Shown here piece by piece: positions 1 through 64,000 of a stretch of 64,000 nucleotides of DNA. The stretch lies in the NCBI RefSeq assembly GCF_003385235.1, contig NZ_PQIA01000007.1, positions 1-64,000 of the forward strand, written 5' to 3'. Position 1 is the first letter of the stretch. Every line of letters starts with the position of its first letter. A program made the translations under genes and the position numbers. Below the pieces are notes generated by a model that did not search any database, was not told where the DNA came from, and saw only the letters and a list, made by a program, of their open reading frames with translations. This DNA is from Amycolatopsis circi. Lineage in GTDB: Bacteria > Actinomycetota > Actinomycetes > Mycobacteriales > Pseudonocardiaceae.

Positions 1-48
1 CCCCAGCATCGCCCGTCGTCCGGTCGCCGCCCGTCGCCCCGCTGCCAT

Positions 49-369
49 TCATCGCCCACCCCCGCTCATCGCTCGGCCGCCACCCGTCGCCCAGCCGCCG
101 CTCATCACCCCGAGTTCTCCAGCTGGCGCAGCCCATTCGGAAGCCGCGCGTCCGCCAGTCGCCGGGTTCGCGGCCGAAGCCCTGCCGGATGCGCCCGGCT
201 CGCCGCTCCGCGCGGGTCCGCCCGGTGCGCCGCCCTCGCGGTGCTTGGCGTGGGCAGCCGATCCGAGCGTTCCGGTGCCTTCGGGATTCTGCGCTCCTGG
301 CCCGCGCGTCGTGCGGCGGGCACCGGGGCCGGGGTCGCCCGGGCCGGGATGGCGAGGCTGGTCGGGCAT
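49..369 (-). CDS. Pro/Gly/Ala-rich hypothetical protein
   Basis: This would be a protein of about 106 residues that is very rich in Gly, Pro, Ala and Arg, with no recognisable fold, signal peptide or membrane segment. It looks disordered. The ATG at 367-369 lies two bases after the acuC stop codon. A purine-rich GAGGGA element inside the end of acuC is well placed as a ribosome binding site, so translational coupling is plausible. Near its C-terminus the segment MSGG occurs twice. In this GC-rich DNA a low-complexity reading frame of this size could arise by chance. The only support is the start context and the position behind acuC. Confidence 0.35.
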   Translation of the reverse strand: MPDQPRHPGPGDPGPGARRTTRGPGAQNPEGTGTLGSAAHAKHREGGAPGGPARSGEPGASGRASAANPATGGRAASEWAAPAGELGVMSGGWATGGGRAMSGGGR

Positions 370-371
370 GG

Positions 372-1544
372 TCAGTCCCTCGGATCGTCCGGGTCGAGGC
401 CGTGCAGCGGGAAGATCGCGCGGCGGGTGTCGCGAATCGAGATGTCCACCGGGTCGTCCGCGTCGTCGCCCCACGGTTTGAAGGCGGTGTCCTTGCCGTC
501 GGTCATCGCGGCGGGGAGGTCGGCCGCCGGGGCGGCGCGTTTGACCGTCGAGACCCAGCCGGACGGGAGCGGCGTTTCCGGCGGGACGTCGCGGTCCAGC
601 ACGGTCGCCATCAGGTGCGTCCACGAACGCGGCACCACGCGGATCAGCTGGTATCCCCCGCCGCCGACGGCCAGCCAGCGGCCGTCCGCGTAGCGCTCGG
701 CCAGGTCGCGCAGCGTGGAGTAGATCGTGCGGTGGCCGTCGACCGACAGGGACATGTCCGCCATCGGGTCTTCCTCGTGCGAGTCGACCCCGCACTGCGT
801 GACCAGCAGCTGCGGCTGGAACTCCTGCAGCACAGCGGGAACCACCGCGTCGAAGGCCCGCAGCCATCCGGGGTCGCACGTGTGCGGCGGCAACGGGATG
901 TTGACCGCGGTACCAGCCGCCTTGCCCTTGCCGACCTCGGCGGAGTAGCCGGTGCCGGGCCAGAGCGTGAACGGGTGCTGGTGCATCGAAACGGTGAGGA
1001 CGCGCGGGTCGTCGTAAAACGCGGCCTGGACGCCGTCGCCGTGGTGCACGTCGGTGTCGACGTACGCGATGCGGTCGAAGCCGTGGTCGAGCAGCCACGA
1101 GATGGCGACCGCGCAGTCGTTGTAGACGCAGAATCCGGACGCGTGATCGCGCATTGCGTGGTGCAGCCCGCCCGCGATGTTGACTGCCCGCCGCACCTCG
1201 CCGTCGGCGATCTTGCGGGCGGCGAGCAGCGTCGAGCCCACGACTAGCGCGGTCGCGTCGTGCATTCCTGGGAACACGGGGTTGTCGTCGGTCCCGAGCC
1301 CGTGCCCGACGTCCCACCCGACGTTCGGAGCCTCCCGCACGGCGGCCAAGTACTCGGGCGCGTGCACGCGCAGCAGTTCCTCGTCGCCCGCCGCAGTGGG
1401 CACCAGCAGTTCGACGCCGTCGAGCACGCCCAGCTCAGTAGCGAGCCGCACCGTGAGGTCGAGCCGGACGGGGTTGAACGGATGTTGCCCGCCCAGGTCG
1501 TACTTCAGCAGCGACGGATCCCAGACAACTGCAGGCGACGACAT
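372..1544 (-). CDS. acuC: AcuC-like histone deacetylase family protein
   Basis: This is a zinc-dependent deacetylase of the arginase/HDAC fold, called AcuC (acetoin utilisation) in bacteria. In Bacillus, AcuC removes acetyl groups from lysines, including that of acetyl-CoA synthetase. The 390 residues carry the family signatures GGLHHAM at about 126-131 (two active-site histidines), DTDVHHGDG at 163-171 (zinc Asp and His) and GVDSHEEDP near 255, and the Gly-rich GGGGYQ segment. The frame is open 28 codons further upstream, but homologues begin near MSSPAVVWD, so the ATG at 1542-1544 was chosen. The length is normal for the family. No acu or acs genes adjoin it, so the substrate is unknown. 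Confidence 0.9.
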   Translation of the reverse strand: MSSPAVVWDPSLLKYDLGGQHPFNPVRLDLTVRLATELGVLDGVELLVPTAAGDEELLRVHAPEYLAAVREAPNVGWDVGHGLGTDDNPVFPGMHDATALVVGSTLLAARKIADGEVRRAVNIAGGLHHAMRDHASGFCVYNDCAVAISWLLDHGFDRIAYVDTDVHHGDGVQAAFYDDPRVLTVSMHQHPFTLWPGTGYSAEVGKGKAAGTAVNIPLPPHTCDPGWLRAFDAVVPAVLQEFQPQLLVTQCGVDSHEEDPMADMSLSVDGHRTIYSTLRDLAERYADGRWLAVGGGGYQLIRVVPRSWTHLMATVLDRDVPPETPLPSGWVSTVKRAAPAADLPAAMTDGKDTAFKPWGDDADDPVDISIRDTRRAIFPLHGLDPDDPRD

Positions 1545-1602
1545 GCTCCGCACTGTACTTCCCTGCCGCGCCCCGAGCCGGGTTTCCGCGGCGGCGCCGA
1601 AC

Positions 1603-2445
1603 TCAGCCGCGCGTCCAGACGACGCCACGCGCTTCGTACTCCAGCATCTCCTCCAGCCCGGCCGCCGCGTCGGCGCCGAGTTCCCGTTTCACCAGCCACA
1701 AGGCCAGGTCCAGCCCGCTCGTGATGCCGCCCGAGGTGACCACGTCGCCGTCGTCGACCACCCGGGCTTTCTTCACTACCCCGCCCTGCTGGACAAGCGT
1801 CTCGACCGCGCCGTGGTGTGTCGTGCACGGACGTCCGCGCACCAGTCCGGCCGCACCGAGCAGAAGCGTGCCCGTGCAGAGCGACGCCAGCGTCAACCCT
1901 TTGCGCGGCGCAGCGGCGAGCGCGTCCGGCAGCACCCGGCGGTCGATCTCCGCCCAGATGCCCGGCCCTTTCCGTTTCCCGTAGCCGCCGCCCGGCACGA
2001 CGATGATGTCGGCGTCCTGCGGGGACCAGCCTCGCTCGACCTCCACCTTCGTCCCGTACGCCGCCCGCACGACGCCCGGTCCGTCCACACGCACGTACGA
2101 AACATCCGTGCCGCGCTTGGCATGCATGCCCGCCGCGGAGAACACCTCGTACGGACCGGCGAAGTCCTGCTCCTCGACGCCGTCGAACAACACGACCTGC
2201 ACGCGCAACGGCCGCCGCCCCACCGCTGCCTCGGTCACCGCCGCCGCCTCGCTCGTCGCCGTTGCCGTTGCCCCGCTCGTCGCCGTTGCCCTGGTCGTCG
2301 CAGCAGCCCCGGTTGTCCCCGCTGCCCCGGTTGTCGCAGTAGCTCCGGTCGTCGCCGCGGCCTCAGCCGGTACCGCCGCCGCGGACGACGCCGCCACCGC
2401 CGCTCCGGCCGCCGCCGACCTGCGCAGGAATGTCCTTCGCTCCAT
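1603..2445 (-). CDS. Exported DJ-1/PfpI family protein (Tat signal)
   Basis: The protein has 280 residues. It begins with a twin-arginine export signal (RRTFLRRS at 3-10, then a long Ala stretch). A linker of about 40 residues made almost only of Ala, Thr and Gly follows, then a DJ-1/PfpI (class I glutamine amidotransferase-like) domain from about residue 75. The nucleophile-elbow cysteine is C190 in SLCTGTLL, and GGGYG and THHGAVETL are typical of the family. Members act as isocyanide hydratases, AraC-type ligand domains, proteases or deglycases, and the exact reaction cannot be told here. The low-complexity linker has near-repeats of ATTGA and is likely a flexible tether after export. It stands alone, between acuC and the sulfurtransferase gene. 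Confidence 0.8.
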   Translation of the reverse strand: MERRTFLRRSAAAGAAVAASSAAAVPAEAAATTGATATTGAAGTTGAAATTRATATSGATATATSEAAAVTEAAVGRRPLRVQVVLFDGVEEQDFAGPYEVFSAAGMHAKRGTDVSYVRVDGPGVVRAAYGTKVEVERGWSPQDADIIVVPGGGYGKRKGPGIWAEIDRRVLPDALAAAPRKGLTLASLCTGTLLLGAAGLVRGRPCTTHHGAVETLVQQGGVVKKARVVDDGDVVTSGGITSGLDLALWLVKRELGADAAAGLEEMLEYEARGVVWTRG

Positions 2446-2517
2446 GAACGCCGCCTCTCGCCGGGAAAGCCCTTCCGGACGAGAAGTCGGCCCGCAGCAC
2501 CGAAAGTTCCGGTGAAC

Positions 2518-3357
2518 TCAGCCGCGTTCGGGCCCGGTGGCCGCGGGACGCTCCGGATCGCGCGACCAGTGCGACCACGACCCCGCGTACAGCGCGGCCG
2601 GCTCCGTTCGCCCGGCCACCTCCAGCGCGAGCACCACCGACGACGCGGTGACGCCCGAACCGCAGTAGGCACCCACCGGAACCCCGTCGGCCAAGCCCAG
2701 CGACGCGAACCGCTCGGCAAGCTCGGACGGCGACCGCCAGCGTCCGTCCGCGCCCGCGTGCTCGGACGACGGCGCGCTGACCGCGCCCGGGATGTGCCCG
2801 GCCCGCGGATCGACCGGTTCGGTCTCGCCGGTGTAGCGGACGTGCGCCCGCGCGTCGAACAGCACGCCTTCGCGCGCGAGCGCCGCCGCGTCGTCCGCCG
2901 ACAGGACCGGCATGCCGCCCGGCCGGACCTCGATGTCGCCCGGCTCCGGCGAGGGCGCCTCAGTCGTCACTTCCTGCCCTTCGGCAAGCCACGCTGTGTA
3001 ACCGCCGTCGAGCACCGCTACCTCCGAATGGCCCGCCCAGCGCAGCAGCCACCAGGCGCGCGCGGCGACCGAACCGTCGGCGTCGTCGTACACGACCACC
3101 GGGCGCCCTGCCCGAACGCCCGATTTGCGCAGCTCACGCTGCAGCACCGCCGGGTCCGGCAGCGGGTGGCGGCCACCTTCTCCGGGCGGAGCGGCCAGCG
3201 CGGTGTCGAGGTCGACGAACACCGCTCCGGGAACGTGTCCGTCCTGGTAGGACTCCGCTCCCGGCGGTCCGCCGAGCCGCCAGCGGACGTCCAGCACGAC
3301 GGGACGTTCGCGGTCGGGGAACGCGGCGAGCTCAGCGGGCGGGATCAACGGTCGCAT
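2518..3357 (-). CDS. Two-domain sulfurtransferase (rhodanese)
   Basis: This is a thiosulfate or 3-mercaptopyruvate sulfurtransferase, which moves a sulfane sulfur through a cysteine persulfide. The 279 residues form two rhodanese domains. The first is inactive and carries the structural DVRW and [13 protein letters not shown] motifs. The second holds the active loop CGSGVTAS with C232, and a Gly/Ser-rich loop of this kind is typical of mercaptopyruvate-type enzymes. The frame is open 12 codons further upstream, but MRPLIPP at 3355-3357 matches the usual start. It is divergent from ideR with about 135 bases between them. The protein is probably cytosolic, since no signal peptide is seen. Confidence 0.9.
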
Positions 3358-3493
3358 GGCCCCATCCTGCAGGTCCGGACGCGGTTCGCGCATCAGGGCA
3401 GGACTTTTCGCCGGGGCCGGGCCGTTACGCCGAGGCGGGCCGTCGCTGTCGGGGCCAACGACTACGATGAGCTACGCGGACGAAGGGGACAGC

Positions 3494-4185
3494 GTGAACG
3501 ATCTCATCGACACCACCGAGATGTACCTGCGTACCATCTACGAGCTCGAAGAGGAAGGTGTCGTCCCGCTGCGGGCCCGGATCGCGGAACGCCTGCAGCA
3601 GAGCGGGCCCACCGTGAGCCAGACCGTGGCCAGGATGGAGCGCGACGGACTGGTCGTCGTCGCCGACGACCGGCATCTGCAGCTCACCGACCACGGCCAC
3701 GACCTCGCCGTCGCGGTCATGCGCAAGCACCGGCTCGCCGAGCGCCTCCTCGTCGACGTCATCGGCCTCGAGTGGGAGCACGTGCACAACGAGGCGTGCC
3801 GCTGGGAGCACGTGATGAGCGAGGCCGTCGAGCGCAAGCTGGTGAAGCTGCTCGACCACCCGACCACGTCGCCGTACGGCAACCCGATCCCCGGCCTCGA
3901 CAAGCTCGGCGACGGCGATCCCGCGCCGCGCGCCGAGGACGCCCTGGTGCGTCTCGACGAGTTCGCCCGCACCGGCGGCGGCGAGGTGGAGATCCGCCGC
4001 ATCGCCGAGCACGTGCAGCTCGACGAGTCGCTGCTCACCGAGCTGCGGACGGTCGGCATCGTGCCCGGCGGGCTCGTCACGGTCGGCAAGGCTTCCGGCG
4101 GCAGCGTGACTGTCGAGGTCAAGGGCACCGAGACCACGGCCCAGGTGTCCACCGCGGCGCTGCACGCCGTGCTGGCGCTCGCCAA

Positions 4186-4189
<4 letters not shown>
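3494..4189 (+). CDS. ideR: Iron-dependent DtxR-family repressor IdeR
   Basis: IdeR/DtxR is a metal-activated repressor that binds Fe(II) and represses siderophore and iron-uptake genes. The 231 residues match the family length (about 230). All primary and ancillary metal ligands of DtxR/IdeR stand at their classical numbers when counted from the GTG at 3494: M10, H79, E83, H98, C102, E105 and H106. The C-terminal part (about 150-231) is the SH3-like domain. The GTG is preceded by AAGGGGAC, a good ribosome binding site, and an in-frame upstream extension is unlikely. Its stop overlaps the galK start by four bases (GTGA), so the genes are co-translated. Linkage of dtxR/ideR to gal genes is known from corynebacteria (dtxR-galE). 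Confidence 0.95.
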
Positions 4190-5370
<1,181 letters not shown>

Positions 5371-5407
5371 TTTCCGGAGCAACCCCCGGAGCGTCCGGCA
5401 CGTCGCT

Positions 5408-5445
5408 CTGAGGGGAGACTGTGCCGCAGAGCCGGCGCCCCTCAG
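5408..5445. other. Stem-loop between galK and galE
   Basis: An 8-base perfect stem (CTGAGGGG at 5408-5415 with CCCCTCAG at 5438-5445) encloses a 22-base loop in the 90-base galK-galE gap. It lies 15 bases before the galE start and partly covers the approach to its ribosome binding site. It could modulate galE translation or act as a weak processing site. There is no T-run, so it is not a classical terminator. Confidence 0.35.
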
Positions 5446-5460
5446 CAGAAAGGCCTTGAC

Positions 5461-6441
5461 GTGACGGACCAGCAAAGCCCCCTGAAGCTCATCGTGACGG
5501 GCGGCGCGGGGTACGTGGGCAGCGTGTGCGCCGCCCGCCTCATCGAAGCCGGTCACCAGGTCACCGTGGTGGACGACCTGTCGACCGGGCACGCGGACGC
5601 GGTGCACCCGCAGGCGCGCTTCGTCGAGGGCGACGCCGCCGAGGTCGCCGCGGACCTTCTCGGCGAAGGTTTCGACGGCGTGCTGCACTTCGCCGCGAAG
5701 TCGCTGGTGGGCGAGTCGATGACCGACCCGGCGAAGTACTGGGAAGGCAACGTGGTGACCTCGCTGCGGCTGCTGGAGGCGATGAAGAAGCACGGCACGC
5801 CGCGCCTGGTGTTCTCCTCGACCGCGGCGGCCTACGGCGAGCCCGACGTGTCGCCAATCCCGGAAACGGCCCCGACGCAGCCGACCAACACCTACGGCGC
5901 GTCGAAGCTCGCCATCGACCACGCGATCACCAGCTTCGCCCGCGCCCACGGCATCGCCGCGGTCAGCCTGCGGTACTTCAACGTCGCCGGCGCGTACGGC
6001 GCGTTCGGCGAACGGCACACCACCGAAACTCATCTCATCCCTCTCGTCCTCCAGGTCGCGACCGGCGACCGCGACCACATCTCCATCTACGGCGACGACT
6101 ACCCGACGCCCGACCACACGGCCGTCCGCGACTACATCCACGTGGTCGACCTCGCCGACGCCCACCTCCTCGCCCTGCGCCACGCCGCCGCCGGCGAGCA
6201 CCGCATCTACAACCTCGGCAGCGGCACCGGGTTCTCGGTGCTGGAGGTCGTGGAAGCCTGCCGCCGGGTCACCGGGCACGCGATCCCCGCCGTGGTGGCC
6301 CCGCGCCGCGCCGGCGACCCGTCGGTGCTGGTGGCGTCGAGCGACAAGGCCAACGGCGAACTCGGGTGGACGCCCAAGCTCACCGACCTGGACGGGATCG
6401 TCTCGGACGCTTGGCAGTTCACCCAGTCGCGCCTTTCCTGA
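5461..6441 (+). CDS. galE: UDP-glucose 4-epimerase
   Basis: GalE interconverts UDP-galactose and UDP-glucose with bound NAD. The 326 residues are an extended short-chain dehydrogenase: the Rossmann motif TGGAGYVG lies at 13-20, the catalytic YxxxK is Y145/K149 in YGASK, and FSSTAAAYG holds the catalytic Ser/Thr region. [10 protein letters not shown] is the typical substrate-binding segment. The GTG at 5461 follows an AGAAAGG ribosome binding site. It is third in the ideR-galK-galE run and probably supplies UDP-galactose for cell-wall polymers as well as galactose breakdown. Confidence 0.95.
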
Positions 6442-6725
6442 CGGCGGTTCCGGGCCGGGTTCTCGACCGTGGCGGCAGGCCGCGGGCGGGGTTCTCGATC
6501 GTCGCGGCGGACGGCGGACGGGGTTCTCGATCGTCGCACCGCGCTCCGGGCCGGGTTCTGGACCGTCGCGGCGAGCGGCCCGGACCCTCGATCGTGGCAC
6601 CGCGCTGCGGGCGGGGTTCTCGATCGTCGCGGCGGACGGCGGACGGGGTTCTCGATCGTCGCACCGCGCTCCGGGCCGGGTTCTCGACCGTCGCGGCGGA
6701 CGGCGGGCGGGGTCTGGTCCGGCAT
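6442..6725. repeat. Array of degenerate GGGTTCTCGATCGTCGC units
   Basis: Directly after galE about eight copies of a unit near 30-34 bases follow each other. Each has a core like GGGTTCTCGATCGTCGC (variants CGACCGT and CGATCGTG) flanked by GC-rich filler such as GGCGGACGGCGGA. A 78-base segment at 6482-6559 recurs without change at 6607-6684, a 125-base shift, so part of the array was duplicated as a block. No reading frame here looks like protein. Function is unknown. Confidence 0.75.
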
Positions 6726-6732
6726 GGTTTTC

Positions 6733-6774
6733 CGGTGTGGGGCGGGGATCCGGACGGGTCCCCGCCCCACACCG
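6733..6774. terminator. Strong hairpin, likely galE terminator
   Basis: A perfect 16-base stem (CGGTGTGGGGCGGGGA at 6733-6748 with its complement at 6759-6774) and a 10-base loop close the repeat array. There is no long T-tract, only GTTTCGG after the stem. Actinobacterial terminators often look like this. It would end transcription coming from ideR-galK-galE. Confidence 0.6.
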
Positions 6775-7030
6775 TTTCGGCGAACACCTCTCGGATGCGC
6801 CGGGCAAAGTGCCGAAAGTCCGATTAGGACTCGCCGGTCTCACGCCGATGCAAGGCAACTGGCGGTATCCGGCTCGGACACGTCCCGACGGGACGGCGAG
6901 GACCCGCCGGACGACCAACTGCCCGCGCTGCGGCACCGAGGCGAAGACTGGCCAGAGCACGCCCGGCACGAGGCCGAAACTCGGCTCGCGGGTGCACCGC
7001 CGCCGAGTCTCAGATCGAGTCACGCCCTCG

Positions 7031-7136
7031 CACGCCGTTCCGGCGAGTCGCAAGATCCCGCTCACGACCGGCCACGGCCCCAGCACGCCGTTGCCGCGAT
7101 TCGCAAGATTCCGCTCACGACCGGCCTCGGTCCCGC
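7031..7136. repeat. 53-base tandem duplication in gene-poor stretch
   Basis: Two adjacent 53-base copies (7031-7083 and 7084-7136) both start CACGCCGTT and share GCTCACGACCGGCC. They differ at about six or seven positions, so the duplication is old. The surrounding 6775-7262 shows no convincing gene on either strand: a short frame with CPRCGTEAKTG at about 6920-6950 looks accidental, and its codon use is unlike that of the neighbours. I see nothing else in this stretch. Confidence 0.6.
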
Positions 7137-7262
7137 AGCGTGTGTGACGGGCGGAGTTCGGCTCAAGCCAAGCCATACCGGCGAAATGCCGACGGCTTCG
7201 CTTCGCAACCTCGCCCCCACAACGGCACTGAGACGCGCTGAGCATAACCCCGGCGGCGGCGG

Positions 7263-8375
7263 TCATCTCATTCCCCGCGGCGGCTCCGATCTTCGCCCAG
7301 GGCCCGGCTCGGCAGCACTCCCGAGTTCCGGCGGCGGAGCGAGCCCGAGATCCACCGCCGTGCTGAAGTCGGCGAGACCGGTCAGTTTCGCCGGATCCGT
7401 GCCGATGTTCCAGGCGGTCTGCAGCAACTGCGCCACCAAATGGTCAGGATCGGCCTCGACAGCGTTCGCCAGCGCCATCCCGGCGAGCGCGCCTTCCCCG
7501 CGCATCAACGCGGTGTAGCCGAGATGGAGCGCAGCCTCGGCACGATGCGGCGGAGGCAGTTCCCGGACCAGCGTCAGCCATACCTCCTCCGCCTCGCGGG
7601 TCAGCGACGTGTGCGGCGGGACGGCAAGGGCCATGCAGGCATCGCGAACGGGGTTGAACATCAGTGCGTGGGCCAGCCGAACGGCTTGGTCGTCGTCGGG
7701 CGGACCGGCACCTCGGCGCTGGCGGAGGAACGCGTCGCGGAGTTCGGTTACCGCAGCGTCCAGGACATCGCTCTGCGACATGCCGGGGCTGTACAACGGT
7801 TCTGGGGAAGATGCCAGCAAGTCGGCGCGGCGGGAGATCGCTTCCGGGGAGCGGGGTTTCAGCACTGCGGCCAGTTCTTCGCGGCTGCGGAAGACCACGA
7901 AACCCGCTTCCGTGGTCGCGGCGGCGATGACGGTTTCCTGGGGATCAGGCAGAACGCCGCTGCAGTCGGGGTCCGAATAGCACGACCACGGTGCACCGGG
8001 TTCGACCTCGGGTGTCCACAATGCATGGAACAGGCGAAGGTCGTTTTGGGCCAACACCCGTTTCAGCTCGGCGACAAGTTCCGCATGCGGTGGACCGTTT
8101 TCGTCGGGTGAACCGCCGATGACGATGACGGTGACGCCGTTGTGCTCGGGGTCGGCGAAGCGCGGGATCAGCGCATCCGCTTGCTCTGCTTGGAGTTCTC
8201 GCGGCGGAAGGTCGGCGCGCAGCATGAGGCCGATCGTGGTGCCGGGGACGCGGTGGCCCAGCAGCACAAGCGAATCAGCCGGACGGAAACCGAGCAGGTA
8301 CGGGAGGGAAGCGATGAGGTCGGCCGGGTTGCGGAGGGTGGCCCGGGAGATGCCGGGCGGCGTCGAGGTGGTCAC
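7263..8375 (-). CDS. DUF4192 family protein
   Basis: This is an actinobacterial DUF4192 protein of about 370 residues and unknown function. The family start NPADLIASLPYLLGFRPADSLVLL is recognisable (here from about residue 14), and the C-terminal half is helical and TPR-like (HLGYTALMRGEGALAGMALANA). No signal peptide or membrane segment is seen, so it is probably cytosolic. The GTG at 8373-8375 was chosen because the family motif begins just after it. GGAGG lies only one base before this GTG, which is tighter than usual, so the start is not certain. It follows the M23 peptidase gene on the same strand after a terminator and so probably has its own promoter. Confidence 0.8.
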   Translation of the reverse strand: MTTSTPPGISRATLRNPADLIASLPYLLGFRPADSLVLLGHRVPGTTIGLMLRADLPPRELQAEQADALIPRFADPEHNGVTVIVIGGSPDENGPPHAELVAELKRVLAQNDLRLFHALWTPEVEPGAPWSCYSDPDCSGVLPDPQETVIAAATTEAGFVVFRSREELAAVLKPRSPEAISRRADLLASSPEPLYSPGMSQSDVLDAAVTELRDAFLRQRRGAGPPDDDQAVRLAHALMFNPVRDACMALAVPPHTSLTREAEEVWLTLVRELPPPHRAEAALHLGYTALMRGEGALAGMALANAVEADPDHLVAQLLQTAWNIGTDPAKLTGLADFSTAVDLGLAPPPELGSAAEPGPGRRSEPPRGMR

Positions 8376-8530
8376 GCCTCCACTGTGCGCCGGAAAAGCG
8401 CGAATCGGGACGAACACGGCAAATCTGTGGAGGCGGCAGGCAGTTGTGGACAACCGCGTCACCGGCGGAGACGACCGGCGGGAATTGTCGGTGGGGTGTG
8501 CATTGACCAGCACTGTCCACAATAGACAGA

Positions 8531-8564
8531 TGCTGCCGGAGCCAGTCAAAAGGCTCCGGCAGCA
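8531..8564 (-). terminator. Terminator of the M23 peptidase gene
   Basis: A perfect 13-base stem (TGCTGCCGGAGCC at 8531-8543 and its complement at 8552-8564) with an 8-base loop lies 12 bases past the stop of the minus-strand M23 gene. No strong T-run follows on the minus strand. Placement and stem strength make it a likely terminator. Confidence 0.65.
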
Positions 8565-8576
8565 CCCGTAAAAACC

Positions 8577-9428
8577 TCAGCCGCAGTGTTCGAACGGGCT
8601 CGTGTATGACGACGAGCCGACCGAACCGCCCCATTTGACGCACGTCGAACCGGCGCTCTTCTTCACCGGCCCGGCATAGTAGGTGAAGTTCCCCGAGTCC
8701 GTCGCCCTGGTCGAGCCCTGCACCTCCAGGAACGCCGAGACCGCGCTGGCTGTCCCCAGCGAAACCGCCTTCAGGGTCGTCACGCAGTTCTCTTTGGAGG
8801 ACGAGTTGTACAGCAGGTACGCGGTACCCGCCGTCCCCAGTGCCTGCTGGTCGATCACCGAGAAGCCCGACCCGCACACCTGCGTCGCCGAGTACGGGTT
8901 GCCGCCGCAGCCGTTCTTGCTCGTGAAGTCCTTCTTGCCGTAGTAAGGCACCGCGACGCCGTTCAGCACGGCCTTCTGCGTGACGCCGTTCAGATTCTCC
9001 TCGAAATGCAGATGCGGTCCGGTCACCCCGCCGGTCGCGCCCGCCTTGCCGATCTCCTTGCCCTGCCCGACGCTCTGGCCCACCGAGACTTCCTGCTCGG
9101 ACAGGTGCGCGTACCGGGTCCGCCAGCCGCCGCCGTGGTCCAGTTCGATCCAGCGGCCGTAGCTGGTGCTGCCCTCGTTCGCGACGCGCGTGACCGTCCC
9201 GGGCGCGGCCGCGAGCACCGGCATGCCGGTGATGCCGGACTTCTGGAAGTCGACCGAGTTGGCCGGGTTGTGGCCGCTGAAGGTCGCCGCGGTCACCGTG
9301 ACGCCGCATTTGAACGGCACCTGGAAGTTGGGGGCCGCGGACGCCGTCGACTGGGCGGCGAGCGTCAGGCCGCACGCGGGCAAGGCCACCGCGGCCGCGA
9401 CCGCCGCGAACCGTCTCAATCTGGACAT
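8577..9428 (-). CDS. Secreted M23 (LytM-type) peptidase
   Basis: This is a zinc metallopeptidase of the M23 family, which cuts peptide cross-links of peptidoglycan. The 283 residues start with an export signal (RLRR, hydrophobic core, cleavage near TASAAP at about 29-34). The peptidase domain carries the ligand region HNPANSVDF near 53, RYAHLS near 110, and the GPHLHFEE zinc/catalytic motif near 138. A Cys-containing C-terminal domain of about 130 residues follows and is not assigned. AGGAGG precedes the ATG at 9426-9428. The gene is divergent, 90 bases away, from a sensor kinase/response regulator pair, which may control it. An upstream in-frame extension is a shadow. Confidence 0.85.
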   Translation of the reverse strand: MSRLRRFAAVAAAVALPACGLTLAAQSTASAAPNFQVPFKCGVTVTAATFSGHNPANSVDFQKSGITGMPVLAAAPGTVTRVANEGSTSYGRWIELDHGGGWRTRYAHLSEQEVSVGQSVGQGKEIGKAGATGGVTGPHLHFEENLNGVTQKAVLNGVAVPYYGKKDFTSKNGCGGNPYSATQVCGSGFSVIDQQALGTAGTAYLLYNSSSKENCVTTLKAVSLGTASAVSAFLEVQGSTRATDSGNFTYYAGPVKKSAGSTCVKWGGSVGSSSYTSPFEHCG

Positions 9429-9518
9429 GGGGCGTACCTCCTGGTGGGGGAAATGTCCGAGCACCTCCAGCCAAGCCCGAGCCAGTACATTTTCCGTACA
9501 AGACGACGGGGAGGACCC

Positions 9519-10655
9519 ATGGCCACACCGGCGGCCTCGCTCGCCCGGGCCCGGCGGCGGTTCGAGGGCGCCGACTGGGTGCGCTGGGGCGTGCTCGCCG
9601 TGCCGCCCCTGTTCGCGATCCCGAACGCGCGGCCGTGGGCGTGGCCGCTGATCGGGCTGGTCCTCGTGCTCTCCGTCCCGGCGCTCTGGCTCACCCGCGA
9701 GTCGAAGCCGCGCTGGCTGATGCCCGTGACCATGATCGCCGTGGTCGCGGCGGCGGGAGCGCTCTGGATCCTTCAGCCGAGCAGCTGGACCTCGACGACG
9801 ATGTTCGGCGCGGCCTTCTACACCCTGCGCGTGAGCAGCCGGATCGCGGCGGCTGTCGCGCTCGCCGTGGCGTCGGCGGCGATCCTCATCTGGTCGATCG
9901 CCTACGACCTCGACTGGCTGAACGCGGTCGCCCTCTTCGCAATCCTCGTCGTGATGGTGCTGCTCGCGGCCAACCGCCGGGGCCGCGAGGAACGGCTGGA
10001 ACAGACCGAACTCGCGCTCGCTCGCGCCCAGACCGCCAGCGAGGAGCACGCCCGCGCGGCCGCTCTCGCCGAACGCGCGCGCATCGCCCGCGAGCTGCAC
10101 GACGTCCTCGCTCATTCCCTCGCTGGTCTCGCGCTCAACCTTCAGGGCGCGCGTCTGATGCTGGTCCGCGACGGTGCGAGCGAAGAGTCTCTCGCGCAGA
10201 TAGAACGCGCGCAGAAGCTGGCGACAGACGGTCTCGCCGAAGCACGTAAGGCCGTCGCCGCGCTGCGCGAAGACGCCGTACCCGTCGAGCGTTCGGTTTC
10301 AGACCTTCTCGCCGCGTACAGGCTCGACACCGGCTCTCGCGCCGACTTGGTGATCGAAGGCGAACCGCGCGAGCTAGACGCAGCTGTCGGCACCACGCTC
10401 GTACGCGCCGTACAGGAAGCCCTCGCGAATTCGCGCAAACACGCGGGCGGTCCCGCCGTAGACGTGACGGTGGTCTTCAACAACGACGAAGTCGACTTAA
10501 CGATCATCGACCACCAAGGCCGTCGTCCGCCGGAGCCGCCGTCGCCGGGATACGGTTTGCGGGGCATGGGCGAACGGGCCGCGCTGTTGAACGGGAAGCT
10601 CGAATGCGGCCCTGGGGAGGACGGATGGCGGATTCAGCTGACGGTGCCAGCGTGA
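9519..10655 (+). CDS. NarL-type sensor histidine kinase
   Basis: This is a membrane sensor kinase of the HisKA_3 family with 378 residues. The N-terminal part (about 25-155) has four to six hydrophobic segments and almost no extracytoplasmic loop, so the signal is probably sensed in the membrane. A coiled-coil stretch of Glu/Ala/Arg follows. The phosphoacceptor is H194 in RELHDVLAHSLAG, and the ATPase domain has EALANSRKHA (N box) and GYGLRGMGERA (G box). The ATG at 9519 is preceded by GGGGAGGA. Its end overlaps the response regulator gene. It is divergent from the M23 peptidase, a possible target of the pair. The stimulus is unknown. Confidence 0.9.
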   Translation: MATPAASLARARRRFEGADWVRWGVLAVPPLFAIPNARPWAWPLIGLVLVLSVPALWLTRESKPRWLMPVTMIAVVAAAGALWILQPSSWTSTTMFGAAFYTLRVSSRIAAAVALAVASAAILIWSIAYDLDWLNAVALFAILVVMVLLAANRRGREERLEQTELALARAQTASEEHARAAALAERARIARELHDVLAHSLAGLALNLQGARLMLVRDGASEESLAQIERAQKLATDGLAEARKAVAALREDAVPVERSVSDLLAAYRLDTGSRADLVIEGEPRELDAAVGTTLVRAVQEALANSRKHAGGPAVDVTVVFNNDEVDLTIIDHQGRRPPEPPSPGYGLRGMGERAALLNGKLECGPGEDGWRIQLTVPA

Positions 10656-11293
10656 CGCTGCGCGTCGTGCTGGCCGACGACCAGGCAGTGGTGCGCGAAG
10701 GGCTCGTAACGCTGCTCGGGCTCCTGCCGGGCGTCGAGGTCGTAGGCGCAGCGGCAGACGGCGTACAGGCTCTCGAACTTGTCGCGGAGCACCAGCCGGA
10801 CGTACTGCTCGTCGACCTGCGCATGCCGAACCGCGACGGCGTCGAGACGACCGAACTGGTCCGCGCACAGCATCCGAAGACCGAGGTCGTCGTCCTCACC
10901 ACGTACGCCGACGACGATTCCCTGCTCGCCGCGCTCAAAGCAGGCGCACGCGGGTTCCTCACCAAGGATGCCGACGCAGACGCGATCGTCCGCGCGCTCC
11001 GCTCAGCGGCCGCGGGTCAGTCCACTGTGGACGGCGCGCTCCAGCAACGCCTGGTAGCAGCCGCGACGAGCCGCGCACCGGTACGCACGAAGGAGCTGGA
11101 AGGCCTTACCGCGCGCGAAGTCGAGGTGCTGCGGCTGATCGCGGCCGGCCTGTCGAACACGGAGATCGCGCGCGCCCTCGTAGTCAGCGAGGCGACGGTG
11201 AAGACGCACGTCAATCACCTGTTCTCCAAAGCTGGCTTGCGCGACCGCGCCCAGGCCGTCGCGTTCGCCTACCGCGCCGGGATCGCCGAGTAG
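10625..11293 (+). CDS. NarL/FixJ-family response regulator
   Basis: The protein is a DNA-binding partner of the kinase upstream. It has a receiver domain (acidic DDQ near 19-20, phospho-Asp D64 in LLVDLRMP, Lys in FLTKDAD) and a LuxR-type helix-turn-helix in the last 65 residues (LTAREVEVLRLIAAGLSNTEIA). Two starts are possible. ATG 10625 has the strong site GGGGAGGA five bases upstream and overlaps the kinase gene by 31 bases. GTG 10652 gives the usual 4-base GTGA overlap but has a poor ribosome site. The first is given here. The last 25 bases overlap, tail to tail, the PepX-like gene on the other strand. Confidence 0.9.
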   Translation: MADSADGASVTLRVVLADDQAVVREGLVTLLGLLPGVEVVGAAADGVQALELVAEHQPDVLLVDLRMPNRDGVETTELVRAQHPKTEVVVLTTYADDDSLLAALKAGARGFLTKDADADAIVRALRSAAAGQSTVDGALQQRLVAAATSRAPVRTKELEGLTAREVEVLRLIAAGLSNTEIARALVVSEATVKTHVNHLFSKAGLRDRAQAVAFAYRAGIAE

Positions 11294-13038
11294 AGCGCCT
11301 TCTTCCCGCCGACGATCGGCAAGGTCACCGTCGTCCCGGTCAGATCCAGCGACAGCCCGGTGCCCGGCTTCGGTCGCAGCGTGAAGTCGTGGTCGCTGGA
11401 AGCCAGCACGAACTCCAGGCTGTGTCCGGCCGCCACGATGTAGTCCTTCGGCATCAGCGAAACCTCGATGCGGTACCGCTGTCCGGGCGTGATCGGCGAC
11501 GTGACCGCCGGGCTGACCCGGTTCTGCGGGTCCGTCCAGCCCCGGCTGATCACGTGGGAAGTGCCGTCCGGCGCGCGGTCGAGCAGCACCGCGGTCACGT
11601 TCGCGGCAGGACGGTCGAACGACAGCCGCAATTCGGCTTTCGCGGTGCCGGACAGCCGCACCGGCTCCTTCGTCACGGGAGTGCGGTAGCGCAAGCGGTT
11701 CCCGGACGACGCCGCGTCGGCGAGCTGTTCGATCTTCTGGCTCGCGTCGTCGGCCAGCGTCTCGACGGTCGGCCGGCCCGGCACCGGCTGCCGGTCGAGT
11801 GCCCCGGTCGAACGCCCGCCCGGCCACGGGTGCAGCTCGACGTCCGAGGTGCCTGGAGCGGGCCAATCGGCCTCGTCGACCCACGACTTGTCCTCGCGCT
11901 GAATGGTCGCCTTCGGCTCGCGCTCGATGCCGTTGTCGACGCCGTAGAGGTAGTGCGACATCCACTTGTTCAACGTCGTGAGCCAGACGTCGCGGCGCAG
12001 CGAAATCGGGTCCGCGTGGCCGGATTGGTGCAGCCAGATCTTGTGCTCGACGCCGTGCTTTTTCAGCGCTTCGTACCAGGTGGCGACCTGTTCGGTCTTC
12101 ACGTTCCAGTCGTTCAGCCCGTGCACCGCGAGCACCGACGCGTGCACCTTCCCGACGTCGTCGCGGTAGTTCCGCACGTCCCAGAACTGGCTGTAGTCCC
12201 CGGTCAGCCGGTCCTGCGACGCGGTGAGGCCGTCGATCACCGGACGGCAGACCTGCTGGTCAGCGCGCGAGTAGACGTAGCCGGCGAGCACGTCCGTGTC
12301 CTCGCCCTGGTATCCGCCGGGAGCCACGACGGCGCCCGCGTTGCGGTAGTAGCCGTACCAGCTCGAAATGGCGGCGATCGGCACGATCGTCTCGAGCCCT
12401 TCGACGCCCGTGCTCGCCACGGCGTTAGGCAGCGTGCCGTTGTACGACACGCCCATCATGCCGGTCTTCCCCGTGCTCCAACTCGCCGCGACGGGCGCTC
12501 CGGCCTGGTCGTGCGCCTCCGCGCGACCGTTCAGCCAGTCGACCACCGAGCGCGCGCCGATCGTCTCGTTCACGTCGCCGGTCGTCGGACAGCCGGTGGA
12601 CAGCCCGGTGCCGAGGGATTCCCCGTACACGACAGCGAATCCCCGCGCGGTGAAGTAGTTCTGGTAGCTCCAGCCGATCGGCGCCGCGACGTGCGGCCCT
12701 GGCACGTACAGCTCGGTGTCGACGTCGTGGTTCGGTACGTCGTTGCCGCCCGCGAAGTACGGGCTCGCTTCGTACACGACAGGCACCTTCATGCCCTGCT
12801 CCGTGGCGCGCGGACGCACCACCTGCGCGTGTACGAGGTCAGGCTTGCCGTCATGGTCGCTGTCGACCGGCGCGGTGACCCAGACGTCCTCGCGGATGAC
12901 ATCAGCCGGATCGAAGACCGCCTGTACTTGACCATCGGTGAAGACCGGCGCTGGTGGCGAAGCAGCTTCAGCGACCGCGGGCACGGACAACGTGGCCACT
13001 GCGACGAAAACGGCAGCGGCCCGAGCGGCAACTCCCAC
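11269..13038 (-). CDS. Secreted Xaa-Pro dipeptidyl-peptidase (PepX/CocE-like)
   Basis: This is an alpha/beta hydrolase of the X-Pro dipeptidyl-peptidase S15/CocE-NonD family, which releases X-Pro dipeptides or cleaves related esters. About 589 residues are present, beginning with a hydrophobic export signal ending near AVAEAAS. The catalytic Ser is in GVSYNG at about 195-200, the Asp in HGLNDWN and the His in HQSGHAD. The C-terminal third is the beta-rich jelly-roll (PepX_C). The start is unclear: a TTG at 13093-13095 gives 19 more residues, but GTG 13036-13038 gives a more normal signal peptide and is used here. It is divergent from the DUF4139 gene. Confidence 0.85.
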   Translation of the reverse strand: MGVAARAAAVFVAVATLSVPAVAEAASPPAPVFTDGQVQAVFDPADVIREDVWVTAPVDSDHDGKPDLVHAQVVRPRATEQGMKVPVVYEASPYFAGGNDVPNHDVDTELYVPGPHVAAPIGWSYQNYFTARGFAVVYGESLGTGLSTGCPTTGDVNETIGARSVVDWLNGRAEAHDQAGAPVAASWSTGKTGMMGVSYNGTLPNAVASTGVEGLETIVPIAAISSWYGYYRNAGAVVAPGGYQGEDTDVLAGYVYSRADQQVCRPVIDGLTASQDRLTGDYSQFWDVRNYRDDVGKVHASVLAVHGLNDWNVKTEQVATWYEALKKHGVEHKIWLHQSGHADPISLRRDVWLTTLNKWMSHYLYGVDNGIEREPKATIQREDKSWVDEADWPAPGTSDVELHPWPGGRSTGALDRQPVPGRPTVETLADDASQKIEQLADAASSGNRLRYRTPVTKEPVRLSGTAKAELRLSFDRPAANVTAVLLDRAPDGTSHVISRGWTDPQNRVSPAVTSPITPGQRYRIEVSLMPKDYIVAAGHSLEFVLASSDHDFTLRPKPGTGLSLDLTGTTVTLPIVGGKKALYSAIPAR

Positions 13039-13123
13039 CAGAACCCCCAAGCTGGACGAAGCAGGCGAGCAAGTTGAGACTTCCGCCAACCGCAAGTCGC
13101 GTCAACCGACTAACGTCGGAGCC

Positions 13124-14641
13124 ATGGACGCACCGATAGTCACGGTCACGGTCTATCCGCAGAACGCGCGCGTCACCCGTCGCTGTCAAGTCACTCCCGC
13201 CGACGGTTCCCGCGTAGAGATCATGGGTCTCCCCCTGTCGCTCGACGCCGCTTCGGTGCGCGTCAGCGGCGCGGGCGACGCGTTGGTCACGGGCGTCGAC
13301 GTCGCGTACGCGCAACACGCCGCGCCTGCCGACCCAACCCTGCGCGCGCTCGTGGAGCAGCGTCGCACGGACCAAGCGACTGTCGACGAGGTCGCGGACG
13401 ACGAGAGCGCTGCCGCGGCGCGCGTCGACCTGTTGACCGGCGTCTCGCGACGCAGCGGAGCAAGCTTCGCGAAGGCGTTGGCCGGTGGCGACGCGGAACC
13501 GGGACGCGTCCAGGAAGTGAGCGAAGCGCTCAGCACGCAGTTAGCCGTGGCACTCAAGGAACGTCGCGCGCTCGCCACGAGGCTGGAGCGGCTGCGCGAA
13601 GACCTCGCTGCGCTAGACCGCCAGATCGAAACTCGCAGCGCACAGTCCGAACAGGACAGTTCCACCATCGTGGTGGAGCTGGAATCCCCTGCCACCGCCG
13701 AAATCGAACTGTCCTATGTGGTCCCCGGCGCGCGCTGGGAACCTGGGTACGACGTCCGCGTACGCGGCACTGACGTCACGGTCACCTCGTACGGACTCGT
13801 CAGCCAGCACACCGGCGAGGACTGGCCGGAGTGCGAGCTGACGCTGTCCACCGCCCGCCCGGCGAACACTGTCGTGATCCCGGAACTCCAGCCCTGGTAC
13901 CTGGACCGGCAGCAACCAGAACGACGCTCGATGGTGCCGCCCGCGCCCGCTGCGATGGCATACGGCGGCGCGCCCGCCGGTCGAGACGGCTTCGCCGCGC
14001 ACCTCTCCCAGGTGGAGCAAGGCACCACCGCGGTCACCTTCCGCCCGGCCCGTCCGGTCGCGATCCCGTCCGGCGCGCAAGGCCACCGCACGACGCTCGC
14101 GCAGCTGGATTTCACCGCGGAGCTGGATTACGTGACCGCGCCGACGCAGGCCGCGGAGGCCTACTTGCGCGCGAAGGTGGTCAACACCGGCGAGCACACG
14201 CTTCGCGCCGGTCGCGCCGCGGTGTTCCACGAGGCCGAATTTGTCGGCAGCACACAGCTGGAGCTGTGGGCTCCCGGCGAGGAACGCGAACTAGCGCTGG
14301 GCGTGGACGACCGGATCCGTGTCGAACGCGAACTGGTCAAGCGCAGTGCCAGCAAGGCGACGTTCTCCACGCAACGCCGCCGCGAAGCGGACTACCTAAC
14401 GACGGTGACCAACCACAGCCCGCGCGAAGCCGTCGTGGCCGTGCTCGACCAAGCCCCGGTTTCCCGGGACGATTCGATCACCGTGCGGGACCTGCGGCTC
14501 AGCCCGGAGCCGGTCGAGCGCACCGAACTGGGCCAGTTCACCTGGCGGCTCACGATCGCGCCCGGGGCGTCCGCGACGGTCTCGCTCGGCTACCGGGTGG
14601 ACGTCGCGAAGGGCGTCGAACTCAGCGGCTGGCGCGAGTGA
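13124..14641 (+). CDS. DUF4139 (mucoidy-inhibitor A-like) protein
   Basis: The protein has 505 residues and the architecture of the MuiA-like family: an N-terminal DUF4140 beta domain (VTVYPQNARVTRRC at 8-21), a coiled coil of about 70 residues around 135-200, and a C-terminal DUF4139 beta-sandwich (ELSYVVPGARWEPGYDVRV onward). Function is unknown; the name comes from an exopolysaccharide phenotype in other bacteria. No signal peptide is visible, so it may be cytosolic. The ATG at 13124 is a clear start, 85 bases from the divergent PepX-like gene. A stretch of Pro, Ala and Gly around 275-290 is probably a flexible loop. Confidence 0.85.
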   Translation: MDAPIVTVTVYPQNARVTRRCQVTPADGSRVEIMGLPLSLDAASVRVSGAGDALVTGVDVAYAQHAAPADPTLRALVEQRRTDQATVDEVADDESAAAARVDLLTGVSRRSGASFAKALAGGDAEPGRVQEVSEALSTQLAVALKERRALATRLERLREDLAALDRQIETRSAQSEQDSSTIVVELESPATAEIELSYVVPGARWEPGYDVRVRGTDVTVTSYGLVSQHTGEDWPECELTLSTARPANTVVIPELQPWYLDRQQPERRSMVPPAPAAMAYGGAPAGRDGFAAHLSQVEQGTTAVTFRPARPVAIPSGAQGHRTTLAQLDFTAELDYVTAPTQAAEAYLRAKVVNTGEHTLRAGRAAVFHEAEFVGSTQLELWAPGEERELALGVDDRIRVERELVKRSASKATFSTQRRREADYLTTVTNHSPREAVVAVLDQAPVSRDDSITVRDLRLSPEPVERTELGQFTWRLTIAPGASATVSLGYRVDVAKGVELSGWRE

Positions 14642-14645
14642 CGCG

Positions 14646-15077
14646 TCAGCCCTGGGCGATGTAGGCCTCCAGCTGTTCCTGGCTCTGTTCCAGCTGCTCC
14701 ATCCGGATCTTCACCACGTCGCCGATGCTCACGATGCCGGCGAGGCGCCCGCCGTCGAGCACCGGCACGTGCCGGATCCGCCGTTCGGTCATCACGACGC
14801 TGAGCTGGTCCACCGGATCGTCCGGGGAGCAGCTGGCGACCAGGGTGGTCATGATGTCCGCGACCGGTCCCTGCAGGACGGAGGGCCCGTGGTCGTTGAG
14901 CTTGCGCACGACGTCGCGTTCGGACACGATCCCGGCGATCCCGCCCTCGGCGTCGACCACGACCATCGCGCCGACGTTGTGCCGGGCGAGCCCCGCCAGC
15001 AGCTCGGCGACCGTCGTCCCTGGCGACACAGTGGCGACCGTCGCGCCCTTGCGCTCAAGCAAATCCGCAATCCGCAT
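14646..15077 (-). CDS. Two-CBS-domain protein
   Basis: This 143-residue protein is made of a pair of CBS domains (about 8-60 and 75-130), a module that binds adenine nucleotides such as AMP or ATP. The typical motifs GIVSERDVVRKL and RHVPVLDGGRLAGIVSIGDVV are both present. No enzyme domain is attached, so it probably acts as a stand-alone sensor. Stand-alone actinobacterial proteins of this type include dormancy-linked ones. It ends in a Gln/Glu-rich helix. It is convergent with the DUF4139 gene, only four bases apart. Confidence 0.9.
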   Translation of the reverse strand: MRIADLLERKGATVATVSPGTTVAELLAGLARHNVGAMVVVDAEGGIAGIVSERDVVRKLNDHGPSVLQGPVADIMTTLVASCSPDDPVDQLSVVMTERRIRHVPVLDGGRLAGIVSIGDVVKIRMEQLEQSQEQLEAYIAQG

Positions 15078-15175
15078 GGCGATGCCCTCTCCTCGGTGAG
15101 TCGGGTCACCACAGGTTAGGGCCCCGCCGCCGAGTGCGAAAGTCCAGCGGGACGCGTCCGTTCGTGGTAACGCGC

Positions 15176-16585
15176 TCAGCCGTCGAACACTCGGCGCAAC
15201 CGGGCGAGCCCGGGTCCGATCCGCTCGGTCGCGATCGCGCCGTAGCCGAACAGCAGCCCGTGCCGCCGCGCCGCCACGGAGAAATCGCCGAGCGAAAACA
15301 GCCGGACGCCCGCCCCGGCCGCCTTCCGCGCGAAGCCGCGCAAGTCCCGGTCCGCCGACGCGCTCAGGTGCAGACCGGCCGACGCTGGCACCGGTTCCAG
15401 CACGTCGCCGAATTCGGCACGGAGGCCGTCCACGAGCAGGTCGTGGCGGGCGCGGTAGATGCCGCGCATCCGGCGGACGTGCCGGGCGAATCCGCCTTCG
15501 GCGATGAACGCCGCGACCACTGCTTGCTCGATGCCCGGGGAATGCCAGTCGGCGAGGTATTTCGCCTTCACGATCGCCTCCGCCAACGCGGGCGGCGCGG
15601 CGAGGAAACCCAGTCGCAGCGCGGGCGACAGGACTTTCGAAAACGAGCCGACGTAGACCACCCGGCCGTGAGAATCCAAGCTGTGCAACGGTTCCAGCGG
15701 ACGCCCGGTGTAGCGGAACTCGGTGTCGTAGTCGTCCTCGACCACTACCGCCCCGTTGTCCTCAGCCCAATCCAGCAACGCCCGCCGACGCGACGGCGAC
15801 ATCGCGACACCGAGCGGGTACTGGTGCGACGGCGTCACATGCACCAGGCGCGTCCCCGGCGGGATCGCGTCGACCACGATGCCCTCGTCGTCCACCGGAA
15901 CCGGCGCGACGCGCACGCCGAGCGTGCCCAGCAGCAGGCGCGGCGGCGGGTAACCGGGATCCTCGACCGCGGCCAGGTCGCCGGGCCGCAACAGAACCCG
16001 CACGACGAGGTCGATCGTCTGCTGCGCGCCCGAAGTGATCACGAGGTGTTCGGGGCGCACGCGAACGTTCCGGGACACCGCAAGGTGCCGTGCGAGTTCG
16101 GCGCGCAGGCGGGGATCGCCTTGCGGTTCGCCGTAAGTCATCAGTTCCGCGCGGGAACTGCGCAACGCCTGTGTCGTCAGCCGACGCCAGGTGTCGAACG
16201 GAAACAGCCGCACATCCGGGACTCCAGCACGGAAATCGAACTCCGGCGGGTTGGTGAACGCTCGCGGCGGCGCGGGCACGTCTGTCCACTCTGGACGCGG
16301 TTGGACGCCCTCCGCGAGCCCAGTTGGTTCAGCGGGCCTCGGCGCGGCGCCGGCCCGCACATAAGTACCGGCTCCGACTCGGCCGGTGAGGAAGCCTTCC
16401 GCGGTGAGGCGTTCGTACGCCGCGGTGACTGTGGTGCGCGAAACGGCCAGCTGGTGGGCCAGTTCCCGGGTCGGCGGCAGTACGTCGCCGTCGCGCAGCC
16501 GCCCGTCGAGCACCGCTTCGCGGATCTGGCGGTAGATCTCGTCGCGATGGCCGCGGGTGCCGGACAGGTCGAGGTGCAGGTCCAC
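15176..16585 (-). CDS. MocR/PdxR-family transcriptional regulator
   Basis: The protein has a GntR winged helix (about 10-75; PPTRELAHQLAVSRTTVTAAY) fused to a fold-type I aminotransferase-like domain that binds pyridoxal phosphate. The PLP lysine is K317 in GSFSKVLSP. Members control vitamin B6 (PdxR), GABA or other amino compound genes and usually regulate a neighbour. The divergent gene 81 bases away encodes a mycothiol-transferase-fold protein, which is the first candidate target. The start is the GTG at 16583-16585. No pdxST genes lie in the window. Length (469) is normal. Confidence 0.9.
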   Translation of the reverse strand: MDLHLDLSGTRGHRDEIYRQIREAVLDGRLRDGDVLPPTRELAHQLAVSRTTVTAAYERLTAEGFLTGRVGAGTYVRAGAAPRPAEPTGLAEGVQPRPEWTDVPAPPRAFTNPPEFDFRAGVPDVRLFPFDTWRRLTTQALRSSRAELMTYGEPQGDPRLRAELARHLAVSRNVRVRPEHLVITSGAQQTIDLVVRVLLRPGDLAAVEDPGYPPPRLLLGTLGVRVAPVPVDDEGIVVDAIPPGTRLVHVTPSHQYPLGVAMSPSRRRALLDWAEDNGAVVVEDDYDTEFRYTGRPLEPLHSLDSHGRVVYVGSFSKVLSPALRLGFLAAPPALAEAIVKAKYLADWHSPGIEQAVVAAFIAEGGFARHVRRMRGIYRARHDLLVDGLRAEFGDVLEPVPASAGLHLSASADRDLRGFARKAAGAGVRLFSLGDFSVAARRHGLLFGYGAIATERIGPGLARLRRVFDG

Positions 16586-16666
16586 GCGTCCAGCCTAGAT
16601 TGGTCCACCGCAGTTGGCTCCGGTTTGGCTCTCTTCCTGGACCGATCCGCGGGTTAGCGTGAGCCC

Positions 16667-17245
16667 ATGACCACGTTCGACCTCGACCGGCAGTCCCTGC
16701 TCGTCCTCGACCCGATCGTCGCGAAGACCACCGCGGCGGACCTCGACCGGCCCACGCCGTGCGCCGGCTGGACGCTCGCCGACCTGCTCCGCCACCAAGT
16801 CAGCGAAAACCGCGCCTTCGCCGAAGCAGCGCGCAACGGCTCCGCGAAGGACTGGGACAGCGGCCAGCTCGGCGAAGACCCGTACGCCGCGTACGCAGCT
16901 TCGGTGACCGACTACCTCGCCGCGTACGGCGAAGCCGACGTCGCGGAACGCCAGATCGCCATCAACACCTTCGGCACCTTCCCGGGCACAGTCGCGATCG
17001 CGATGCACCTCGTCGACACCGTCGCGCACGGATGGGACCTGGCCAAGACCCTCGACGTCGCCTACGACCCGGTGCCGGAAGCGGTGCACGCCGCCCTGCA
17101 GTTCGCGCTGATGATCCCGACCGACCCGAAGGAACGCGTCGAGCGCGGGACCTTCGCGCCGGTGGTGCCCGTCAGCACCGACGAAAGCGAACTGGACCAG
17201 TTCCTCGGCCTGCTGGGCCGCGACCCGGAATGGCGCGTCAGCTGA
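16667..17245 (+). CDS. TIGR03086-type DinB/maleylpyruvate-isomerase-fold protein
   Basis: The protein has 192 residues and the four-helix-bundle fold shared by mycothiol-dependent maleylpyruvate isomerases and DinB proteins. The N-terminal pattern DRPTPCAGWTLADLLRHQV has the conserved His, and HLVDTVAHGWDLAKTL near 110-130 gives the further metal ligands. Members bind a divalent metal and many use mycothiol, the actinobacterial thiol; the substrate here is unknown. It is divergent from the MocR regulator and may be its target. Its end overlaps the next gene, on the other strand, by eight bases. Confidence 0.8.
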   Translation: MTTFDLDRQSLLVLDPIVAKTTAADLDRPTPCAGWTLADLLRHQVSENRAFAEAARNGSAKDWDSGQLGEDPYAAYAASVTDYLAAYGEADVAERQIAINTFGTFPGTVAIAMHLVDTVAHGWDLAKTLDVAYDPVPEAVHAALQFALMIPTDPKERVERGTFAPVVPVSTDESELDQFLGLLGRDPEWRVS

Positions 17246-18140
17246 CCTTGTCCGCCGGAGCCGACCAGGTGTCGCAGGCGGCCGGGCCGGTGCCGGTGTA
17301 CCCGGCTTTCGCCCAGGCCAGCTGGTTCGCGCGGGTGCCGTGGTCGCCGCTGTCGTCGGCGCGGCCGAAGTCGGCGACGGCGGCGTTCGCGGTGGCCCGG
17401 CTGATCGACCCGCGGTCCGCCGCGGCGTTGAGGAACAGCGCGCCGAAACAGTTCGCCTGCAGCTCGATCCGGCGCACGACGGCCTTGTCCGCGTCGCTGG
17501 TCGGCTCCGGCGAACCCATCTCCGCGCTCGCCGCGTCGAGGATGCCGCTCTCGCGCTGGACGTGGTGGCCGTATTCGTGCGCGAGCGTCGCCAGATGCCG
17601 GGCGCGGCTCAGCCCGGCGTCCGCCAGCATCCAGTCGGTGGGCGCGTAGATCGTGGCGTCGCCGCCGCAGTAGTACGCGACCGCTTCGTCCCGGGACGGC
17701 GCGCTGCCGCAGGCGCTGGTCTTCGGCAGCGTGACCGACACCTTGACCGGCAGGTTCGGCTCGTCCGCCTTGTCCAGCGCGGGCTGCCACGCCTGCTTCA
17801 GACAGCTGACCAGCGCGGTGTAGAAGGTCTTGAGCTGCTCCGCGTCCCGGCTGAGCTCCGGCAGGTCGCACGACGCGGGACCGAGCGCGACCCCCTCGGC
17901 CAGCAACGGATTGCCGCTGAGCTTGCGCACCGGTTTGGCGTCCTGGCGCTCCGGCGTCGCGTCGGCGTCCGGAGCCGCGATCGCGTGCCCGGACACCTCG
18001 TGCGGAACCACGGCCATAAGCGCGAGCGTGCCCGCGACGATCGCTATCGCGACGACGGCGCCCAGCGCTCTGCCCGGCTTTCGTCGCGGCGGAGCCTGGG
18101 GCGGTGGCGGAGGCCACGAGCCTCCGGCGTAATACGTCAT
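17238..18140 (-). CDS. Membrane-anchored neutral zinc metallopeptidase
   Basis: The protein has 300 residues. A Pro-rich N-terminal tail (PPPPPQAPPRR) is followed by one transmembrane segment (about 26-48) and an extracytoplasmic domain of the neutral zinc metallopeptidase family (COG2321-like). The zinc motif HEYGHHVQ lies near 188-195 with a downstream Glu in RIELQANCFGALFL. Cysteines at YYCGG and LPELS-side positions may form disulfides outside the cell. The substrate is unknown. It is convergent with the upstream TIGR03086-type gene and divergent from the prolyl oligopeptidase gene. Confidence 0.85.
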   Translation of the reverse strand: MTYYAGGSWPPPPPQAPPRRKPGRALGAVVAIAIVAGTLALMAVVPHEVSGHAIAAPDADATPERQDAKPVRKLSGNPLLAEGVALGPASCDLPELSRDAEQLKTFYTALVSCLKQAWQPALDKADEPNLPVKVSVTLPKTSACGSAPSRDEAVAYYCGGDATIYAPTDWMLADAGLSRARHLATLAHEYGHHVQRESGILDAASAEMGSPEPTSDADKAVVRRIELQANCFGALFLNAAADRGSISRATANAAVADFGRADDSGDHGTRANQLAWAKAGYTGTGPAACDTWSAPADKVS

Positions 18141-18247
18141 TCCTCCCCCTCCCGACCAGCATACGGAGACCGCGAGCCGCCCTGGATCACGAAACGGGAA
18201 CGCCGGGCTCCTGGCCTGATCCGCGACCGGCAGCGAGACTGGACGCT

Positions 18248-20257
18248 ATGACTGTCGAAGATCCGTACCTGTGGCTGGAAGACGTGACGGGCGACGAGGC
18301 GCTCGAATGGGTCCGTTCGCGCAACGCGGAGACGCTGGACGTGCTCACCGCGAGCGAGAGGTTCGGGCAGCTGCGGGACTCGATCCGCGAGGTGCTCGAC
18401 GCGGGCGGCCGGATCCCGTACGTCGCGCGCCGGGGGACGCACTACTACAACTTCTGGCAAGACGCCGAGCACCCGCGCGGGCTGTGGCGGCGCACCACGC
18501 TGGAGCAGTACCGCACCGCCGAACCGGAATGGGAGATCCTGCTCGACGTCGACGCGCTCGCCGCGGCCGAGGACGAGAACTGGGTCTGGAAGGGCGCCGC
18601 GGTGCTCCGTCCCGGGCACCGGCTCGGCCTGGTCCAGCTCTCGCGGGGCGGCGCGGACGCGACCGTCGTCCGCGAGTTCGACCTCGACGCGCACGAGTTC
18701 GTCGCGGACGGCTACACCCTGCCCGAGGCGAAGCACCGGATCGGGTGGATCGACGCCGACCGGGTGTACATCGGTACCGACTTCGGCCCGGGTTCGCTGA
18801 CCACGTCCGGCTATCCGCGGCTGGTGAAGGAATGGCGGCGCGGCACCCCGCTCGAAGACGCGGTGCTCGTCGCCGAGGGCAAGCCCGACGACGTCGCGGT
18901 GATGGCTTACCACGACCCGACCGAGGGCTTCGAACGCGATTTCGTGCGCCGCGCGATCGATTTCTACCGCACCGAGCACTTCGAGCGGACCCCGTCCGGA
19001 CTGGCCAAACTGGACCTGCCCGAGGACGTCGAGGTGTCCACGCACCGCGAATGGCTGCTCGTGCACCCGCGCAGCGCCTGGACTGTCGGCGGCGCCGAGC
19101 ACCCGGCGGGCACGCTGCTCGCGATCGACTACGACGCGTTCAAGTCGGGCGACCGCGAGTTCACCGCGCTGTTCACCCCGGACGCGCACACGTCGCTGGA
19201 CTACTACACGTGGACCCGCAACCACCTCCTGCTCGCGACGCTGCATGACGTCAAGTCGGAACTGCGGGTGCTGACGCCAGGCCCGGACGGCTGGGCGGAG
19301 GCGGAATTGGGCGGTGCGCCGGAATTCGGCAGCGCGCAGATCGTCGACACCGAACCGGACGTCGACGACGAGTACCTAGTGGATTCTTCCAGCTACGTCC
19401 AGCCGTCCACGCTCACCCGCGGCGTCGTCGGCGGTGATGTCGAGGTGCTGAAGCAGGCGCCGGCATTCTTCGACGCTGCCGGGATTGAAGTCAGCCAGTA
19501 CTTCGCGACGTCGGACGACGGCACGAAGATCCCCTACTTCGTAGTCCGCCCGCCCGGCGCGGAAAACGGCCCCACGCTGCTGTACGGCTACGGCGGTTTC
19601 GAGGTTTCGCTGACCCCGTCGTACGGCGGAGTCGTCGGCCGGTCCTGGCTGTCGCGCGGCGGCACGTACGTGGTCGCGAACATCCGCGGCGGCGGCGAAT
19701 ACGGGCCGGAATGGCACATGCAGGCGGTGAAGGAGAACCGGTACAAGGCGTTCCAGGACTTCGCCGCGGTCGCGCGCGATCTCGTCTCGCGAGGCGTCAC
19801 GACGAAGGAACGGCTCGGCATCCAGGGCGGCAGCAACGGCGGGTTGCTGATGGGCGTCATGCTCACCCGCTACCCGGAACTGTTCAGCGCGATCGTGTGC
19901 CAGGTGCCGCTGCTCGACCTGAAGCGCTACCACCTGCTGCTGGCCGGTGCTTCGTGGATGGCCGAATGGGGCGACCCGGACGTCCCGGAGGAGTGGGAGT
20001 ACATCTCGAAGTACTCGCCGTACCACAACGTTTCCACCGGCGGCGAGTATCCGCCGATCCTCTTCGTCACCTCCACCCGCGACGACCGCGTGCACCCCGG
20101 ACACGCGCGCAAAATGGCCGCGCGGATGCGCGAGCAAGGCCATGATGTGGAGTACTTCGAGAACATCGAAGGCGGGCACGGAGCGGCCGCGGACAACGAA
20201 CAACTCGCGTTCCGTTCGGCGGTCGCGTACGAATTCCTCTGGTCGAAGCTTTCCTAG
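18248..20257 (+). CDS. Prolyl oligopeptidase (S9A family)
   Basis: This serine peptidase cuts short peptides after proline. It has 669 residues, normal for the family. The N-terminal DPYLWLEDV and beta-propeller (about 70-390) precede the alpha/beta hydrolase domain. The nucleophile is S529 in QGGSNGGLL, the Asp is in TSTRDDRVHPGHARKM near 613, and the His is in EGGHGAAADN near 645. There is no signal peptide, so it is probably cytosolic and acts on imported peptides. The start ATG at 18248 begins the family consensus. Its stop overlaps the convergent hypothetical gene by four bases. Confidence 0.9.
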   Translation: MTVEDPYLWLEDVTGDEALEWVRSRNAETLDVLTASERFGQLRDSIREVLDAGGRIPYVARRGTHYYNFWQDAEHPRGLWRRTTLEQYRTAEPEWEILLDVDALAAAEDENWVWKGAAVLRPGHRLGLVQLSRGGADATVVREFDLDAHEFVADGYTLPEAKHRIGWIDADRVYIGTDFGPGSLTTSGYPRLVKEWRRGTPLEDAVLVAEGKPDDVAVMAYHDPTEGFERDFVRRAIDFYRTEHFERTPSGLAKLDLPEDVEVSTHREWLLVHPRSAWTVGGAEHPAGTLLAIDYDAFKSGDREFTALFTPDAHTSLDYYTWTRNHLLLATLHDVKSELRVLTPGPDGWAEAELGGAPEFGSAQIVDTEPDVDDEYLVDSSSYVQPSTLTRGVVGGDVEVLKQAPAFFDAAGIEVSQYFATSDDGTKIPYFVVRPPGAENGPTLLYGYGGFEVSLTPSYGGVVGRSWLSRGGTYVVANIRGGGEYGPEWHMQAVKENRYKAFQDFAAVARDLVSRGVTTKERLGIQGGSNGGLLMGVMLTRYPELFSAIVCQVPLLDLKRYHLLLAGASWMAEWGDPDVPEEWEYISKYSPYHNVSTGGEYPPILFVTSTRDDRVHPGHARKMAARMREQGHDVEYFENIEGGHGAAADNEQLAFRSAVAYEFLWSKLS

Positions 20258-20856
20258 ACCAGTCCCCGGGGCCGCGCCCGCACGCGCGGCCCCGGGCGCA
20301 CTGACGGTCCTTTGTGGACGTCCGCGAGAGCCCGCTCGAACCGCGCCCAGGCGTCGGTGACGAACGCGAGCCACGGCACGCCGAGCCGTCGCAACGCGCG
20401 TCCGTGCCCGACCAGTACGCCGCCGGTTTCGAGTACCGCCCTAGCTCGCCATCTTGCGCTCGCGGTGATTCTTTGCCACCGCAACCGGTCCACGTGATAG
20501 CCGAGCCGCCGTTCCAACCCGGCGAACACTCGTGCGGCGACCTCCGTGGTGACCCGGTCGCGGGTGCCGTCCCGCAACGCACGGTAGTAGCCGAGCGCGA
20601 GGACGTCGGAGATCAGCTGGCTCATCACGTCGCTTCTCGCCGCTTCGGGAGCCGCGGTTTCGAGCAGCCGGGTGACCAGTTTCGCCTGGTACCGCTGGTC
20701 TTCTGCGATCGCCTGATCCGGCGCGCGCTGGAACCGGCGGACGCTGCGCGCCACCACCGGATCCAGCCGCGCCCCGCTCCCCCACCCCGGCTGCGGCCGG
20801 ACCTTCCGCCGCCGCGCCTCCGCCTCGAACACCGCACTCCAGTCCACGGCGGTCAT
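20254..20856 (-). CDS. Hypothetical protein, helical
   Basis: I do not recognise this 200-residue protein. It is Arg- and Ala-rich and mostly helical, with no membrane segment or signal. The start at 20854-20856 (MTAVDWSAVFEAEAR) was chosen because it follows the upstream gene's stop by 20 bases, and homologue-like Trp/Phe-Glu-rich starts are common. The frame is open further upstream inside the neighbouring gene. It is the last gene of a probable three-gene run: trypsin-like protease, 173-residue hypothetical, and this one. Confidence 0.6.
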   Translation of the reverse strand: MTAVDWSAVFEAEARRRKVRPQPGWGSGARLDPVVARSVRRFQRAPDQAIAEDQRYQAKLVTRLLETAAPEAARSDVMSQLISDVLALGYYRALRDGTRDRVTTEVAARVFAGLERRLGYHVDRLRWQRITASARWRARAVLETGGVLVGHGRALRRLGVPWLAFVTDAWARFERALADVHKGPSVRPGPRVRARPRGLV

Positions 20857-20876
20857 GCTGCCGTCCGGATGTGCCG

Positions 20877-21398
20877 TTACGACGGGGAGGTTGTGGAGAT
20901 TCGGTGAAGCTGCGGGACGACCAGCGCGGCGGCGGCCCAGTGGAACACTTTCGGGTCGCCCAGACCGGATTCGGTGAGCCATCGGGCCGCCTGGTGAGCC
21001 GCGGCCGCGTCCTCGATCAGTCCGTAGCGTCCGGGCAAGATGCCAGTCGCTGCATGGACGTCTTCGACCAGACCGCCGAGGCAGTGCCAGGTGTGCCAAA
21101 GTCCGCCGTCGTAACCGACCAGCTCGAACCCGAGCAACTCGCCGGACGTGCTCGAACCTTCCTCGATCCGCCCGACGACAACGCTGGTCTCGGCATTCCA
21201 GCCGTCCGCGATGATCTCGCGGACGATCGGCTCGGCTTCATCCGGGGTGAAGCCCACTTCGAGCACGTGAAGCCCGGTCTGCCGAGCAAGGGCGAGATCG
21301 CGGAACCAGTCGTCGTGCACCTCAGCCACGCACTCGCTGATCGACACGAGCTCGCTGGTCCGCTGCACGGCACGATAGCCCGCTGAAACGAGAGTCAC
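20877..21398 (-). CDS. Hypothetical protein downstream of trypsin gene
   Basis: I do not recognise this 173-residue protein. It has no signal peptide and contains HDDWFRDLALARQTG and a C-terminal segment with many Ala, Gly and Trp residues. The GTG at 21396-21398 lies five bases after the protease stop, with GGAGGAA overlapping the protease end as ribosome site, so the two are translationally coupled. It may be a cytosolic partner or may simply share regulation. Confidence 0.65.
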   Translation of the reverse strand: MTLVSAGYRAVQRTSELVSISECVAEVHDDWFRDLALARQTGLHVLEVGFTPDEAEPIVREIIADGWNAETSVVVGRIEEGSSTSGELLGFELVGYDGGLWHTWHCLGGLVEDVHAATGILPGRYGLIEDAAAAHQAARWLTESGLGDPKVFHWAAAALVVPQLHRISTTSPS

Positions 21399-21403
21399 GA
21401 CCG

Positions 21404-22225
21404 CTAGTTTCCTCCGCGGTTCGCCCAGATCGTCCGCCGGATCCAGTCTGCGTACGCGGGCACGCTGCTGTACAGCCCCGGACCGCCCGCGCAAGTCGAA
21501 CGCGCGTTGCCCGGCCCCGAAGTCACCCCGATCAGCTCCCATCGCCCGCCAGCCCCGCGCCGGACCTGCGGGCCGCCAGAATCGCCGATGCACGCCATCG
21601 CTTCCGGCCTCGGACTGACCGTGCACAACCGCGTCCGGCCCGCGTAACCCGGGCTGCATTCCGACTCCGCGCCGCGTCGAACATCCAGTTCCTGCAGCCG
21701 TTCCGCGAACCGCGCCTTCTTGAAGTCGTACGTGTCGACGGTCGTGCCGAACCCGAGCAGCCGCGTCGGCGTACCGGGCGCGCCCGGCCGAGACGCCAGC
21801 CGAACCGGCTTCTCGACGACAGGACGATCCAGCTTGATCAACGCGATGTCGTTGCGGTTGAAGGGAATCTTCTCGCTCTGCAGCGCGTAGCCCGGATGCG
21901 TGACCACCTGCGCGATCCGGCGAACGGTGCCGCCGGAATGCTGCCGCTCGCTGCCGATCCGGACGGTCCCGTCCGGGGTCACAAGGGTCGAGTCCACGCA
22001 GTGCCCCGCGGTCACCACCCACTGCGGGTCGATCAGCGAAGCACCGCACACGCCGCGGTCGCCGGTTTGGCTGACCGTCTCCGAGATGGACGCCATGAAC
22101 GGGTAGCGCTGCGTCGAATCGCCGCCCTTCACGATCGCCTCGGCAGTGCCGGTCGAGAACAAGGCGGTGCACACCGCGGCGGCCATCGTCACGGCGACCG
22201 CCCGGCGGCCAGCAGACTTGATCAC
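21404..22225 (-). CDS. Secreted trypsin-like serine protease (S1)
   Basis: This 273-residue S1-family protease has the full triad: His75 in VTAGHC, Asp in NRNDIALIKL near 126, and Ser in CIGDSGGP near 215. A Sec/Tat-type signal peptide (RR then a hydrophobic core) ends at AEA, residues 28-30, and the next residues are IVKGG. This looks like the IVGG-type N-terminus of activated trypsins, so the enzyme may be made without a propeptide. Six cysteines allow disulfides. The start GTG at 22223-22225 is preceded by AAAGGA. It leads the downstream hypothetical genes. Confidence 0.9.
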   Translation of the reverse strand: MIKSAGRRAVAVTMAAAVCTALFSTGTAEAIVKGGDSTQRYPFMASISETVSQTGDRGVCGASLIDPQWVVTAGHCVDSTLVTPDGTVRIGSERQHSGGTVRRIAQVVTHPGYALQSEKIPFNRNDIALIKLDRPVVEKPVRLASRPGAPGTPTRLLGFGTTVDTYDFKKARFAERLQELDVRRGAESECSPGYAGRTRLCTVSPRPEAMACIGDSGGPQVRRGAGGRWELIGVTSGPGNARSTCAGGPGLYSSVPAYADWIRRTIWANRGGN

Positions 22226-22333
22226 GGAGAAGTCCTTTCTTTCGGCTCCTCGTCAGCCTGCCCGGCCAAGATCATCCGGACCATCCGGACAGCCGGACTC
22301 CCTGCGGTAGGGCCTGCCCCCATCCTTGTCTCT

Positions 22334-22351
22334 GTACCTACTAGTATGTAC
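22334..22351. promoter_or_regulatory. Palindromic TetR operator
   Basis: The 18-base near-perfect palindrome GTACCTACTAGTATGTAC is symmetric around CTAG except for one pair. It lies immediately before the TetR gene and covers the alternative upstream ATG at 22346. Such a site is a likely autorepression operator for the downstream regulator. Confidence 0.65.
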
Positions 22352-22360
22352 GCTGTCGTC

Positions 22361-22918
22361 ATGTCCACCAGAGACCAGCTCGTCGCGAGCACGCAGGACC
22401 TGTTGTGGGAGCGGGGGTACGTCGGCACCAGCCCGAAGGCGATCCAGCAGCGCGCCGGGGCCGGACAGGGCAGCATGTACCACCACTTCGCGGGCAAGGC
22501 CGACCTGGCGCTCGCCGCGATCCGGCAGAACGCCGACGAGCTGCGCGCCTCCGCCGAGGCCGCGCTCGCCCAGGGCACGACCGCGGTCGAACGCGTTTCG
22601 GCCTACCTGTCGCGCGAACGGGACGTCCTGCGCGGCTGCCCGGTCGGCCGGCTGGCGCTGGACCCCGAGATCGTCGCGAACCCGGAATTGCGTGCGCCGC
22701 TGGAAGAAACGTTCGACTGGCTGCGCGGCCGTCTCGCCGAAGTGCTCGCCGAGGGCATCGCGAACGGCGAACTGCCAAGCGATCTCGACCCGGCCGCGAC
22801 GGCGACCACGCTGGTCGCGGTGCTGCAGGGCGGATACGTCCTCGCCCGCTCGTCCGGGACGGTCGAGCCGTTCGACCAAGCGATCCGCGGAGCGCTGGCC
22901 CTCCTCGGTCGGCGGTGA
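22361..22918 (+). CDS. TetR/AcrR-family regulator
   Basis: The protein has 185 residues. The N-terminal helix-turn-helix is typical (TSPKAIQQRAGAGQGSMYHHFAGKADLALAAI) and matches TetR proteins with the SMYHHF recognition helix. The C-terminal ligand domain (about 70-185) is helical. The ATG at 22361 is preferred over the ATG at 22346, because the latter lies inside the palindromic operator. It precedes a DUF4865 gene and a tautomerase gene, and probably represses this operon together with itself until an unknown small molecule binds. Confidence 0.9.
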   Translation: MSTRDQLVASTQDLLWERGYVGTSPKAIQQRAGAGQGSMYHHFAGKADLALAAIRQNADELRASAEAALAQGTTAVERVSAYLSRERDVLRGCPVGRLALDPEIVANPELRAPLEETFDWLRGRLAEVLAEGIANGELPSDLDPAATATTLVAVLQGGYVLARSSGTVEPFDQAIRGALALLGRR

Positions 22919-22923
22919 CGTCG

Positions 22924-23451
22924 ATGTACGCGATGCAGTACGAGATCGACCTGCCCGACGGCTACGACATCGAGCACCGAGTCGACACCCGAGGCCACCG
23001 CACCGACGCGTTCCCCGGCCTGGGCCTCAAGGCGTATCTGGTGCGCGACAACCACTACGCGCCGTTCTACCTCTGGACCGACACCGCCGGAATGAGCCGA
23101 TTCCTCTGGGGCGGCGGCGGATTCGACGGCATAGTCCAGGATTTCGGCCGACCGCCAGTGCGGCATTGGACCGGCGCGAGCTGCCTTGCCGGTCCAGCGC
23201 GGGCTACCTCCCCGAAGTTCGCGACCAAACGCGGCCGCTTGCTGCCGGACTCTGGCGAAATCGAACGCGAACTCGACGAACTCGCGCAGCTGTCCCGAAA
23301 CCCGGCCGTGCACACCACCGCACTGGCCGTCGACCCACTTCGCTGGGAAGCCGTGCGCTTCACCCTCTGGACCACTGCCCCGACCGAGGACACCGACGTC
23401 CGGTACCGCGTGCTTCACCTGTCCCGCCCGAACATCGACCAGCTGAGCTGA
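22924..23451 (+). CDS. DUF4865 family protein
   Basis: The protein has about 175 residues and the DUF4865 start MYAMQYEIDLPDGYDIEHRV. Function is unknown; the family is commonly found beside TetR regulators and tautomerases. There is no signal peptide. The ATG at 22924 matches the family start, while an upstream GTG at 22915 overlaps the TetR stop (GTGA) and would add three residues. Clustering suggests it processes a small aromatic or carbonyl compound with the tautomerase. Confidence 0.8.
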   Translation: MYAMQYEIDLPDGYDIEHRVDTRGHRTDAFPGLGLKAYLVRDNHYAPFYLWTDTAGMSRFLWGGGGFDGIVQDFGRPPVRHWTGASCLAGPARATSPKFATKRGRLLPDSGEIERELDELAQLSRNPAVHTTALAVDPLRWEAVRFTLWTTAPTEDTDVRYRVLHLSRPNIDQLS

Positions 23452-23461
23452 GAGGTCCCCC

Positions 23462-23854
23462 ATGCCGCTCGTCCGCATCGACGTGCTGTCCGAACCCAAC
23501 GCCGACCGCCTCCCCGCTATCGGAGAAGCCGTGCACCAGGCGATGACCGAAACCATCGACGTCCCCGTCGACGACCGGTTCCAAATCATGACGAGCCACG
23601 CCGCCGACCGATTGCGCTACGACCCCGGTTACTTCGGCGTCCGCCGCGACGACGACATCGTGTATATCGCGATCACCTTGCGAGCCGGCCGCACGAACGA
23701 CCAGAAAACCGCGCTGTACCGGCGCGCCACCGAACTCATCGCCGAGGCAACCGGGATCGAACCGCGGAATGTGTTCTTCAGCTTGACGGAAAACCACGAG
23801 GTGGACTGGTCGTTCGGCGAAGGGGTCGCGCAGATGCTGCCGCCGACGCCCTGA
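23462..23854 (+). CDS. Tautomerase family protein
   Basis: The protein has 130 residues and belongs to the 4-oxalocrotonate tautomerase/MIF-like superfamily. The start MPLVRIDVL places the catalytic proline at position 2, so Pro-1 is the N-terminus after Met removal. Length and residues suit the larger tautomerase type (about 130 residues). The exact reaction is unknown: isomerisation of keto-enol compounds or dehalogenation. It is the last gene of the TetR-DUF4865-tautomerase operon, ten bases after the previous stop. Confidence 0.85.
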   Translation: MPLVRIDVLSEPNADRLPAIGEAVHQAMTETIDVPVDDRFQIMTSHAADRLRYDPGYFGVRRDDDIVYIAITLRAGRTNDQKTALYRRATELIAEATGIEPRNVFFSLTENHEVDWSFGEGVAQMLPPTP

Positions 23855-23871
23855 AAACGTCCCCCGCCTGA

Positions 23872-24300
23872 TCAAGCATTTTCGGCCCAGTAACGCTGAA
23901 CCCTGGCCACCGCCTCGTCTTTGCTCATCCCGGCTACCTCGGCCTCATCGAGGCCCACGCGCGAAAGCAGCAGATAGACGAGATCGGCGGGCAGGGCTCC
24001 GACCGGCGGCTCACGGGTCCCGCGCGCCGGTTTGACGCCGTCCTGCACACAGGCCCAGAAGTCCGGTTCACCGACGTCGAGCTGATCGCGGAGAATGTGC
24101 TTCCACAGGCCCGGTCCGTAACCGCTGCGGTCCACCGGATGCGAAATGCGGGTACGGAGTATCCGGCCGTCGACAAGATCGAGTTCGTAAGTGACGTGAT
24201 GCGTTCCCGTTCGCCCGCGAGCGTCGCGCACTCTGCGCCATTCTTCGACCTTGCAGAACGTCTCGTGGTCGTCGCGAGTCGGCTGCGGCCAGGAAGTCAT
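23872..24300 (-). CDS. HicA-like toxin candidate (TA partner)
   Basis: The protein has 142 residues and resembles actinobacterial proteins annotated as cytotoxic translational repressors of toxin-antitoxin systems (recalled, not searched). Around residues 14-40 the order of motifs (FCKVEEWRRVRDARG then GTHHVTYEL) resembles the HicA dsRNA-binding-like fold, in which a conserved His cuts RNA. A helical C-terminal extension of about 80 residues (ALPADLVYLLLSRVG) is absent from small HicA toxins. The ATG at 24298-24300 overlaps the antitoxin stop by four bases, so antitoxin comes first and the pair is coupled. The toxic activity is inferred and not shown. Confidence 0.6.
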   Translation of the reverse strand: MTSWPQPTRDDHETFCKVEEWRRVRDARGRTGTHHVTYELDLVDGRILRTRISHPVDRSGYGPGLWKHILRDQLDVGEPDFWACVQDGVKPARGTREPPVGALPADLVYLLLSRVGLDEAEVAGMSKDEAVARVQRYWAENA

Positions 24301-24713
24301 TGCGCCGCACCGACAAGCCAGTCGCGCAATTGCGCGTCGTCGCTGAAGCTGATCAGCTGCACCAGCCCCCAATTGTCCCGGTGGTTCGGAGCGTTCAGCA
24401 AGCGCTCCTGCCAATCCTGCGCGTACTCCCGCAGGGCGTCGACCATTTCTTCAACCGCCTCGTCGAACGACGCACCGTCCGCGGACACCGGCAGCCCCGG
24501 AATGAACACCGACCAACCGCCGGCCTCAGGGACGACCTGCGCGTGCGACGGAACAACGGAGGCAAGAACGTGGCGCAGGCGCACGACATCCACCACAGCG
24601 GTCGTCGCGGAATCGCGCCGGACTGTCGCGACGAGCCCCTTCTCAGCGGCATCCAGCAAATCCTTCAAATGTGCACGCGCATCCGTGTAGCTGTCGTAGT
24701 GCACAGCAGACAT
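24297..24713 (-). CDS. Antitoxin candidate: Phd-like N-terminus, HicB-like C-terminus
   Basis: The protein has 138 residues. Its first 55 look like a Phd/YefM DNA-binding antitoxin domain (YTDARAHLKDLLDAAEKG, with a later VVDVVRL strand). The rest resembles HicB (GGWSVFIPGLPVSADGASFDEAVEEMVDALREYAQDW). This two-part architecture would bind both operator and toxin. It precedes the toxin candidate with a 4-base overlap, so antitoxin is made first. A palindromic region upstream is a probable autorepression site. The start ATG at 24711-24713 is favoured. Confidence 0.6.
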   Translation of the reverse strand: MSAVHYDSYTDARAHLKDLLDAAEKGLVATVRRDSATTAVVDVVRLRHVLASVVPSHAQVVPEAGGWSVFIPGLPVSADGASFDEAVEEMVDALREYAQDWQERLLNAPNHRDNWGLVQLISFSDDAQLRDWLVGAAQ

Positions 24714-24756
24714 GTCAGCCTCCCAGTCGGTCCCCACCAGCATGCCCCACAGAAGC

Positions 24757-24782
24757 AAGTACGTCAAGTACTTAACGTACTT
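24757..24782 (-). promoter_or_regulatory. Three-arm palindromic operator of the TA pair
   Basis: The 26-base element consists of AAGTACGT, AAGTACTT and ACGTACTT, each separated by one base. The outer arms are exact reverse complements and the middle arm is itself a palindrome, so the whole site is symmetric apart from the two spacer bases. It lies 44-69 bases upstream of the antitoxin start. This is a very likely operator for the Phd-like antitoxin. Confidence 0.7.
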
Positions 24783-24815
24783 ACCCCGAGAGTCGCGATC
24801 GTCAGCAGACAAAAA

Positions 24816-24853
24816 ATCGGAGCTGGGGCAGCAGGTGCTGCCCCAGCTCCGAT
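24816..24853 (-). terminator. Rho-independent terminator of nrdJ
   Basis: An 18-base perfect stem (left arm 24816-24833, right arm 24836-24853, two-base gap) is followed on the minus strand by a run of six Ts (plus-strand AAAAAA at 24811-24816). It lies 33 bases past the nrdJ stop. This is the clearest intrinsic terminator in the window and also insulates the TA pair. Confidence 0.9.
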
Positions 24854-24885
24854 CGATCATTCAGCCGTCGAAGAAATCCTCGTGC

Positions 24886-27702
24886 TCAGCTGCAACCGGA
24901 AGTGGCCCCGCAGCCCTCGCAGGCGTAGCACGATCCGGCGGGGCGCATCTTCGTTCCGCAGGTCATGCAGAGCGGCGCGTCCGCTGCCTTGCCGAGGTGG
25001 AGTTCCATCAGCTCGGCCGTGCTGTGCGCGTCCCGTGCGGAAGGGTCCGATGTGGACTCCTCCGTACGGGCCGGCGACGAGTCCACGCTGCTGCGCAGCG
25101 CGTCGATGTCGAGGCTCTGCCCGCCGTAGTTCGCTTCGACCTCGGCCGAGCGTTCGTCCGCGGTGAAAATGCCCAGCTGGGCCCGCTTTTCGTACGGCAG
25201 GTAGTCGAGTGCCAGGCGGCGGAACAGGTAGTCCATGACGCTCGTCGCGATCCGGATGTCCGGGTCGTCGGTCATGCCCGCCGGTTCGAAGCGCAGGTTG
25301 GAAAACTTTGAGACGTAAAACTCGAGCGGGATGCCGTGCTGCAGGCCGACCGAGATGGACATCGAGAAGGCGTCCATCACGCCGGACAGCGTGGAGCCCT
25401 GCTTGCCGAGCTTCACGAAGATCTCGCCGAGACCGTCGTCCGGGTACGAGCCCGCGTGCAGGTAGCCCTCGGCACCGCCGACGGTGAACGACACCGTCTG
25501 GCTCGGGCGCTTCTTCGGCAGGCGGCGGCGCACCGGGCGGTATTCGACGACCTTCTCCGGCTCGGCCTCGACCGCGGCTTCCTTCTTCTTCCCCGTCGAC
25601 AGCGGCTGGCCGACCTTGCAGTTGTCACGGTAGATCGCGAGCGCCTTGAGGCCGAGTTTCCAGCCCTGGAAGTAGATCTCCTCGACGTCCTCGACGGTCG
25701 CCGACTCCGGCATGTTGACCGTCTTCGAGATCGCGCCCGAGATGAACGGCTGCACCGCGGCCATCATCCGCACGTGGCCCATCGGCGCGATCGACCGGTC
25801 GCCGACCGCGCAGTCGAACACCTCGTAGTGCTCGGGGCGCAGGCCCGGCGCGTCGACCACGTGGCCGTGCTCCGCGACGTACTCGACGATCGCCTCGACC
25901 TGCTCGGCCTGGTAGCCCAGCACCTGCAGCGCGCGCGGCACGGTCTGGTTCACGATCTGCATGGACCCGCCGCCGACGAGCTTCTTGAACTTCACCAGCG
26001 AGAAGTCCGGCTCGATGCCCGTGGTGTCGCAGTCCATCATGAAGCCGATGGTGCCGGTGGGAGCGAGCACCGAAGCCTGCGCGTTGCGCCAGCCGTTGCG
26101 GACGCCCAGCTCGATGCCCTGCTGCCATTCCTGCGACGCGAGCGCGCGAACCGCCGCGTCGTTGCTGTGATAGGTGCGGACCAGCTCGTTCGCCGCGGCG
26201 TGCTTGCGCATGACGCGCTGGTGCGCCTCGGCGTTGCGGGCGTAGCCCTCGTACGGTCCGACGACGCCGGCCAGTTCGGCCGAACGACGGTAGGACACAC
26301 CGGTCATCAGGGACGTGATCGCGGCGGCGAGCGCGCGGCCGCCCTCCGAGTCGTACGCGTGGCCCAGCGCCATCAGCAACGCGCCGAGGTTGGCGTAGCC
26401 GATGCCAAGCTGGCGGAATTTGCGCGTGGTGTCGGCGATCGGCTCGGTCGGGAAGTCGGCGAAGCAGATCGAGATGTCCATCGCGGTGATGACGAACTCG
26501 ACGGCCTTCGCGAACAGCGGCGCGTCGAACGTGCCTTCTTCGGACACGAACTTCAGAAGGTTGAGCGACGCGAGGTTGCAGCTCGAGTTGTCGAGGTGCA
26601 TGTACTCGCTGCACGGGTTGGACGCGGTGATCCGGCCCGATTCGGGGCAGGTGTGCCAGTCGTTGATCGTGCTGTCGTACTGAATGCCCGGGTCGGCGCA
26701 TTCCCACGCCGCCTGCGCCATGCTGCGGAACAGCTTCTTCCCGTCGGTGCGGTCGATGACCTCGCCGGTGAGCCGGGCGCGCAGGCCGAAGTCCGTGCCG
26801 TTCTCGACGGCGTGCATGAACTCGTCGGACACGCGGACCGAGTTGTTCGCGTTCTGGTACTGCACCGAGGAGATGTCGGAGCCGGAGAGGTCCATGTCGA
26901 ACCCGGCGTCGCGGAGTACCTTGATCTTTTCCTCTTCGCGCGCCTTGGTCTGGATGAACTCCTCGATGTCCGGGTGGTCGACGTCGAGCACGACCATCTT
27001 CGCCGCGCGGCGGGTGGCCCCGCCGGACTTGATGGTGCCCGCGGACGCGTCGGCGCCGCGCATGAACGAGACCGGGCCGGACGCGGTGCCGCCGGAGGTG
27101 AGCAGTTCCTTCGAGGACCGGATCCGAGAGAGGTTGAGGCCCGCGCCGGAACCGCCCTTGAAGATCAGGCCTTCCTCGCGGTACCAGTTGAGGATCGACT
27201 CCATCGTGTCGTCGACGGCGAGGATGAAGCAGGCGGACACCTGCTGCTTCGAGGACGTGCCGACGTTGAACCAGACCGGGGAGTTGAAGCTGAAGACCTG
27301 GTGCAGCAGCATCCAGGTGAGTTCGTGCTCGAAGATCTCGAGGTCGGACGGGCCTGCGAAGTAGTCGTGCTCGGCGGCGGCCTTCACGTAGGTGCGCACC
27401 ACGCGGTCGATGAGCTGCTTGAGGCTGCTCTCGCGCTGCGGGCTGCCGACCGCGCCGCGGAAGTACTTGCTGGTGACGATGTTGGTCGCGTTGACCGACC
27501 AGAACTCGGGGAATTCGACCCCGCGCTGCTCGAAGTTGACGCTGCCGTCGCGCCAGTTCGTCATGACGACGTCGCGGGTCTCCCACGCGACCTCGTCGTA
27601 GGGGTGGGTCCCCTCGGTGGTGAAGACCCGCCGGACGGTGAGGCCCTTGTTCGGCTTCTTGTTCTGTCCGGCCGCCGCGCCGGTTCCCACGGTTTCGGTC
27701 AT
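24886..27702 (-). CDS. nrdJ: Vitamin B12-dependent ribonucleotide reductase (class II)
   Basis: NrdJ reduces ribonucleotides to deoxyribonucleotides using adenosylcobalamin, so it works with or without oxygen. The 938 residues include an N-terminal dimanganese-free class II core with FNSPVWFNVG, the active-site pair in NPCSEYMHLDNSSC (radical Cys and Glu), NSVRVSDEFM and APTGTIGFMMDCDTTGIEP. The C-terminus holds a cysteine-rich tail (CMTCGTKM and CYACEGCG) likely to be a zinc ribbon or the re-reduction cysteine pair. The ATG at 27700-27702 follows nrdR by 38 bases, so nrdR-nrdJ form one operon. Upstream frame is shadow. No class I nrd genes lie in the window. Confidence 0.95.
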   Translation of the reverse strand: MTETVGTGAAAGQNKKPNKGLTVRRVFTTEGTHPYDEVAWETRDVVMTNWRDGSVNFEQRGVEFPEFWSVNATNIVTSKYFRGAVGSPQRESSLKQLIDRVVRTYVKAAAEHDYFAGPSDLEIFEHELTWMLLHQVFSFNSPVWFNVGTSSKQQVSACFILAVDDTMESILNWYREEGLIFKGGSGAGLNLSRIRSSKELLTSGGTASGPVSFMRGADASAGTIKSGGATRRAAKMVVLDVDHPDIEEFIQTKAREEEKIKVLRDAGFDMDLSGSDISSVQYQNANNSVRVSDEFMHAVENGTDFGLRARLTGEVIDRTDGKKLFRSMAQAAWECADPGIQYDSTINDWHTCPESGRITASNPCSEYMHLDNSSCNLASLNLLKFVSEEGTFDAPLFAKAVEFVITAMDISICFADFPTEPIADTTRKFRQLGIGYANLGALLMALGHAYDSEGGRALAAAITSLMTGVSYRRSAELAGVVGPYEGYARNAEAHQRVMRKHAAANELVRTYHSNDAAVRALASQEWQQGIELGVRNGWRNAQASVLAPTGTIGFMMDCDTTGIEPDFSLVKFKKLVGGGSMQIVNQTVPRALQVLGYQAEQVEAIVEYVAEHGHVVDAPGLRPEHYEVFDCAVGDRSIAPMGHVRMMAAVQPFISGAISKTVNMPESATVEDVEEIYFQGWKLGLKALAIYRDNCKVGQPLSTGKKKEAAVEAEPEKVVEYRPVRRRLPKKRPSQTVSFTVGGAEGYLHAGSYPDDGLGEIFVKLGKQGSTLSGVMDAFSMSISVGLQHGIPLEFYVSKFSNLRFEPAGMTDDPDIRIATSVMDYLFRRLALDYLPYEKRAQLGIFTADERSAEVEANYGGQSLDIDALRSSVDSSPARTEESTSDPSARDAHSTAELMELHLGKAADAPLCMTCGTKMRPAGSCYACEGCGATSGCS

Positions 27703-27740
27703 GCGGTCCTGTCCCTCGCTCCCCGCGACCCGGTGACGGC

Positions 27741-28232
27741 TCAGTCGTCGCCGGCGCGCTCGCCTTCCTGGTCCTCCGCAGTTCCCGCCATGGCTTTCCG
27801 CAGGTCCGAGATCTCCTTCTCGAAGTCCTCGACCGAGGAGAAGGAGCGGTAGACGCTGGCGAACCGGAGATACGCGACGCCGTCCAGCTCCCGCAGCGGG
27901 CCGAGGATGGCGAGGCCGACCTCGTGGCTGGGGATCTCGGCAAGGCCGGCGGAGCGGATCGACTCCTCCACGCGCTGCGCGAGCTTCTGCAGCGCGTCGT
28001 CGTCGACCGGACGGCCCTGGCAGGCCCGCCGCACGCCGTTGACCACCTTGTCCCGGCTGAACTGCTCGGTGGCGCCGGACCGTTTGACCACGGCCAGCAC
28101 CATCGTCTCCGACGTGGTGAAACGCCGGCCGCATTCGGCGCACGAACGCCGCCGCCGGATCGCCTGTCCCTCGTCCACCTCTCGGGAGTCGACGACCCGA
28201 GAGTCCGCATGCCGGCAGAACGGGCACCTCAT
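27741..28232 (-). CDS. nrdR: Ribonucleotide reductase repressor NrdR
   Basis: NrdR binds ATP/dATP and represses ribonucleotide reductase genes at palindromic NrdR boxes. The 163 residues carry a zinc ribbon (CPFCRH at 3-8 and CAECGRRF at 31-38) and an ATP-cone domain (about 46-136). The ATG at 28230-28232 matches the family start MRCPFC, although the frame is open much further upstream. It heads the nrdR-nrdJ operon, with an inverted repeat region upstream that may be its target. The nrdR gene also sits in the lexA neighbourhood in mycobacteria. Confidence 0.95.
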
Positions 28233-28396
28233 CCGCCGATCACCTTCCCCTCCGCGCCGGTCGATTCCTGTCCCGACCGGCCCCTGCCGCCACGCTACGG
28301 CCTGGACCGCGGTCACCGCGCGCGACCCCGCGCCTGGTGATCGACTTGTGGACACCCGGTGGGCAACTGCCGGTCGGCTGTGGACAACTGCCGCCA

Positions 28397-28454
28397 GTCT
28401 ACCCCTACCTGTGGACCAACTACAGCGGTGTAACTACTAGATATAGGGGTAGAC
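28397..28454 (-). promoter_or_regulatory. Inverted repeat and possible NrdR box upstream of nrdR
   Basis: In the 307-base gap upstream of nrdR lies an exact 11-base inverted repeat: GTCTACCCCTA at 28397-28407 and TAGGGGTAGAC at 28444-28454. Next to the second arm, plus strand ACTAGATATAGGGGT (28436-28450) resembles the NrdR-box core CTATATCTAGT read from the other strand. The pair would suit a regulator binding nrdR's own promoter. The rest of 28233-28539 shows no gene, RNA or terminator that I can support. The NrdR assignment is based on memory of the consensus. Confidence 0.4.
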
Positions 28455-28539
28455 CTTAGATCGCCTCCGGGGCGGGCGCAAGAAACCCGAGAGGGTGAAA
28501 GACCGGTTGCGCAAGATGCGACCGGGTGGTTTCCGGCAG

Positions 28540-30198
28540 TCATGATCCGGCGGCACCCGATCCTTCGCCTGATTCCGCGCCCGAACCGGTGCCGGACCAG
28601 GCGACCGGCACGGTGAGCGGCATGCCGGGCAGCAGCGCGGTGTCGTCGAGGTTGTTGAGTTCCTTGATGCGTTCGACGACCGCGCCCTGGTCGGCGTTCG
28701 GCGCGAACCGGGCGGCGAGCGCGCCGAGCGAATCGCCGGGCTGCACGGAAACGGACGCCGTCCGCGACGGCACCGGACCGCCGGCCACTCCCGCGCCGAA
28801 GACGCCGAGCCCGGTGACGATGAGGCAGGCCGCGAAGGCGATCGCGAACAGCCACGGCCACCGCACCGACGGCCGCGCCCCGGTCTGGCAGGCGACGCCG
28901 CCGCGCCGTCCGGCGACGACCCGCTCCCGGGACGGCGGCCGCAACGGCTCGCCGCGCCGCTCGCGCGCGGTGCGGCCCGGGTTGGCCGGAAGCGCGGCGG
29001 GGATGTGCCGGACAGCGGTGCGACCGCGCGCCTCGCGGGGCTTGCGAGTGGGGGCTTCTTCGGTTTCGACGGCCGACCGGGTCGACGTCTGGAATCCAGC
29101 TCGCTCAGCGGACCGGACCGCGGCGCGACCGCGAACCTCACCGGGCTCGCGAGCAGGAGCTTCTTCGATTTCGACGACCGACTGCGTCGACGCCTGGAAC
29201 CCGGCTCGCTCGGCGGACCGAATCGCGGCGCGACCGCGCGCCACGCGAGGCTCGCGGGCAGGGGCTTCTTCGATTTCGACAGCCGACCGGGTCGACGTCT
29301 GGAATCCAGCTCGCTCAGCGGTGCGGCCGCGAACCTCACTGGGCTCGCGAGCAGGGGCTTCTTCGATTTCGACGACCGACCGGGTCGACGTCTCGAATCC
29401 AGCTCGCTCCGCGGCGCGGCCGCGCGCCACCCGGGACTTGCGAGCGGGGGCTTCTTCGGTCTCGGCTACCGATTGCGTCGACGTCTGGAACCCGGCTCGC
29501 TCAGCGGACGGGACTGCACCGGCAGAGCACAGTTCGGAAACTTCGGCCGCGGTCGCCCGCGTGCCTCGCTCGGCCGAGGGCGAGAAACCGGCAGATTTCA
29601 CGGCCGACCGCGCACCGGCGCGCCCGAGAACCTCGCTCGCCTCTCGTTCGAGTGGCATCGGCTCGGCCGAGGACCCGAACTCAGCGGGCGCGTCCGCCGA
29701 CCGGGCACCAGCGCGCCGGGACGCACCGCCAGGCACCGGCCCGGAGTCGGCCAGTTCGCCACCGGCGAGCCCAGCCTCCGCAGCCGCCCGCCAGGCGCGC
29801 CGCCGTCCGGGTTCGCCGCGCGAACCTCCCCGAGACTCGCCGCCCCGGCCTCGCCGCGAGTCGCTGCGGCCTCCCTCGCCGCGCGGACCCTCGCCGGACC
29901 GATCCGCGCCAGGACCGCGCCGGGCACCGGTCCGTCCGCGAAGCTCGACCACCTCGCCGGAACCGTCCGTCCGGCCCGGATCAGCGCCCGATTCGGCTCC
30001 GGAACTCTCCGGAACACCATCCTTTCGGGTGGCGTCGACGCTCTCCGCACGCTGCCGTGACCGGCGCGCCGGGGTGCCGGACCCGGGTCCCCGGCGGGGC
30101 GGGACCGCCTCGTCCGGCGCACCGCCGCCCTCGGCGGGGCGGCCGGCGGGGACGGGCCGAAGCGGGCGGACGAGCCCGCGATCTGCCAGGATCGACAT
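28540..30198 (-). CDS. SOS-type LysM membrane protein with tandem repeats
   Basis: The protein has 552 residues. The first 430 or so are disordered, charged and Arg/Ser/Ala/Glu-rich, and contain five tandem repeats (entry 29020-29515). One transmembrane segment follows (WPWLFAIAFAACLIVTGLG). The C-terminal 80 residues hold a LysM peptidoglycan-binding domain (SVQPGDSLGALAARFAPNAD). It is divergent from lexA, as is the mycobacterial SOS gene Rv2719c and Bacillus yneA, a cell-division inhibitor. Two LexA boxes lie between them. GAGGAGG precedes the ATG at 30196-30198. I infer a DNA-damage-induced cell-wall or division regulator. The long repeat region is unusual for the family. Confidence 0.75.
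   Translation of the reverse strand: MSILADRGLVRPLRPVPAGRPAEGGGAPDEAVPPRRGPGSGTPARRSRQRAESVDATRKDGVPESSGAESGADPGRTDGSGEVVELRGRTGARRGPGADRSGEGPRGEGGRSDSRRGRGGESRGGSRGEPGRRRAWRAAAEAGLAGGELADSGPVPGGASRRAGARSADAPAEFGSSAEPMPLEREASEVLGRAGARSAVKSAGFSPSAERGTRATAAEVSELCSAGAVPSAERAGFQTSTQSVAETEEAPARKSRVARGRAAERAGFETSTRSVVEIEEAPAREPSEVRGRTAERAGFQTSTRSAVEIEEAPAREPRVARGRAAIRSAERAGFQASTQSVVEIEEAPAREPGEVRGRAAVRSAERAGFQTSTRSAVETEEAPTRKPREARGRTAVRHIPAALPANPGRTARERRGEPLRPPSRERVVAGRRGGVACQTGARPSVRWPWLFAIAFAACLIVTGLGVFGAGVAGGPVPSRTASVSVQPGDSLGALAARFAPNADQGAVVERIKELNNLDDTALLPGMPLTVPVAWSGTGSGAESGEGSGAAGS
29020..29515 (-). repeat. Five tandem 31-35-residue repeats inside the LysM protein
   Basis: The unit includes ERAGFQTSTRSAVEIEEAP followed by AREPREVRGRAA-type residues. 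Marker GTCGACG(T/C)CT occurs on the plus strand at 29081, 29186, 29291, 29384 and 29477, which gives pitches of 105, 105, 93 and 93 bases. Units keep the reading frame and differ by small substitutions, so the repeat is under protein-level constraint rather than being neutral. Mixed acidic and basic patches suggest a low-complexity binding region. Confidence 0.85.
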
Positions 30199-30269
30199 GA
30201 CGGAACCTCCTCGTGACCTGCGGATCCGTCCGGTCCGAGCCCTATCACCTGCGGCGCAGCGGTCCGGAT

Positions 30270-30283
30270 CGAACAGGCGTTCT
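30270..30283. promoter_or_regulatory. LexA (SOS) box 1
   Basis: The sequence CGAACAGGCGTTCT fits the actinobacterial LexA consensus CGAAC-N4-GTTCG at nine of the ten fixed positions. It lies 71 bases upstream of the LysM gene's start and is probably its operator. A related partial site, CGAACGTCCGTGCGA, follows at about 30286-30300. Confidence 0.8.
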
Positions 30284-30349
30284 ATCGAACGTCCGTGCGA
30301 AGGTCTACCACCCCGCACCGACAAAATCGAGAGGACACGGCGTGTCGAT

Positions 30350-30363
30350 CGAACAGATGTTTG
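30350..30363. promoter_or_regulatory. LexA (SOS) box 2
   Basis: The sequence CGAACAGATGTTTG is a good LexA box (CGAAC-N4-GTTTG). It lies about 185 bases upstream of the lexA GTG start and is probably the autoregulatory site of lexA. The leader between it and lexA may be a long 5' untranslated region. Confidence 0.8.
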
Positions 30364-30548
30364 AAATCGTCGCGCGCGGTGACTAACGTCGGTGACCAGG
30401 ACATCTGCCGGACCGGCTCCGGCGGGTGCCGCCGGACGGGCGTTCGCGGAAAACGCGGATCCCGGACCGGCGCACGCGGACACGCGCGGGACGCCGACAC
30501 GGCGGCCGCGGGACGGCTGGAGGCGACGCAGCGTTGGAGAAGGACACG

Positions 30549-31313
30549 GTGAAGGGCACCGCGGCGAAGGGGGCCAAGACGGCCTCGCGGGGCAAGGCGT
30601 CCGCACGATCCGCGCGCGAATCCGGCCACCAGAGCACGGGGAAGGTGAGCGCCATGCCGGAGGTGTACGACGTGGACGAGACGCTGACCGTCCGCCAGCA
30701 GCAAGTGCTCGACGTCATCCGCACGTGGGTGAGCCGCTTCGGCTACCCGCCGAGCGTGCGCGAGATCGGCGAGGCGGTGGGGCTCACGTCCACGTCCTCG
30801 GTGTCGCACCAGCTGCGCGCGCTGCAGCGCAAGGGCTACCTGCGCCGCGACGCCAACCGGCCGCGCGCGGTGGGCGTCCTCGCGGCCACTGACGACAACC
30901 CCATGGGCATCGAGATGGACCAGCAGCCGTCCGTCCCGAAGGCGGCGTACGTGCCGCTGGTCGGGCGGATCGCGGCCGGCGGTCCAGTGCTCGCCGAACA
31001 GGCCGTCGAGGACGTTTTCCCGCTGCCGCGCGAGATCGTCGGCGAGGGCGAGCTGTTCCTGCTGAGCGTCACCGGCGATTCGATGGTCGACGCGGCCATC
31101 ACCGACGGCGACTGGGTCGTCGTCCGGCAGCAGCCCGCCGCCGAGAACGGCGACATCGTCGCCGCGATGATCGACGGCGAGGCCACGGTGAAGACGTTCA
31201 AGCGCAAGGACGGGCACGTGTGGCTGATGCCGCACAACGAAGCGTACGAGCCCATTCCCGGCGACGACGCGTCGATCCTGGGCAAGGTCGTGGCGGTACT
31301 GCGCCGCCTCTGA
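30549..31313 (+). CDS. lexA: LexA repressor
   Basis: LexA represses the SOS regulon and cleaves itself when stimulated by RecA filaments. Counting from GTG 30549, the 254 residues show a winged helix (about 45-105; [16 protein letters not shown]), the cleavage site A143-G144 in RIAAGGP, and the catalytic S178 (TGDSM) and K215. The GTG has GGAGAAGG five bases upstream and gives a basic N-terminal extension of about 35 residues. The ATG at 30654 would give the shorter classical protein. It is divergent from the LysM gene, sharing two SOS boxes. Confidence 0.95.
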
Positions 31314-31332
31314 CCGGCTCGCTCCCCCGCGT

Positions 31333-31378
31333 CTCGTGAGTGGCGATGCCGGTTAGAACCGGCATCGCCACTCACGAG
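31333..31378. terminator. Bidirectional perfect palindrome between lexA and next gene
   Basis: Arms of 22 bases (31333-31354 and 31357-31378) are perfectly complementary with only AG between them. The palindrome starts CTCGTGAGTGGCGATGCCGG. It sits between two convergent genes and probably ends transcription from both sides. Its GTGAGTG core is like that of other palindromes in such genomes, including the one at 41691-41745. Confidence 0.7.
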
Positions 31379-31458
31379 CCCTAAGCCCGGGCCACGACGA
31401 ACCTTCAGGCTTCGGTTGATGGCGCGTTCGCCAGTGGACGTTGCGGTTGCGAACCGGG

Positions 31459-32466
31459 TCAGGAGCGGCGACGTTTCCTGACCAGCAGAAACCAGGCGGC
31501 GAGAACGACGACCGCGGCGACAGCGGCAACGGGGACAAGCGGGAAACTGCCGCTGTTTTCCTCGGCTGGTTGAGGTGCCGCGGCACCGCCGGGCTTCGGC
31601 TCGGACGCTTTCGGCGTGACCAAGGCCGTCGCGTTTCTGATGGCACGCATGGGTTCGCCGATGCCTTCGCCCGCGGACAGCAGAGTGCCGTCCGGTTCGA
31701 AAGCAATGGCTTCGCCTTGTTTTTCGTTCGGCAGCGGAATCCGGACGGGTTCTCGTTGCAGCGCTGCCGCCACGTCGCCGTCCGGGGCCGCGTACAGATA
31801 CGCGTCCGTGTAGGTCCGCAGGGCGATGACTTTGCCGTCCGCGCTGGTCGCGCCGCCGGTGATCAGTGCCGAACCGAATGAGCCGACCGGACCGCCGGGA
31901 GTGTCGGTGCTGCGGACGCGCAGGGTGCCGACCTGCTCCAGTTTCGTCGGGCCGGGCGTCGCCAACGGACCCGAAGGCTGGTAGACCTTGGAAGTGCCCA
32001 GCAAGTCCTTGGTCACCAGGAATGGCGTGCCGGACTGGTCCAGGACCAGGGCTTCGGTGTCGTGCGGACCGTCCGGATAAGTCAGGCGATGCACGACGGC
32101 CGCGCCGCCGGACGGTTTCAGCTCCAGCAGGGCGACGGTTTCGCGCTTGGCGCGGTTGTCGCCGGTGTCCGACAGCCACAGAGTGCCGTCTTTGCCTCGA
32201 GCGAGATCTTCGACGTCGTACGGATCCGTCGGATCGGTCAGGACGTCCTTGACCTGGCATTTCCGGTCCAGGACGAAGACCTGCACCTTGGTGCCGCCGT
32301 CGTTGATGGCGTACCAATGCTCGCCGTCGGAAACCAGGCCGGACAGCTCGTTGATGCGCTTGTCCGTGATCTGGCACAGCGTTTCCGGAGAAGGAGCAGG
32401 AGCCGCCGCGGCCGGGACAGCGCCCGCGAGCATCAGGACAGCCGTCAGTGCCAGGACGACCCGCAC
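31459..32466 (-). CDS. Membrane-anchored beta-propeller-like protein
   Basis: The protein has 335 residues: signal peptide (about 1-24), a large extracytoplasmic domain, then one C-terminal transmembrane segment (about 308-330) and the basic tail RKRRRS. The domain contains repeated blade-like segments (LWLSDTGDNRAKRETVALLEL, DGKVIALRTYTDAYLY, GEAIAFEPDGTLLSAGEG), which suggests an NHL or esterase-like beta-propeller. Function is unknown. The GTG at 32464-32466 is preceded by GGAGGT, so it is preferred over the frame's earlier GTG. Small Thr/Asp/Gly-rich loops are consistent with surface exposure. Confidence 0.7.
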   Translation of the reverse strand: MRVVLALTAVLMLAGAVPAAAAPAPSPETLCQITDKRINELSGLVSDGEHWYAINDGGTKVQVFVLDRKCQVKDVLTDPTDPYDVEDLARGKDGTLWLSDTGDNRAKRETVALLELKPSGGAAVVHRLTYPDGPHDTEALVLDQSGTPFLVTKDLLGTSKVYQPSGPLATPGPTKLEQVGTLRVRSTDTPGGPVGSFGSALITGGATSADGKVIALRTYTDAYLYAAPDGDVAAALQREPVRIPLPNEKQGEAIAFEPDGTLLSAGEGIGEPMRAIRNATALVTPKASEPKPGGAAAPQPAEENSGSFPLVPVAAVAAVVVLAAWFLLVRKRRRS

Positions 32467-32519
32467 CAGTTCACCTCCGTAGTGCACGACCCGCTCGGGC
32501 CGTGCACTACGGAAGACGT

Positions 32520-33965
32520 TCAGAGCGCCGAGGCGTTGGTCTCGAACGCTCGCAGAGCCGCGGCGAGATCCGGCCGGACCCGCACCTGCAGGCGCGTTCC
32601 GTCGGCGACGTGCTCCTCTTCCAGCACCTCGCCCTCCGCGTGCGCCCGCGACACGAGTTCGCCTCGCGAGTACGGGACCAGCACGTCGATCACCGTTTCC
32701 GCGCGCGGCAGCCGCTCGGCCAGTACCTCGGCCAGGTCGGCCACGCCCGAACCGGTGCGTGCCGAGATCTGCACCGAACCGGCCAGCGCGTGCCGCAGCC
32801 GGGCCAGGGTGACCGCGTCGGCCGCGTCGGCCTTGTTGATCACCAGAAGCTCCGGCGGGAGCGGCTCCTTGCGGCTGCGGGTGATCTCGGCGAGCACCTC
32901 GCGCACCGCGTTGACCTGGTCCTCCGGGGCCGGGTCGGAACCGTCGACGACGTGCAGGAGCAGGTCGGCGTCGGCCGCCTCCTCCAGCGTCGAGCGGAAC
33001 GCGTCCACCAGCTGGTGCGGCAGGTGCCGCACGAACCCGACGGTGTCGGTGAGGGTGAACGTGCGCCCGTCGGCCGTCTGCGCCCGGCGCGTGGTCGGGT
33101 CGAGGGTGGCGAACAGCGCGTCCTCCACCAGCACCCCGGCCCCGGTCAGGGCGTTGAGCAGGCTCGACTTGCCGGCGTTGGTGTAGCCGACGATCGCCAC
33201 GCTCGGCACCTCGTTGGCCACGCGCCTGCCGCGCTTGGTCTCGCGGATGGTGTCCATCGCGGCGATCTCCCGGCGCAGCTTCGCCACGCGCTTGCTGATC
33301 CGCCGCCGGTCCGTCTCCAGCTTCGTTTCACCAGGCCCGCGCAGGCCCACGCCGCCGTTCGCGCCGCCCGCGCGGCCGCCGGCCTGCCGGGACAGCGCCG
33401 AACCCCACCCGCGAAGCCGCGGGACGAGGTACTGCAGCTGGGCCAGCTCGACCTGCGCCTTGCCCTCCTTGGAGCGGGCGTGCTGGGCGAAGATGTCGAG
33501 GATCAGGGCGGTCCGGTCGATCACCTTGACCTTGACCTTCTCCTCCAGCTGGCGCAGCTGGCCGGGCGAAAGCTCGCCGTCGCAGATCACCGTGTCGGCG
33601 CCGGTCGCCACGACGATGTCGCGCAGCTCGCGCACCTTGCCGGACCCGACGTAGGTCGCCGGATCGGGCTTCTGGCGCCGTTGGACGATGCCTTCGAGCA
33701 CCTCGGAGCCCGCCGTCTCGGCCAGTCGCGCCAGTTCGGCCAGCGACGCCTCGGACTGCTGGGCGGTGCCTTCAGTCCACACGCCGACCAGCACAACGCG
33801 CTCCAGCCGAAGCTGCCGGTACTCGACCTCGGTGATGTCCTCGAGTTCGGTGGACAGGCCCGCGACCCGGCGCAATGACGCGCGGTCCTCGAGCTCCATC
33901 TCCCCGACCGAGGGGTCGTAGGGGTCGTTGTCGTCGTAAAAGTCTTCGTGTGTCTGTTCTGTCAT
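32520..33965 (-). CDS. hflX: Ribosome-associated GTPase HflX
   Basis: HflX splits or rescues stalled 70S ribosomes; in mycobacteria it is linked to hypoxia and macrolide tolerance. The 481 residues have the N-terminal nucleotide-binding domain ([10 protein letters not shown] near 105, [11 protein letters not shown] near 153) and the GTPase domain: P-loop [14 protein letters not shown] near 265, [11 protein letters not shown] (G3) and NKAD (G4). [13 protein letters not shown] is a family signature. There is no regulator nearby. Order lexA...hflX...dapF-miaA is conserved in mycobacteria. Confidence 0.95.
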
Positions 33966-34008
33966 CGTGCCTCCATAGTCCCACGTTTCGGCGTGGGAGC
34001 CGAGCGGA

Positions 34009-34515
34009 TTACCTGCTGGGATAAACCGAGACGTACACCGCGGTGCGTTCCGCGCCCGGATCGCGGGGCCGGGCCTTGAATTCTTCGAGCAATCCGTCGA
34101 GCCGCCGCTTGAACTCCGCGACTTCCCCGGCGGGCACCTGGACCACGAGCCGGGCGGTGTCCGTCTCCGCCAGGTCTGCCTCCGCCAGTTCGGCCAGATA
34201 GGCCTCGAGCATCGCCTCGTTGATCACGACCGGGTCCGCGTCGGCGTTGTCCAGCTGCCAGGAAAGCCCGGTGGACAGGTACGGGATCTCCTTCGCCCCG
34301 CGCGCGCCTCGCCGAGGTTCCTGCGGAACGAGAAAACCGGTGTCGACCAGCCGTCGCACGTGGTGCAGGGTGGTCGCCGGGTCACGGCGCAACCGCGCCG
34401 CCAGTTCCTTGTTCGTCATCGCTTCAAAAGTGGTCAACCGGATGATGCGCAGCCGTATTCCGGACGCGAGCGCGGCCGCCTCGGCTTCGGTGGAGGGACG
34501 TCGGGCTAACGGCAT
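34009..34515 (-). CDS. Winged-helix (ArsR-like) regulator
   Basis: The protein has 168 residues. The N-terminal winged helix (about 18-75; [29 protein letters not shown]) is ArsR/HTH_20-like. A C-terminal acidic helical region follows and is not assigned. No metal-binding Cys pair is visible, so it is probably not a metal sensor. It is divergent from an MFS exporter gene 58 bases away, with a palindrome between them, so it likely represses the exporter and itself. Confidence 0.85.
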
Positions 34516-34532
34516 CGCCCCAGCCTAAACAA

Positions 34533-34556
34533 AGTGATTGACTCTTTCCAATCACT
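34533..34556. promoter_or_regulatory. Operator between wHTH regulator and MFS exporter
   Basis: An exact 8-base inverted repeat AGTGATTG (34533-34540) and CAATCACT (34549-34556) encloses an 8-base spacer. It lies 17 bases from the regulator start and 18 bases from the MFS start. Placement and symmetry are typical for a divergent regulator/exporter operator. Confidence 0.7.
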
Positions 34557-34573
34557 CGACAACACTCGATCGG

Positions 34574-35827
34574 GTGCGTCGAGACTCGTTGTTCTTCCAC
34601 GCCGACTTCCGCAGGCTGTGGGCCGGGGACACGGCGAGCCAGCTGGGGATGTTCGTCGGCATCACCGCCATTCCGCTGCTCGCCGCGGTCACGCTGGCCG
34701 CCACCCCGTTCGAGATGGGCCTGCTGACCATGGCCGAGACGCTCGGCTTCCTGGTCATCGGCCTGCCCGCGGGCGTCTGGGTGGACCGGATGCGCAAACG
34801 GCCGCTCATGCTCGCCGCCGACCTGGTCCGCGGGGTGCTGCTGCTCAGCATCCCGCTCGCCTGGTGGGCCGGCGTGCTCACGATGGCGCAGGTGCTGGCG
34901 GTCGTGCTGCTCGTCGGGTTGGCGACGGTCTTCTTCGACGTCTCCTACCAGGCGTATCTGCCCGCGCTGGTCGGCCGCGAAAGGCTGCTGGAGGGCAACG
35001 CGAAGCTGCAGGGCGTGCAGTCGTCCGCGCAGATCGCCGGACCGAGTGTCGCCGGGGTGCTCGTGCAGTTCGTCGGCGCGGCGAGCACGGTCTTGGTCAC
35101 CGGCCTCGGCTACCTCACGTCCGCGCTGTGCCTGTGGCGCATCCGCACCGTCGAAACCCTCCCGGAACGCGCTGAGCACGACCGGCTGGTGCCGCAGATG
35201 CTCGAAGGCCTGCGGTTCGTCGCCGCCGACCGGCCGCTGCGCGCGATCGTCGCCTGCACCGCCACGTCGAACCTTTTCAGCGGCGTCGTGCAGGCGGTCG
35301 AGGTGCTGTTCCTGACCCGCACTGCCGGGCTGACGCCCGCCGCGGTCGGCGGACTGCTCGCGGCGAGCGGCGTCGGAGGCATCTCGGCCGCGCTGTGCGC
35401 CGGGCCGATCATCCGGAAGATCGGGCAGGCCCGCTCGATCTGGCTGGTCCCGATGCTGCTGTGGCCGGGAGGGCTGCTGGTCCTGTGCGCCGGGCCGGAC
35501 TGGCGGATCGTGCTCTCCGGGCTGGGCATGGCCGCGTTCGGGTTCGGCGTGATCCTCTACAACATCGCGCAGGTCTCCTACCGCCAGGCCATCACGCCGG
35601 ACCGGCTGCTGGGCCGGATGAACGCGAGCGTCCGGTTCGTCGTCTGGGGAGCGATGCCGCTCGGCGGGCTCCTGGGCGGCGGCCTCGGCGAGTGGCTCGG
35701 GCTCACCGGCGCGCTGTGGATCGGGGCGGCCGGACCGGTCGCGGGCGCGCTCTGGGTGGTCTGCTCGCCGCTGCGGCGCATGCGGGACCTTCCGACGGGC
35801 GCGGAAATCGCTGTACCCGCCCCGTAA
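34574..35827 (+). CDS. MFS transporter, probable drug exporter
   Basis: The protein has 417 residues and about 12 transmembrane segments. The loop motif GVWVDRMRKRPLM between segments 2 and 3 is the MFS signature. It resembles EntS/MdfA-type proton-coupled exporters. A TTG start at 34538 would lie inside the palindromic operator, so GTG 34574 is preferred, although no strong ribosome site is seen before it. It is divergent from the wHTH regulator and is followed nine bases later by valS, so the two are probably co-transcribed. Confidence 0.8.
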   Translation: MRRDSLFFHADFRRLWAGDTASQLGMFVGITAIPLLAAVTLAATPFEMGLLTMAETLGFLVIGLPAGVWVDRMRKRPLMLAADLVRGVLLLSIPLAWWAGVLTMAQVLAVVLLVGLATVFFDVSYQAYLPALVGRERLLEGNAKLQGVQSSAQIAGPSVAGVLVQFVGAASTVLVTGLGYLTSALCLWRIRTVETLPERAEHDRLVPQMLEGLRFVAADRPLRAIVACTATSNLFSGVVQAVEVLFLTRTAGLTPAAVGGLLAASGVGGISAALCAGPIIRKIGQARSIWLVPMLLWPGGLLVLCAGPDWRIVLSGLGMAAFGFGVILYNIAQVSYRQAITPDRLLGRMNASVRFVVWGAMPLGGLLGGGLGEWLGLTGALWIGAAGPVAGALWVVCSPLRRMRDLPTGAEIAVPAP

Positions 35828-35836
35828 AGTGCGGGC

Positions 35837-38338
35837 ATGAACGAGAAGATCCCGCACAAAGTCGGCGTCGACGGCCTTGCCGCCAAATGGGTACCGGTGT
35901 GGGAACGCGAAGGCGTATACCGGTTCGACCGCGCGCGCCCGGACGTCTACTCGATCGACACGCCGCCGCTGACCGCGAGCGGTTCGCTGCACATCGGGCA
36001 CGTCTTCTCCTACACGCACACCGACGTTCTCGCGCGCTACCAACGGATGCGCGGCCGTTCGGTCTTCTACCCGGTCGGGTGGGACGACAACGGCCTGCCC
36101 ACCGAACGCCGCGTGCAGAACCATTTCGGCGTGCGCTGCGAGCCGTCGCTGCCCTACGACCCGTCCTTCACCCCGCCGGAAAAGTCCGGCAAGAACGCGA
36201 TTCCGGTGTCGCGGCGCAATTTCGTGGAACTGTGCCTTGAGCTGACCGAAACCGACGAGAAGGTGTTCGAGGAGGTCTGGCGGAGCATCGGACTTTCGGT
36301 GGACTGGACGCTGGCGTACCAGACGATCGACCCGGCGACCACGGAGATCTCGCAGCGCGCGTTCCTGCGCAACCTCGCGCGCGGCGAGGCGTACCAATCC
36401 GAAGCCCCGACCCTGTGGGATGTCACCTTCCGCACCGCCGTCGCGCAGGCTGAGCTGGAAGATCGCGAACGACCCGGCGCGTATCACGATCTCGTGTTCA
36501 CGGCCGACGACGGCGCGGAAGTGCTGATCTCCACTACCCGGCCGGAATTGCTGCCCGCGTGCGTCGCACTCGTCGCGCATCCGGATGACGAGCGGTACCA
36601 CGGCCTTTTCGGGAAGACCGTGCGCACGCCGGTGTTCGGCGTCGAGGTGCCGGTGCACGCGCACCACCTCGCGGATCCGGAAAAGGGCACCGGCATCGCG
36701 ATGGTGTGCACCTTCGGCGACACCACGGACGTCACCTGGTGGCGCGCGCTGCAGCTCGAAACACGTCCGGTGCTGGGCCGCGACGGCCGGTTCCGCGCCG
36801 AGCCGCCGCACGGCGTTCCGGCGGAGACCTACGAGCCGCTGGCGGGCAAGACTGTCCACACTGGACGCCAGATCGTCGTGGACCTCCTGCGCGAGGCGGG
36901 TGCGCTGCGCGGCGAGCCGAGGCCGATCACACATCCGGTGAAGTTCTACGAAAAGGGCGACAAGCCGCTGGAAATCGTCACCAGCCGCCAGTGGTACCTG
37001 CGCAACGGCGGCCGCGACGACGCCCTGCGCGCGAAACTGCTGGACCGCGGCGAGGAGCTGAACTGGGTCCCGCCGCACATGCAGGTCCGCTACCGCAGCT
37101 GGGTCGAGGGCCTGACCAGCGACTGGCTGGTCAGCCGCCAGCGGTTCTTCGGCGTGCCGATCCCGGTCTGGTACCCGCTGGACGCCGACGGCGAGCCGGA
37201 CCACGACGCCGTGCTGGCGCCCGACGACGCGACCTTGCCGGTGGACCCGAGCACCGACGTTCCGCCGGGCTACGCCGAGGAGCAGCGCGGCGTGCCGGGC
37301 GGGTTCGTCGCGGAAGCCGACGTGATGGACACCTGGGCGACGTCGTCGCTGACGCCGCAGATCGCCGGGCGCTGGAGCCTCGACGACGACCTGTTCCGCC
37401 GCGTGTTCCCGTTCTCGCTGCGGCCGCAGGCGCACGAGATCATCCGCACCTGGCTGTTCTCCACCGCGGTGCGCGCCGAGTTGGAGGAAGGCGTGCTGCC
37501 GTGGCGGGACGCGGTGATCTCCGGCTGGGTGCTCGACCCGGACCGCAAGAAGATGTCGAAGTCGGTCGGCAACGTCGTCACTCCGGCGGATCTGCTGGAG
37601 CGGCACGGTTCCGACGCGGTGCGGTACTGGGCGGCGAGCGCGCGGCCAGGCGTGGACACGGCGGTCGACGAAGGCCAGATGAAGGTCGGGCGACGGCTCG
37701 CGACGAAGCTGTTGAACGTGAGCCGGTTCGTGCTCGGCCTCGGGACCCCTGCAGCCGAGTCGGTCGCGACGGAGCCGTTGGACCGGTCCGTGCTCGCCGC
37801 GCTGGCGAGGGTGATCGAGGAAGCGACGTCCGCGTTCGAGGCGCTCGACCAGGCGCGTGCGTTGCAGGTGACGGAGACATTCTTCTGGACGTTCTGCGAC
37901 GACTACGTGGAGCTGGTGAAGGGCCGCGCGTACGGCGACCTCGGCTCGGAGGCAGCCGAATCGGCACAGGTGGCATTGCGGACGGTGCTGTCGGCGTTGG
38001 TGCGGATGTTCGCGCCGGTGCTGCCGTTCTCCGCCGAAGAGATCTGGTCGTGGTGGCAGGACGGTTCGGTGCACCAGGCGTCTTGGCCGACCGCGCCTGA
38101 CGTCGACGGCGACGTCACGTTGCTGCCGCTGGCCGGTTCGGTGATCGCTGCCGTGCGCCGGGCCAAGTCCGACGCGAAGGTGTCGATGCGGACCGCCGTC
38201 GAGACGCTGTCGGTCACCGCTCCGGCCGACGTGCTCGAGGGCTTCGCCGGAATCGCCGAGGACGTGCGCGTCGCCGGCGTGGTGAACACCGTGGCCACGA
38301 GGGAAGGCGAACTCTCGGTGGCGGTGACGATCAGCTGA
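35837..38338 (+). CDS. valS: Valyl-tRNA synthetase (ValS, short type)
   Basis: ValS charges tRNA-Val with valine. The 833 residues include the class I motifs HIGH at 52-55 and KMSKS near 572, plus the editing domain (CP1; ISTTRPELLPACVALVAHPDD near 230). The WDDNGLPTERRVQNHFGV block and the lack of the C-terminal coiled-coil arm mark the shorter, archaeal/rickettsial type of ValS rather than the common bacterial one. It lies nine bases after an exporter gene under a divergent regulator. Whether it is the only ValS or a second, resistance-type copy cannot be told from this window. A weak ribosome site precedes the ATG. Confidence 0.9.
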   Translation: MNEKIPHKVGVDGLAAKWVPVWEREGVYRFDRARPDVYSIDTPPLTASGSLHIGHVFSYTHTDVLARYQRMRGRSVFYPVGWDDNGLPTERRVQNHFGVRCEPSLPYDPSFTPPEKSGKNAIPVSRRNFVELCLELTETDEKVFEEVWRSIGLSVDWTLAYQTIDPATTEISQRAFLRNLARGEAYQSEAPTLWDVTFRTAVAQAELEDRERPGAYHDLVFTADDGAEVLISTTRPELLPACVALVAHPDDERYHGLFGKTVRTPVFGVEVPVHAHHLADPEKGTGIAMVCTFGDTTDVTWWRALQLETRPVLGRDGRFRAEPPHGVPAETYEPLAGKTVHTGRQIVVDLLREAGALRGEPRPITHPVKFYEKGDKPLEIVTSRQWYLRNGGRDDALRAKLLDRGEELNWVPPHMQVRYRSWVEGLTSDWLVSRQRFFGVPIPVWYPLDADGEPDHDAVLAPDDATLPVDPSTDVPPGYAEEQRGVPGGFVAEADVMDTWATSSLTPQIAGRWSLDDDLFRRVFPFSLRPQAHEIIRTWLFSTAVRAELEEGVLPWRDAVISGWVLDPDRKKMSKSVGNVVTPADLLERHGSDAVRYWAASARPGVDTAVDEGQMKVGRRLATKLLNVSRFVLGLGTPAAESVATEPLDRSVLAALARVIEEATSAFEALDQARALQVTETFFWTFCDDYVELVKGRAYGDLGSEAAESAQVALRTVLSALVRMFAPVLPFSAEEIWSWWQDGSVHQASWPTAPDVDGDVTLLPLAGSVIAAVRRAKSDAKVSMRTAVETLSVTAPADVLEGFAGIAEDVRVAGVVNTVATREGELSVAVTIS

Positions 38339-39166
38339 TCAAGCGCCCGCGGCGAGCCACCAGGCTTCGTCCAGCTCGCCGCGGGCCACTATCTCGGCCG
38401 GTCCGGACAGCGTCGATTCGCCGCGTCCGACCGTGACCGACACCCGGCCGCCGGGGATGTCCACTGTGGACTCGCCGGTGTCCTTGCCCGCGAGGTGCAG
38501 CGCCGCGGCCACCGCGGCGACCGTCCCGGTGCCGCAGGCGCGCGTCTCCCCCACGCCGCGCTCGTGGACGCGCATCCGCAGCGCGCCCTCGCCGAGCACG
38601 TTGACGAACTCCAGGTTGACGCCCGACGGGAACACGTCGTGGTCGAAGTCAGGCTGGTCGCGCAGGTCAAGCGCGCCGATGTCGGTGTCGGTGACCGAAA
38701 CCAGGTGCGGGTTGCCGACGTTCACCGCGACCCCGGAGAACGGCTGCCCTGCCACCACGGTGACCGACGTGCCGGTGATCGCCGCCGGGCCCATCTGCAC
38801 GGTGACCGAACGGTCCGGGTGCACGACGACCGGCCGGTCTCCCGCGCGGGTGCCGATGACGAACTCGCCGTCCTCGGCCAGCCCGGCGTCGACCAGGTAG
38901 CGGGCGAAAACGCGGGTGCCGTTGCCGCACATCTCGGCGATCGAACCGTCGGCGTTGCGGTAGTCCATGAACCACTCGCCGGCTGACTCTTCGCCGATCG
39001 CCTTCGCGCGCACGACGCGCAGCACGCCGTCCGCGCCGATGCCCCGCTGCCGGTCGCACAGCGCCGCGACCCGCTCGGCGGTGAGGTCGAGGCGGCCGTC
39101 CGCGTCAGGCAGCAGCACGAAGTCGTTCTGCGTGCCGTGGCCCTTGAGGAATTCGATGCCGCCCAT
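38339..39166 (-). CDS. dapF: Diaminopimelate epimerase
   Basis: DapF converts LL- to meso-diaminopimelate, needed for lysine and for meso-DAP peptidoglycan. The 275 residues carry the two catalytic cysteines C80 (MCGNGTR) and C211 (RACGTGT), with the family motifs NDFVLL and GVNLEFVN. The start ATG is at 39164-39166. The gene ends directly at the convergent valS stop (TGATCA) and follows miaA by nine bases in a dapF-miaA pair that is conserved in mycobacteria. It is translated after miaA on the minus strand. Confidence 0.95.
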   Translation of the reverse strand: MGGIEFLKGHGTQNDFVLLPDADGRLDLTAERVAALCDRQRGIGADGVLRVVRAKAIGEESAGEWFMDYRNADGSIAEMCGNGTRVFARYLVDAGLAEDGEFVIGTRAGDRPVVVHPDRSVTVQMGPAAITGTSVTVVAGQPFSGVAVNVGNPHLVSVTDTDIGALDLRDQPDFDHDVFPSGVNLEFVNVLGEGALRMRVHERGVGETRACGTGTVAAVAAALHLAGKDTGESTVDIPGGRVSVTVGRGESTLSGPAEIVARGELDEAWWLAAGA

Positions 39167-39175
39167 GCCTCCAGG

Positions 39176-40135
<960 letters not shown>

Positions 40136-40321
40136 GGAGCGTCAAGGAGAAGTAGGATCAACGCTTTCAGGCGGCTCATCCAGTACCACGGCGCGCGCTG
40201 AGCTGCTTGAATGCCGCTGGGGCCCCATGCCCCCGGCAGAGCACGACAACAGCGTAACCCGGCCCCGCTCCCGCGGCGGGGCGCCCGCAGCCGCGGGCGT
40301 ACAGGCGATAAGGAGCCTGCG

Positions 40322-41635
40322 ATGGCCCAGGAGAACACGTCCCCCGGCACCCCGGCACCGCACCCGGTGCCGCACGCGCACGGCGCCGGCCATGCCGCGC
40401 CTCCGGTGCCGCCCGCCGAGCCCGCCCCCGCCACCTGGGGCCGGGTCGACGGGGAAGGCACCGTTTACGTCTTCACCGCCGACGGCGAACGCGAGGTCGG
40501 GGTCTGGCAGGCAGGCACGCCCGAGGAAGGCCTGCTGCACTACGCGCGCCGCTTCGACGACGTGCGCACCGAGGTCGAACTGCTCGAAACGCGGCTGAAT
40601 TCCGGAGCGGGCGATCCGAAGCACGCGCTCTCGAGCGCCACGCAGATCCGCGACGGGCTGAGCGAGGCGGCCGTGGTCGGCGACCTCAAGGCGCTCGCCG
40701 CGCGGCTCGAGTTCGTGATCGGGCTGGCGGAGAAGGCGCTGGTCAACGTCAAGCACGAGCGCGAGGAAGCCCGGGCCGCGGCCGTCGCGCGCAAGCAGGC
40801 GCTGGCCGACGAGGCGGAGAAGATCGCCGCCGACTCCACGCAGTGGAAGGCCGCGGGCGACCGGCTGCGTGCGATCCTCGACGAGTGGAAGACGGTCAAG
40901 GGCGTCGACCGCAAGACCGACGACGAGCTGTGGAAGCGGTTCTCGAAGGCGCGCGAGGCGTTCAACCGCCGCCGCGGCTCGCACTTCGCCGAACTGGACA
41001 AGCAGCGGGCGAGCGCGAAGCAGCGCAAGGAAGAGCTGATCGCCGAGGCCGAGTCGATCGCCGATTCCGACGACTGGGGCGCCACCGCCGGCCGGTACAA
41101 GGACTTGATGGCCGAGTGGAAGGCCGCCGGGCGCGCCCCGAAGGACAGCGACGAGGCGCTCTGGCAGCGGTTCCGCGCGGCGCAGGACGCGTTCTTCGCC
41201 CGCCGCTCGGCCGTGTTCTCCGAGCGCGACGCGGAGTTCGCCGGCAACGCCCAGCGCAAGGAAGAACTGCTGGTGGAGGCCGAGAAGATCGACGTGGCCG
41301 CCAACTTCGAGGCGGCCAAGTCGGCGCTGCGCAAGATCCAGGAGCAGTGGGACGAGATCGGCAAGGTCCCGCGCGAACGCATCCGCGAACTGGACGGGCG
41401 GCTCAAGGCGGTGCAGGACGCGGTGAAGTCGGCCGAGGACAGCCGCTGGCGCCGCACCGACCCGGAGGCGCAGGCGCGCGCCGCGCAGTTCCGGGAGCGG
41501 GTCGAGCAGTTCGAATCGCAGGCCGCCAAGGCCAGGGCCGCCGGGGACGAGCGGCGGGCGAAGAAGGCCGAGGAGCAGGCCTCCCAGTGGCGGGAGTGGA
41601 TGGAGGCCGCGGAGGCCGCGGTCGCCGATCGCTGA
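40322..41635 (+). CDS. DUF349 coiled-coil protein
   Basis: The protein has 437 residues. A Pro/His/Ala-rich N-terminus (about 1-40) is followed by repeated DUF349 helical units (ADSTQWKAAGDRLRAILDEWK, DSDDWGATAGRYKDLMAEWKAAG and a third), each with conserved W-K and R-F positions. Function is unknown; DUF349 is present in mycobacterial Rv2731 at the same position. The ATG at 40322 has AAGGAG upstream. A terminator lies 11 bases past the stop. It is the only plus-strand gene between miaA and miaB. Confidence 0.9.
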   Translation: MAQENTSPGTPAPHPVPHAHGAGHAAPPVPPAEPAPATWGRVDGEGTVYVFTADGEREVGVWQAGTPEEGLLHYARRFDDVRTEVELLETRLNSGAGDPKHALSSATQIRDGLSEAAVVGDLKALAARLEFVIGLAEKALVNVKHEREEARAAAVARKQALADEAEKIAADSTQWKAAGDRLRAILDEWKTVKGVDRKTDDELWKRFSKAREAFNRRRGSHFAELDKQRASAKQRKEELIAEAESIADSDDWGATAGRYKDLMAEWKAAGRAPKDSDEALWQRFRAAQDAFFARRSAVFSERDAEFAGNAQRKEELLVEAEKIDVAANFEAAKSALRKIQEQWDEIGKVPRERIRELDGRLKAVQDAVKSAEDSRWRRTDPEAQARAAQFRERVEQFESQAAKARAAGDERRAKKAEEQASQWREWMEAAEAAVADR

Positions 41636-41646
41636 TTTTCCGAAAG

Positions 41647-41675
41647 GGCCGGTACCGCTGGGTACCGGCCGTTTT
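41647..41675 (+). terminator. Intrinsic terminator of the DUF349 gene
   Basis: A 10-base perfect stem GGCCGGTACC / GGTACCGGCC with loop GCTG is followed by GTTTT. It begins 11 bases after the stop codon. This is a clear terminator. Confidence 0.85.
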
Positions 41676-41690
41676 GCTGCCCCGCCAAAA

Positions 41691-41745
41691 GTCCGTGAGG
41701 GGAACCCTGAGGGAATCAGAGTCCGTGAAGGTTCCCCTCACGGAC
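41691..41745. repeat. Large palindrome of dispersed type
   Basis: GTCCGTGAGGGGAACC (41691-41706) and its exact complement (41730-41745) flank a 23-base loop that again contains GTCCGTGA. It lies between the convergent DUF349 and membrane protein genes and could terminate both. The GTCCGTGA-type core recalls dispersed palindromes known to me from Amycolatopsis-like genomes; this is from memory. Confidence 0.65.
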
Positions 41746-41760
41746 GTTTGCCAAAAGCGG

Positions 41761-42237
41761 TCAGGTGCGCGAGAACGCGGTCCGCATCCACAGGGCCGCC
41801 AGGACGATCGTCGCGATCCACGCCACGATCATCCCGATTCCCGGACCGTCGCCGGCCGCTCCGCTGGCGTGCGCGGACTGCTGCGACCAGATCGCCAGCA
41901 GGCCGTCGACCGAGGCGAACCAGCCGCCCGCGGCGCAGCACCACGCGACCCACCAGCGGCGCGACACGAGCGCGACCGCGCCGATGAACACGCCGACGCC
42001 GGTGGACGTCACGGCGAACAGCTGCGGGACCCCGCCCGCCTCGCCGGCCAGCGTCTCCCAGCCCGCGCGGCCCTGGGCCCACGGCAGGATCTGGGCCACG
42101 AGCAGCACGAACATCAGCACCGAGATGGTGAAGCCGCGCCTGCCCAGCTCGACCGTCCGCGCGGCGCGGCGGCCCGCGTCGTCGATCTCGTCGCTGAGGC
42201 GCCGGTCGATCTCGGCCGGCGTTCCCGGTTCGCTCAT
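41761..42237 (-). CDS. Small membrane protein beside miaB (Rv2732c-like)
   Basis: The protein has 158 residues. An N-terminal acidic cytoplasmic part of about 30 residues is followed by about four transmembrane segments (from [19 protein letters not shown]). Function is unknown. The position behind miaB, with a 4-base overlap of miaB stop and its ATG, matches mycobacterial Rv2732c from memory. It may be a partner in tRNA modification or simply be co-regulated. Confidence 0.75.
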
Positions 42238-43715
42238 CCTGCACACCCACTCACCGGGGCCGGCTGCGCCGCCGGGGCTCCGAAGCCCGGCAGTCCCAGG
42301 GTGACCCCGCTCGTCTTGGGCCGAAGACCGGCTTCGGCGTTGTCGCCCGCCCGCGTGCGGCGATGCGTCAGGAGGTCGCCGTCGGCGACGAGGTGGTGCG
42401 GCGCGCCGTAGCTGATCACCGTCTCCACGACGTCGCCCGGGCGGACCGAGCGGTCGACGGCCGAGCCGGACGGCGTGAAGTGCACCAGCCGTCCATCGCG
42501 GGCGCGCCCGCTCATCCGGTGCGTCTCCGCGTCCTTGCGGCCCTCGCCCGCGGCGACCAGCAGCTCTACCCGGCGGCCGACCAGCTTGCGGTTCTCCTCC
42601 CAGGAGATCTCGTTCTGCAGCTCGACCAGCCGGTCGTAGCGCTCCTGCACGACCTTCTTCGGCAGCTGCTCCGCCATTTCCGCGGCGGGCGTGCCGGGGC
42701 GCTTCGAATACTGGAAGGTGAACGCGCTGGAGAACCGGGCGGCGCGGACGACGTCGAGCGTCGCCTGGAAGTCTTCCTCGGTCTCGCCGGGGAAGCCGAC
42801 GATGATGTCGGTGGTGATGGCGGCGTCCGGCATCTTGGCGCGCACCTCGTCGAGGATGTTCAGGAACCGCGTCGACCGGTACGACCGGCGCATCTCTCGC
42901 AGCACCCGGTCCGAACCGGACTGCAGCGGCATGTGCAGCTGGTGGCAGACGTTCGGCGTCTCGGCCATCGCGTCGATGACGTCCGAGGTGAACGCGGCCG
43001 GATGCGGCGAGGTGAACCGCACGCGCTCCAGCCCGTCGATCCCGCCGGTGGCGCGCAGCAGCTTGCCGAACGCGAGCCGGTCGCCGAACTCGACGCCGTA
43101 GGAGTTCACGTTCTGGCCCAGCAGGGTCACCTCGAGCACGCCCTCGGCGACCAGCGCCTCGACCTCGGCGAGGATCTCGCCGGGACGCCGGTCGCGCTCC
43201 TTGCCGCGCAGCGACGGCACGATGCAGAACGTGCAGGTGTTGTTGCAGCCGACCGAAACCGACACCCAGCTCGCGTAGGACGATTCGCGGCGCGCGGGCA
43301 GCGTGGACGGGAACGTCTCGAGCGATTCGAGGATTTCGACCTCGGCCTCGGCGTTGTGCCGCGCGCGCTCCAGCAGCGTCGGCAGCGAACCGATGTTGTG
43401 CGTCCCGAAGACGACGTCGACCCACGGCGCGCGCTTGACGATGTCGCCGCGGTCCTTCTGCGCGAGACAGCCGCCGACGGCGATCTGCATGTCCGGATTG
43501 GCGACCTTGTCCGGGCGGAGGTGCCCGAGGGTGCCGTAGAGCTTGTTGTCCGCGTTCTCCCGCACGGCGCAGGTGTTGAACACGACCAGATCCGGCTTCG
43601 ACGGCCCCGCGGCGGGGACGTAGCCGGCTTCCTCGAGCTGCCCGGCGAGCCGTTCGGAGTCGTGCACGTTCATCTGGCAGCCGAACGTGCGGATCTGGTA
43701 CGTTTTCGCGTTCAT
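42234..43715 (-). CDS. miaB: tRNA-2-methylthio-N6-dimethylallyladenosine synthase MiaB
   Basis: MiaB is a radical-SAM methylthiotransferase that adds a methylthio group to i6A37 of tRNA, the step after MiaA. The 493 residues have the UPF0004 domain with C13, C49 and C83 as one cluster's ligands, the radical-SAM motif C157-NNT-C161-TF-C164, and a C-terminal TRAM domain (about 380-450). The start ATG at 43713-43715 begins the usual consensus. It overlaps the membrane protein gene by four bases. Confidence 0.95.
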
Positions 43716-43972
43716 CGCCGTCCAGACTAAACCCCGGAGCCGACGCCGGACCCGGCACCCGCCTCCCGGGCGTTATGCGGCGGCCTCCGCGACCTGGCTC
43801 GCCTGGCATTCCGGTAATCGGGAAATGTGCCGTTGACCGGGAACGGAAATGCACCGAACCGGCCACGGAAGAACAATACCGCCGGAATTTTCTCTATTGT
43901 TTTCCGCGCGCCCCCGAAGATAAGATCGTCGCCATTGTTTCCGAATCGGACCGCCGCCGCTCTGGAGGAAAA

Positions 43973-44683
43973 GTGCGCAAGGTTTTCGCCTGCTCCGCGG
44001 CTGCTGTCGCGAGCACCCTGGCTGTCGCCGCGCTGGCGGCCGCCCCGGTCGCCGCGGCCCCGGCTCCCCGCTCGGTCACCTGGTCGGCCGACCCCGCCGA
44101 CGGCGCCAAGGCGTTCAACTCGGTCCAGTGCGCCGACGGCCACTTCAAGACCGCGGACTCCGCGAAGGGCAAAGTCTTCGTCGCCGAGCAGCTCGCGAAG
44201 GAGGAACGCTGCGAGGCGGTCGGCCCGGATCTAGAAGCCGGCAAGACCTTCTACCTCGGCTGGTCGTCGAAGTACCGCGTCACCGACTCCACCAGCCGCT
44301 ACGTGTTCCAGCTGAAATGCAGCCCGAGCACCGGCACCGCGAACCACCCGATCGTCCTCGAGATCATCGGCGGCAAGCTCCGGCTGGAGGAGTGGACGAC
44401 CGACCACACGAGCGTCAAGCTCTGGGACACGCCGGTCTCGAACGACCAGTGGCACGACATCGCCTTCCGGATCTCGACCGACCGCACCAAGGGCACCATC
44501 CAGTTCTGGTTCGACGGCAAACGGCAGACGTTCTCCGACGGGTCCACCACCTACACCGGCACCACGATCGACGGGACCCGCAATTATCTGAAGTGGGGCG
44601 TCTACCACGAGGCCGACCAGACGGCGACGCAGTGGTTCAGCAAGATCCGGATGGGCACGAGCCTGACCGACGTCACCGGCTGA
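43973..44683 (+). CDS. Secreted heparin-lyase-like polysaccharide lyase
   Basis: The protein has 236 residues with a Sec signal peptide (about 1-33, ending near PVAAAP). The remaining part resembles polysaccharide lyase / heparin lyase I beta-jelly-rolls (SKYRVTDSTSRYVFQLKCSP, WHDIAFRISTDRTKGTIQFWFDG), which cut uronic-acid polysaccharides. The family assignment is moderate. GGAGGAAAA precedes the GTG at 43973, which is preferred over the longer open frame. The 257-base upstream gap (43716-43972) holds an AT-richer stretch near 43880-43915 that may be a promoter, but no motif is certain. Confidence 0.65.
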   Translation: MRKVFACSAAAVASTLAVAALAAAPVAAAPAPRSVTWSADPADGAKAFNSVQCADGHFKTADSAKGKVFVAEQLAKEERCEAVGPDLEAGKTFYLGWSSKYRVTDSTSRYVFQLKCSPSTGTANHPIVLEIIGGKLRLEEWTTDHTSVKLWDTPVSNDQWHDIAFRISTDRTKGTIQFWFDGKRQTFSDGSTTYTGTTIDGTRNYLKWGVYHEADQTATQWFSKIRMGTSLTDVTG

Positions 44684-44702
44684 CCTCTGGCACCATCGCC
44701 CC

Positions 44703-45620
44703 ATGCGATGGAGGCTGGCCGCGGCGGTGGCGGCGCTGACGGTGCTGCTGAGCGGGTGCGGGCCGAGCTTCGCGAACCTGCACCTGCGCGTCGCGGCCGG
44801 GTCGGTGGGCGGCGTCTACCACGACCTCGCCGGGCCGCTGGCGTCGGCGTGGGCGGGCGAACTCGGCATCGAGACGCCCGAGGTGCTCGCCACCCAGGGG
44901 TCGCGCGACAACCTCAACCGAGTGCTCACCGGGGGCGCGGACGTCGCGTTCGTCGCCGCGGACCTGGCCGCCGACGCGGCGGCCGCGCACCCCGGCAAGC
45001 TCGCCGCGCTGGCCCGCATCCACGACGACTACCTGCACATCGTCGTCCGCAAGGACTCGCCCTACACCACGGTGGCGATGCTGCGCGGCCGCCACATCGC
45101 GGTCGGCTCGCCGGAGTCGGGCGTCGAGTACATCGCCGACCGGGTGCTGAAGGTCGCCGGGCTGAAAGGCGCGGTCGCGGTCGACCAGCTGAGCCTGGAC
45201 GCTTCGCTCACCGCGCTGGCCGACCGCAAGATCGACGCGATGTTCTGGTCCGGCGGACTGCCGACGCCGCTCATCACCGAGTACAACCGCAAGGTCGGCC
45301 TGAAGCTGCTCGACATGTCCATGCTGATGCCGGGCATGCAGCGGTTCAGCCCGGTGTACGGCACCGCGACCATCCCCGGCAGCACCTACGACCAGCCCGG
45401 CCCGGTCACGACGCTGGTGGTGCCGAACTTCCTCGTCGTGCCCACCTCGATGTCCGCCGACGTCGCGGAAGCGCTCACGAAGGGCCTGTACGACGCCCGC
45501 CCGTCGCTCGCGGCGGTCAACCGGGCGGCGCTGTCGATCGACGTGCATCCGGGGATCGAGACCGGGCCGCTGCCGTTGCACCCTGGCGCGCTGGCGTATT
45601 ACCGCGCGGAGAAGGTCTAG
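44703..45620 (+). CDS. TAXI-family TRAP solute-binding lipoprotein
   Basis: This 305-residue protein is a lipoprotein (lipobox LLSGC, C19) of the TAXI/NMT1-like TRAP solute-binding type (VAAGSVGGVYHDLAGPLA, with TQGSRDNLNRVLTGGADVAFV). Members bind glutamate, tricarboxylates or other acids for a membrane transporter. No TRAP membrane subunit lies nearby, so it may be a sensor or use a distant permease. Its stop overlaps the convergent sensor kinase gene by four bases, so the three genes probably form one signalling unit, similar to TctCDE-type control of tricarboxylate uptake. Confidence 0.85.
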   Translation: MRWRLAAAVAALTVLLSGCGPSFANLHLRVAAGSVGGVYHDLAGPLASAWAGELGIETPEVLATQGSRDNLNRVLTGGADVAFVAADLAADAAAAHPGKLAALARIHDDYLHIVVRKDSPYTTVAMLRGRHIAVGSPESGVEYIADRVLKVAGLKGAVAVDQLSLDASLTALADRKIDAMFWSGGLPTPLITEYNRKVGLKLLDMSMLMPGMQRFSPVYGTATIPGSTYDQPGPVTTLVVPNFLVVPTSMSADVAEALTKGLYDARPSLAAVNRAALSIDVHPGIETGPLPLHPGALAYYRAEKV

Positions 45621-47014
45621 CCCGCGACCGGGAAGTCCATCGCGATCCGCAGCCCGCCGCCCTCGGGCAGGGACAACCGCGTCTCGCCGCCGGAATGCCG
45701 GACGATCTCCGTCACGATCGCCAGCCCCAGCCCCGACCCCGGCACGTTCTGATGCGCGGTGCTCCGCCAGAACCGGTCGACAGCCCGCTCCAGTTCGTCC
45801 TCCCGCAGGCCGGGACCGTGGTCGCGGACCGAAACCGTCACGCGGCCCTCGGCAACGCTCGCGGCCACCTCCACGGAGGTGCCGGGAGGGCTGAACTTGA
45901 GCGCGTTGTCCAGCAAAGCGTCGAGCACGACCTCCAGCCCGCGCGGCGGCACGAGCACCCGCGCGCCGTTGACGTCCACTGCGCTCTCCAGCGGGACCTC
46001 GCGAGCCGCGCCGACCACCGACCAGTCGGCGACCCGGTCCGCGATCACCTCGGCGAGGTCTTCGGACACCAGCTCGCCTCCCGCGGCTTCGGCGCGGGCC
46101 ATCGACAGCAGCTCGTCGAGAATCTGGTTCAGCCGCTTGGCGTCCACCTGTGCCGCTTCGAGGTCGGCCGCCGCGGTTTCGTCGGTCACCTGGCCGTCGA
46201 GATTGCCCAGCCGGATCTTCAACGCCGTCAACGGATTGCGCAGCTGATGCGAGGCGTCGGCGACGAACGCGCGCTGCGCGGCCAGTGCTTCCGACACACT
46301 CGCCGCCATCCGGTCGAACGACCGCCCCAGCTGCCGCAGTTCCGGCGGACCGCCGCTCTCCCCCACCGGCTCCGCCTCGCGGCCGCTGACCACGGACGCG
46401 ACCAGCGCGCCCGTCGCCTCGTCCAGCCGCCGGACCGGGCGCAGCGTCCAGCGCACCACCGGCAGCGCGACGAGCAGCGCGAGCCCGAACGCGACCAGCG
46501 CGCACGCGGCCAGCAGCAACCACTGCCACAGCAGCTGGGTGCGGACGTGATCGGTCGCGGATTCCGTCACGACCGCGCCGCGCACCTCGCCGTCGATGAG
46601 GATCGGCTCGGCCAGCACCAGCGGTTTGCCGGCCCAGGGCATCAGCAGCGGCCCGGCTTCGGGCGGACGGGCGGCGAGCGCCTCGTTCACCGGCACCTGG
46701 ATCGCGGCCCGGTCGACGTGTCCGGCGCCGGTGTCGCCGAGGGAACTCAGCACCGGGTCGCCGTCCTGGTTCACCACGACCACTTTCACGCCGTACACGT
46801 CGGTGTACCGGCGCAGCTTGGGTTCCAGCAGGCCGAGCTGGTTGTCGAGCAGCGGACGCTGGGCGAGCGAGGCGAACCGCGAGGTGTCGGTGAGCCGGTC
46901 GAGGAAGAGCTTCTGCTGGATGCTGCTCGCGATGCTCAGCGCGAGCGGGATGCCGAGCCCGAACACGAGCAGCGCGACGAGCGTGACGACGATGCCCTGC
47001 AACCGGACGCGCAT
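45617..47014 (-). CDS. OmpR-type sensor histidine kinase
   Basis: The kinase has 465 residues: transmembrane segment at about 8-30, an extracytoplasmic sensor (about 31-160; TDVYGVKVVVVNQDGDPVLSS), a second transmembrane segment near 165-190, a HAMP-like part, HisKA with the phospho-His in VADASHQLRNPLTAL, and the ATPase domain (DALLDNALKF, DHGPGL, GSGLGLAIV). It resembles TctE-type kinases. It shares a 4-base overlap with the TAXI gene and precedes nothing on its own strand. The response regulator lies three bases upstream. Confidence 0.9.
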   Translation of the reverse strand: MRVRLQGIVVTLVALLVFGLGIPLALSIASSIQQKLFLDRLTDTSRFASLAQRPLLDNQLGLLEPKLRRYTDVYGVKVVVVNQDGDPVLSSLGDTGAGHVDRAAIQVPVNEALAARPPEAGPLLMPWAGKPLVLAEPILIDGEVRGAVVTESATDHVRTQLLWQWLLLAACALVAFGLALLVALPVVRWTLRPVRRLDEATGALVASVVSGREAEPVGESGGPPELRQLGRSFDRMAASVSEALAAQRAFVADASHQLRNPLTALKIRLGNLDGQVTDETAAADLEAAQVDAKRLNQILDELLSMARAEAAGGELVSEDLAEVIADRVADWSVVGAAREVPLESAVDVNGARVLVPPRGLEVVLDALLDNALKFSPPGTSVEVAASVAEGRVTVSVRDHGPGLREDELERAVDRFWRSTAHQNVPGSGLGLAIVTEIVRHSGGETRLSLPEGGGLRIAMDFPVAG

Positions 47015-47017
47015 CGG

Positions 47018-47686
47018 TCAGTCCCGCCGGATGCCCAGCCGGTAGCCGACACCGCGCACCGTTTCGATCAGCGCCGGGCGGCCGAGTTTGGTGCGCAGAG
47101 TGGCGACGTGTACGTCCAGCGAACGGCTCTCGGCCGCGCCGCGGTGCCCCCACACCTCGTTCAGCACCTGCTCGCGCGAACACACCGCGCCACCCGCCGC
47201 CGCGACCAGCGCGAGCACCTGGAACTCCTTGCGGGACAACGCGATCGGCTCTCCCGCGACCAGTACCTCGTGCCGCGAGAGGTCGATCCGGACGTCGCCG
47301 ACCTCGACGACCGGCACCGTCGGTGCGGTCTTTTCGGTGCGCCGCCTGCGCACCGCTTCGACGCGCGCGAGCAGTTCCTCGACGTCGTACGGCTTGACCA
47401 GGTAGTCGTCGGCGCCGGCGCGCAGGCCGTGCACGCGGTCGTTCACCTCGCCGCGCGCGGACACCACGATCACCGCGACGTCGCTGACCGCCCGGATCTG
47501 GCGGCAGAGCACCACGCCGTCGACATCGGGAAGGCCGAGGTCGAGAAGGATCACGTCGACGTCGTGAACGCGGTCGAGCACCCCGGCCCCGGACGGCAGC
47601 CGCTGCATGGTGAGGCCGCGGCGGACCAGCGCGGGGACGAGCGCGCCCGCGACCCGGTCGTCGTCCTCCACCAGCAGCACGCGCAC
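47018..47686 (-). CDS. OmpR/PhoB-family response regulator
   Basis: The protein has 222 residues: receiver domain with acidic EDDD at 7-10, phospho-Asp in ILLDLGLPDVDG near 51, and the switch Lys in YLVKPYD; then a winged-helix DNA-binding domain (about 125-220; RSLDVHVATLRTKLGRP, VRGVGYRL). The GTG at 47684-47686 follows GGGGAGGAGC. It heads the regulator-kinase pair that points at the TAXI gene. It resembles TctD. The target promoter is unknown. Confidence 0.9.
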   Translation of the reverse strand: MRVLLVEDDDRVAGALVPALVRRGLTMQRLPSGAGVLDRVHDVDVILLDLGLPDVDGVVLCRQIRAVSDVAVIVVSARGEVNDRVHGLRAGADDYLVKPYDVEELLARVEAVRRRRTEKTAPTVPVVEVGDVRIDLSRHEVLVAGEPIALSRKEFQVLALVAAAGGAVCSREQVLNEVWGHRGAAESRSLDVHVATLRTKLGRPALIETVRGVGYRLGIRRD

Positions 47687-47942
47687 GCTTGCTCCTCCCC
47701 GGTGATCCCGACCACGGTAGCCGGACTCTAGGGCGCCGCGCCCCGCGGACACGGTGCGTGGCGGCCGCCACAGTCCCGACTAGGCTGAAAGCCGACACGA
47801 CGGCCGCATCCGATACGTAGTTGAAACCCTAAGTATTGCTCAAGCCGTCTTTACAACAGATGTCCCGGTAGTAGGTTTCCGCCAGCGTTGCGGAACCCCG
47901 GTTCCGCGGACGCCGACGACCAACGGAGCTCTGGAGGCCACG

Positions 47943-48695
47943 ATGACCACCGAGGTGGCGACGCCGATGATCAAGGCGGCCGCCGTGAACAAGCACTTCG
48001 GCGAGCTGCACGTGCTGCGCGAGATCACCCTCGAGGTGCCGCGCGGCCAGGTCGTCGTCGTGCTCGGGCCGTCCGGGTCGGGCAAGTCGACGCTGTGCCG
48101 CGCGATCAACCGGCTCGAGCCGATCGACTCCGGCGAGATCGCCGTCGACGGCGTGCCGCTGCCCGCCGAGGGCAAGGCGCTCGCCGCGCTGCGCGCCGAC
48201 GTCGGCATGGTCTTCCAGCAGTTCAACCTGTTCGCGCACAAGACGATCCTCGAGAACGTCATGCTCGCGCCGGTGAAGGTGCGCAAGACCGCGCAGGCCG
48301 AGGCCCGCAAGACCGCGATGGAACTGCTCGAGCGCGTCGGCATCGCGAACCAGGCCGACAAGTACCCGGCCCAGCTGTCCGGCGGCCAGCAGCAGCGCGT
48401 GGCGATCGCCCGCGCGCTCGCGATGAGGCCCAAGGTGATGCTGTTCGACGAGCCGACCTCGGCGCTGGACCCGGAAATGGTCCAGGAGGTGCTCGACGTG
48501 ATGACCGGGCTGGCGAAGGACGGCATGACCATGCTCGTGGTCACGCACGAGATGGGCTTCGCCCGTCGCGCCGCCGACCGCGTCCTCTTCATGGCCGACG
48601 GCGAGATCGTCGAGGACGCGACGCCGGAAGAGTTCTTCACCAAGCCGAAGTCGGACCGCGCCAAGGACTTCCTCGGCAAGATCCTGACCCACTGA
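47943..48695 (+). CDS. gluA: Glutamate-type ABC transporter ATP-binding protein
   Basis: The protein is the ATPase of a polar amino acid uptake system like corynebacterial gluABCD. The 250 residues have Walker [10 protein letters not shown] at 42-50, the signature LSGGQQQR near 144 and Walker [10 protein letters not shown] near 166. The 256-base gap before it (47687-47942) carries a short TTCCGC/GCGGAA hairpin near 47875-47895, and no clear promoter was found. It is the first gene of gluABCD, before the binding protein gene. Confidence 0.9.
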
Positions 48696-48755
48696 CCCGT
48701 TCGGGGGAATCCCCCGGCGCCCCGCGGCCGAGGTGGCTGTAATCGGCCGTGTCCA

Positions 48756-48780
48756 TCGGTGCCGCCCCGACCGGCACCGA
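48756..48780 (+). other. Intercistronic stem-loop between gluA and gluB
   Basis: A perfect 9-base stem TCGGTGCCG / CGGCACCGA with loop CCCCGAC lies in the 130-base gluA-gluB gap. No T-run follows. It may protect or process the mRNA so that gluB is made in larger amounts than gluA. Confidence 0.45.
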
Positions 48781-48784
48781 CGTT

Positions 48785-48810
48785 CCCGGACAGATTTTTC
48801 CCGGACAGAT
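48785..48810 (+). repeat. Direct repeat before gluB
   Basis: CCCGGACAGAT occurs at 48785-48795 and again at 48800-48810, separated by TTTT. It ends 15 bases before the gluB start and next to its ribosome site TTGGAGAG. It may be a translational control region or accidental. Confidence 0.35.
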
Positions 48811-48825
48811 ATTGGAGAGACTGAC

Positions 48826-49731
48826 ATGAGGATCCGCACCCTCGCGGCCGCTCTGCTCGCCGGCGGGCTGCTGCTCACCGCCTGCGGCAAGGAAGGCGCC
48901 CCGGCCGGTTCCGGCGGGGACGCCAACACCAACGCCGCGGCGTTGCCGACCTACGAAGTGGCGAAGGACGTCAAGCTCGACGGCTCGCCGGTCTTCACGA
49001 AGATCAAGTCCGCGGGCACGATCACCATCGGCGTCAAGGACGACCAGCCCGAGCTGGGCCAGAAGGACCCGAAGACCGGCAAGTTCCAGGGCTTCGACAT
49101 CGAGATCGCCCGGATGGTCGCGGCGGGCCTCGGCTTCAGCGAGGACAAGATCAAGTACACGACGGTCGACTCGGCCGCCCGCGAGCAGGCCATCTCCAAC
49201 GGCCAGGTCGACCTCTACGTCGGCACCTACACCATCAGCGACAAGCGCAAGAAGCTCGTGTCGTTCGCCGGCCCGTACTTCCAGGCCGGGCAGGACCTGC
49301 TGGTGCGCAAGGACGACAACTCGATCACCGGGCCGGAGACGCTGAAGGGCAAGAAGGTCTGCTCGGTCACCGGGTCGACCCCGATCCAGCGCGTGCGCGA
49401 GCAGAAGCTGACCGACCAGATCGTCGAGTTCCAGAAGTACTCGCAGTGCGTGGAGAAGCTGAGCACGAAGGACGTCGACGCGGTCACCACCGACGACGCG
49501 ATCCTCAAGGGCTACGCGGCGCAGGACCCGGACAGCTTCAAGGTCGTCGGCAAGCCGTTCTCGAAGGAGCCCTACGGCATCGGCCTGAACAAGGACGACA
49601 AGGTGCTGCGCGACAAGATCGACGACCTGCTGCAGGCCGCCGAGACCAACGGCACCTGGAAGAAGATCTACGACGCCACCCTCGGCAAATCCGGCGCGCC
49701 CGCGACGCCGCCGGCCATCGAGCGGTACTGA
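48826..49731 (+). CDS. gluB: Glutamate-type ABC transporter substrate-binding lipoprotein
   Basis: The protein has 301 residues, with lipobox LLTAC (C20) and a family 3 solute-binding fold (TITIGVKDDQPELG, GFDIEIARMVAAGLG, VDLYVGTYTISDKR). It binds glutamate or a related acidic or polar amino acid outside the membrane. A Gly/Ala/Asn-rich linker follows the lipid anchor. The operon order is gluA-gluB-gluC-gluD. It stands between two stem-loops, which fits higher expression. Confidence 0.9.
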   Translation: MRIRTLAAALLAGGLLLTACGKEGAPAGSGGDANTNAAALPTYEVAKDVKLDGSPVFTKIKSAGTITIGVKDDQPELGQKDPKTGKFQGFDIEIARMVAAGLGFSEDKIKYTTVDSAAREQAISNGQVDLYVGTYTISDKRKKLVSFAGPYFQAGQDLLVRKDDNSITGPETLKGKKVCSVTGSTPIQRVREQKLTDQIVEFQKYSQCVEKLSTKDVDAVTTDDAILKGYAAQDPDSFKVVGKPFSKEPYGIGLNKDDKVLRDKIDDLLQAAETNGTWKKIYDATLGKSGAPATPPAIERY

Positions 49732-49739
49732 CCTGATCC

Positions 49740-49776
49740 GGCGGCCGGTGGGCGAAGCTTTCGCCCACCGGCCGCC
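49740..49776 (+). other. Intercistronic hairpin between gluB and gluC
   Basis: A perfect 17-base stem (49740-49756 and 49760-49776) with loop GCT lies between gluB and gluC. It lacks a T-run, so full termination is unlikely. It probably attenuates transcription or stabilises the gluB message, which lowers the permease genes relative to the binding protein. Confidence 0.6.
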
Positions 49777-49815
49777 GCACACCCACTATCGGCACACGGA
49801 CGCGGGGAAGGCTCC

Positions 49816-50463
49816 ATGGACGTCCTGCTCGACAATCTGGACCTCTTCGGTCCGTTCTTTCTCACCACGATCGAACTGTTCCTGATCGCGGGGGCGTGCA
49901 GCCTGGTGCTGGGCACGATCCTCGCGATGCTGCGGGTGAGCCCGGTCCCGATGCTGCGCGCGATCGGCACGACCTACGTCACCGTCCTGCGCAACACGCC
50001 GCTGACGCTGGTGTTCGCGTTCCTCGTGTTCGCCTACCCGCTGCTCGACATCGTCAAGATCGACTACTTCCCGACCGCCGCGGTGGCGCTGACGATCTAC
50101 ACGTCGGCGTTCATCTGCGAGGTCGTGCGCTCGGGCATCAACACGGTGCCGGTCGGCCAGGCCGAGGCGGGCCGCGCGCTGGGCCTGTCGTCCGGGCAGA
50201 TCCTCGGCGGCATCGTCCTCCCGCAGGCGCTGCGGTCGGTGGTGCCGCCGCTCGTCAGCATGCTCATCGCGCTGCTGAAGAACACGACGATCGCCAGCGG
50301 GTTCTCGGTCGCCGAAGCCGGCGCGATCCGGCAGTACGTGTCCGAGCGCGGCGACAACCAGATGGTCGCGCTCCTGTGGGTGGCGCTCGGCTTCATCATC
50401 CTCGTGTCGGTGCTGTCGCTCGTGCAGCGCAGCCTGGAGAAGCGCTGGAGCGTGGCCCGATGA
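49816..50463 (+). CDS. gluC: Glutamate-type ABC transporter permease 1
   Basis: The protein has 215 residues and about five transmembrane segments of the HisM-type amino acid permease family. The EAA-loop motif AEAGRALGLSSGQILGGIVLPQA contacts the ATPase. It forms the channel with GluD. Its stop overlaps the gluD start by four bases (ATGA). Confidence 0.9.
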   Translation: MDVLLDNLDLFGPFFLTTIELFLIAGACSLVLGTILAMLRVSPVPMLRAIGTTYVTVLRNTPLTLVFAFLVFAYPLLDIVKIDYFPTAAVALTIYTSAFICEVVRSGINTVPVGQAEAGRALGLSSGQILGGIVLPQALRSVVPPLVSMLIALLKNTTIASGFSVAEAGAIRQYVSERGDNQMVALLWVALGFIILVSVLSLVQRSLEKRWSVAR

Positions 50464-51344
50464 GCACGGTTCTTTTCGACACCCCGGGCCCGAAAGCGCG
50501 CGTGCGGCACCGGCTTTACGCGGTGCTCGGCATCGTCGTGGTCGCGGCGCTGATCGCGTTCGTGATCTACCGCTTCATCGACAGCGGCCAGTTCTCCGGC
50601 CGCAAGTGGGAGTGGCTGCAGTACTCCCAGGTGCAGAGCGACCTCGCGAACGCCGTGCTGGCGACAGTGAAGGCCTTCGCGCTGGGAGCGGTGCTCGCCA
50701 TCGTGTTCGGCGCGGTGTTCGCGGCCGGACGGCTGTCCGATCACGCGTGGGTGCGCGGGATCTGCACGTTCGTCGTGGAGTTCTTCCGCGCGATCCCGCT
50801 GCTGATCCTGATGTTCCTGTTCTACTACGGCCTCCCGACCCTCGGCGTGGACACGTCTCCGCTGTTCGCGGTGGTGCTCGGCCTGACGCTGTACAACGGC
50901 TCGGTGCTGGCGGAGGTGTTCCGCGCGGGCATCCAGTCCCTGCCGAAGGGCCAGAGCGAAGCCGCGTACGCGCTCGGCATGCGCAAGACCCAGGTGATGT
51001 TCACGGTCCTGCTGCCGCAGGCTCTGCGCGCGATGTTGCCGACGATCATCAGCCAGCTGGTGGTGCTGCTCAAGGACACCGCGCTCGGCTTCCTGGTGAC
51101 GTACCCGGAGCTGCTGTACTACGCCCGCTACATCGGCAGCCAGGGCGACTTCGGCCGTCCGATCGTGCCGTCGACCCTCGTGGCGGCCGCGATCTACATC
51201 GCGATGTGTCTGCTGCTGACCGCGCTCGCGACGTACCTCGAACGCCGCAACCGCCGCAGCAAGAAGCACATCGACACGGGGGCCAAGGACGCAGCGGAAC
51301 TCACCGCCGCGGCGACCGGCGGCCTGCGCGGAGGCCCTTTCTGA
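50460..51344 (+). CDS. gluD: Glutamate-type ABC transporter permease 2
   Basis: The protein has 294 residues with an N-terminal extension of about 20 residues, five to six transmembrane segments and the EAA loop SEAAYALGMRKTQVMFTVLLPQA. The C-terminal tail is charged and Lys/Arg-rich (NRRSKKH). It completes the GluABCD transporter and is followed by a terminator. Confidence 0.9.
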   Translation: MSTVLFDTPGPKARVRHRLYAVLGIVVVAALIAFVIYRFIDSGQFSGRKWEWLQYSQVQSDLANAVLATVKAFALGAVLAIVFGAVFAAGRLSDHAWVRGICTFVVEFFRAIPLLILMFLFYYGLPTLGVDTSPLFAVVLGLTLYNGSVLAEVFRAGIQSLPKGQSEAAYALGMRKTQVMFTVLLPQALRAMLPTIISQLVVLLKDTALGFLVTYPELLYYARYIGSQGDFGRPIVPSTLVAAAIYIAMCLLLTALATYLERRNRRSKKHIDTGAKDAAELTAAATGGLRGGPF

Positions 51345-51369
51345 CGGTCCGTTCGTCTTTCGCTTGACG

Positions 51370-51414
51370 CCCCCGGCGCTGCTTTCGTTGCGGCGCTGGG
51401 GGTTTCTTGCTTTT
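51370..51414 (+). terminator. Intrinsic terminator of gluABCD
   Basis: A 10-base stem (CCCCCGGCGC with GCGCTGGGGG, one G-U pair) is followed by TTTCTTGCTTTT. It lies 25 bases after the gluD stop and reaches the end of the convergent VOC gene. Confidence 0.85.
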
Positions 51415-51761
51415 CAGCCGTGCGCGGTCGGATGGCGCGGTTGATACAGCGGCAGGACGCTGCCGCTGGGCAAGCGGATCGACACTCGCGTGCCCCACGA
51501 GGCTGTTGTCGCCTCACCGTCCGCTTTGGCGCCCTTGTCGGCCAGCTGGCGGACTGTTTCGTCGAGGTTGTCGCACATCAGGTAGAACTCTTGCTGCGGT
51601 TCGCCTTCGGTCGGGTGCACTGCGAGTTCTGTTGGGGGCAAACGGAAAATGAGCCAGCCGTCGCCTGCGTCCACGTGGCCGAGTTCCAGCACGTCCTTAA
51701 GGAACTCTCGGTCGGCCGTGGCGTCTTTGCTGTACAGGATCACGTGGGCACCGGTGATCAT
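51414..51761 (-). CDS. VOC/glyoxalase-fold protein
   Basis: The protein has 115 residues with the start MITGAHVILYSKDATADREFL, typical of a VOC (vicinal oxygen chelate) domain. Metal or antibiotic binding roles are known for the fold, but the substrate is unknown here. It overlaps the end of the nucleotidyltransferase gene by 65 bases and has its own ribosome site, GGAAGGA. It may act together with the nucleotidyltransferase, for example in drug modification, but this is a guess from position. Confidence 0.8.
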   Translation of the reverse strand: MITGAHVILYSKDATADREFLKDVLELGHVDAGDGWLIFRLPPTELAVHPTEGEPQQEFYLMCDNLDETVRQLADKGAKADGEATTASWGTRVSIRLPSGSVLPLYQPRHPTAHG

Positions 51762-52461
51762 GGCTGCGTCCTTCCGGAAGTTGTTCTCTGGCAAGGGAAA
51801 TCGTCTCTTCGGCCAGTGCGGACAGTTCCGCGTCCCGGCTCGCCGCGGCACGAGCCAATCGAGTGATGCCGTCGACCCACGAACCCGTGCTAACGTCGAT
51901 TTCATCAATGCGAGAACATCCCCGTGACAAGAGCCCCCGAGCATCCTCGTAGCGGCCGCGAGCAACTGCCTTGATCGCTCCCAGTGCGTTGGCCAGCGCA
52001 CTGGCCGGCTTGGACCACTCTCCGTCCCGCGCGTGGTCGGCCGGATCGCCCGGACCGGCGCCGGCCTCGCGCACGGCGAGGTCAAGCCGCCAGAACAAGG
52101 AAACCTCGGCGAACCGCACGAACAGCAACCGCTGTCGCGTCGAGTGGAAGCAGTCAGGCGCCGTCCGGACGGCCGCCACCGGCTGCACCCGCTCCAGCGT
52201 CGCCCGTACAGAGGCCAGGCAGCCGGCCAGGCCGCCGTCGGGCACGAGCCACTCGACGTCGATGTCGCTGTACTCGTCCGCGGTTCCCGTGCGCAGCGAA
52301 CCGCGCAGCTGCGCACGGGAACCGGGGCACGAGACAGCCAGCGCCCCGATGATGCGGTCCGCCAGCACGTCCCGCTTCATCGTCGGCACCGGTGCCGGTG
52401 CCGGTTTCGGCTTCGGCACTGGCGCTCGCCCAGCCGTCCGGCCGGACGGGGTCTGATCCAT
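51697..52461 (-). CDS. Nucleotidyltransferase-domain protein
   Basis: The protein has about 254 residues. The Pol-beta-type nucleotidyltransferase signature is present: GSLRTGTADEYSDIDVEW near 55-72 with the two metal Asp residues. A helical C-terminal part follows. Such enzymes add nucleotides to antibiotics, proteins or RNA. The start is uncertain: ATG 52459-52461 gives a Pro-rich N-terminus (PKPKPAPAPVP), while ATG 52378-52380 (MKRDVLADR) is closer to the domain. The last 65 bases overlap the VOC gene. No homologue can be named. Confidence 0.6.
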   Translation of the reverse strand: MDQTPSGRTAGRAPVPKPKPAPAPVPTMKRDVLADRIIGALAVSCPGSRAQLRGSLRTGTADEYSDIDVEWLVPDGGLAGCLASVRATLERVQPVAAVRTAPDCFHSTRQRLLFVRFAEVSLFWRLDLAVREAGAGPGDPADHARDGEWSKPASALANALGAIKAVARGRYEDARGLLSRGCSRIDEIDVSTGSWVDGITRLARAAASRDAELSALAEETISLAREQLPEGRSHDHRCPRDPVQQRRHGRPRVP

Positions 52462-52593
52462 GCCATTACGCCCGCTATCGCCGTTTGAGGAGGAACTGCC
52501 TATCGCCCAACCACAACTGAATACGCCCGCAGACCGGGTGAAGGGGCCCGCGAACCCAGCCACCACGGCGTCGTGCCGACGGAGCGCGCTGGG

Positions 52594-53346
52594 TCACCGG
52601 TTACGGCGGAACAGCTTGTCTCCCAGCCAGACAATCGGGTCGTACTTGCGATCGGCGACGCGTTCCTTCATCGGGATCAGCGCGTTGTCGGTGATGTGGA
52701 TGCCTTCCGGGCACACCTCGGTGCAGCACTTGGTGATGTTGCAGAGCCCGAGCCCGTGCTCGTCCTGGGCGGCGTCGCGGCGGTCGGCGACGTCCATCGG
52801 ATGCATCTCCAGCTCGGCGATCCGCATGAGGTAACGAGGTCCGGCGAAGCTTTCCTTGTTCTCCTCGTGGTCGCGGACGACGTGACAGGTGTTCTGGCAC
52901 AGGTAGCACTCGATGCACTTGCGGAATTCCTGCGAGCGCTCGACGTCCACCTGCTGCATCCGGTACTCGCCGGGTTTCAGCCCCTCCGGCGGGGTGAAGG
53001 ACGGGATCTCGCGAGCCTTCGTGTAGTTGAACGACACGTCGGTGACGAGGTCGCGGATCACCGGGAAGGTGCGCATCGGCGTGACCGTCACGACCTCGGC
53101 CTCGGTGAACGTCGACATGCGCGTCATGCACAGCAGCCGCGGCCTGCCGTTGATCTCCGCCGAGCAGGAACCGCACTTGCCTGCCTTGCAGTTCCAGCGC
53201 ACGGCGAGGTCGGAGGCCTGGGTGGCCTGCAGCCGGTGGATGATGTCGAGCACGACCTCGCCCTCGTTCACCTCCACGGTGAAGTCCTGCAGGTCGCCGC
53301 CGGTCGCGTCGCCTCGCCACACGCGGAACTTCGCCTGGTAGCTCAC
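52594..53346 (-). CDS. sdhB: Succinate dehydrogenase iron-sulfur subunit (Sdh1-type)
   Basis: This 250-residue protein carries electrons from the flavin to quinone through three clusters. The [2Fe-2S] ligands are C53, C58, C61 and C73. The motifs CIECYLCQNTC and CNITKCCTEVCPEGI give the [4Fe-4S] and [3Fe-4S] clusters. The GTG at 53344-53346 overlaps the flavoprotein stop by four bases. It is the last gene of a four-gene operon similar in order to mycobacterial Rv0250c-Rv0247c, so it belongs to the Sdh1 type. Confidence 0.95.
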   Translation of the reverse strand: MSYQAKFRVWRGDATGGDLQDFTVEVNEGEVVLDIIHRLQATQASDLAVRWNCKAGKCGSCSAEINGRPRLLCMTRMSTFTEAEVVTVTPMRTFPVIRDLVTDVSFNYTKAREIPSFTPPEGLKPGEYRMQQVDVERSQEFRKCIECYLCQNTCHVVRDHEENKESFAGPRYLMRIAELEMHPMDVADRRDAAQDEHGLGLCNITKCCTEVCPEGIHITDNALIPMKERVADRKYDPIVWLGDKLFRRNR

Positions 53347-55259
53347 GCGGTCCTCCCGGGGTGGGTCTCCAGCTCGCCGTCGGTGAAGTACTTGCCCAGC
53401 TCGTCGAGTTCGAACAGCTCGAGCAAGTCCGGCCGCATCGGCACCTGTTCCTTCACGGCCACGTCGACGTCCGGCACGAGCGGGTTGTCGCCCGGCCGCG
53501 CGGAGCAGACCAGCAGCCGGTGTCGCCAGTCCGCGTCCATCGACGGATAGTCGTCGCGGGTGTGGCCGCCGCGGCTTTCGGTGCGGGTCAATGCCGCGCG
53601 GGCGACGCATTCGCTCACCAGCAGCATGTTCCGCAGGTCCACCGCGAGGTGCCAGCCGGGGTTGAACTGCCGGTGCCCCTCCACCGTCACCTGCCGCACG
53701 CGCTGGCGGATATTCGCGAGCTTTTCCAGCGCCTTCCGGATTTCCCCTGCCTTGCGGATGATGCCGACCAGGTCGTTCATCGACTGCTGCAGCTCAGTGT
53801 GCAGCGTGTACGGATTCTCCGGCGCACCTTCGGTCGGCGGGTTGAACGGTTCGAGCGCCATCGCGGCCGCGGCGTCCACATCCGACTGCGACACCGCGGG
53901 CCGGTCCCTGAGTCCGTCCACATAGGACGCCGCACCCAGCCCGGCTCGCCTGCCGAACACGAGCAGGTCCGACAGCGAGTTGCCGCCGAGCCGGTTCGAC
54001 CCGTGCATGCCGCCGGAGCACTCGCCCGCGGCGAACAGCCCGGGCACGCTCGCCGCGCCGGTGTCCGGGTCGACCTCCACGCCGCCCATCACGTAGTGGC
54101 AGGTGGGGCCGACCTCCATGGCCTCCTTGGTGATGTCGACGTCGGCGAGTTCCTTGAACTGGTGGTACATCGACGGCAGCCGCCGCTGGATCTCCTCGGC
54201 GGGCAGCCTGCTCGCGATGTCGAGGAACACGCCGCCGTGCGGGGATCCGCGCCCCTCCTTGACCTCGGAGTTGATCGCCCGCGCCACCTCGTCGCGCGGC
54301 AGCAGGTCCGGCGTCCGCCGGTTGCTTTCCTGGTCGGTGTACCAGCGGTCGGCTTCGTCCTCGCTGTCCGCGTACTGGCCCTTGAACACCTCGGGCACGT
54401 ACTCGAACATGAACCGCTTGTCCTCGGAGTTCTTGAGCACTCCGCCGTCGCCGCGCACGCCCTCGGTGACGAGGATGCCCTTCACGCTCGGCGGCCAGAC
54501 CATCCCGGTCGGATGGAACTGCACGAACTCCATGTTGATCAGCTTCGCGCCAGCGCGGAGGGCCAGGGCGTGCCCGTCACCGGTGTACTCCCACGAATTC
54601 GACGTCACCTTGAACGACTTGCCGATGCCGCCCGTCGCGAGCACCACCGCGGGCGCCTCGAACAGCACGAACCGCCCGCTCTCGCGCCAGTAGCCGAACG
54701 CCCCGGCAATCGCGCCGTTGTCCAGCAACAGTTCGGTGACCGTGCATTCGGCGTAGACCTTGATCCGCGCCTCGTAGTCGCCGTACTTCTTGAAATCCTC
54801 CTGCTGCAGCGAAACGATCTTCTGCTGCATAGTGCGGATCAACTCGAGCCCGGTGCGGTCGCCGACGTGCGCGAGCCGCGGGTAGGTGTGCCCGCCGAAG
54901 TTGCGCTGACTGATCCGGCCGTCCGCGGTCCGGTCAAAGAGCGCACCGTACGTCTCCAGTTCCCAGACGCGGTCTGGCGCTTCCCGGGCGTGCAGCTCGG
55001 CCATCCGCCAGTTGTTGAGGAATTTCCCGCCGCGCATGGTGTCGCGGAAGTGCACCTGCCAGTTGTCGTTCGAGTTCGCGTTGCCCATCGACGCCGCGCA
55101 GCCGCCCTCGGCCATCACCGTGTGCGCTTTGCCGAACAGGGATTTGCACACCACCGCGACGCTGAAACCGCGTTCGCGCGCTTCGATCACCGCGCGCAGA
55201 CCGGCGCCGCCGGCACCGATCACCACCACGTCGTAGCTGTGCCGTTCGACCTCGGTCAT
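53343..55259 (-). CDS. sdhA: Succinate dehydrogenase flavoprotein subunit (Sdh1-type)
   Basis: The protein has 638 residues and oxidises succinate to fumarate. The FAD-binding GAGGAGLRA at 16-24 is followed by H46 in KAHTVMAEGG, the histidine that holds FAD covalently. Further motifs are MRGGKFLNNW, the active-site HPTG and TEGVRGDGG. The ATG at 55257-55259 has GAGGTGG eight bases upstream and is preferred over the GTG at 55269-55271. Its stop overlaps sdhB by four bases. In mycobacteria Sdh1 is the main succinate oxidase in normal growth. Confidence 0.95.
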   Translation of the reverse strand: MTEVERHSYDVVVIGAGGAGLRAVIEARERGFSVAVVCKSLFGKAHTVMAEGGCAASMGNANSNDNWQVHFRDTMRGGKFLNNWRMAELHAREAPDRVWELETYGALFDRTADGRISQRNFGGHTYPRLAHVGDRTGLELIRTMQQKIVSLQQEDFKKYGDYEARIKVYAECTVTELLLDNGAIAGAFGYWRESGRFVLFEAPAVVLATGGIGKSFKVTSNSWEYTGDGHALALRAGAKLINMEFVQFHPTGMVWPPSVKGILVTEGVRGDGGVLKNSEDKRFMFEYVPEVFKGQYADSEDEADRWYTDQESNRRTPDLLPRDEVARAINSEVKEGRGSPHGGVFLDIASRLPAEEIQRRLPSMYHQFKELADVDITKEAMEVGPTCHYVMGGVEVDPDTGAASVPGLFAAGECSGGMHGSNRLGGNSLSDLLVFGRRAGLGAASYVDGLRDRPAVSQSDVDAAAAMALEPFNPPTEGAPENPYTLHTELQQSMNDLVGIIRKAGEIRKALEKLANIRQRVRQVTVEGHRQFNPGWHLAVDLRNMLLVSECVARAALTRTESRGGHTRDDYPSMDADWRHRLLVCSARPGDNPLVPDVDVAVKEQVPMRPDLLELFELDELGKYFTDGELETHPGRTA

Positions 55260-55317
55260 GGAATAAGCCACCTCACGAGCTGGGGAGAACTGCCTTGCGC
55301 TGCTGGATTTCCGGGGT

Positions 55318-56148
55318 TCAGCCCACGAATCGCAGGTCCGAGATCGCGCCGCTGGACACGAGCATCACGTAGAAGTCGGTCAGCACGAGCGTGCCGAGCG
55401 TCGTCCACGCGAGGGCCATGTGCCGGGTGTTGAGCTTCGTGACCTGCGTCCAGATCCAGTACCGGACGGGATGTTTCGAGAAATGCTTGAGCCGCCCGCC
55501 GGTGACGTGCCGGCACGAGTGGCAGGAGAGCGTGTACGCCCACAGCAGCACGACGTTCAGCACGATAATCACGTTGCCGAGCCCAAAGCCGAACCCGGTC
55601 GGACTCTGGAAGGCGACGATGGCGTCGTAGGTGTTGACGAGCGAGACGACGCACGCGACGTAGAAGAAGTACCGGTGCACGTTCTGCACGATCAACGGCA
55701 GCCGCGTCTCGCCGGTGTAGCGCGCGTGCGGTTCGGCGACCGCGCAGGCGGGCGGGGAGAACCACACCGAGCGGTAGTACGCCTTGCGGTAGTAGTAGCA
55801 GGTCAACCGGAACCCGAGCAGGAACGGCAGCACGAGCACGCCGAGCGGCAGCCAGGACGGCATTTCGCCGAACCAGTGCCCGAAGTGGCTGGATCCGTCG
55901 ACGCAGGAGGTGGACACGCACGGGGAGTAAAACGGCGTCAGATAGTGGTATTCGGGCACCCAGTAGGCGGTGCGCACGAATGCCCGGACAGTCGCGTAAA
56001 CGACGAAGGTGGCCAGCCCCAGCACAGTGAGCAGGGGCGACAGCCACCACCGGTCGGTGCGCAGTGTCCGGGCGGCGAGCCGCGCCCGCCCCGGCGCCCG
56101 AACGCCGGTGCGGGCGCGGCTGACGTCGTTGTCAGCGGGGGCGCTCAC
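55318..56148 (-). CDS. sdhC: Succinate dehydrogenase membrane anchor (Sdh1-type cytochrome b)
   Basis: The protein has 276 residues and five or so transmembrane segments, with several His residues that may bind haem (HFGHWFGEM, HRYFF, CHSCRHV). It docks the flavoprotein and Fe-S subunits to the membrane and passes electrons to menaquinone. It is one polypeptide, like Rv0249c, instead of separate SdhC and SdhD. The GTG at 56146-56148 overlaps the small upstream gene by four bases. An Arg-rich upstream extension is shadow. Confidence 0.85.
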   Translation of the reverse strand: MSAPADNDVSRARTGVRAPGRARLAARTLRTDRWWLSPLLTVLGLATFVVYATVRAFVRTAYWVPEYHYLTPFYSPCVSTSCVDGSSHFGHWFGEMPSWLPLGVLVLPFLLGFRLTCYYYRKAYYRSVWFSPPACAVAEPHARYTGETRLPLIVQNVHRYFFYVACVVSLVNTYDAIVAFQSPTGFGFGLGNVIIVLNVVLLWAYTLSCHSCRHVTGGRLKHFSKHPVRYWIWTQVTKLNTRHMALAWTTLGTLVLTDFYVMLVSSGAISDLRFVG

Positions 56149-56432
56149 CGCTGGTCGCGCTTGTAGCCACCGACACCTTCGTCGTCTGCGCCGCTCCACA
56201 GCGCCGGATCGTAGGGAGTATCGGGAACCGGAACGCGTTCGACGGCTTTCGCCTGCGCGGGCACAGCGGGCGGGTGCCCGTCCAGATCAGCGGTGTCGAT
56301 GTCGAGCCGCTCGACGTCGTTGGCCAGCCGGCGCACCGCGGACGCGTCGCCGTAGCGCGATCGCAATGCGCCCACGCACTGCCGCAACTGGCCGATGGTG
56401 CGCCGGAGTTCGGCGATCTCTGTGGTGGACAT
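56145..56432 (-). CDS. Small conserved protein of the Sdh1 operon (Rv0250c-like)
   Basis: The protein has 95 residues, helical and charged, with one region of coiled-coil character (about 1-50) and a C-terminal Tyr/Asp-rich tail. It has no signal peptide. It is the first gene of the Sdh1 operon, in the same place as mycobacterial Rv0250c (recalled). Its stop overlaps the anchor gene start by four bases. It may assist assembly. The upstream gap (56433-56632) holds TGTG-ACAAGTAG-CACA near 56514-56529, which is a weak candidate for a redox regulator site. Confidence 0.75.
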   Translation of the reverse strand: MSTTEIAELRRTIGQLRQCVGALRSRYGDASAVRRLANDVERLDIDTADLDGHPPAVPAQAKAVERVPVPDTPYDPALWSGADDEGVGGYKRDQR

Positions 56433-56600
56433 CGGAAGCCTCCCTGATGGTGGGGCCGGCAGTTCGGGTGACGATCAACGTCGCCAAGTACGACTCTGCC
56501 TCGCGCGGTGCACTGTGACAAGTAGCACATTTACCAGAAGGAAGCATCCTGTACCGGTTGACCTGGGGATTTATGACTAGATAGGGGCCGAAAGTGGGGT

Positions 56601-56622
56601 CCAGGACGTCACCAGGACGTCA
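56601..56622. repeat. 11-base tandem repeat beside the integrase end
   Basis: CCAGGACGTCA occurs twice in a row (56601-56611 and 56612-56622), ten bases past the integrase stop. Short direct repeats next to an integrase gene often are arm-type binding sites for the recombinase. This may mark the attachment end of the element. No tRNA 3' end is recognisable here. Confidence 0.5.
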
Positions 56623-56632
56623 GCCGAACAAC

Positions 56633-57438
56633 TCAGGCCGCCGACGCGAGATCGCTCGACGGGCGGAACACACTGTCGATCGCCGCCCGCGCCCGCTCGT
56701 AACTCGTCTCCATGAGGTGGGTATAGACACGGAGAGTGAACGCTTCGCTGGAGTGCCCGAGGTATGCGGAGAGTTCTTTGATACTCACGCCGCGTGACAG
56801 CATCAGCGAGGCGGACAGATGCCGGAGCGCGTGCATGCCGTCCCGGTCATTGACATAGGCCAGCCCGGCGGCGACGAACGCGGGCAGCCACACGCCCATG
56901 TGAAACGACTGGTTCTTGTACGGCACACCGCTCGGCTTGGTCATGAGCAGATTGACCGTCTCGTAAGCCTGCCCGTCCCGCTCGCCCCACGGCAGCGTGA
57001 CCGCGACCGGCCGGTACTTCTCGATATAGGCGTCGATCTTCTCCAGCAGGCCGTAGCCGAGCGGGATCTCCCGCACCTTCCGCCCTTTCGGAAGCTTGAA
57101 CTTCTGCACGCCCTTGACCATCACGAGCTGCCGCGTGCACCGGTAGACCATCTTCTCCCGGTCGATGTTGTCCGGGCTGAACGCCAGCACCTCACCCGGC
57201 CGCAGCCCGAGGCCCGCGCCGATGAAGACCGCTGGCTTGAACCGGTCCTCGACGGCTTCCTCCAGGGCGTGCACCCGCTTCTCCGGCCAGACTTGCACCT
57301 CCTTGGTCGTCGCGTTCGGCCGAGGGATGGTCGCCTTCTTGAGCGGGTTGGACCGCATCTTCTCGTCGACCACCGCAGCGTCCCAAATGGACAGCACGAG
57401 ATCGAACACCTGACGCTGGTAGGTGCCCGACAGCTTCC
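56633..57438 (-). pseudogene. Truncated tyrosine integrase
   Basis: About 265 residues of the C-terminal part of a tyrosine recombinase are present: the catalytic Arg in GLGLRPGEVL, HALRH (His-x-x-Arg), LGHSSEAFTLRVYTH with the second His and the nucleophile Tyr. The N-terminal SAM-like arm-binding domain is missing. Upstream the frame runs into the SpdB-like gene in another frame near 57435, and the sequence GWKLSGTYQRQ is the first certain integrase part. A deletion therefore joined the two genes. The recombinase is unlikely to function in integration. Confidence 0.75.
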
Positions 57439-57654
57439 AGCCACCGCGAGCACAGCAAGGCAGGTGCGCCAGTGCGTGGCCAGTTGCCGAACAATCCAGC
57501 CACCCACACGCACGAGGCCCCACAGGGCCAGACCGAGGAATGCCAGCGCGGCCAGGGTTTCCGCGATCACGGCGAAGGCCCGGCCGAGTTTGGCCAGCAC
57601 CCACACCCGCACCGCCAGGCCCACACCGCCGATCAGCACCGTTGCCGCGTTCAT
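57436..57654 (-). pseudogene. SpdB-like membrane protein fragment
   Basis: From ATG 57652-57654 this frame encodes a protein with at least one to two hydrophobic segments (ATVLIGGVGLAVRVWVLAKLG, LAALAFLGLALWGLVRVGG), like small spread (Spd) membrane proteins of actinomycete conjugative elements. After about 70 residues coding sense stops at the junction with the integrase near 57435; the rest of the frame is shadow. The protein is therefore truncated. Confidence 0.5.
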
Positions 57655-57775
57655 CGGCGCGGCGCTCACCGCCCTCAGCCGCGGTGAGGTCAAGCGGCAG
57701 CATTCCTTGGCAGGAAGCGCATTTCTTCTCACCCAGAACAAGGCGAGCGAACTTCTTGCATGCAGCGCAACGCAT
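57654..57775 (-). pseudogene. Zinc-ribbon protein fragment of the element
   Basis: The start MRCAACKKFARLVLGEKKC (ATG 57773-57775) and CASCQGMLPLDL resemble small zinc-ribbon proteins that precede spd genes in integrative elements. Its frame lacks a stop before it overlaps the membrane protein gene and continues through the deletion junction. The native end is unclear, so it is given as a fragment. Confidence 0.4.
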
Positions 57776-57847
57776 CCGGGTGACCCCCGTTGACGCACGC
57801 CGTCCAGAACCGGTTATGTTCGTCATTGTTCACTTCCCAGTGGACAG

Positions 57848-57889
57848 CGCAGAACCGGTGAAAGTTGGCAGCCAGAGGCCGGTTCTGCG
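57848..57889. terminator. Hairpin downstream of the DUF5753 regulator
   Basis: CGCAGAACCGG (57848-57858) and CCGGTTCTGCG (57879-57889) form an 11-base stem with a 20-base loop. It lies 88 bases past the regulator gene stop on the minus strand. A further copy of CCAGAACCGG is at 57803-57812. No T-run of note follows on the minus strand. Confidence 0.45.
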
Positions 57890-57977
57890 TTTATACGGAA
57901 CAATTCCAAGCGCGAATGAGCGCGTTGAACACAGCACACGTCGCCGTGCGCTTTCCAGTACCCGCTTGGTTTTTCGA

Positions 57978-58904
57978 CTAGTCGGCGGTCGACTCGTCCG
58001 TGGTCGGTTCCTCGCCGGTCAAGAGCTGAGTCAGCCCGGCGTCAGTCGCCCGCCGCTGCGCTTTCACCTCTTTCAGGAGCTGATCGACCACCACCGACAG
58101 ACGCGCCAGAGATTCCGCCGGAGACAACGCCGCCTCCCTCAGCCGCTGGATCGTCACCTCGTACGAGGCCGCTTCCTTCCCCACCAGAAACACGCCCATC
58201 GCGCGATGCGGGCAGTAGACGACATCCGAGGTGTCCTTCAGCGCGTACCGGCTGAACGCCTCCTCCGTCACCGCCTGACTCGGTGCCAGCCGGATCGTCA
58301 TCGTCCGCGACAGCCCGACCAAGTCCTTGAGGAACCGCGTCTGCCGCAGCATCACCTCGGCATCCCCGAAATGGTTCCGCAGCGCCTCCGACCCGATGAA
58401 CATCTCCGCCTTCACCGCGCCCGCGCCGAACAGAATCCGGTTGCGATCCATCCGGCTCTCCACGACCTGATCCAGCGCCTCCTTGTCCCGCAAATCCGGG
58501 CCAAAGACGAGCCGCGCGTAATCCGGTACCTGCAACAGATCCGGGATCAACAGCGGAGCCCACACCGTCACCGCCGTCGCCACCCGCTCGTGCGCGATCA
58601 ACGTCGTGTAGTGCGCCGGGTCCGCCTGCGACCCCACCGACGACCAACTCGGCCCTGTCACGCCATGCGCCAGCAGCATGATCCAGGCTTTCCGCTCCCC
58701 GGTCACGCCGAGCGCACCGAGCACGTTCGACACCTCTTCCGGGGTCGGGACCCGCTGCCCGAGTTCCCAGTTCGACAACAACGCCGGGTTCACCCCGATC
58801 CGCCGCCCCAGCTCCCGCAACCCGAACCGCGCCTCGATCCGCGCATCCCGCAACGCCGCACCCAGGCCGCGTGCTCGCGGGCTCGCCATCTCCGTCCCAC
58901 GCAT
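57978..58904 (-). CDS. XRE-type regulator with DUF5753 domain
   Basis: The protein has 308 residues. An N-terminal helix-turn-helix (about 13-70; LRELGRRIGVNPALLSNWE) is followed by a DUF5753 domain, as in numerous actinobacterial regulators of secondary metabolism, and often paired with DUF397 proteins. GGAGGTG precedes the ATG at 58902-58904, so this start is chosen. No DUF397 partner is adjacent. It probably controls the surrounding element genes. Confidence 0.85.
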   Translation of the reverse strand: MRGTEMASPRARGLGAALRDARIEARFGLRELGRRIGVNPALLSNWELGQRVPTPEEVSNVLGALGVTGERKAWIMLLAHGVTGPSWSSVGSQADPAHYTTLIAHERVATAVTVWAPLLIPDLLQVPDYARLVFGPDLRDKEALDQVVESRMDRNRILFGAGAVKAEMFIGSEALRNHFGDAEVMLRQTRFLKDLVGLSRTMTIRLAPSQAVTEEAFSRYALKDTSDVVYCPHRAMGVFLVGKEAASYEVTIQRLREAALSPAESLARLSVVVDQLLKEVKAQRRATDAGLTQLLTGEEPTTDESTAD

Positions 58905-58957
58905 CAACCACACCTCCGGCCCGGGATCGTCCCTGTCTGCAAAACGAGAACACCCAT

Positions 58958-59416
58958 CTACGCCGCCTTGCCCTCACCAGACGCCGACGAGGCGCTGGCC
59001 GACCGCGACGACGACTTGCCCGCCGCAGCCTTGAACCCCGTCGCCCGGAAGACGTACGTCTGATACTTGAACTCGCCCTGCCCGCCGACACGCGGCTCCG
59101 CCGTCAACCCGTCCAGCTCCACCGGCCGCATCCCCGGCAACGCCTCCGCCGTCGTCGGCACCGGCTGAACATCCGCCAGGAACGTCACCTCGAACGACGC
59201 CCGCTTCGCCCGCGTCTCACCCGGATCCGTGACCGCAGCCCTCCATTGGCGCTTCCCGGTCACCTCGTCAACCCGTTGCCGCACCGGCCGACCCGCAGCC
59301 CGGTCCTCCCGCGACTGATACTCGTTGTCCGGGATCACTTCCCCCACCATCACAAGCCCCTGCGGGAACGCCTCGTCGAAGTCGATCGCGAACCGGTGTC
59401 CCTTTTCGATAGCCAT
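58958..59416 (-). CDS. Pra-like plasmid replication/integration activator
   Basis: The protein has 152 residues. The start AIEKGHRFAIDFDEAFPQG and the pattern GEVIPDNEYQSRED with RVDEVTGKRQWRAAV resemble activators of replication, integration and excision (pSAM2 Pra) in actinomycete integrative elements; recalled from annotation, not searched. A Ser/Ala/Lys-rich tail follows. It is upstream of the DUF5753 regulator on the same strand, with a gap of 53 bases. Confidence 0.6.
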   Translation of the reverse strand: MAIEKGHRFAIDFDEAFPQGLVMVGEVIPDNEYQSREDRAAGRPVRQRVDEVTGKRQWRAAVTDPGETRAKRASFEVTFLADVQPVPTTAEALPGMRPVELDGLTAEPRVGGQGEFKYQTYVFRATGFKAAAGKSSSRSASASSASGEGKAA

Positions 59417-59451
59417 GCTGAATTCCCTTTGCTGCTCTAGGTTTTGTGCGC

Positions 59452-59724
59452 TCAGTCGCGCTCTTCCGGCCACTGGTCGCCGAGAGGAGAGGAGTAGGTG
59501 CGGGTACGGTTCTGCGTCTCGCACCACTCGCCGAACTCGCCAGCGGCGACAGCGAGGCTCCGCGCGAACCGCGCGGTGTCCATCAAGCCGCCGATCCGAG
59601 CCGGTACCTGGATCACGATCGCGGTCTCATCGCCCCCGGCCACCAACTGGCGAACCCCCGGGGCAGGCGACACGACGGCAGCGCCATATCCGACGAGGGG
59701 CTGAATCACCACGTGAATGCCCAT
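59452..59724 (-). CDS. Small hypothetical protein of the element
   Basis: The protein has 90 residues without a recognised domain. It has GIHVVIQPLVGYGAAVVSPAPG and a Gly/Ala/Val-rich middle, and no signal peptide. The ATG at 59722-59724 follows GGGAGAG. It lies upstream of the Pra-like gene in one probable operon. Confidence 0.6.
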   Translation of the reverse strand: MGIHVVIQPLVGYGAAVVSPAPGVRQLVAGGDETAIVIQVPARIGGLMDTARFARSLAVAAGEFGEWCETQNRTRTYSSPLGDQWPEERD

Positions 59725-59880
59725 GTGCTCTCCCGATGTCTCGGCTTCCGCACGCCCGATTTGGCGCGCTGGAACCAGGAGACACCCGGGTAAGACAGAT
59801 CACCCGGACAAACTGTCCGGGTAGGTTCGCGCAGGTCAAAAGTGCGTGCTCAGCACCCGCGGAGCCACCAGAATGACCCC

Positions 59881-60180
59881 GTGACCGAAGACCGCTCGAC
59901 CCTCTACGCCAGCTGGAACCGCACTCGCCGACACCTGGCAGCGGCGCGAGCCGACATCAGCGACCAGCCGGACGTCGACCTCTCGATCGCAGACGACTTC
60001 GTCAAGCACAACGAACTCGGCTTGGCGTTCGACTGCCTGGTCGAGATCGGCGACGAGGTGAACGCGCGAGTGGCGTTCTGGCAAGCACTGGACGAGGCAG
60101 CGCGTGAAATGGGGATGTACGAGGAACCGCAATCAGGTTCGGCCAGGCTCTGTCTAGAACGGTTGGCCGCAGCCGAGTAA
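59881..60180 (+). CDS. Small conserved helical hypothetical protein
   Basis: The protein has 99 residues, helical and acidic (SDQPDVDLSIADDFVKHNELGLAFDCLVEIGDEV). Similar proteins occur widely in actinobacteria near element genes (recalled); function is unknown. The GTG at 59881 follows ATGACCCC. It is the sole plus-strand gene of the island and converges with the flavoprotein gene, six bases apart. Confidence 0.65.
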   Translation: MTEDRSTLYASWNRTRRHLAAARADISDQPDVDLSIADDFVKHNELGLAFDCLVEIGDEVNARVAFWQALDEAAREMGMYEEPQSGSARLCLERLAAAE

Positions 60181-60186
60181 CGTGCC

Positions 60187-60747
60187 TCAGCTCTCGACCG
60201 GCACGGCCTTCTCGATCGCATCGAGCATCGCCGACCAGGGCAATTCCCGGCCGGGAGCGCTGCGCGGCTCGTGCAACGGCCACACGTCGTCGCCGTAAAG
60301 CAGCTCGACACCGACGCGCCGCAGGTTCTCGATGTGCATCTCCCAGAACGGCTGACGCGCATGCGCCGCGTTCACGCGCGGGAAAACCACCACCGGCAGA
60401 TTGTGCGTGCCGATGGCCTCGTTGACCTGCGTCAACGCCTGATTGTCCGCGATGCCGAGCGACATCTTCGCAACCACGTTCGCCGAGGCCGGCGCGACCA
60501 GGTAGCAGTCCGGCGCAGGATGCGGACTGCGCTCCGACGGCGACCGCGGCTCAACCCGCACCGGGTAGCCCGTCGCTTCCTCGATCTCCGCCAGCGCACC
60601 CGACTCGGCCAGCCAGCGCCCAGCCGTCGGCGTCAACGTCACCGCGACCGTCCACCCCGCAGCCTGCGCAGGACGGATCAGCTTCGGCAGAAGATCTTCA
60701 ACCCCGCCGGCACCGGAACCGACCAAGCCGAGAACACGCGACGACAT
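60187..60747 (-). CDS. Flavoprotein (PPC-decarboxylase-like)
   Basis: The protein has 186 residues and the HFCD (homo-oligomeric flavin-containing Cys decarboxylase) fold: GLVGSGAGGVEDLLPKLIR, TPTAGRW, PAPDCYLVAPASANVVAKM and GTHNLPVVVFPRVNAAHA. Relatives bind FMN and decarboxylate cysteine ends in coenzyme A or peptide antibiotics. In actinobacteria this type sits beside HTH regulators; here it follows a regulator gene by four bases. The substrate is unknown. Confidence 0.8.
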   Translation of the reverse strand: MSSRVLGLVGSGAGGVEDLLPKLIRPAQAAGWTVAVTLTPTAGRWLAESGALAEIEEATGYPVRVEPRSPSERSPHPAPDCYLVAPASANVVAKMSLGIADNQALTQVNEAIGTHNLPVVVFPRVNAAHARQPFWEMHIENLRRVGVELLYGDDVWPLHEPRSAPGRELPWSAMLDAIEKAVPVES

Positions 60748-60751
60748 CCGC

Positions 60752-61989
60752 CTACCTCACCGCGCCGCAGCGCTCAGCCAGCGCCAACAGCGCCGAGGAC
60801 TTCTTGCCCGCCGACGCCGGGGCACGCCGGTACATCGACCGCATCACCTCGCGGACCATCGTGTTGTGCCGGACGACAGTCGGTGCCTTCGTCTCGGCCT
60901 CCAGCAATGCGTCGAGCGCTTCATCGTCCTTCGCGACCAGGCTCAACGCCCGCGCGAAGTCGATCAGGTGCGTGACTTGCCGCTCCGCTGGGAGATGATC
61001 GACGTTGACACGCGGCGCGGCCTCGATCACCTGCCCGACGTCGCCGAGATCCAGCGCCGCCGACAACCGGTGCAACTCGACGTTGGCCGGTCCGAACCCG
61101 GTCTGCCAGTAGTTCGCATCGACGCCGAGCTGGTCCGCCGCCTGCCCCGCGTGGCCGAGAAGGTCATTCGCCGTCGACCAGTCCTGATGCCGAGCCGCGG
61201 CCACCGCAGTCCGGAGGTAGAGCATCCCGTAGAGCTCAACGCCGCCGGATCGCCTTCGGCCATGCGCGGCAGCAGCCACTTGGCCGCGACGTCGCCCAGC
61301 TCCAGCGCGTCATCGAACCGGCCCACCGCCAGCAGCGCATGCGTCCCCGACCGCGCAGCCGACGCCAGCACCCGCGGATCATCCGCATCATCAGCGGCCT
61401 GCATCGCCCGCTCCGCCGCGATCCACGCGAGGTCAGCTTCACCGATCTTGCTCAACGTCGTCGCAGCGAGGTGGTGGACCCGGGCCGACACCGCCGCGCA
61501 CGCCCGCTTGTATGTCGCGTCGTCTGAGGAGGCGGCTTCCATTGCCTGGCTGGTTTTGATCAGACCAGGCAGCGCCGCGACAACGCGGCCGAGTTCGCCG
61601 TTCTGATAGCTGGACCAGACACCTTCCACCAACTGCGCAACCGGCGCGGGGTCGATGTACTCGGGCGACATCGCCGAGGAGAACAAGGTCCGGGAGAGCC
61701 GACGCGGAGCCATCAGCGCATCCCGGATCGCCGGGACATCGTCGTTCTTCTCCTGGTCCTCCAGCAAGACCGGTTCGCCGAGCAAGTCGCCCAGCGTCAC
61801 GCGCAGTGCTTGCGCGACCTCTGCCAGCACGTCCAACCGGCGTATATCCCGCTCGCCGCGCTCGATCTTGCTCAGCCAGTCCTCGGTGCGACCCACCAGG
61901 TCGGCAAGCACCGCCTGCGACAGCCCACGCCGCCGCCGGTAGAAGGCAATACGCTCCCCGATGCTGAGCTGATCACCCACACCTCGCAT
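60752..61989 (-). pseudogene. HTH regulator with a frameshift
   Basis: The N-terminal part (61989 to about 61240) encodes a helix-turn-helix (GERIAFYRRRRGLSQAVLADLVGRTEDWLSKIERG) and a TPR-like helical region. The frame then changes: the end of WLLPRMAEGDPAAL is followed in another frame by ELYGMLYLRTAVAAARHQ and a helical stretch to 60754. A single missing base near 61237 joins both parts into a normal protein of about 412 residues. It is either a pseudogene, a sequencing error or, less likely, programmed frameshifting. It precedes the flavoprotein gene, probably as its regulator. Confidence 0.7.
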
Positions 61990-62049
61990 GCGACCATGCT
62001 AACAAACACTGCACTCATATGGCCTCTGAACGCCACCTTTATGCGGCTG

Positions 62050-63339
62050 TCATTCTTGCGGCGAGCTATTGATGTCCACTATCCAGCCTTTAGGGAACCT
62101 GACACCTCCCGGGGTCTTGAATTCTGCGCGGTCAAAGTGCGCCGCTCTTGTCGACTCAACTTCACTGAAATCTGCAACACTTTCGAATCTTGACTGATAG
62201 AAGTCTGCACGAAATCCAAATAGAGCCCCCATAAAGGAACTGTCGCCAATAAATACGGCTCGATCAAAATCTGCAAGACCGACAAATTCCGAACCTTCGA
62301 AATGTGAGGCGCGCGAGAAAGTAGCGTTACCAAAGGTTGCCGCGCTCGCGAAGCCTGCGCTATCAAAGTAAGCAACATCGGAGAAATGCGCATACATGAA
62401 TTCTGCGGCATCTTCAAAGCGAGCAAGCCGAAACGAAGTAGGCCCAGTGAATTTCACATTAGCGAAGTCAGCTGATTCCAAAAATCGTGAACTGCTGAAG
62501 CTTGCAGAGCCCACGAATGTAGATCCATGGAACGACGCGCGTGTCATTTCAGACGAACTAAAGTCGACATTGTAGAGAACCGTTCCACTGAGATCAATCT
62601 CAATATCCGACCAGAATTTCGGAGTAGAGATTCGAAGATGCGAAGTCAAAATATTCTGGATGATTATACGTTCCTGCAAATCACGATATTCAGTAACCTT
62701 TACCGAATCTCCGGTTGGCTCACCACCCGAGTAAGAAGAAAGTCGCAGGAAACCACATAGAATATTGGCGACCAACTGCCGATACTCAGGGTTGACCTCA
62801 GCTAAACCCTCAAGAGCGTAGAGTCCGGAAACTCGAACCTTGGGCTTTTCTGATCCGATGTGCTGTATTATTTGCGAGTAGCGACTGAACACCGAGTCCT
62901 CGCGCATCGTCGAAGACTCAAGAGAAGATATTTCAGCAGCTTGAAGAACCCTCTCCTGCGAGGCTTCACGGCGCCCTTGAGCGACCAACATAACCCAGCT
63001 TGCCGCGGATGCAATAACCACAGTTCCGATTGGAACGACAATTGAAATCCAAGCCACGTTGCTCAACTTGAAGTTCGGCACGGCAATCGTTACCAGCGCA
63101 AGCAGGCAGAGAGCTACGAGGCCGACGAGACTTATGGAAATACTCACACCTCGGCCAAGAACAAGATGCAGCGGCTTTCTCGTGCGAGCTGTTCCGAGCT
63201 CTCGCCGCACTTCGCGCGTAAGATTACGTGACATTGACGCGATTGACTTCGTGTCAGCGTCAGGAATAGCATCCCGCAAAAGTTCTTCGGTCAACTTCCT
63301 GAAACTGCCGGGCCCACTTAGACCTTTTGAGCTACTCAT
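62050..63339 (-). CDS. Membrane-bound pentapeptide-repeat protein
   Basis: The protein has 429 residues. After an N-terminal charged part (1-60) there are two transmembrane segments (about 66-88 and 95-118; ISLVGLVALCLLALVTIAV), a short helical region, then from about residue 245 a series of pentapeptide-like repeats (A/S-x-F-x-x pattern: SADFANVKFTGPTSFRLARFEDAAEF and so on) that form a right-handed beta-helix. The GC content is visibly lower, about half, compared with about 70% elsewhere, so it is foreign. It overlaps the upstream small gene by eight bases. Function is unknown. Confidence 0.85.
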   Translation of the reverse strand: MSSSKGLSGPGSFRKLTEELLRDAIPDADTKSIASMSRNLTREVRRELGTARTRKPLHLVLGRGVSISISLVGLVALCLLALVTIAVPNFKLSNVAWISIVVPIGTVVIASAASWVMLVAQGRREASQERVLQAAEISSLESSTMREDSVFSRYSQIIQHIGSEKPKVRVSGLYALEGLAEVNPEYRQLVANILCGFLRLSSYSGGEPTGDSVKVTEYRDLQERIIIQNILTSHLRISTPKFWSDIEIDLSGTVLYNVDFSSSEMTRASFHGSTFVGSASFSSSRFLESADFANVKFTGPTSFRLARFEDAAEFMYAHFSDVAYFDSAGFASAATFGNATFSRASHFEGSEFVGLADFDRAVFIGDSSFMGALFGFRADFYQSRFESVADFSEVESTRAAHFDRAEFKTPGGVRFPKGWIVDINSSPQE

Positions 63340-63631
63340 GCTTTGCCCCCTCCCAACGCTTGCGCCTCCGGCAATATGGGCATCTCATATCGGCTTGTTG
63401 CAGCAATAATCCAGCTGCAGCTACAGCCTGTTTAACGGCTTTTAAATTAGAAGCCGAAGGGGATACTGCATCAGTATCAAGAACCCGACTAACCAAGTTT
63501 TCCCAATGATCCTCAGCCAAACCCCAGTGGCCCCCATGCACCTTGACGAATAACTCAGCCAACCCCGGCGGTACTTCATACCCACTTCGGGCGTAAATCA
63601 AATTACGCAGTGGCGGAATTAGGTTACTCAT
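63332..63631 (-). CDS. Small zinc-knuckle-containing hypothetical protein
   Basis: The protein has 99 residues. It has a helical body (GLAELFVKVHGGHWGLAEDHWENLV) and a C-terminal CPYCRRRKRW zinc-knuckle-like motif. I do not recognise a family. The ATG at 63629-63631 is chosen; the frame has an upstream TTG. It overlaps both the upstream membrane protein gene and the pentapeptide gene by eight bases, so all three are one operon. Confidence 0.6.
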   Translation of the reverse strand: MSNLIPPLRNLIYARSGYEVPPGLAELFVKVHGGHWGLAEDHWENLVSRVLDTDAVSPSASNLKAVKQAVAAAGLLLQQADMRCPYCRRRKRWEGAKHE

Positions 63632-64000
63632 CTTCACTGCCGTCAAACAATTGGCCGACGGGCTTCTTTCTTCTGCCCGATATTGAAGCAGTAACGACGT
63701 GGCCAGCGACAGCTCCAGCTAACGCAGGCGCGGCCAGCCATCCCGCCACGGACAGGATCCACGCCGTTAGAGGACTGCTTGTCGATGCGGGCGAGGTGAT
63801 TGACAAACTGACATCGTACGCTTCACGCCATCCGATTACGAACCCGTTCAGCACGAAGAGTGCACCAAAGAATACAGCGAAGGGAATTCCCCGAAACAAG
63901 ATCCAATACTTGAAGGCCGTGTGACGCCCCCGGGAGCGCCACCTCGTGCGCATCCGCGCAAACAATGATCTTGGCGGTGGTGGTGGCAGATCCGGCGCAT
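63624..64000 (-). CDS. Membrane protein, DUF6313-like (partial, runs off the window)
   Basis: At least 113 residues are visible with two transmembrane segments (FRGIPFAVFFGALFVLNGFVIGW and TAWILSVAGWLAAPALAGAVAGHVV). The sequence is like actinobacterial DUF6313 proteins (recalled). The frame continues upstream to position 64000 with a Pro-rich stretch (APDLPPPPPRSLFARM), so the true start lies outside the window. It is first in the three-gene overlapping operon with the zinc-knuckle and pentapeptide proteins. Confidence 0.65.
   Translation of the reverse strand, partial: APDLPPPPPRSLFARMRTRWRSRGRHTAFKYWILFRGIPFAVFFGALFVLNGFVIGWREAYDVSLSITSPASTSSPLTAWILSVAGWLAAPALAGAVAGHVVTASISGRRKKPVGQLFDGSEDE

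Follow-up and report, generated by a model that had tools for sequence, protein, structure and literature searches.

A split copy of the Pfam family DUF6313, followed by a pentapeptide-repeat protein, occupies the right-hand end of the 64,000-nucleotide stretch of DNA from the soil actinobacterium Amycolatopsis circi analysed here (hereafter the window), and this gene trio is located in a slot where several sister genomes carry known defence genes. The partner gene downstream of DUF6313 begins, in this and in related loci, with a small constant domain that is followed by one of several different modules or by little else. We propose, at about even chance, that the trio represents one instance of a modular, membrane-bound hub-and-cargo system not described before, which in this genome probably acts against phages or other invaders.

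The trio comprises a two-part DUF6313 protein and a pentapeptide-repeat protein

All three genes lie on the minus strand, in the order DUF6313-N (64046-63624), DUF6313-C (63631-63332) and the pentapeptide-repeat protein (63339-62050), with an overlap of 8 bases at both junctions. A preliminary description of the window had recognised a low-G+C operon of three genes joined by 8-base overlaps, and this account held for all three genes and both junctions: the G+C content was 0.577 in DUF6313-N, 0.507 in DUF6313-C and 0.497 in the pentapeptide gene (0.50-0.58), as against 0.642-0.740 in the remaining 1-kb steps of the window (0.64-0.74). Extending the sequence beyond position 64000, as that description had suggested, placed the ATG of DUF6313-N 46 bases past the window end, giving a gene of 140 codons (63624-64046, of which 63624-64000 lies in the window). 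On the 121.6-kb contig, the low-G+C dip is about as long as the trio and ends approximately where the DUF6313-N gene begins. A scan for promoters and terminators yielded results near chance.

Profile matching and alignment indicate that the small membrane protein and the protein with the CPYC motif are the N and C halves of one Pfam family, which does not support a reading of the trio as three unrelated proteins. DUF6313 (PF19832), a family of unknown function according to its Pfam entry, is represented by a profile of 182 positions that spans both halves. DUF6313-N matched positions 4-82 of this profile with an E-value of 1.9e-12 (47.8 bits against a cut-off of 25.8), and DUF6313-C matched positions 115-182 at 0.011 (15.9 bits, under the cut-off). 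Alignment with fused relatives, which share the H, H and CxxC of the C half, confirmed the order of the halves, and searches with DUF6313 and with the CPYC protein retrieved the same 10 of 150 related genomes, one of which is the window's own. In a census of 47 loci, which omits the duplicates L042 (same as L052), L051 (L032) and L054 (L031) as well as L039 and L118-L120, DUF6313 was fused in 25 and split in 19 (the window and 18 others), with 3 assigned to neither form; the copy of S. nigrescens (L052) is fused and its near relatives are split. A programmed frameshift fusing the two halves was considered and is not favoured: the overlap measures 8 bases in the window copy and some other loci and 4 bases in Streptomyces, so that the frame of the C half relative to the N half varies, and a pair of coupled genes is the simpler reading.

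The C half (63332-63631, minus strand; 99 residues from its ATG, with its counterpart in a fused relative modelled as helical) contains two conserved histidines, His32 (63536-63538) and His42 (63506-63508), and the CPYC motif at residues 84-87 of the protein (63371-63382). Among the 45 C halves found by profile, the histidines were present in 45 and 42 sequences and the cysteines in 44 each, the missing row ending early; the divergent C halves of L098, L102 and L119 escaped the profile and stand outside this count. Zinc sites can be formed by two histidines and two cysteines, and we regard the pattern as a putative C2H2 metal site composed of the histidines and the CxxC. The zinc knuckle of the preliminary description accordingly fits as a putative C2H2 site by conservation, and zinc would be the presumed metal. 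Comparison of the C-half profile with solved structures gave no convincing relative (best E-value 0.036).

The linkage recurs in other genera and on plasmids

The presence of DUF6313 is patchy, at 10 of 150 relatives and 23 of 295 genomes in a second genus. The three-gene order with its 8-base N/C overlap is repeated in another genus, and Streptomyces loci have 4-base overlaps; on two named Streptomyces plasmids the trio is present and annotated as a DUF6313, a hypothetical and a pentapeptide gene. The possibility, raised in the preliminary description, that the three genes are not linked elsewhere can therefore be set aside. Searching plasmids with the DUF6313-N protein retrieved four Streptomyces records, and the same search with the DUF6313-C protein retrieved none. 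Scanning genome contigs with the DUF6313-N protein of the window alone found no relative, and scanning them with an alignment found 13 loci. In wider samples, at least 1 of 396 genomes across the phylum and at least 4 of 394 across the class contained a match when at most 8 and 7 candidates per genome, respectively, were scored.

A constant N-terminal domain marks the partner of DUF6313

The protein encoded after DUF6313 nearly always begins with a domain of about 40 residues, characterised by the pattern L..LL..A.P and then a second helix. In the window copy, the domain covers 63187-63321 (minus strand), with predicted helices at residues 10-24 and 30-51, and it matched its profile at 4.1e-13, a value to be read with the window sequence itself being a row of that profile. 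An AlphaFold2 (AF2) model of the whole pentapeptide protein was poor (mean pLDDT 50.5) and was used for these two N-terminal helices only, where successive ten-residue blocks scored 72, 78, 79 and then 61. By profile, the domain was detected beside DUF6313 in 43 of the 47 loci, or in 45 of 51 when L039 and L118-L120 are added (the L119 match being at E 0.012). It was not detected in L098, L099 and L100, where a third gene is present, or in the truncated DUF6313 remnants L039, L101 and L120.

We then surveyed 22 whole genomes, 16 with DUF6313 and 6 without, scoring in each genome the best 150 first-look candidates out of as many as 309. All 17 domain matches at E-values of 1.3e-7 or lower lay beside DUF6313, with the next best match at 0.0037, and among the best 150 candidates of each of the six genomes without DUF6313 there was no match better than 0.05. 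Seven of the 17 came from genomes that contributed no rows to the profile, though close relatives of theirs did. A profile test in which each group was held out in turn was more uneven. The window sequence was recovered at E 0.1 and its near relative in L044 at 2.8e-5; groups A and T, together with the L044 member of group W, were found at 4.5e-4 or better. Group B gave one match at 5.6e-8, two near 0.003 and three from 0.3 to 1.7, with one type not listed; group P gave one at 0.02 and three from 3.7 to 8.6, and group S two at 2.8 and 8.9, the rest of both groups not being listed; the single regulator-type sequence was not among the listed matches. Given this unevenness, the kinship of the domain appears firm for some groups, and for others it rests on position and pattern. 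Pfam, searched with 21 members at E-values up to 1, offered no convincing family and no effector-associated domain (EAD), and the domain profile found no convincing relative among solved structures (best 0.054).

Evolutionary distances bear on which half of DUF6313 holds the domain. Among the 27 non-canonical loci, distances of the domain correlated with those of the C half at a partial rank coefficient of 0.707, but with those of the N half at 0.10; the corresponding values were 0.46 and 0.42, or about equal, among the 16 canonical loci, and 0.33 and 0.45 across all 43 aligned loci, where the N half is thus followed slightly better. We consider it likely, on this comparative evidence, that the partner domain binds the C half. 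The C half also adjoins the domain in the DNA, where shared exchange of that stretch could yield the same correlation. The notion that DUF6313-C and the partner domain are copies of one domain is not supported, at an hhalign probability of 0.8% with small alignments.

The module after the domain varies between lineages

Across the 43 domain-bearing loci, the domain precedes cargos of several kinds. Pentapeptide repeats follow it in 13 (the window, four genomes of a second genus and eight loci of Streptomyces type; four were checked with Pfam and the others assigned by their repeats), and membrane spans with a PBP_like_2 domain in 9 (three by Pfam, at 2.2e-25, 6.9e-19 and 3.5e-25, and the rest by likeness). 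In 16, the partner is little more than the domain (L088 having an unclear end), and in 3 the module is of unknown kind (L043, L045 and L052). The cargo of L044 is an alpha/beta hydrolase (3.8e-07) and that of L038 a LuxR-type helix-turn-helix (HTH) domain (1.6e-05) with a receiver match at 0.054 that is too weak to count alone. At the same position but lacking a detectable domain, L099 encodes pentapeptide repeats and L098 ribosomal protein L19 (9.8e-48). A quick tree of DUF6313, in which branches are long and deep joins unsure, showed that the cargo classes are largely clade-specific, with the six changes that are the minimum for seven classes. One change is clear: L052 of S. nigrescens carries a different cargo inside a tight Streptomyces pentapeptide clade.

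The window's own partner (62050-63339, minus strand; 429 residues) matched Pentapeptide_3 (PF13576) at 8.7e-35, and only pentapeptide models of Pfam matched it at E-values up to 1. Its repeat region covers residues 246-429 (62053-62604), and a plain hydropathy scan predicted two transmembrane segments at residues 69-87 and 95-113 (63001-63135). Pentapeptide proteins that mimic DNA, such as MfpA and Qnr, have a strongly acidic repeat surface. The pentapeptide part here carries a net charge of -11 in 184 residues, and three relatives carry -1 to -3; the DNA mimicry contemplated in the preliminary description is thus not favoured, though charge alone is not decisive.

Membrane pentapeptide-repeat proteins with similar spans, linker and repeats are widespread in related actinobacteria, being found in 28 of 40 genomes, including the window's own, and also without DUF6313. 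This abundance is what might be expected if the trio were an assembly of chance neighbours, a degraded DUF6313 split by mutation that happens to lie beside a common gene. The linkage contradicts such an origin, which we regard as very improbable: the gene order and the 8-base N/C overlap are repeated in another genus, with 4-base overlaps in Streptomyces, and in the 22 genomes surveyed the N-terminal domain turned up nowhere but next to DUF6313. Among the matches listed for the common pentapeptide proteins, the window's own apart, one, which has an internal stop, aligned from residue 8 and the others from residue 50 or later, beyond the whole N-terminal domain or the greater part of it.

The trio occupies a slot that carries defence genes in several sister genomes

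To place the trio in its genomic setting, we compared its 8-kb neighbourhood with 80 genomes of the genus. In sister genome G012, both flanks are retained (94% and 87%) and other DNA stands in the place of the trio. The left boundary of this slot is an HTH gene (61027-61989, minus strand) outside the trio, which flank comparison showed to be common to sister genomes and which is probably frameshifted here. From 22 genomes listed with the left flank, we examined ten slots (L132-L141), picked by flank DNA and not by content; L142 and L143 have the right flank only. In all ten, the DNA after the HTH gene is unlike the trio, and gene content varies from site to site. In L132-L138 and L141 the slot DNA, with a G+C content of 0.50-0.55, extends to a conserved right stretch; L139 and L140 retain no more of this stretch than its short core, located close to where their first gene starts. 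As an RNA structure, this conserved anchor performed no better than shuffled sequences (z -0.43). The main genes of the ten slots point from the anchor towards the HTH gene, as the trio does; those of L143 point in reverse.

Strong matches to defence families were obtained in four of the ten slots, weak matches in two and none in four, as counted at this slot alone. The strong matches were SIR2_2 in L132 (1.3e-19), DarT (1.3e-11) with an ADP-ribosylglycohydrolase (1.3e-38) and a UvrD helicase in L134, RmrA (2.4e-136) with RmrT (4.1e-46) in L136, and DarT (1.7e-50) with DarG (5.8e-119) in L137. DzbB in L135 (6.1e-7) and ThsB_TIR in L139 (6.1e-6) were weak, and no known defence family was matched in L133, L138, L140 and L141. 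At L143, where only the right anchor is present, we found a CBASS cyclase (1.3e-65) and a 1TM effector (5.6e-10). The three trio proteins themselves matched none of the PADLOC families at E-values up to 1. The preliminary description had envisaged a defence, immunity or signalling device on an island; a slot shared with DarTG, RmrA/RmrT, SIR2 and DarT-like genes (4 of 10) and a module with variable cargo lend support to that proposal, and from these we infer a probable defensive role.

The main competing explanation is that the module senses membrane stress or signals at the envelope, with the cargo as its input or output, and that the defence slot is merely where this copy landed. Such a role would accommodate the partners whose cargo is a LuxR-type regulator or a membrane-plus-PBP domain, as well as the 16 of 47 loci in which the partner is little more than the domain. 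It also draws on four genomes of one genus in which the DUF6313 copies share one conserved chromosomal neighbourhood, a setting more in keeping with housekeeping than with mobile defence. Set against it are the strong defence matches in 4 of the 10 slots examined, the low G+C content and the patchy presence (10 of 150 relatives and 23 of 295 genomes in the second genus), and we consider it a real but rather doubtful possibility.

A possible membrane hub that holds its cargo

In the hub-and-cargo arrangement that we favour, the N half of DUF6313 would serve as the membrane anchor of the hub. The C half, to which the putative C2H2 zinc site probably lends rigidity, would lie in the cytosol and grip the fixed N-terminal domain of the partner. 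The partner's module would thereby be held at the membrane and may act once infection or stress alters the hub. For the window copy, the two spans and the pentapeptide repeats could constitute a membrane-held protein-binding effector or a brake, and coordinated production of the three subunits would follow from the overlap of start with stop codons.

A membrane location for the N half is suggested by two hydrophobic stretches in the plain hydropathy scan of DUF6313-N and by the AF2 model (mean pLDDT 81.8) of a fused relative from Amycolatopsis, which consists of helices only and in which residues 38-120 form a span, a short re-entrant helix and a long span. This segment superposed on KcsA with a Z-score of 8.1 (rmsd 2.6, 80 aligned residues), a level that the tool itself warns is common. 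Foldseek with the model gave a best E-value of 2.8 and the channel resemblance at 5.3, with no match at 0.001 or lower, and the DUF6313-N profile retrieved nothing beyond small photosystem chains and a glutamate-receptor chimera (E 0.12, with about 20 residues matched). The modelled likeness to two-span channel pores is a hint only, weak and at the level of a common arrangement. We did not retain the N half as a channel beyond this fold-level hint, there being no convincing sequence match to channels.

The same fold might be read as that of a toxin. In a toxin-antitoxin-like scheme, DUF6313 or the membrane pentapeptide protein would harm the membrane and the other would restrain it through the N-terminal domain. 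DarTG and RmrA/RmrT are toxin-antitoxin types. Their occupation of the same slot would suit this scheme, as would the tight gene overlaps and the modelled two-span re-entrant fold of the N half with its weak likeness to channel pores. However, a hub that serves many cargos does not resemble a toxin paired with its own antitoxin, and the channel likeness reflects a common arrangement (Z 8.1, Foldseek E 5.3) with no convincing sequence match; we judge the scheme unlikely.

We also entertain, as a long shot, a more specific mechanism in which DUF6313 would be a gated pore or sensor hub with a metal-bound adaptor, and the domain of about 40 residues a loading tag for a lineage-specific bait or effector; attack on the bait would open the pore and kill the infected cell. 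The proteins so tagged would comprise a pentapeptide scaffold, a substrate-binding domain, a hydrolase, a regulator and perhaps a copy of ribosomal protein L19. If this loading-tag mechanism were true, the module would parallel, in bacteria, the immune receptors that carry integrated decoys.

Relation to known systems

Among known systems, the closest design to the hub-and-cargo arrangement is that of EACC1. EACC1 System 4 is described among the actinobacterial two-gene membrane conflict systems (Kaur et al. 2020, PMC7159879). EACC1 systems, like the trio, have a short membrane component at the 5' side and a 3' component with a constant N-terminus and a variable C-terminal module, membrane-plus-PBP modules included. 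They differ by having a single span and, as their constant domain, one of caspase or cyclase type, whereas DUF6313 has two spans and its partner a small helical domain that belongs to no known enzyme family. At E-values up to 1, Pfam EACC1 (PF19953) had no match in the trio and two matches elsewhere in the genome, and neither a caspase nor a cyclase constant domain was found by Pfam in the 3' gene of the trio. Because there is no EACC1 match and no caspase, we do not count the trio as a member.

EADs, as presented in two sources (PMC7159879, PMC8195603), resemble the partner domain in being small, mostly helical adaptors placed on varied modules. They are described there as homotypic, with a copy on each interacting protein, whereas no similarity was found between DUF6313-C and the partner domain. 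Any kinship of the partner domain with the described EADs would be a remote one. The systems for which PADLOC has models at or bordering the slot, namely DarTG, RmrA/RmrT, SIR2/ThsA and CBASS, are distinct from the trio, which those models do not match.

In the literature searched, we found no paper naming the DUF6313 family, which agrees with the statement in the preliminary description that no known system combines these genes; searches under pentapeptide and defence or modular themes likewise found no description of the module.

Implications

These findings link an uncharacterised Pfam family to a domain that has no Pfam entry and that was found only beside DUF6313 in 22 genomes. Together, DUF6313 and the domain define a single searchable and testable module. 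The variable slot beside the HTH gene is a possible marker of further defence genes in the genus; four of its ten examined occupants match nothing known. If the module does serve in defence, it would add a membrane hub-and-cargo design to the actinobacterial repertoire, and its cargos would name the proteins to test.

Partners and neighbours of DUF6313

On a plasmid of S. nigrescens, where DUF6313 is fused, the partner gene (L052:6692-7441) encodes a Streptomyces-type partner domain, the N-terminal domain of roughly 40 residues, behind which an unknown module replaces the pentapeptide repeats. Beside a split DUF6313, the third gene of another locus (L098:4069-4731) specifies a complete L19 ribosomal protein domain (9.8e-48), preceded by an N-terminus that resembles the partner domain by eye; the partner domain was not detected in this N-terminus by profile.

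In Streptosporangium (L043:2532-5888) and Nonomuraea (L045:2638-5874), a divergently oriented WD40 gene, some 1,100 codons long, adjoins the DUF6313 set, and the Streptosporangium copy, the one tested, matched a PADLOC HEAT-ARM model (5.6e-25). In four genomes of one genus (L034-L037), the trio lies near what we take, from their sequences, to be a thiolase-like gene and a MeaB/ArgK-like GTPase gene; because these neighbours are common to all four, the trio was probably inherited vertically there. The window's own genome additionally carries two EACC1 matches (G000:C242:7751-9964), which represent a different membrane conflict system.

Edges and occupants of the variable slot

On its left, the slot is bounded by the HTH gene (window 60752-61989), which is an ORF of 320 codons here, as against 442 codons for its longest reading in G012, the sister genome that keeps both flanks and holds other DNA in place of the trio. 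The window copy seems to run on in a second frame and is probably frameshifted.

Just past the window end, on the right of the slot, comparison of the window's contig with the ten sister loci that keep the left flank (L132-L141) and with L143, which keeps the right flank only, delineated a stretch in which some 60 bases are conserved, and more than that in certain loci; in the window's contig it occupies L003:6093-6160 (contig 64092-64159). There and in the ten sister loci, it coincides with the beginning of the first slot gene or is close to it, regardless of the occupant; in L143, it is found past the CBASS genes, on their 3′ side. The stretch might serve as a common promoter or leader, or might mark the border where cassettes insert. 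Among the ORFs tested, the occupants of four sister slots (L133, L138, L140 and L141) had no Pfam or PADLOC match at E <= 0.001, and these may be unrecognised defence genes.
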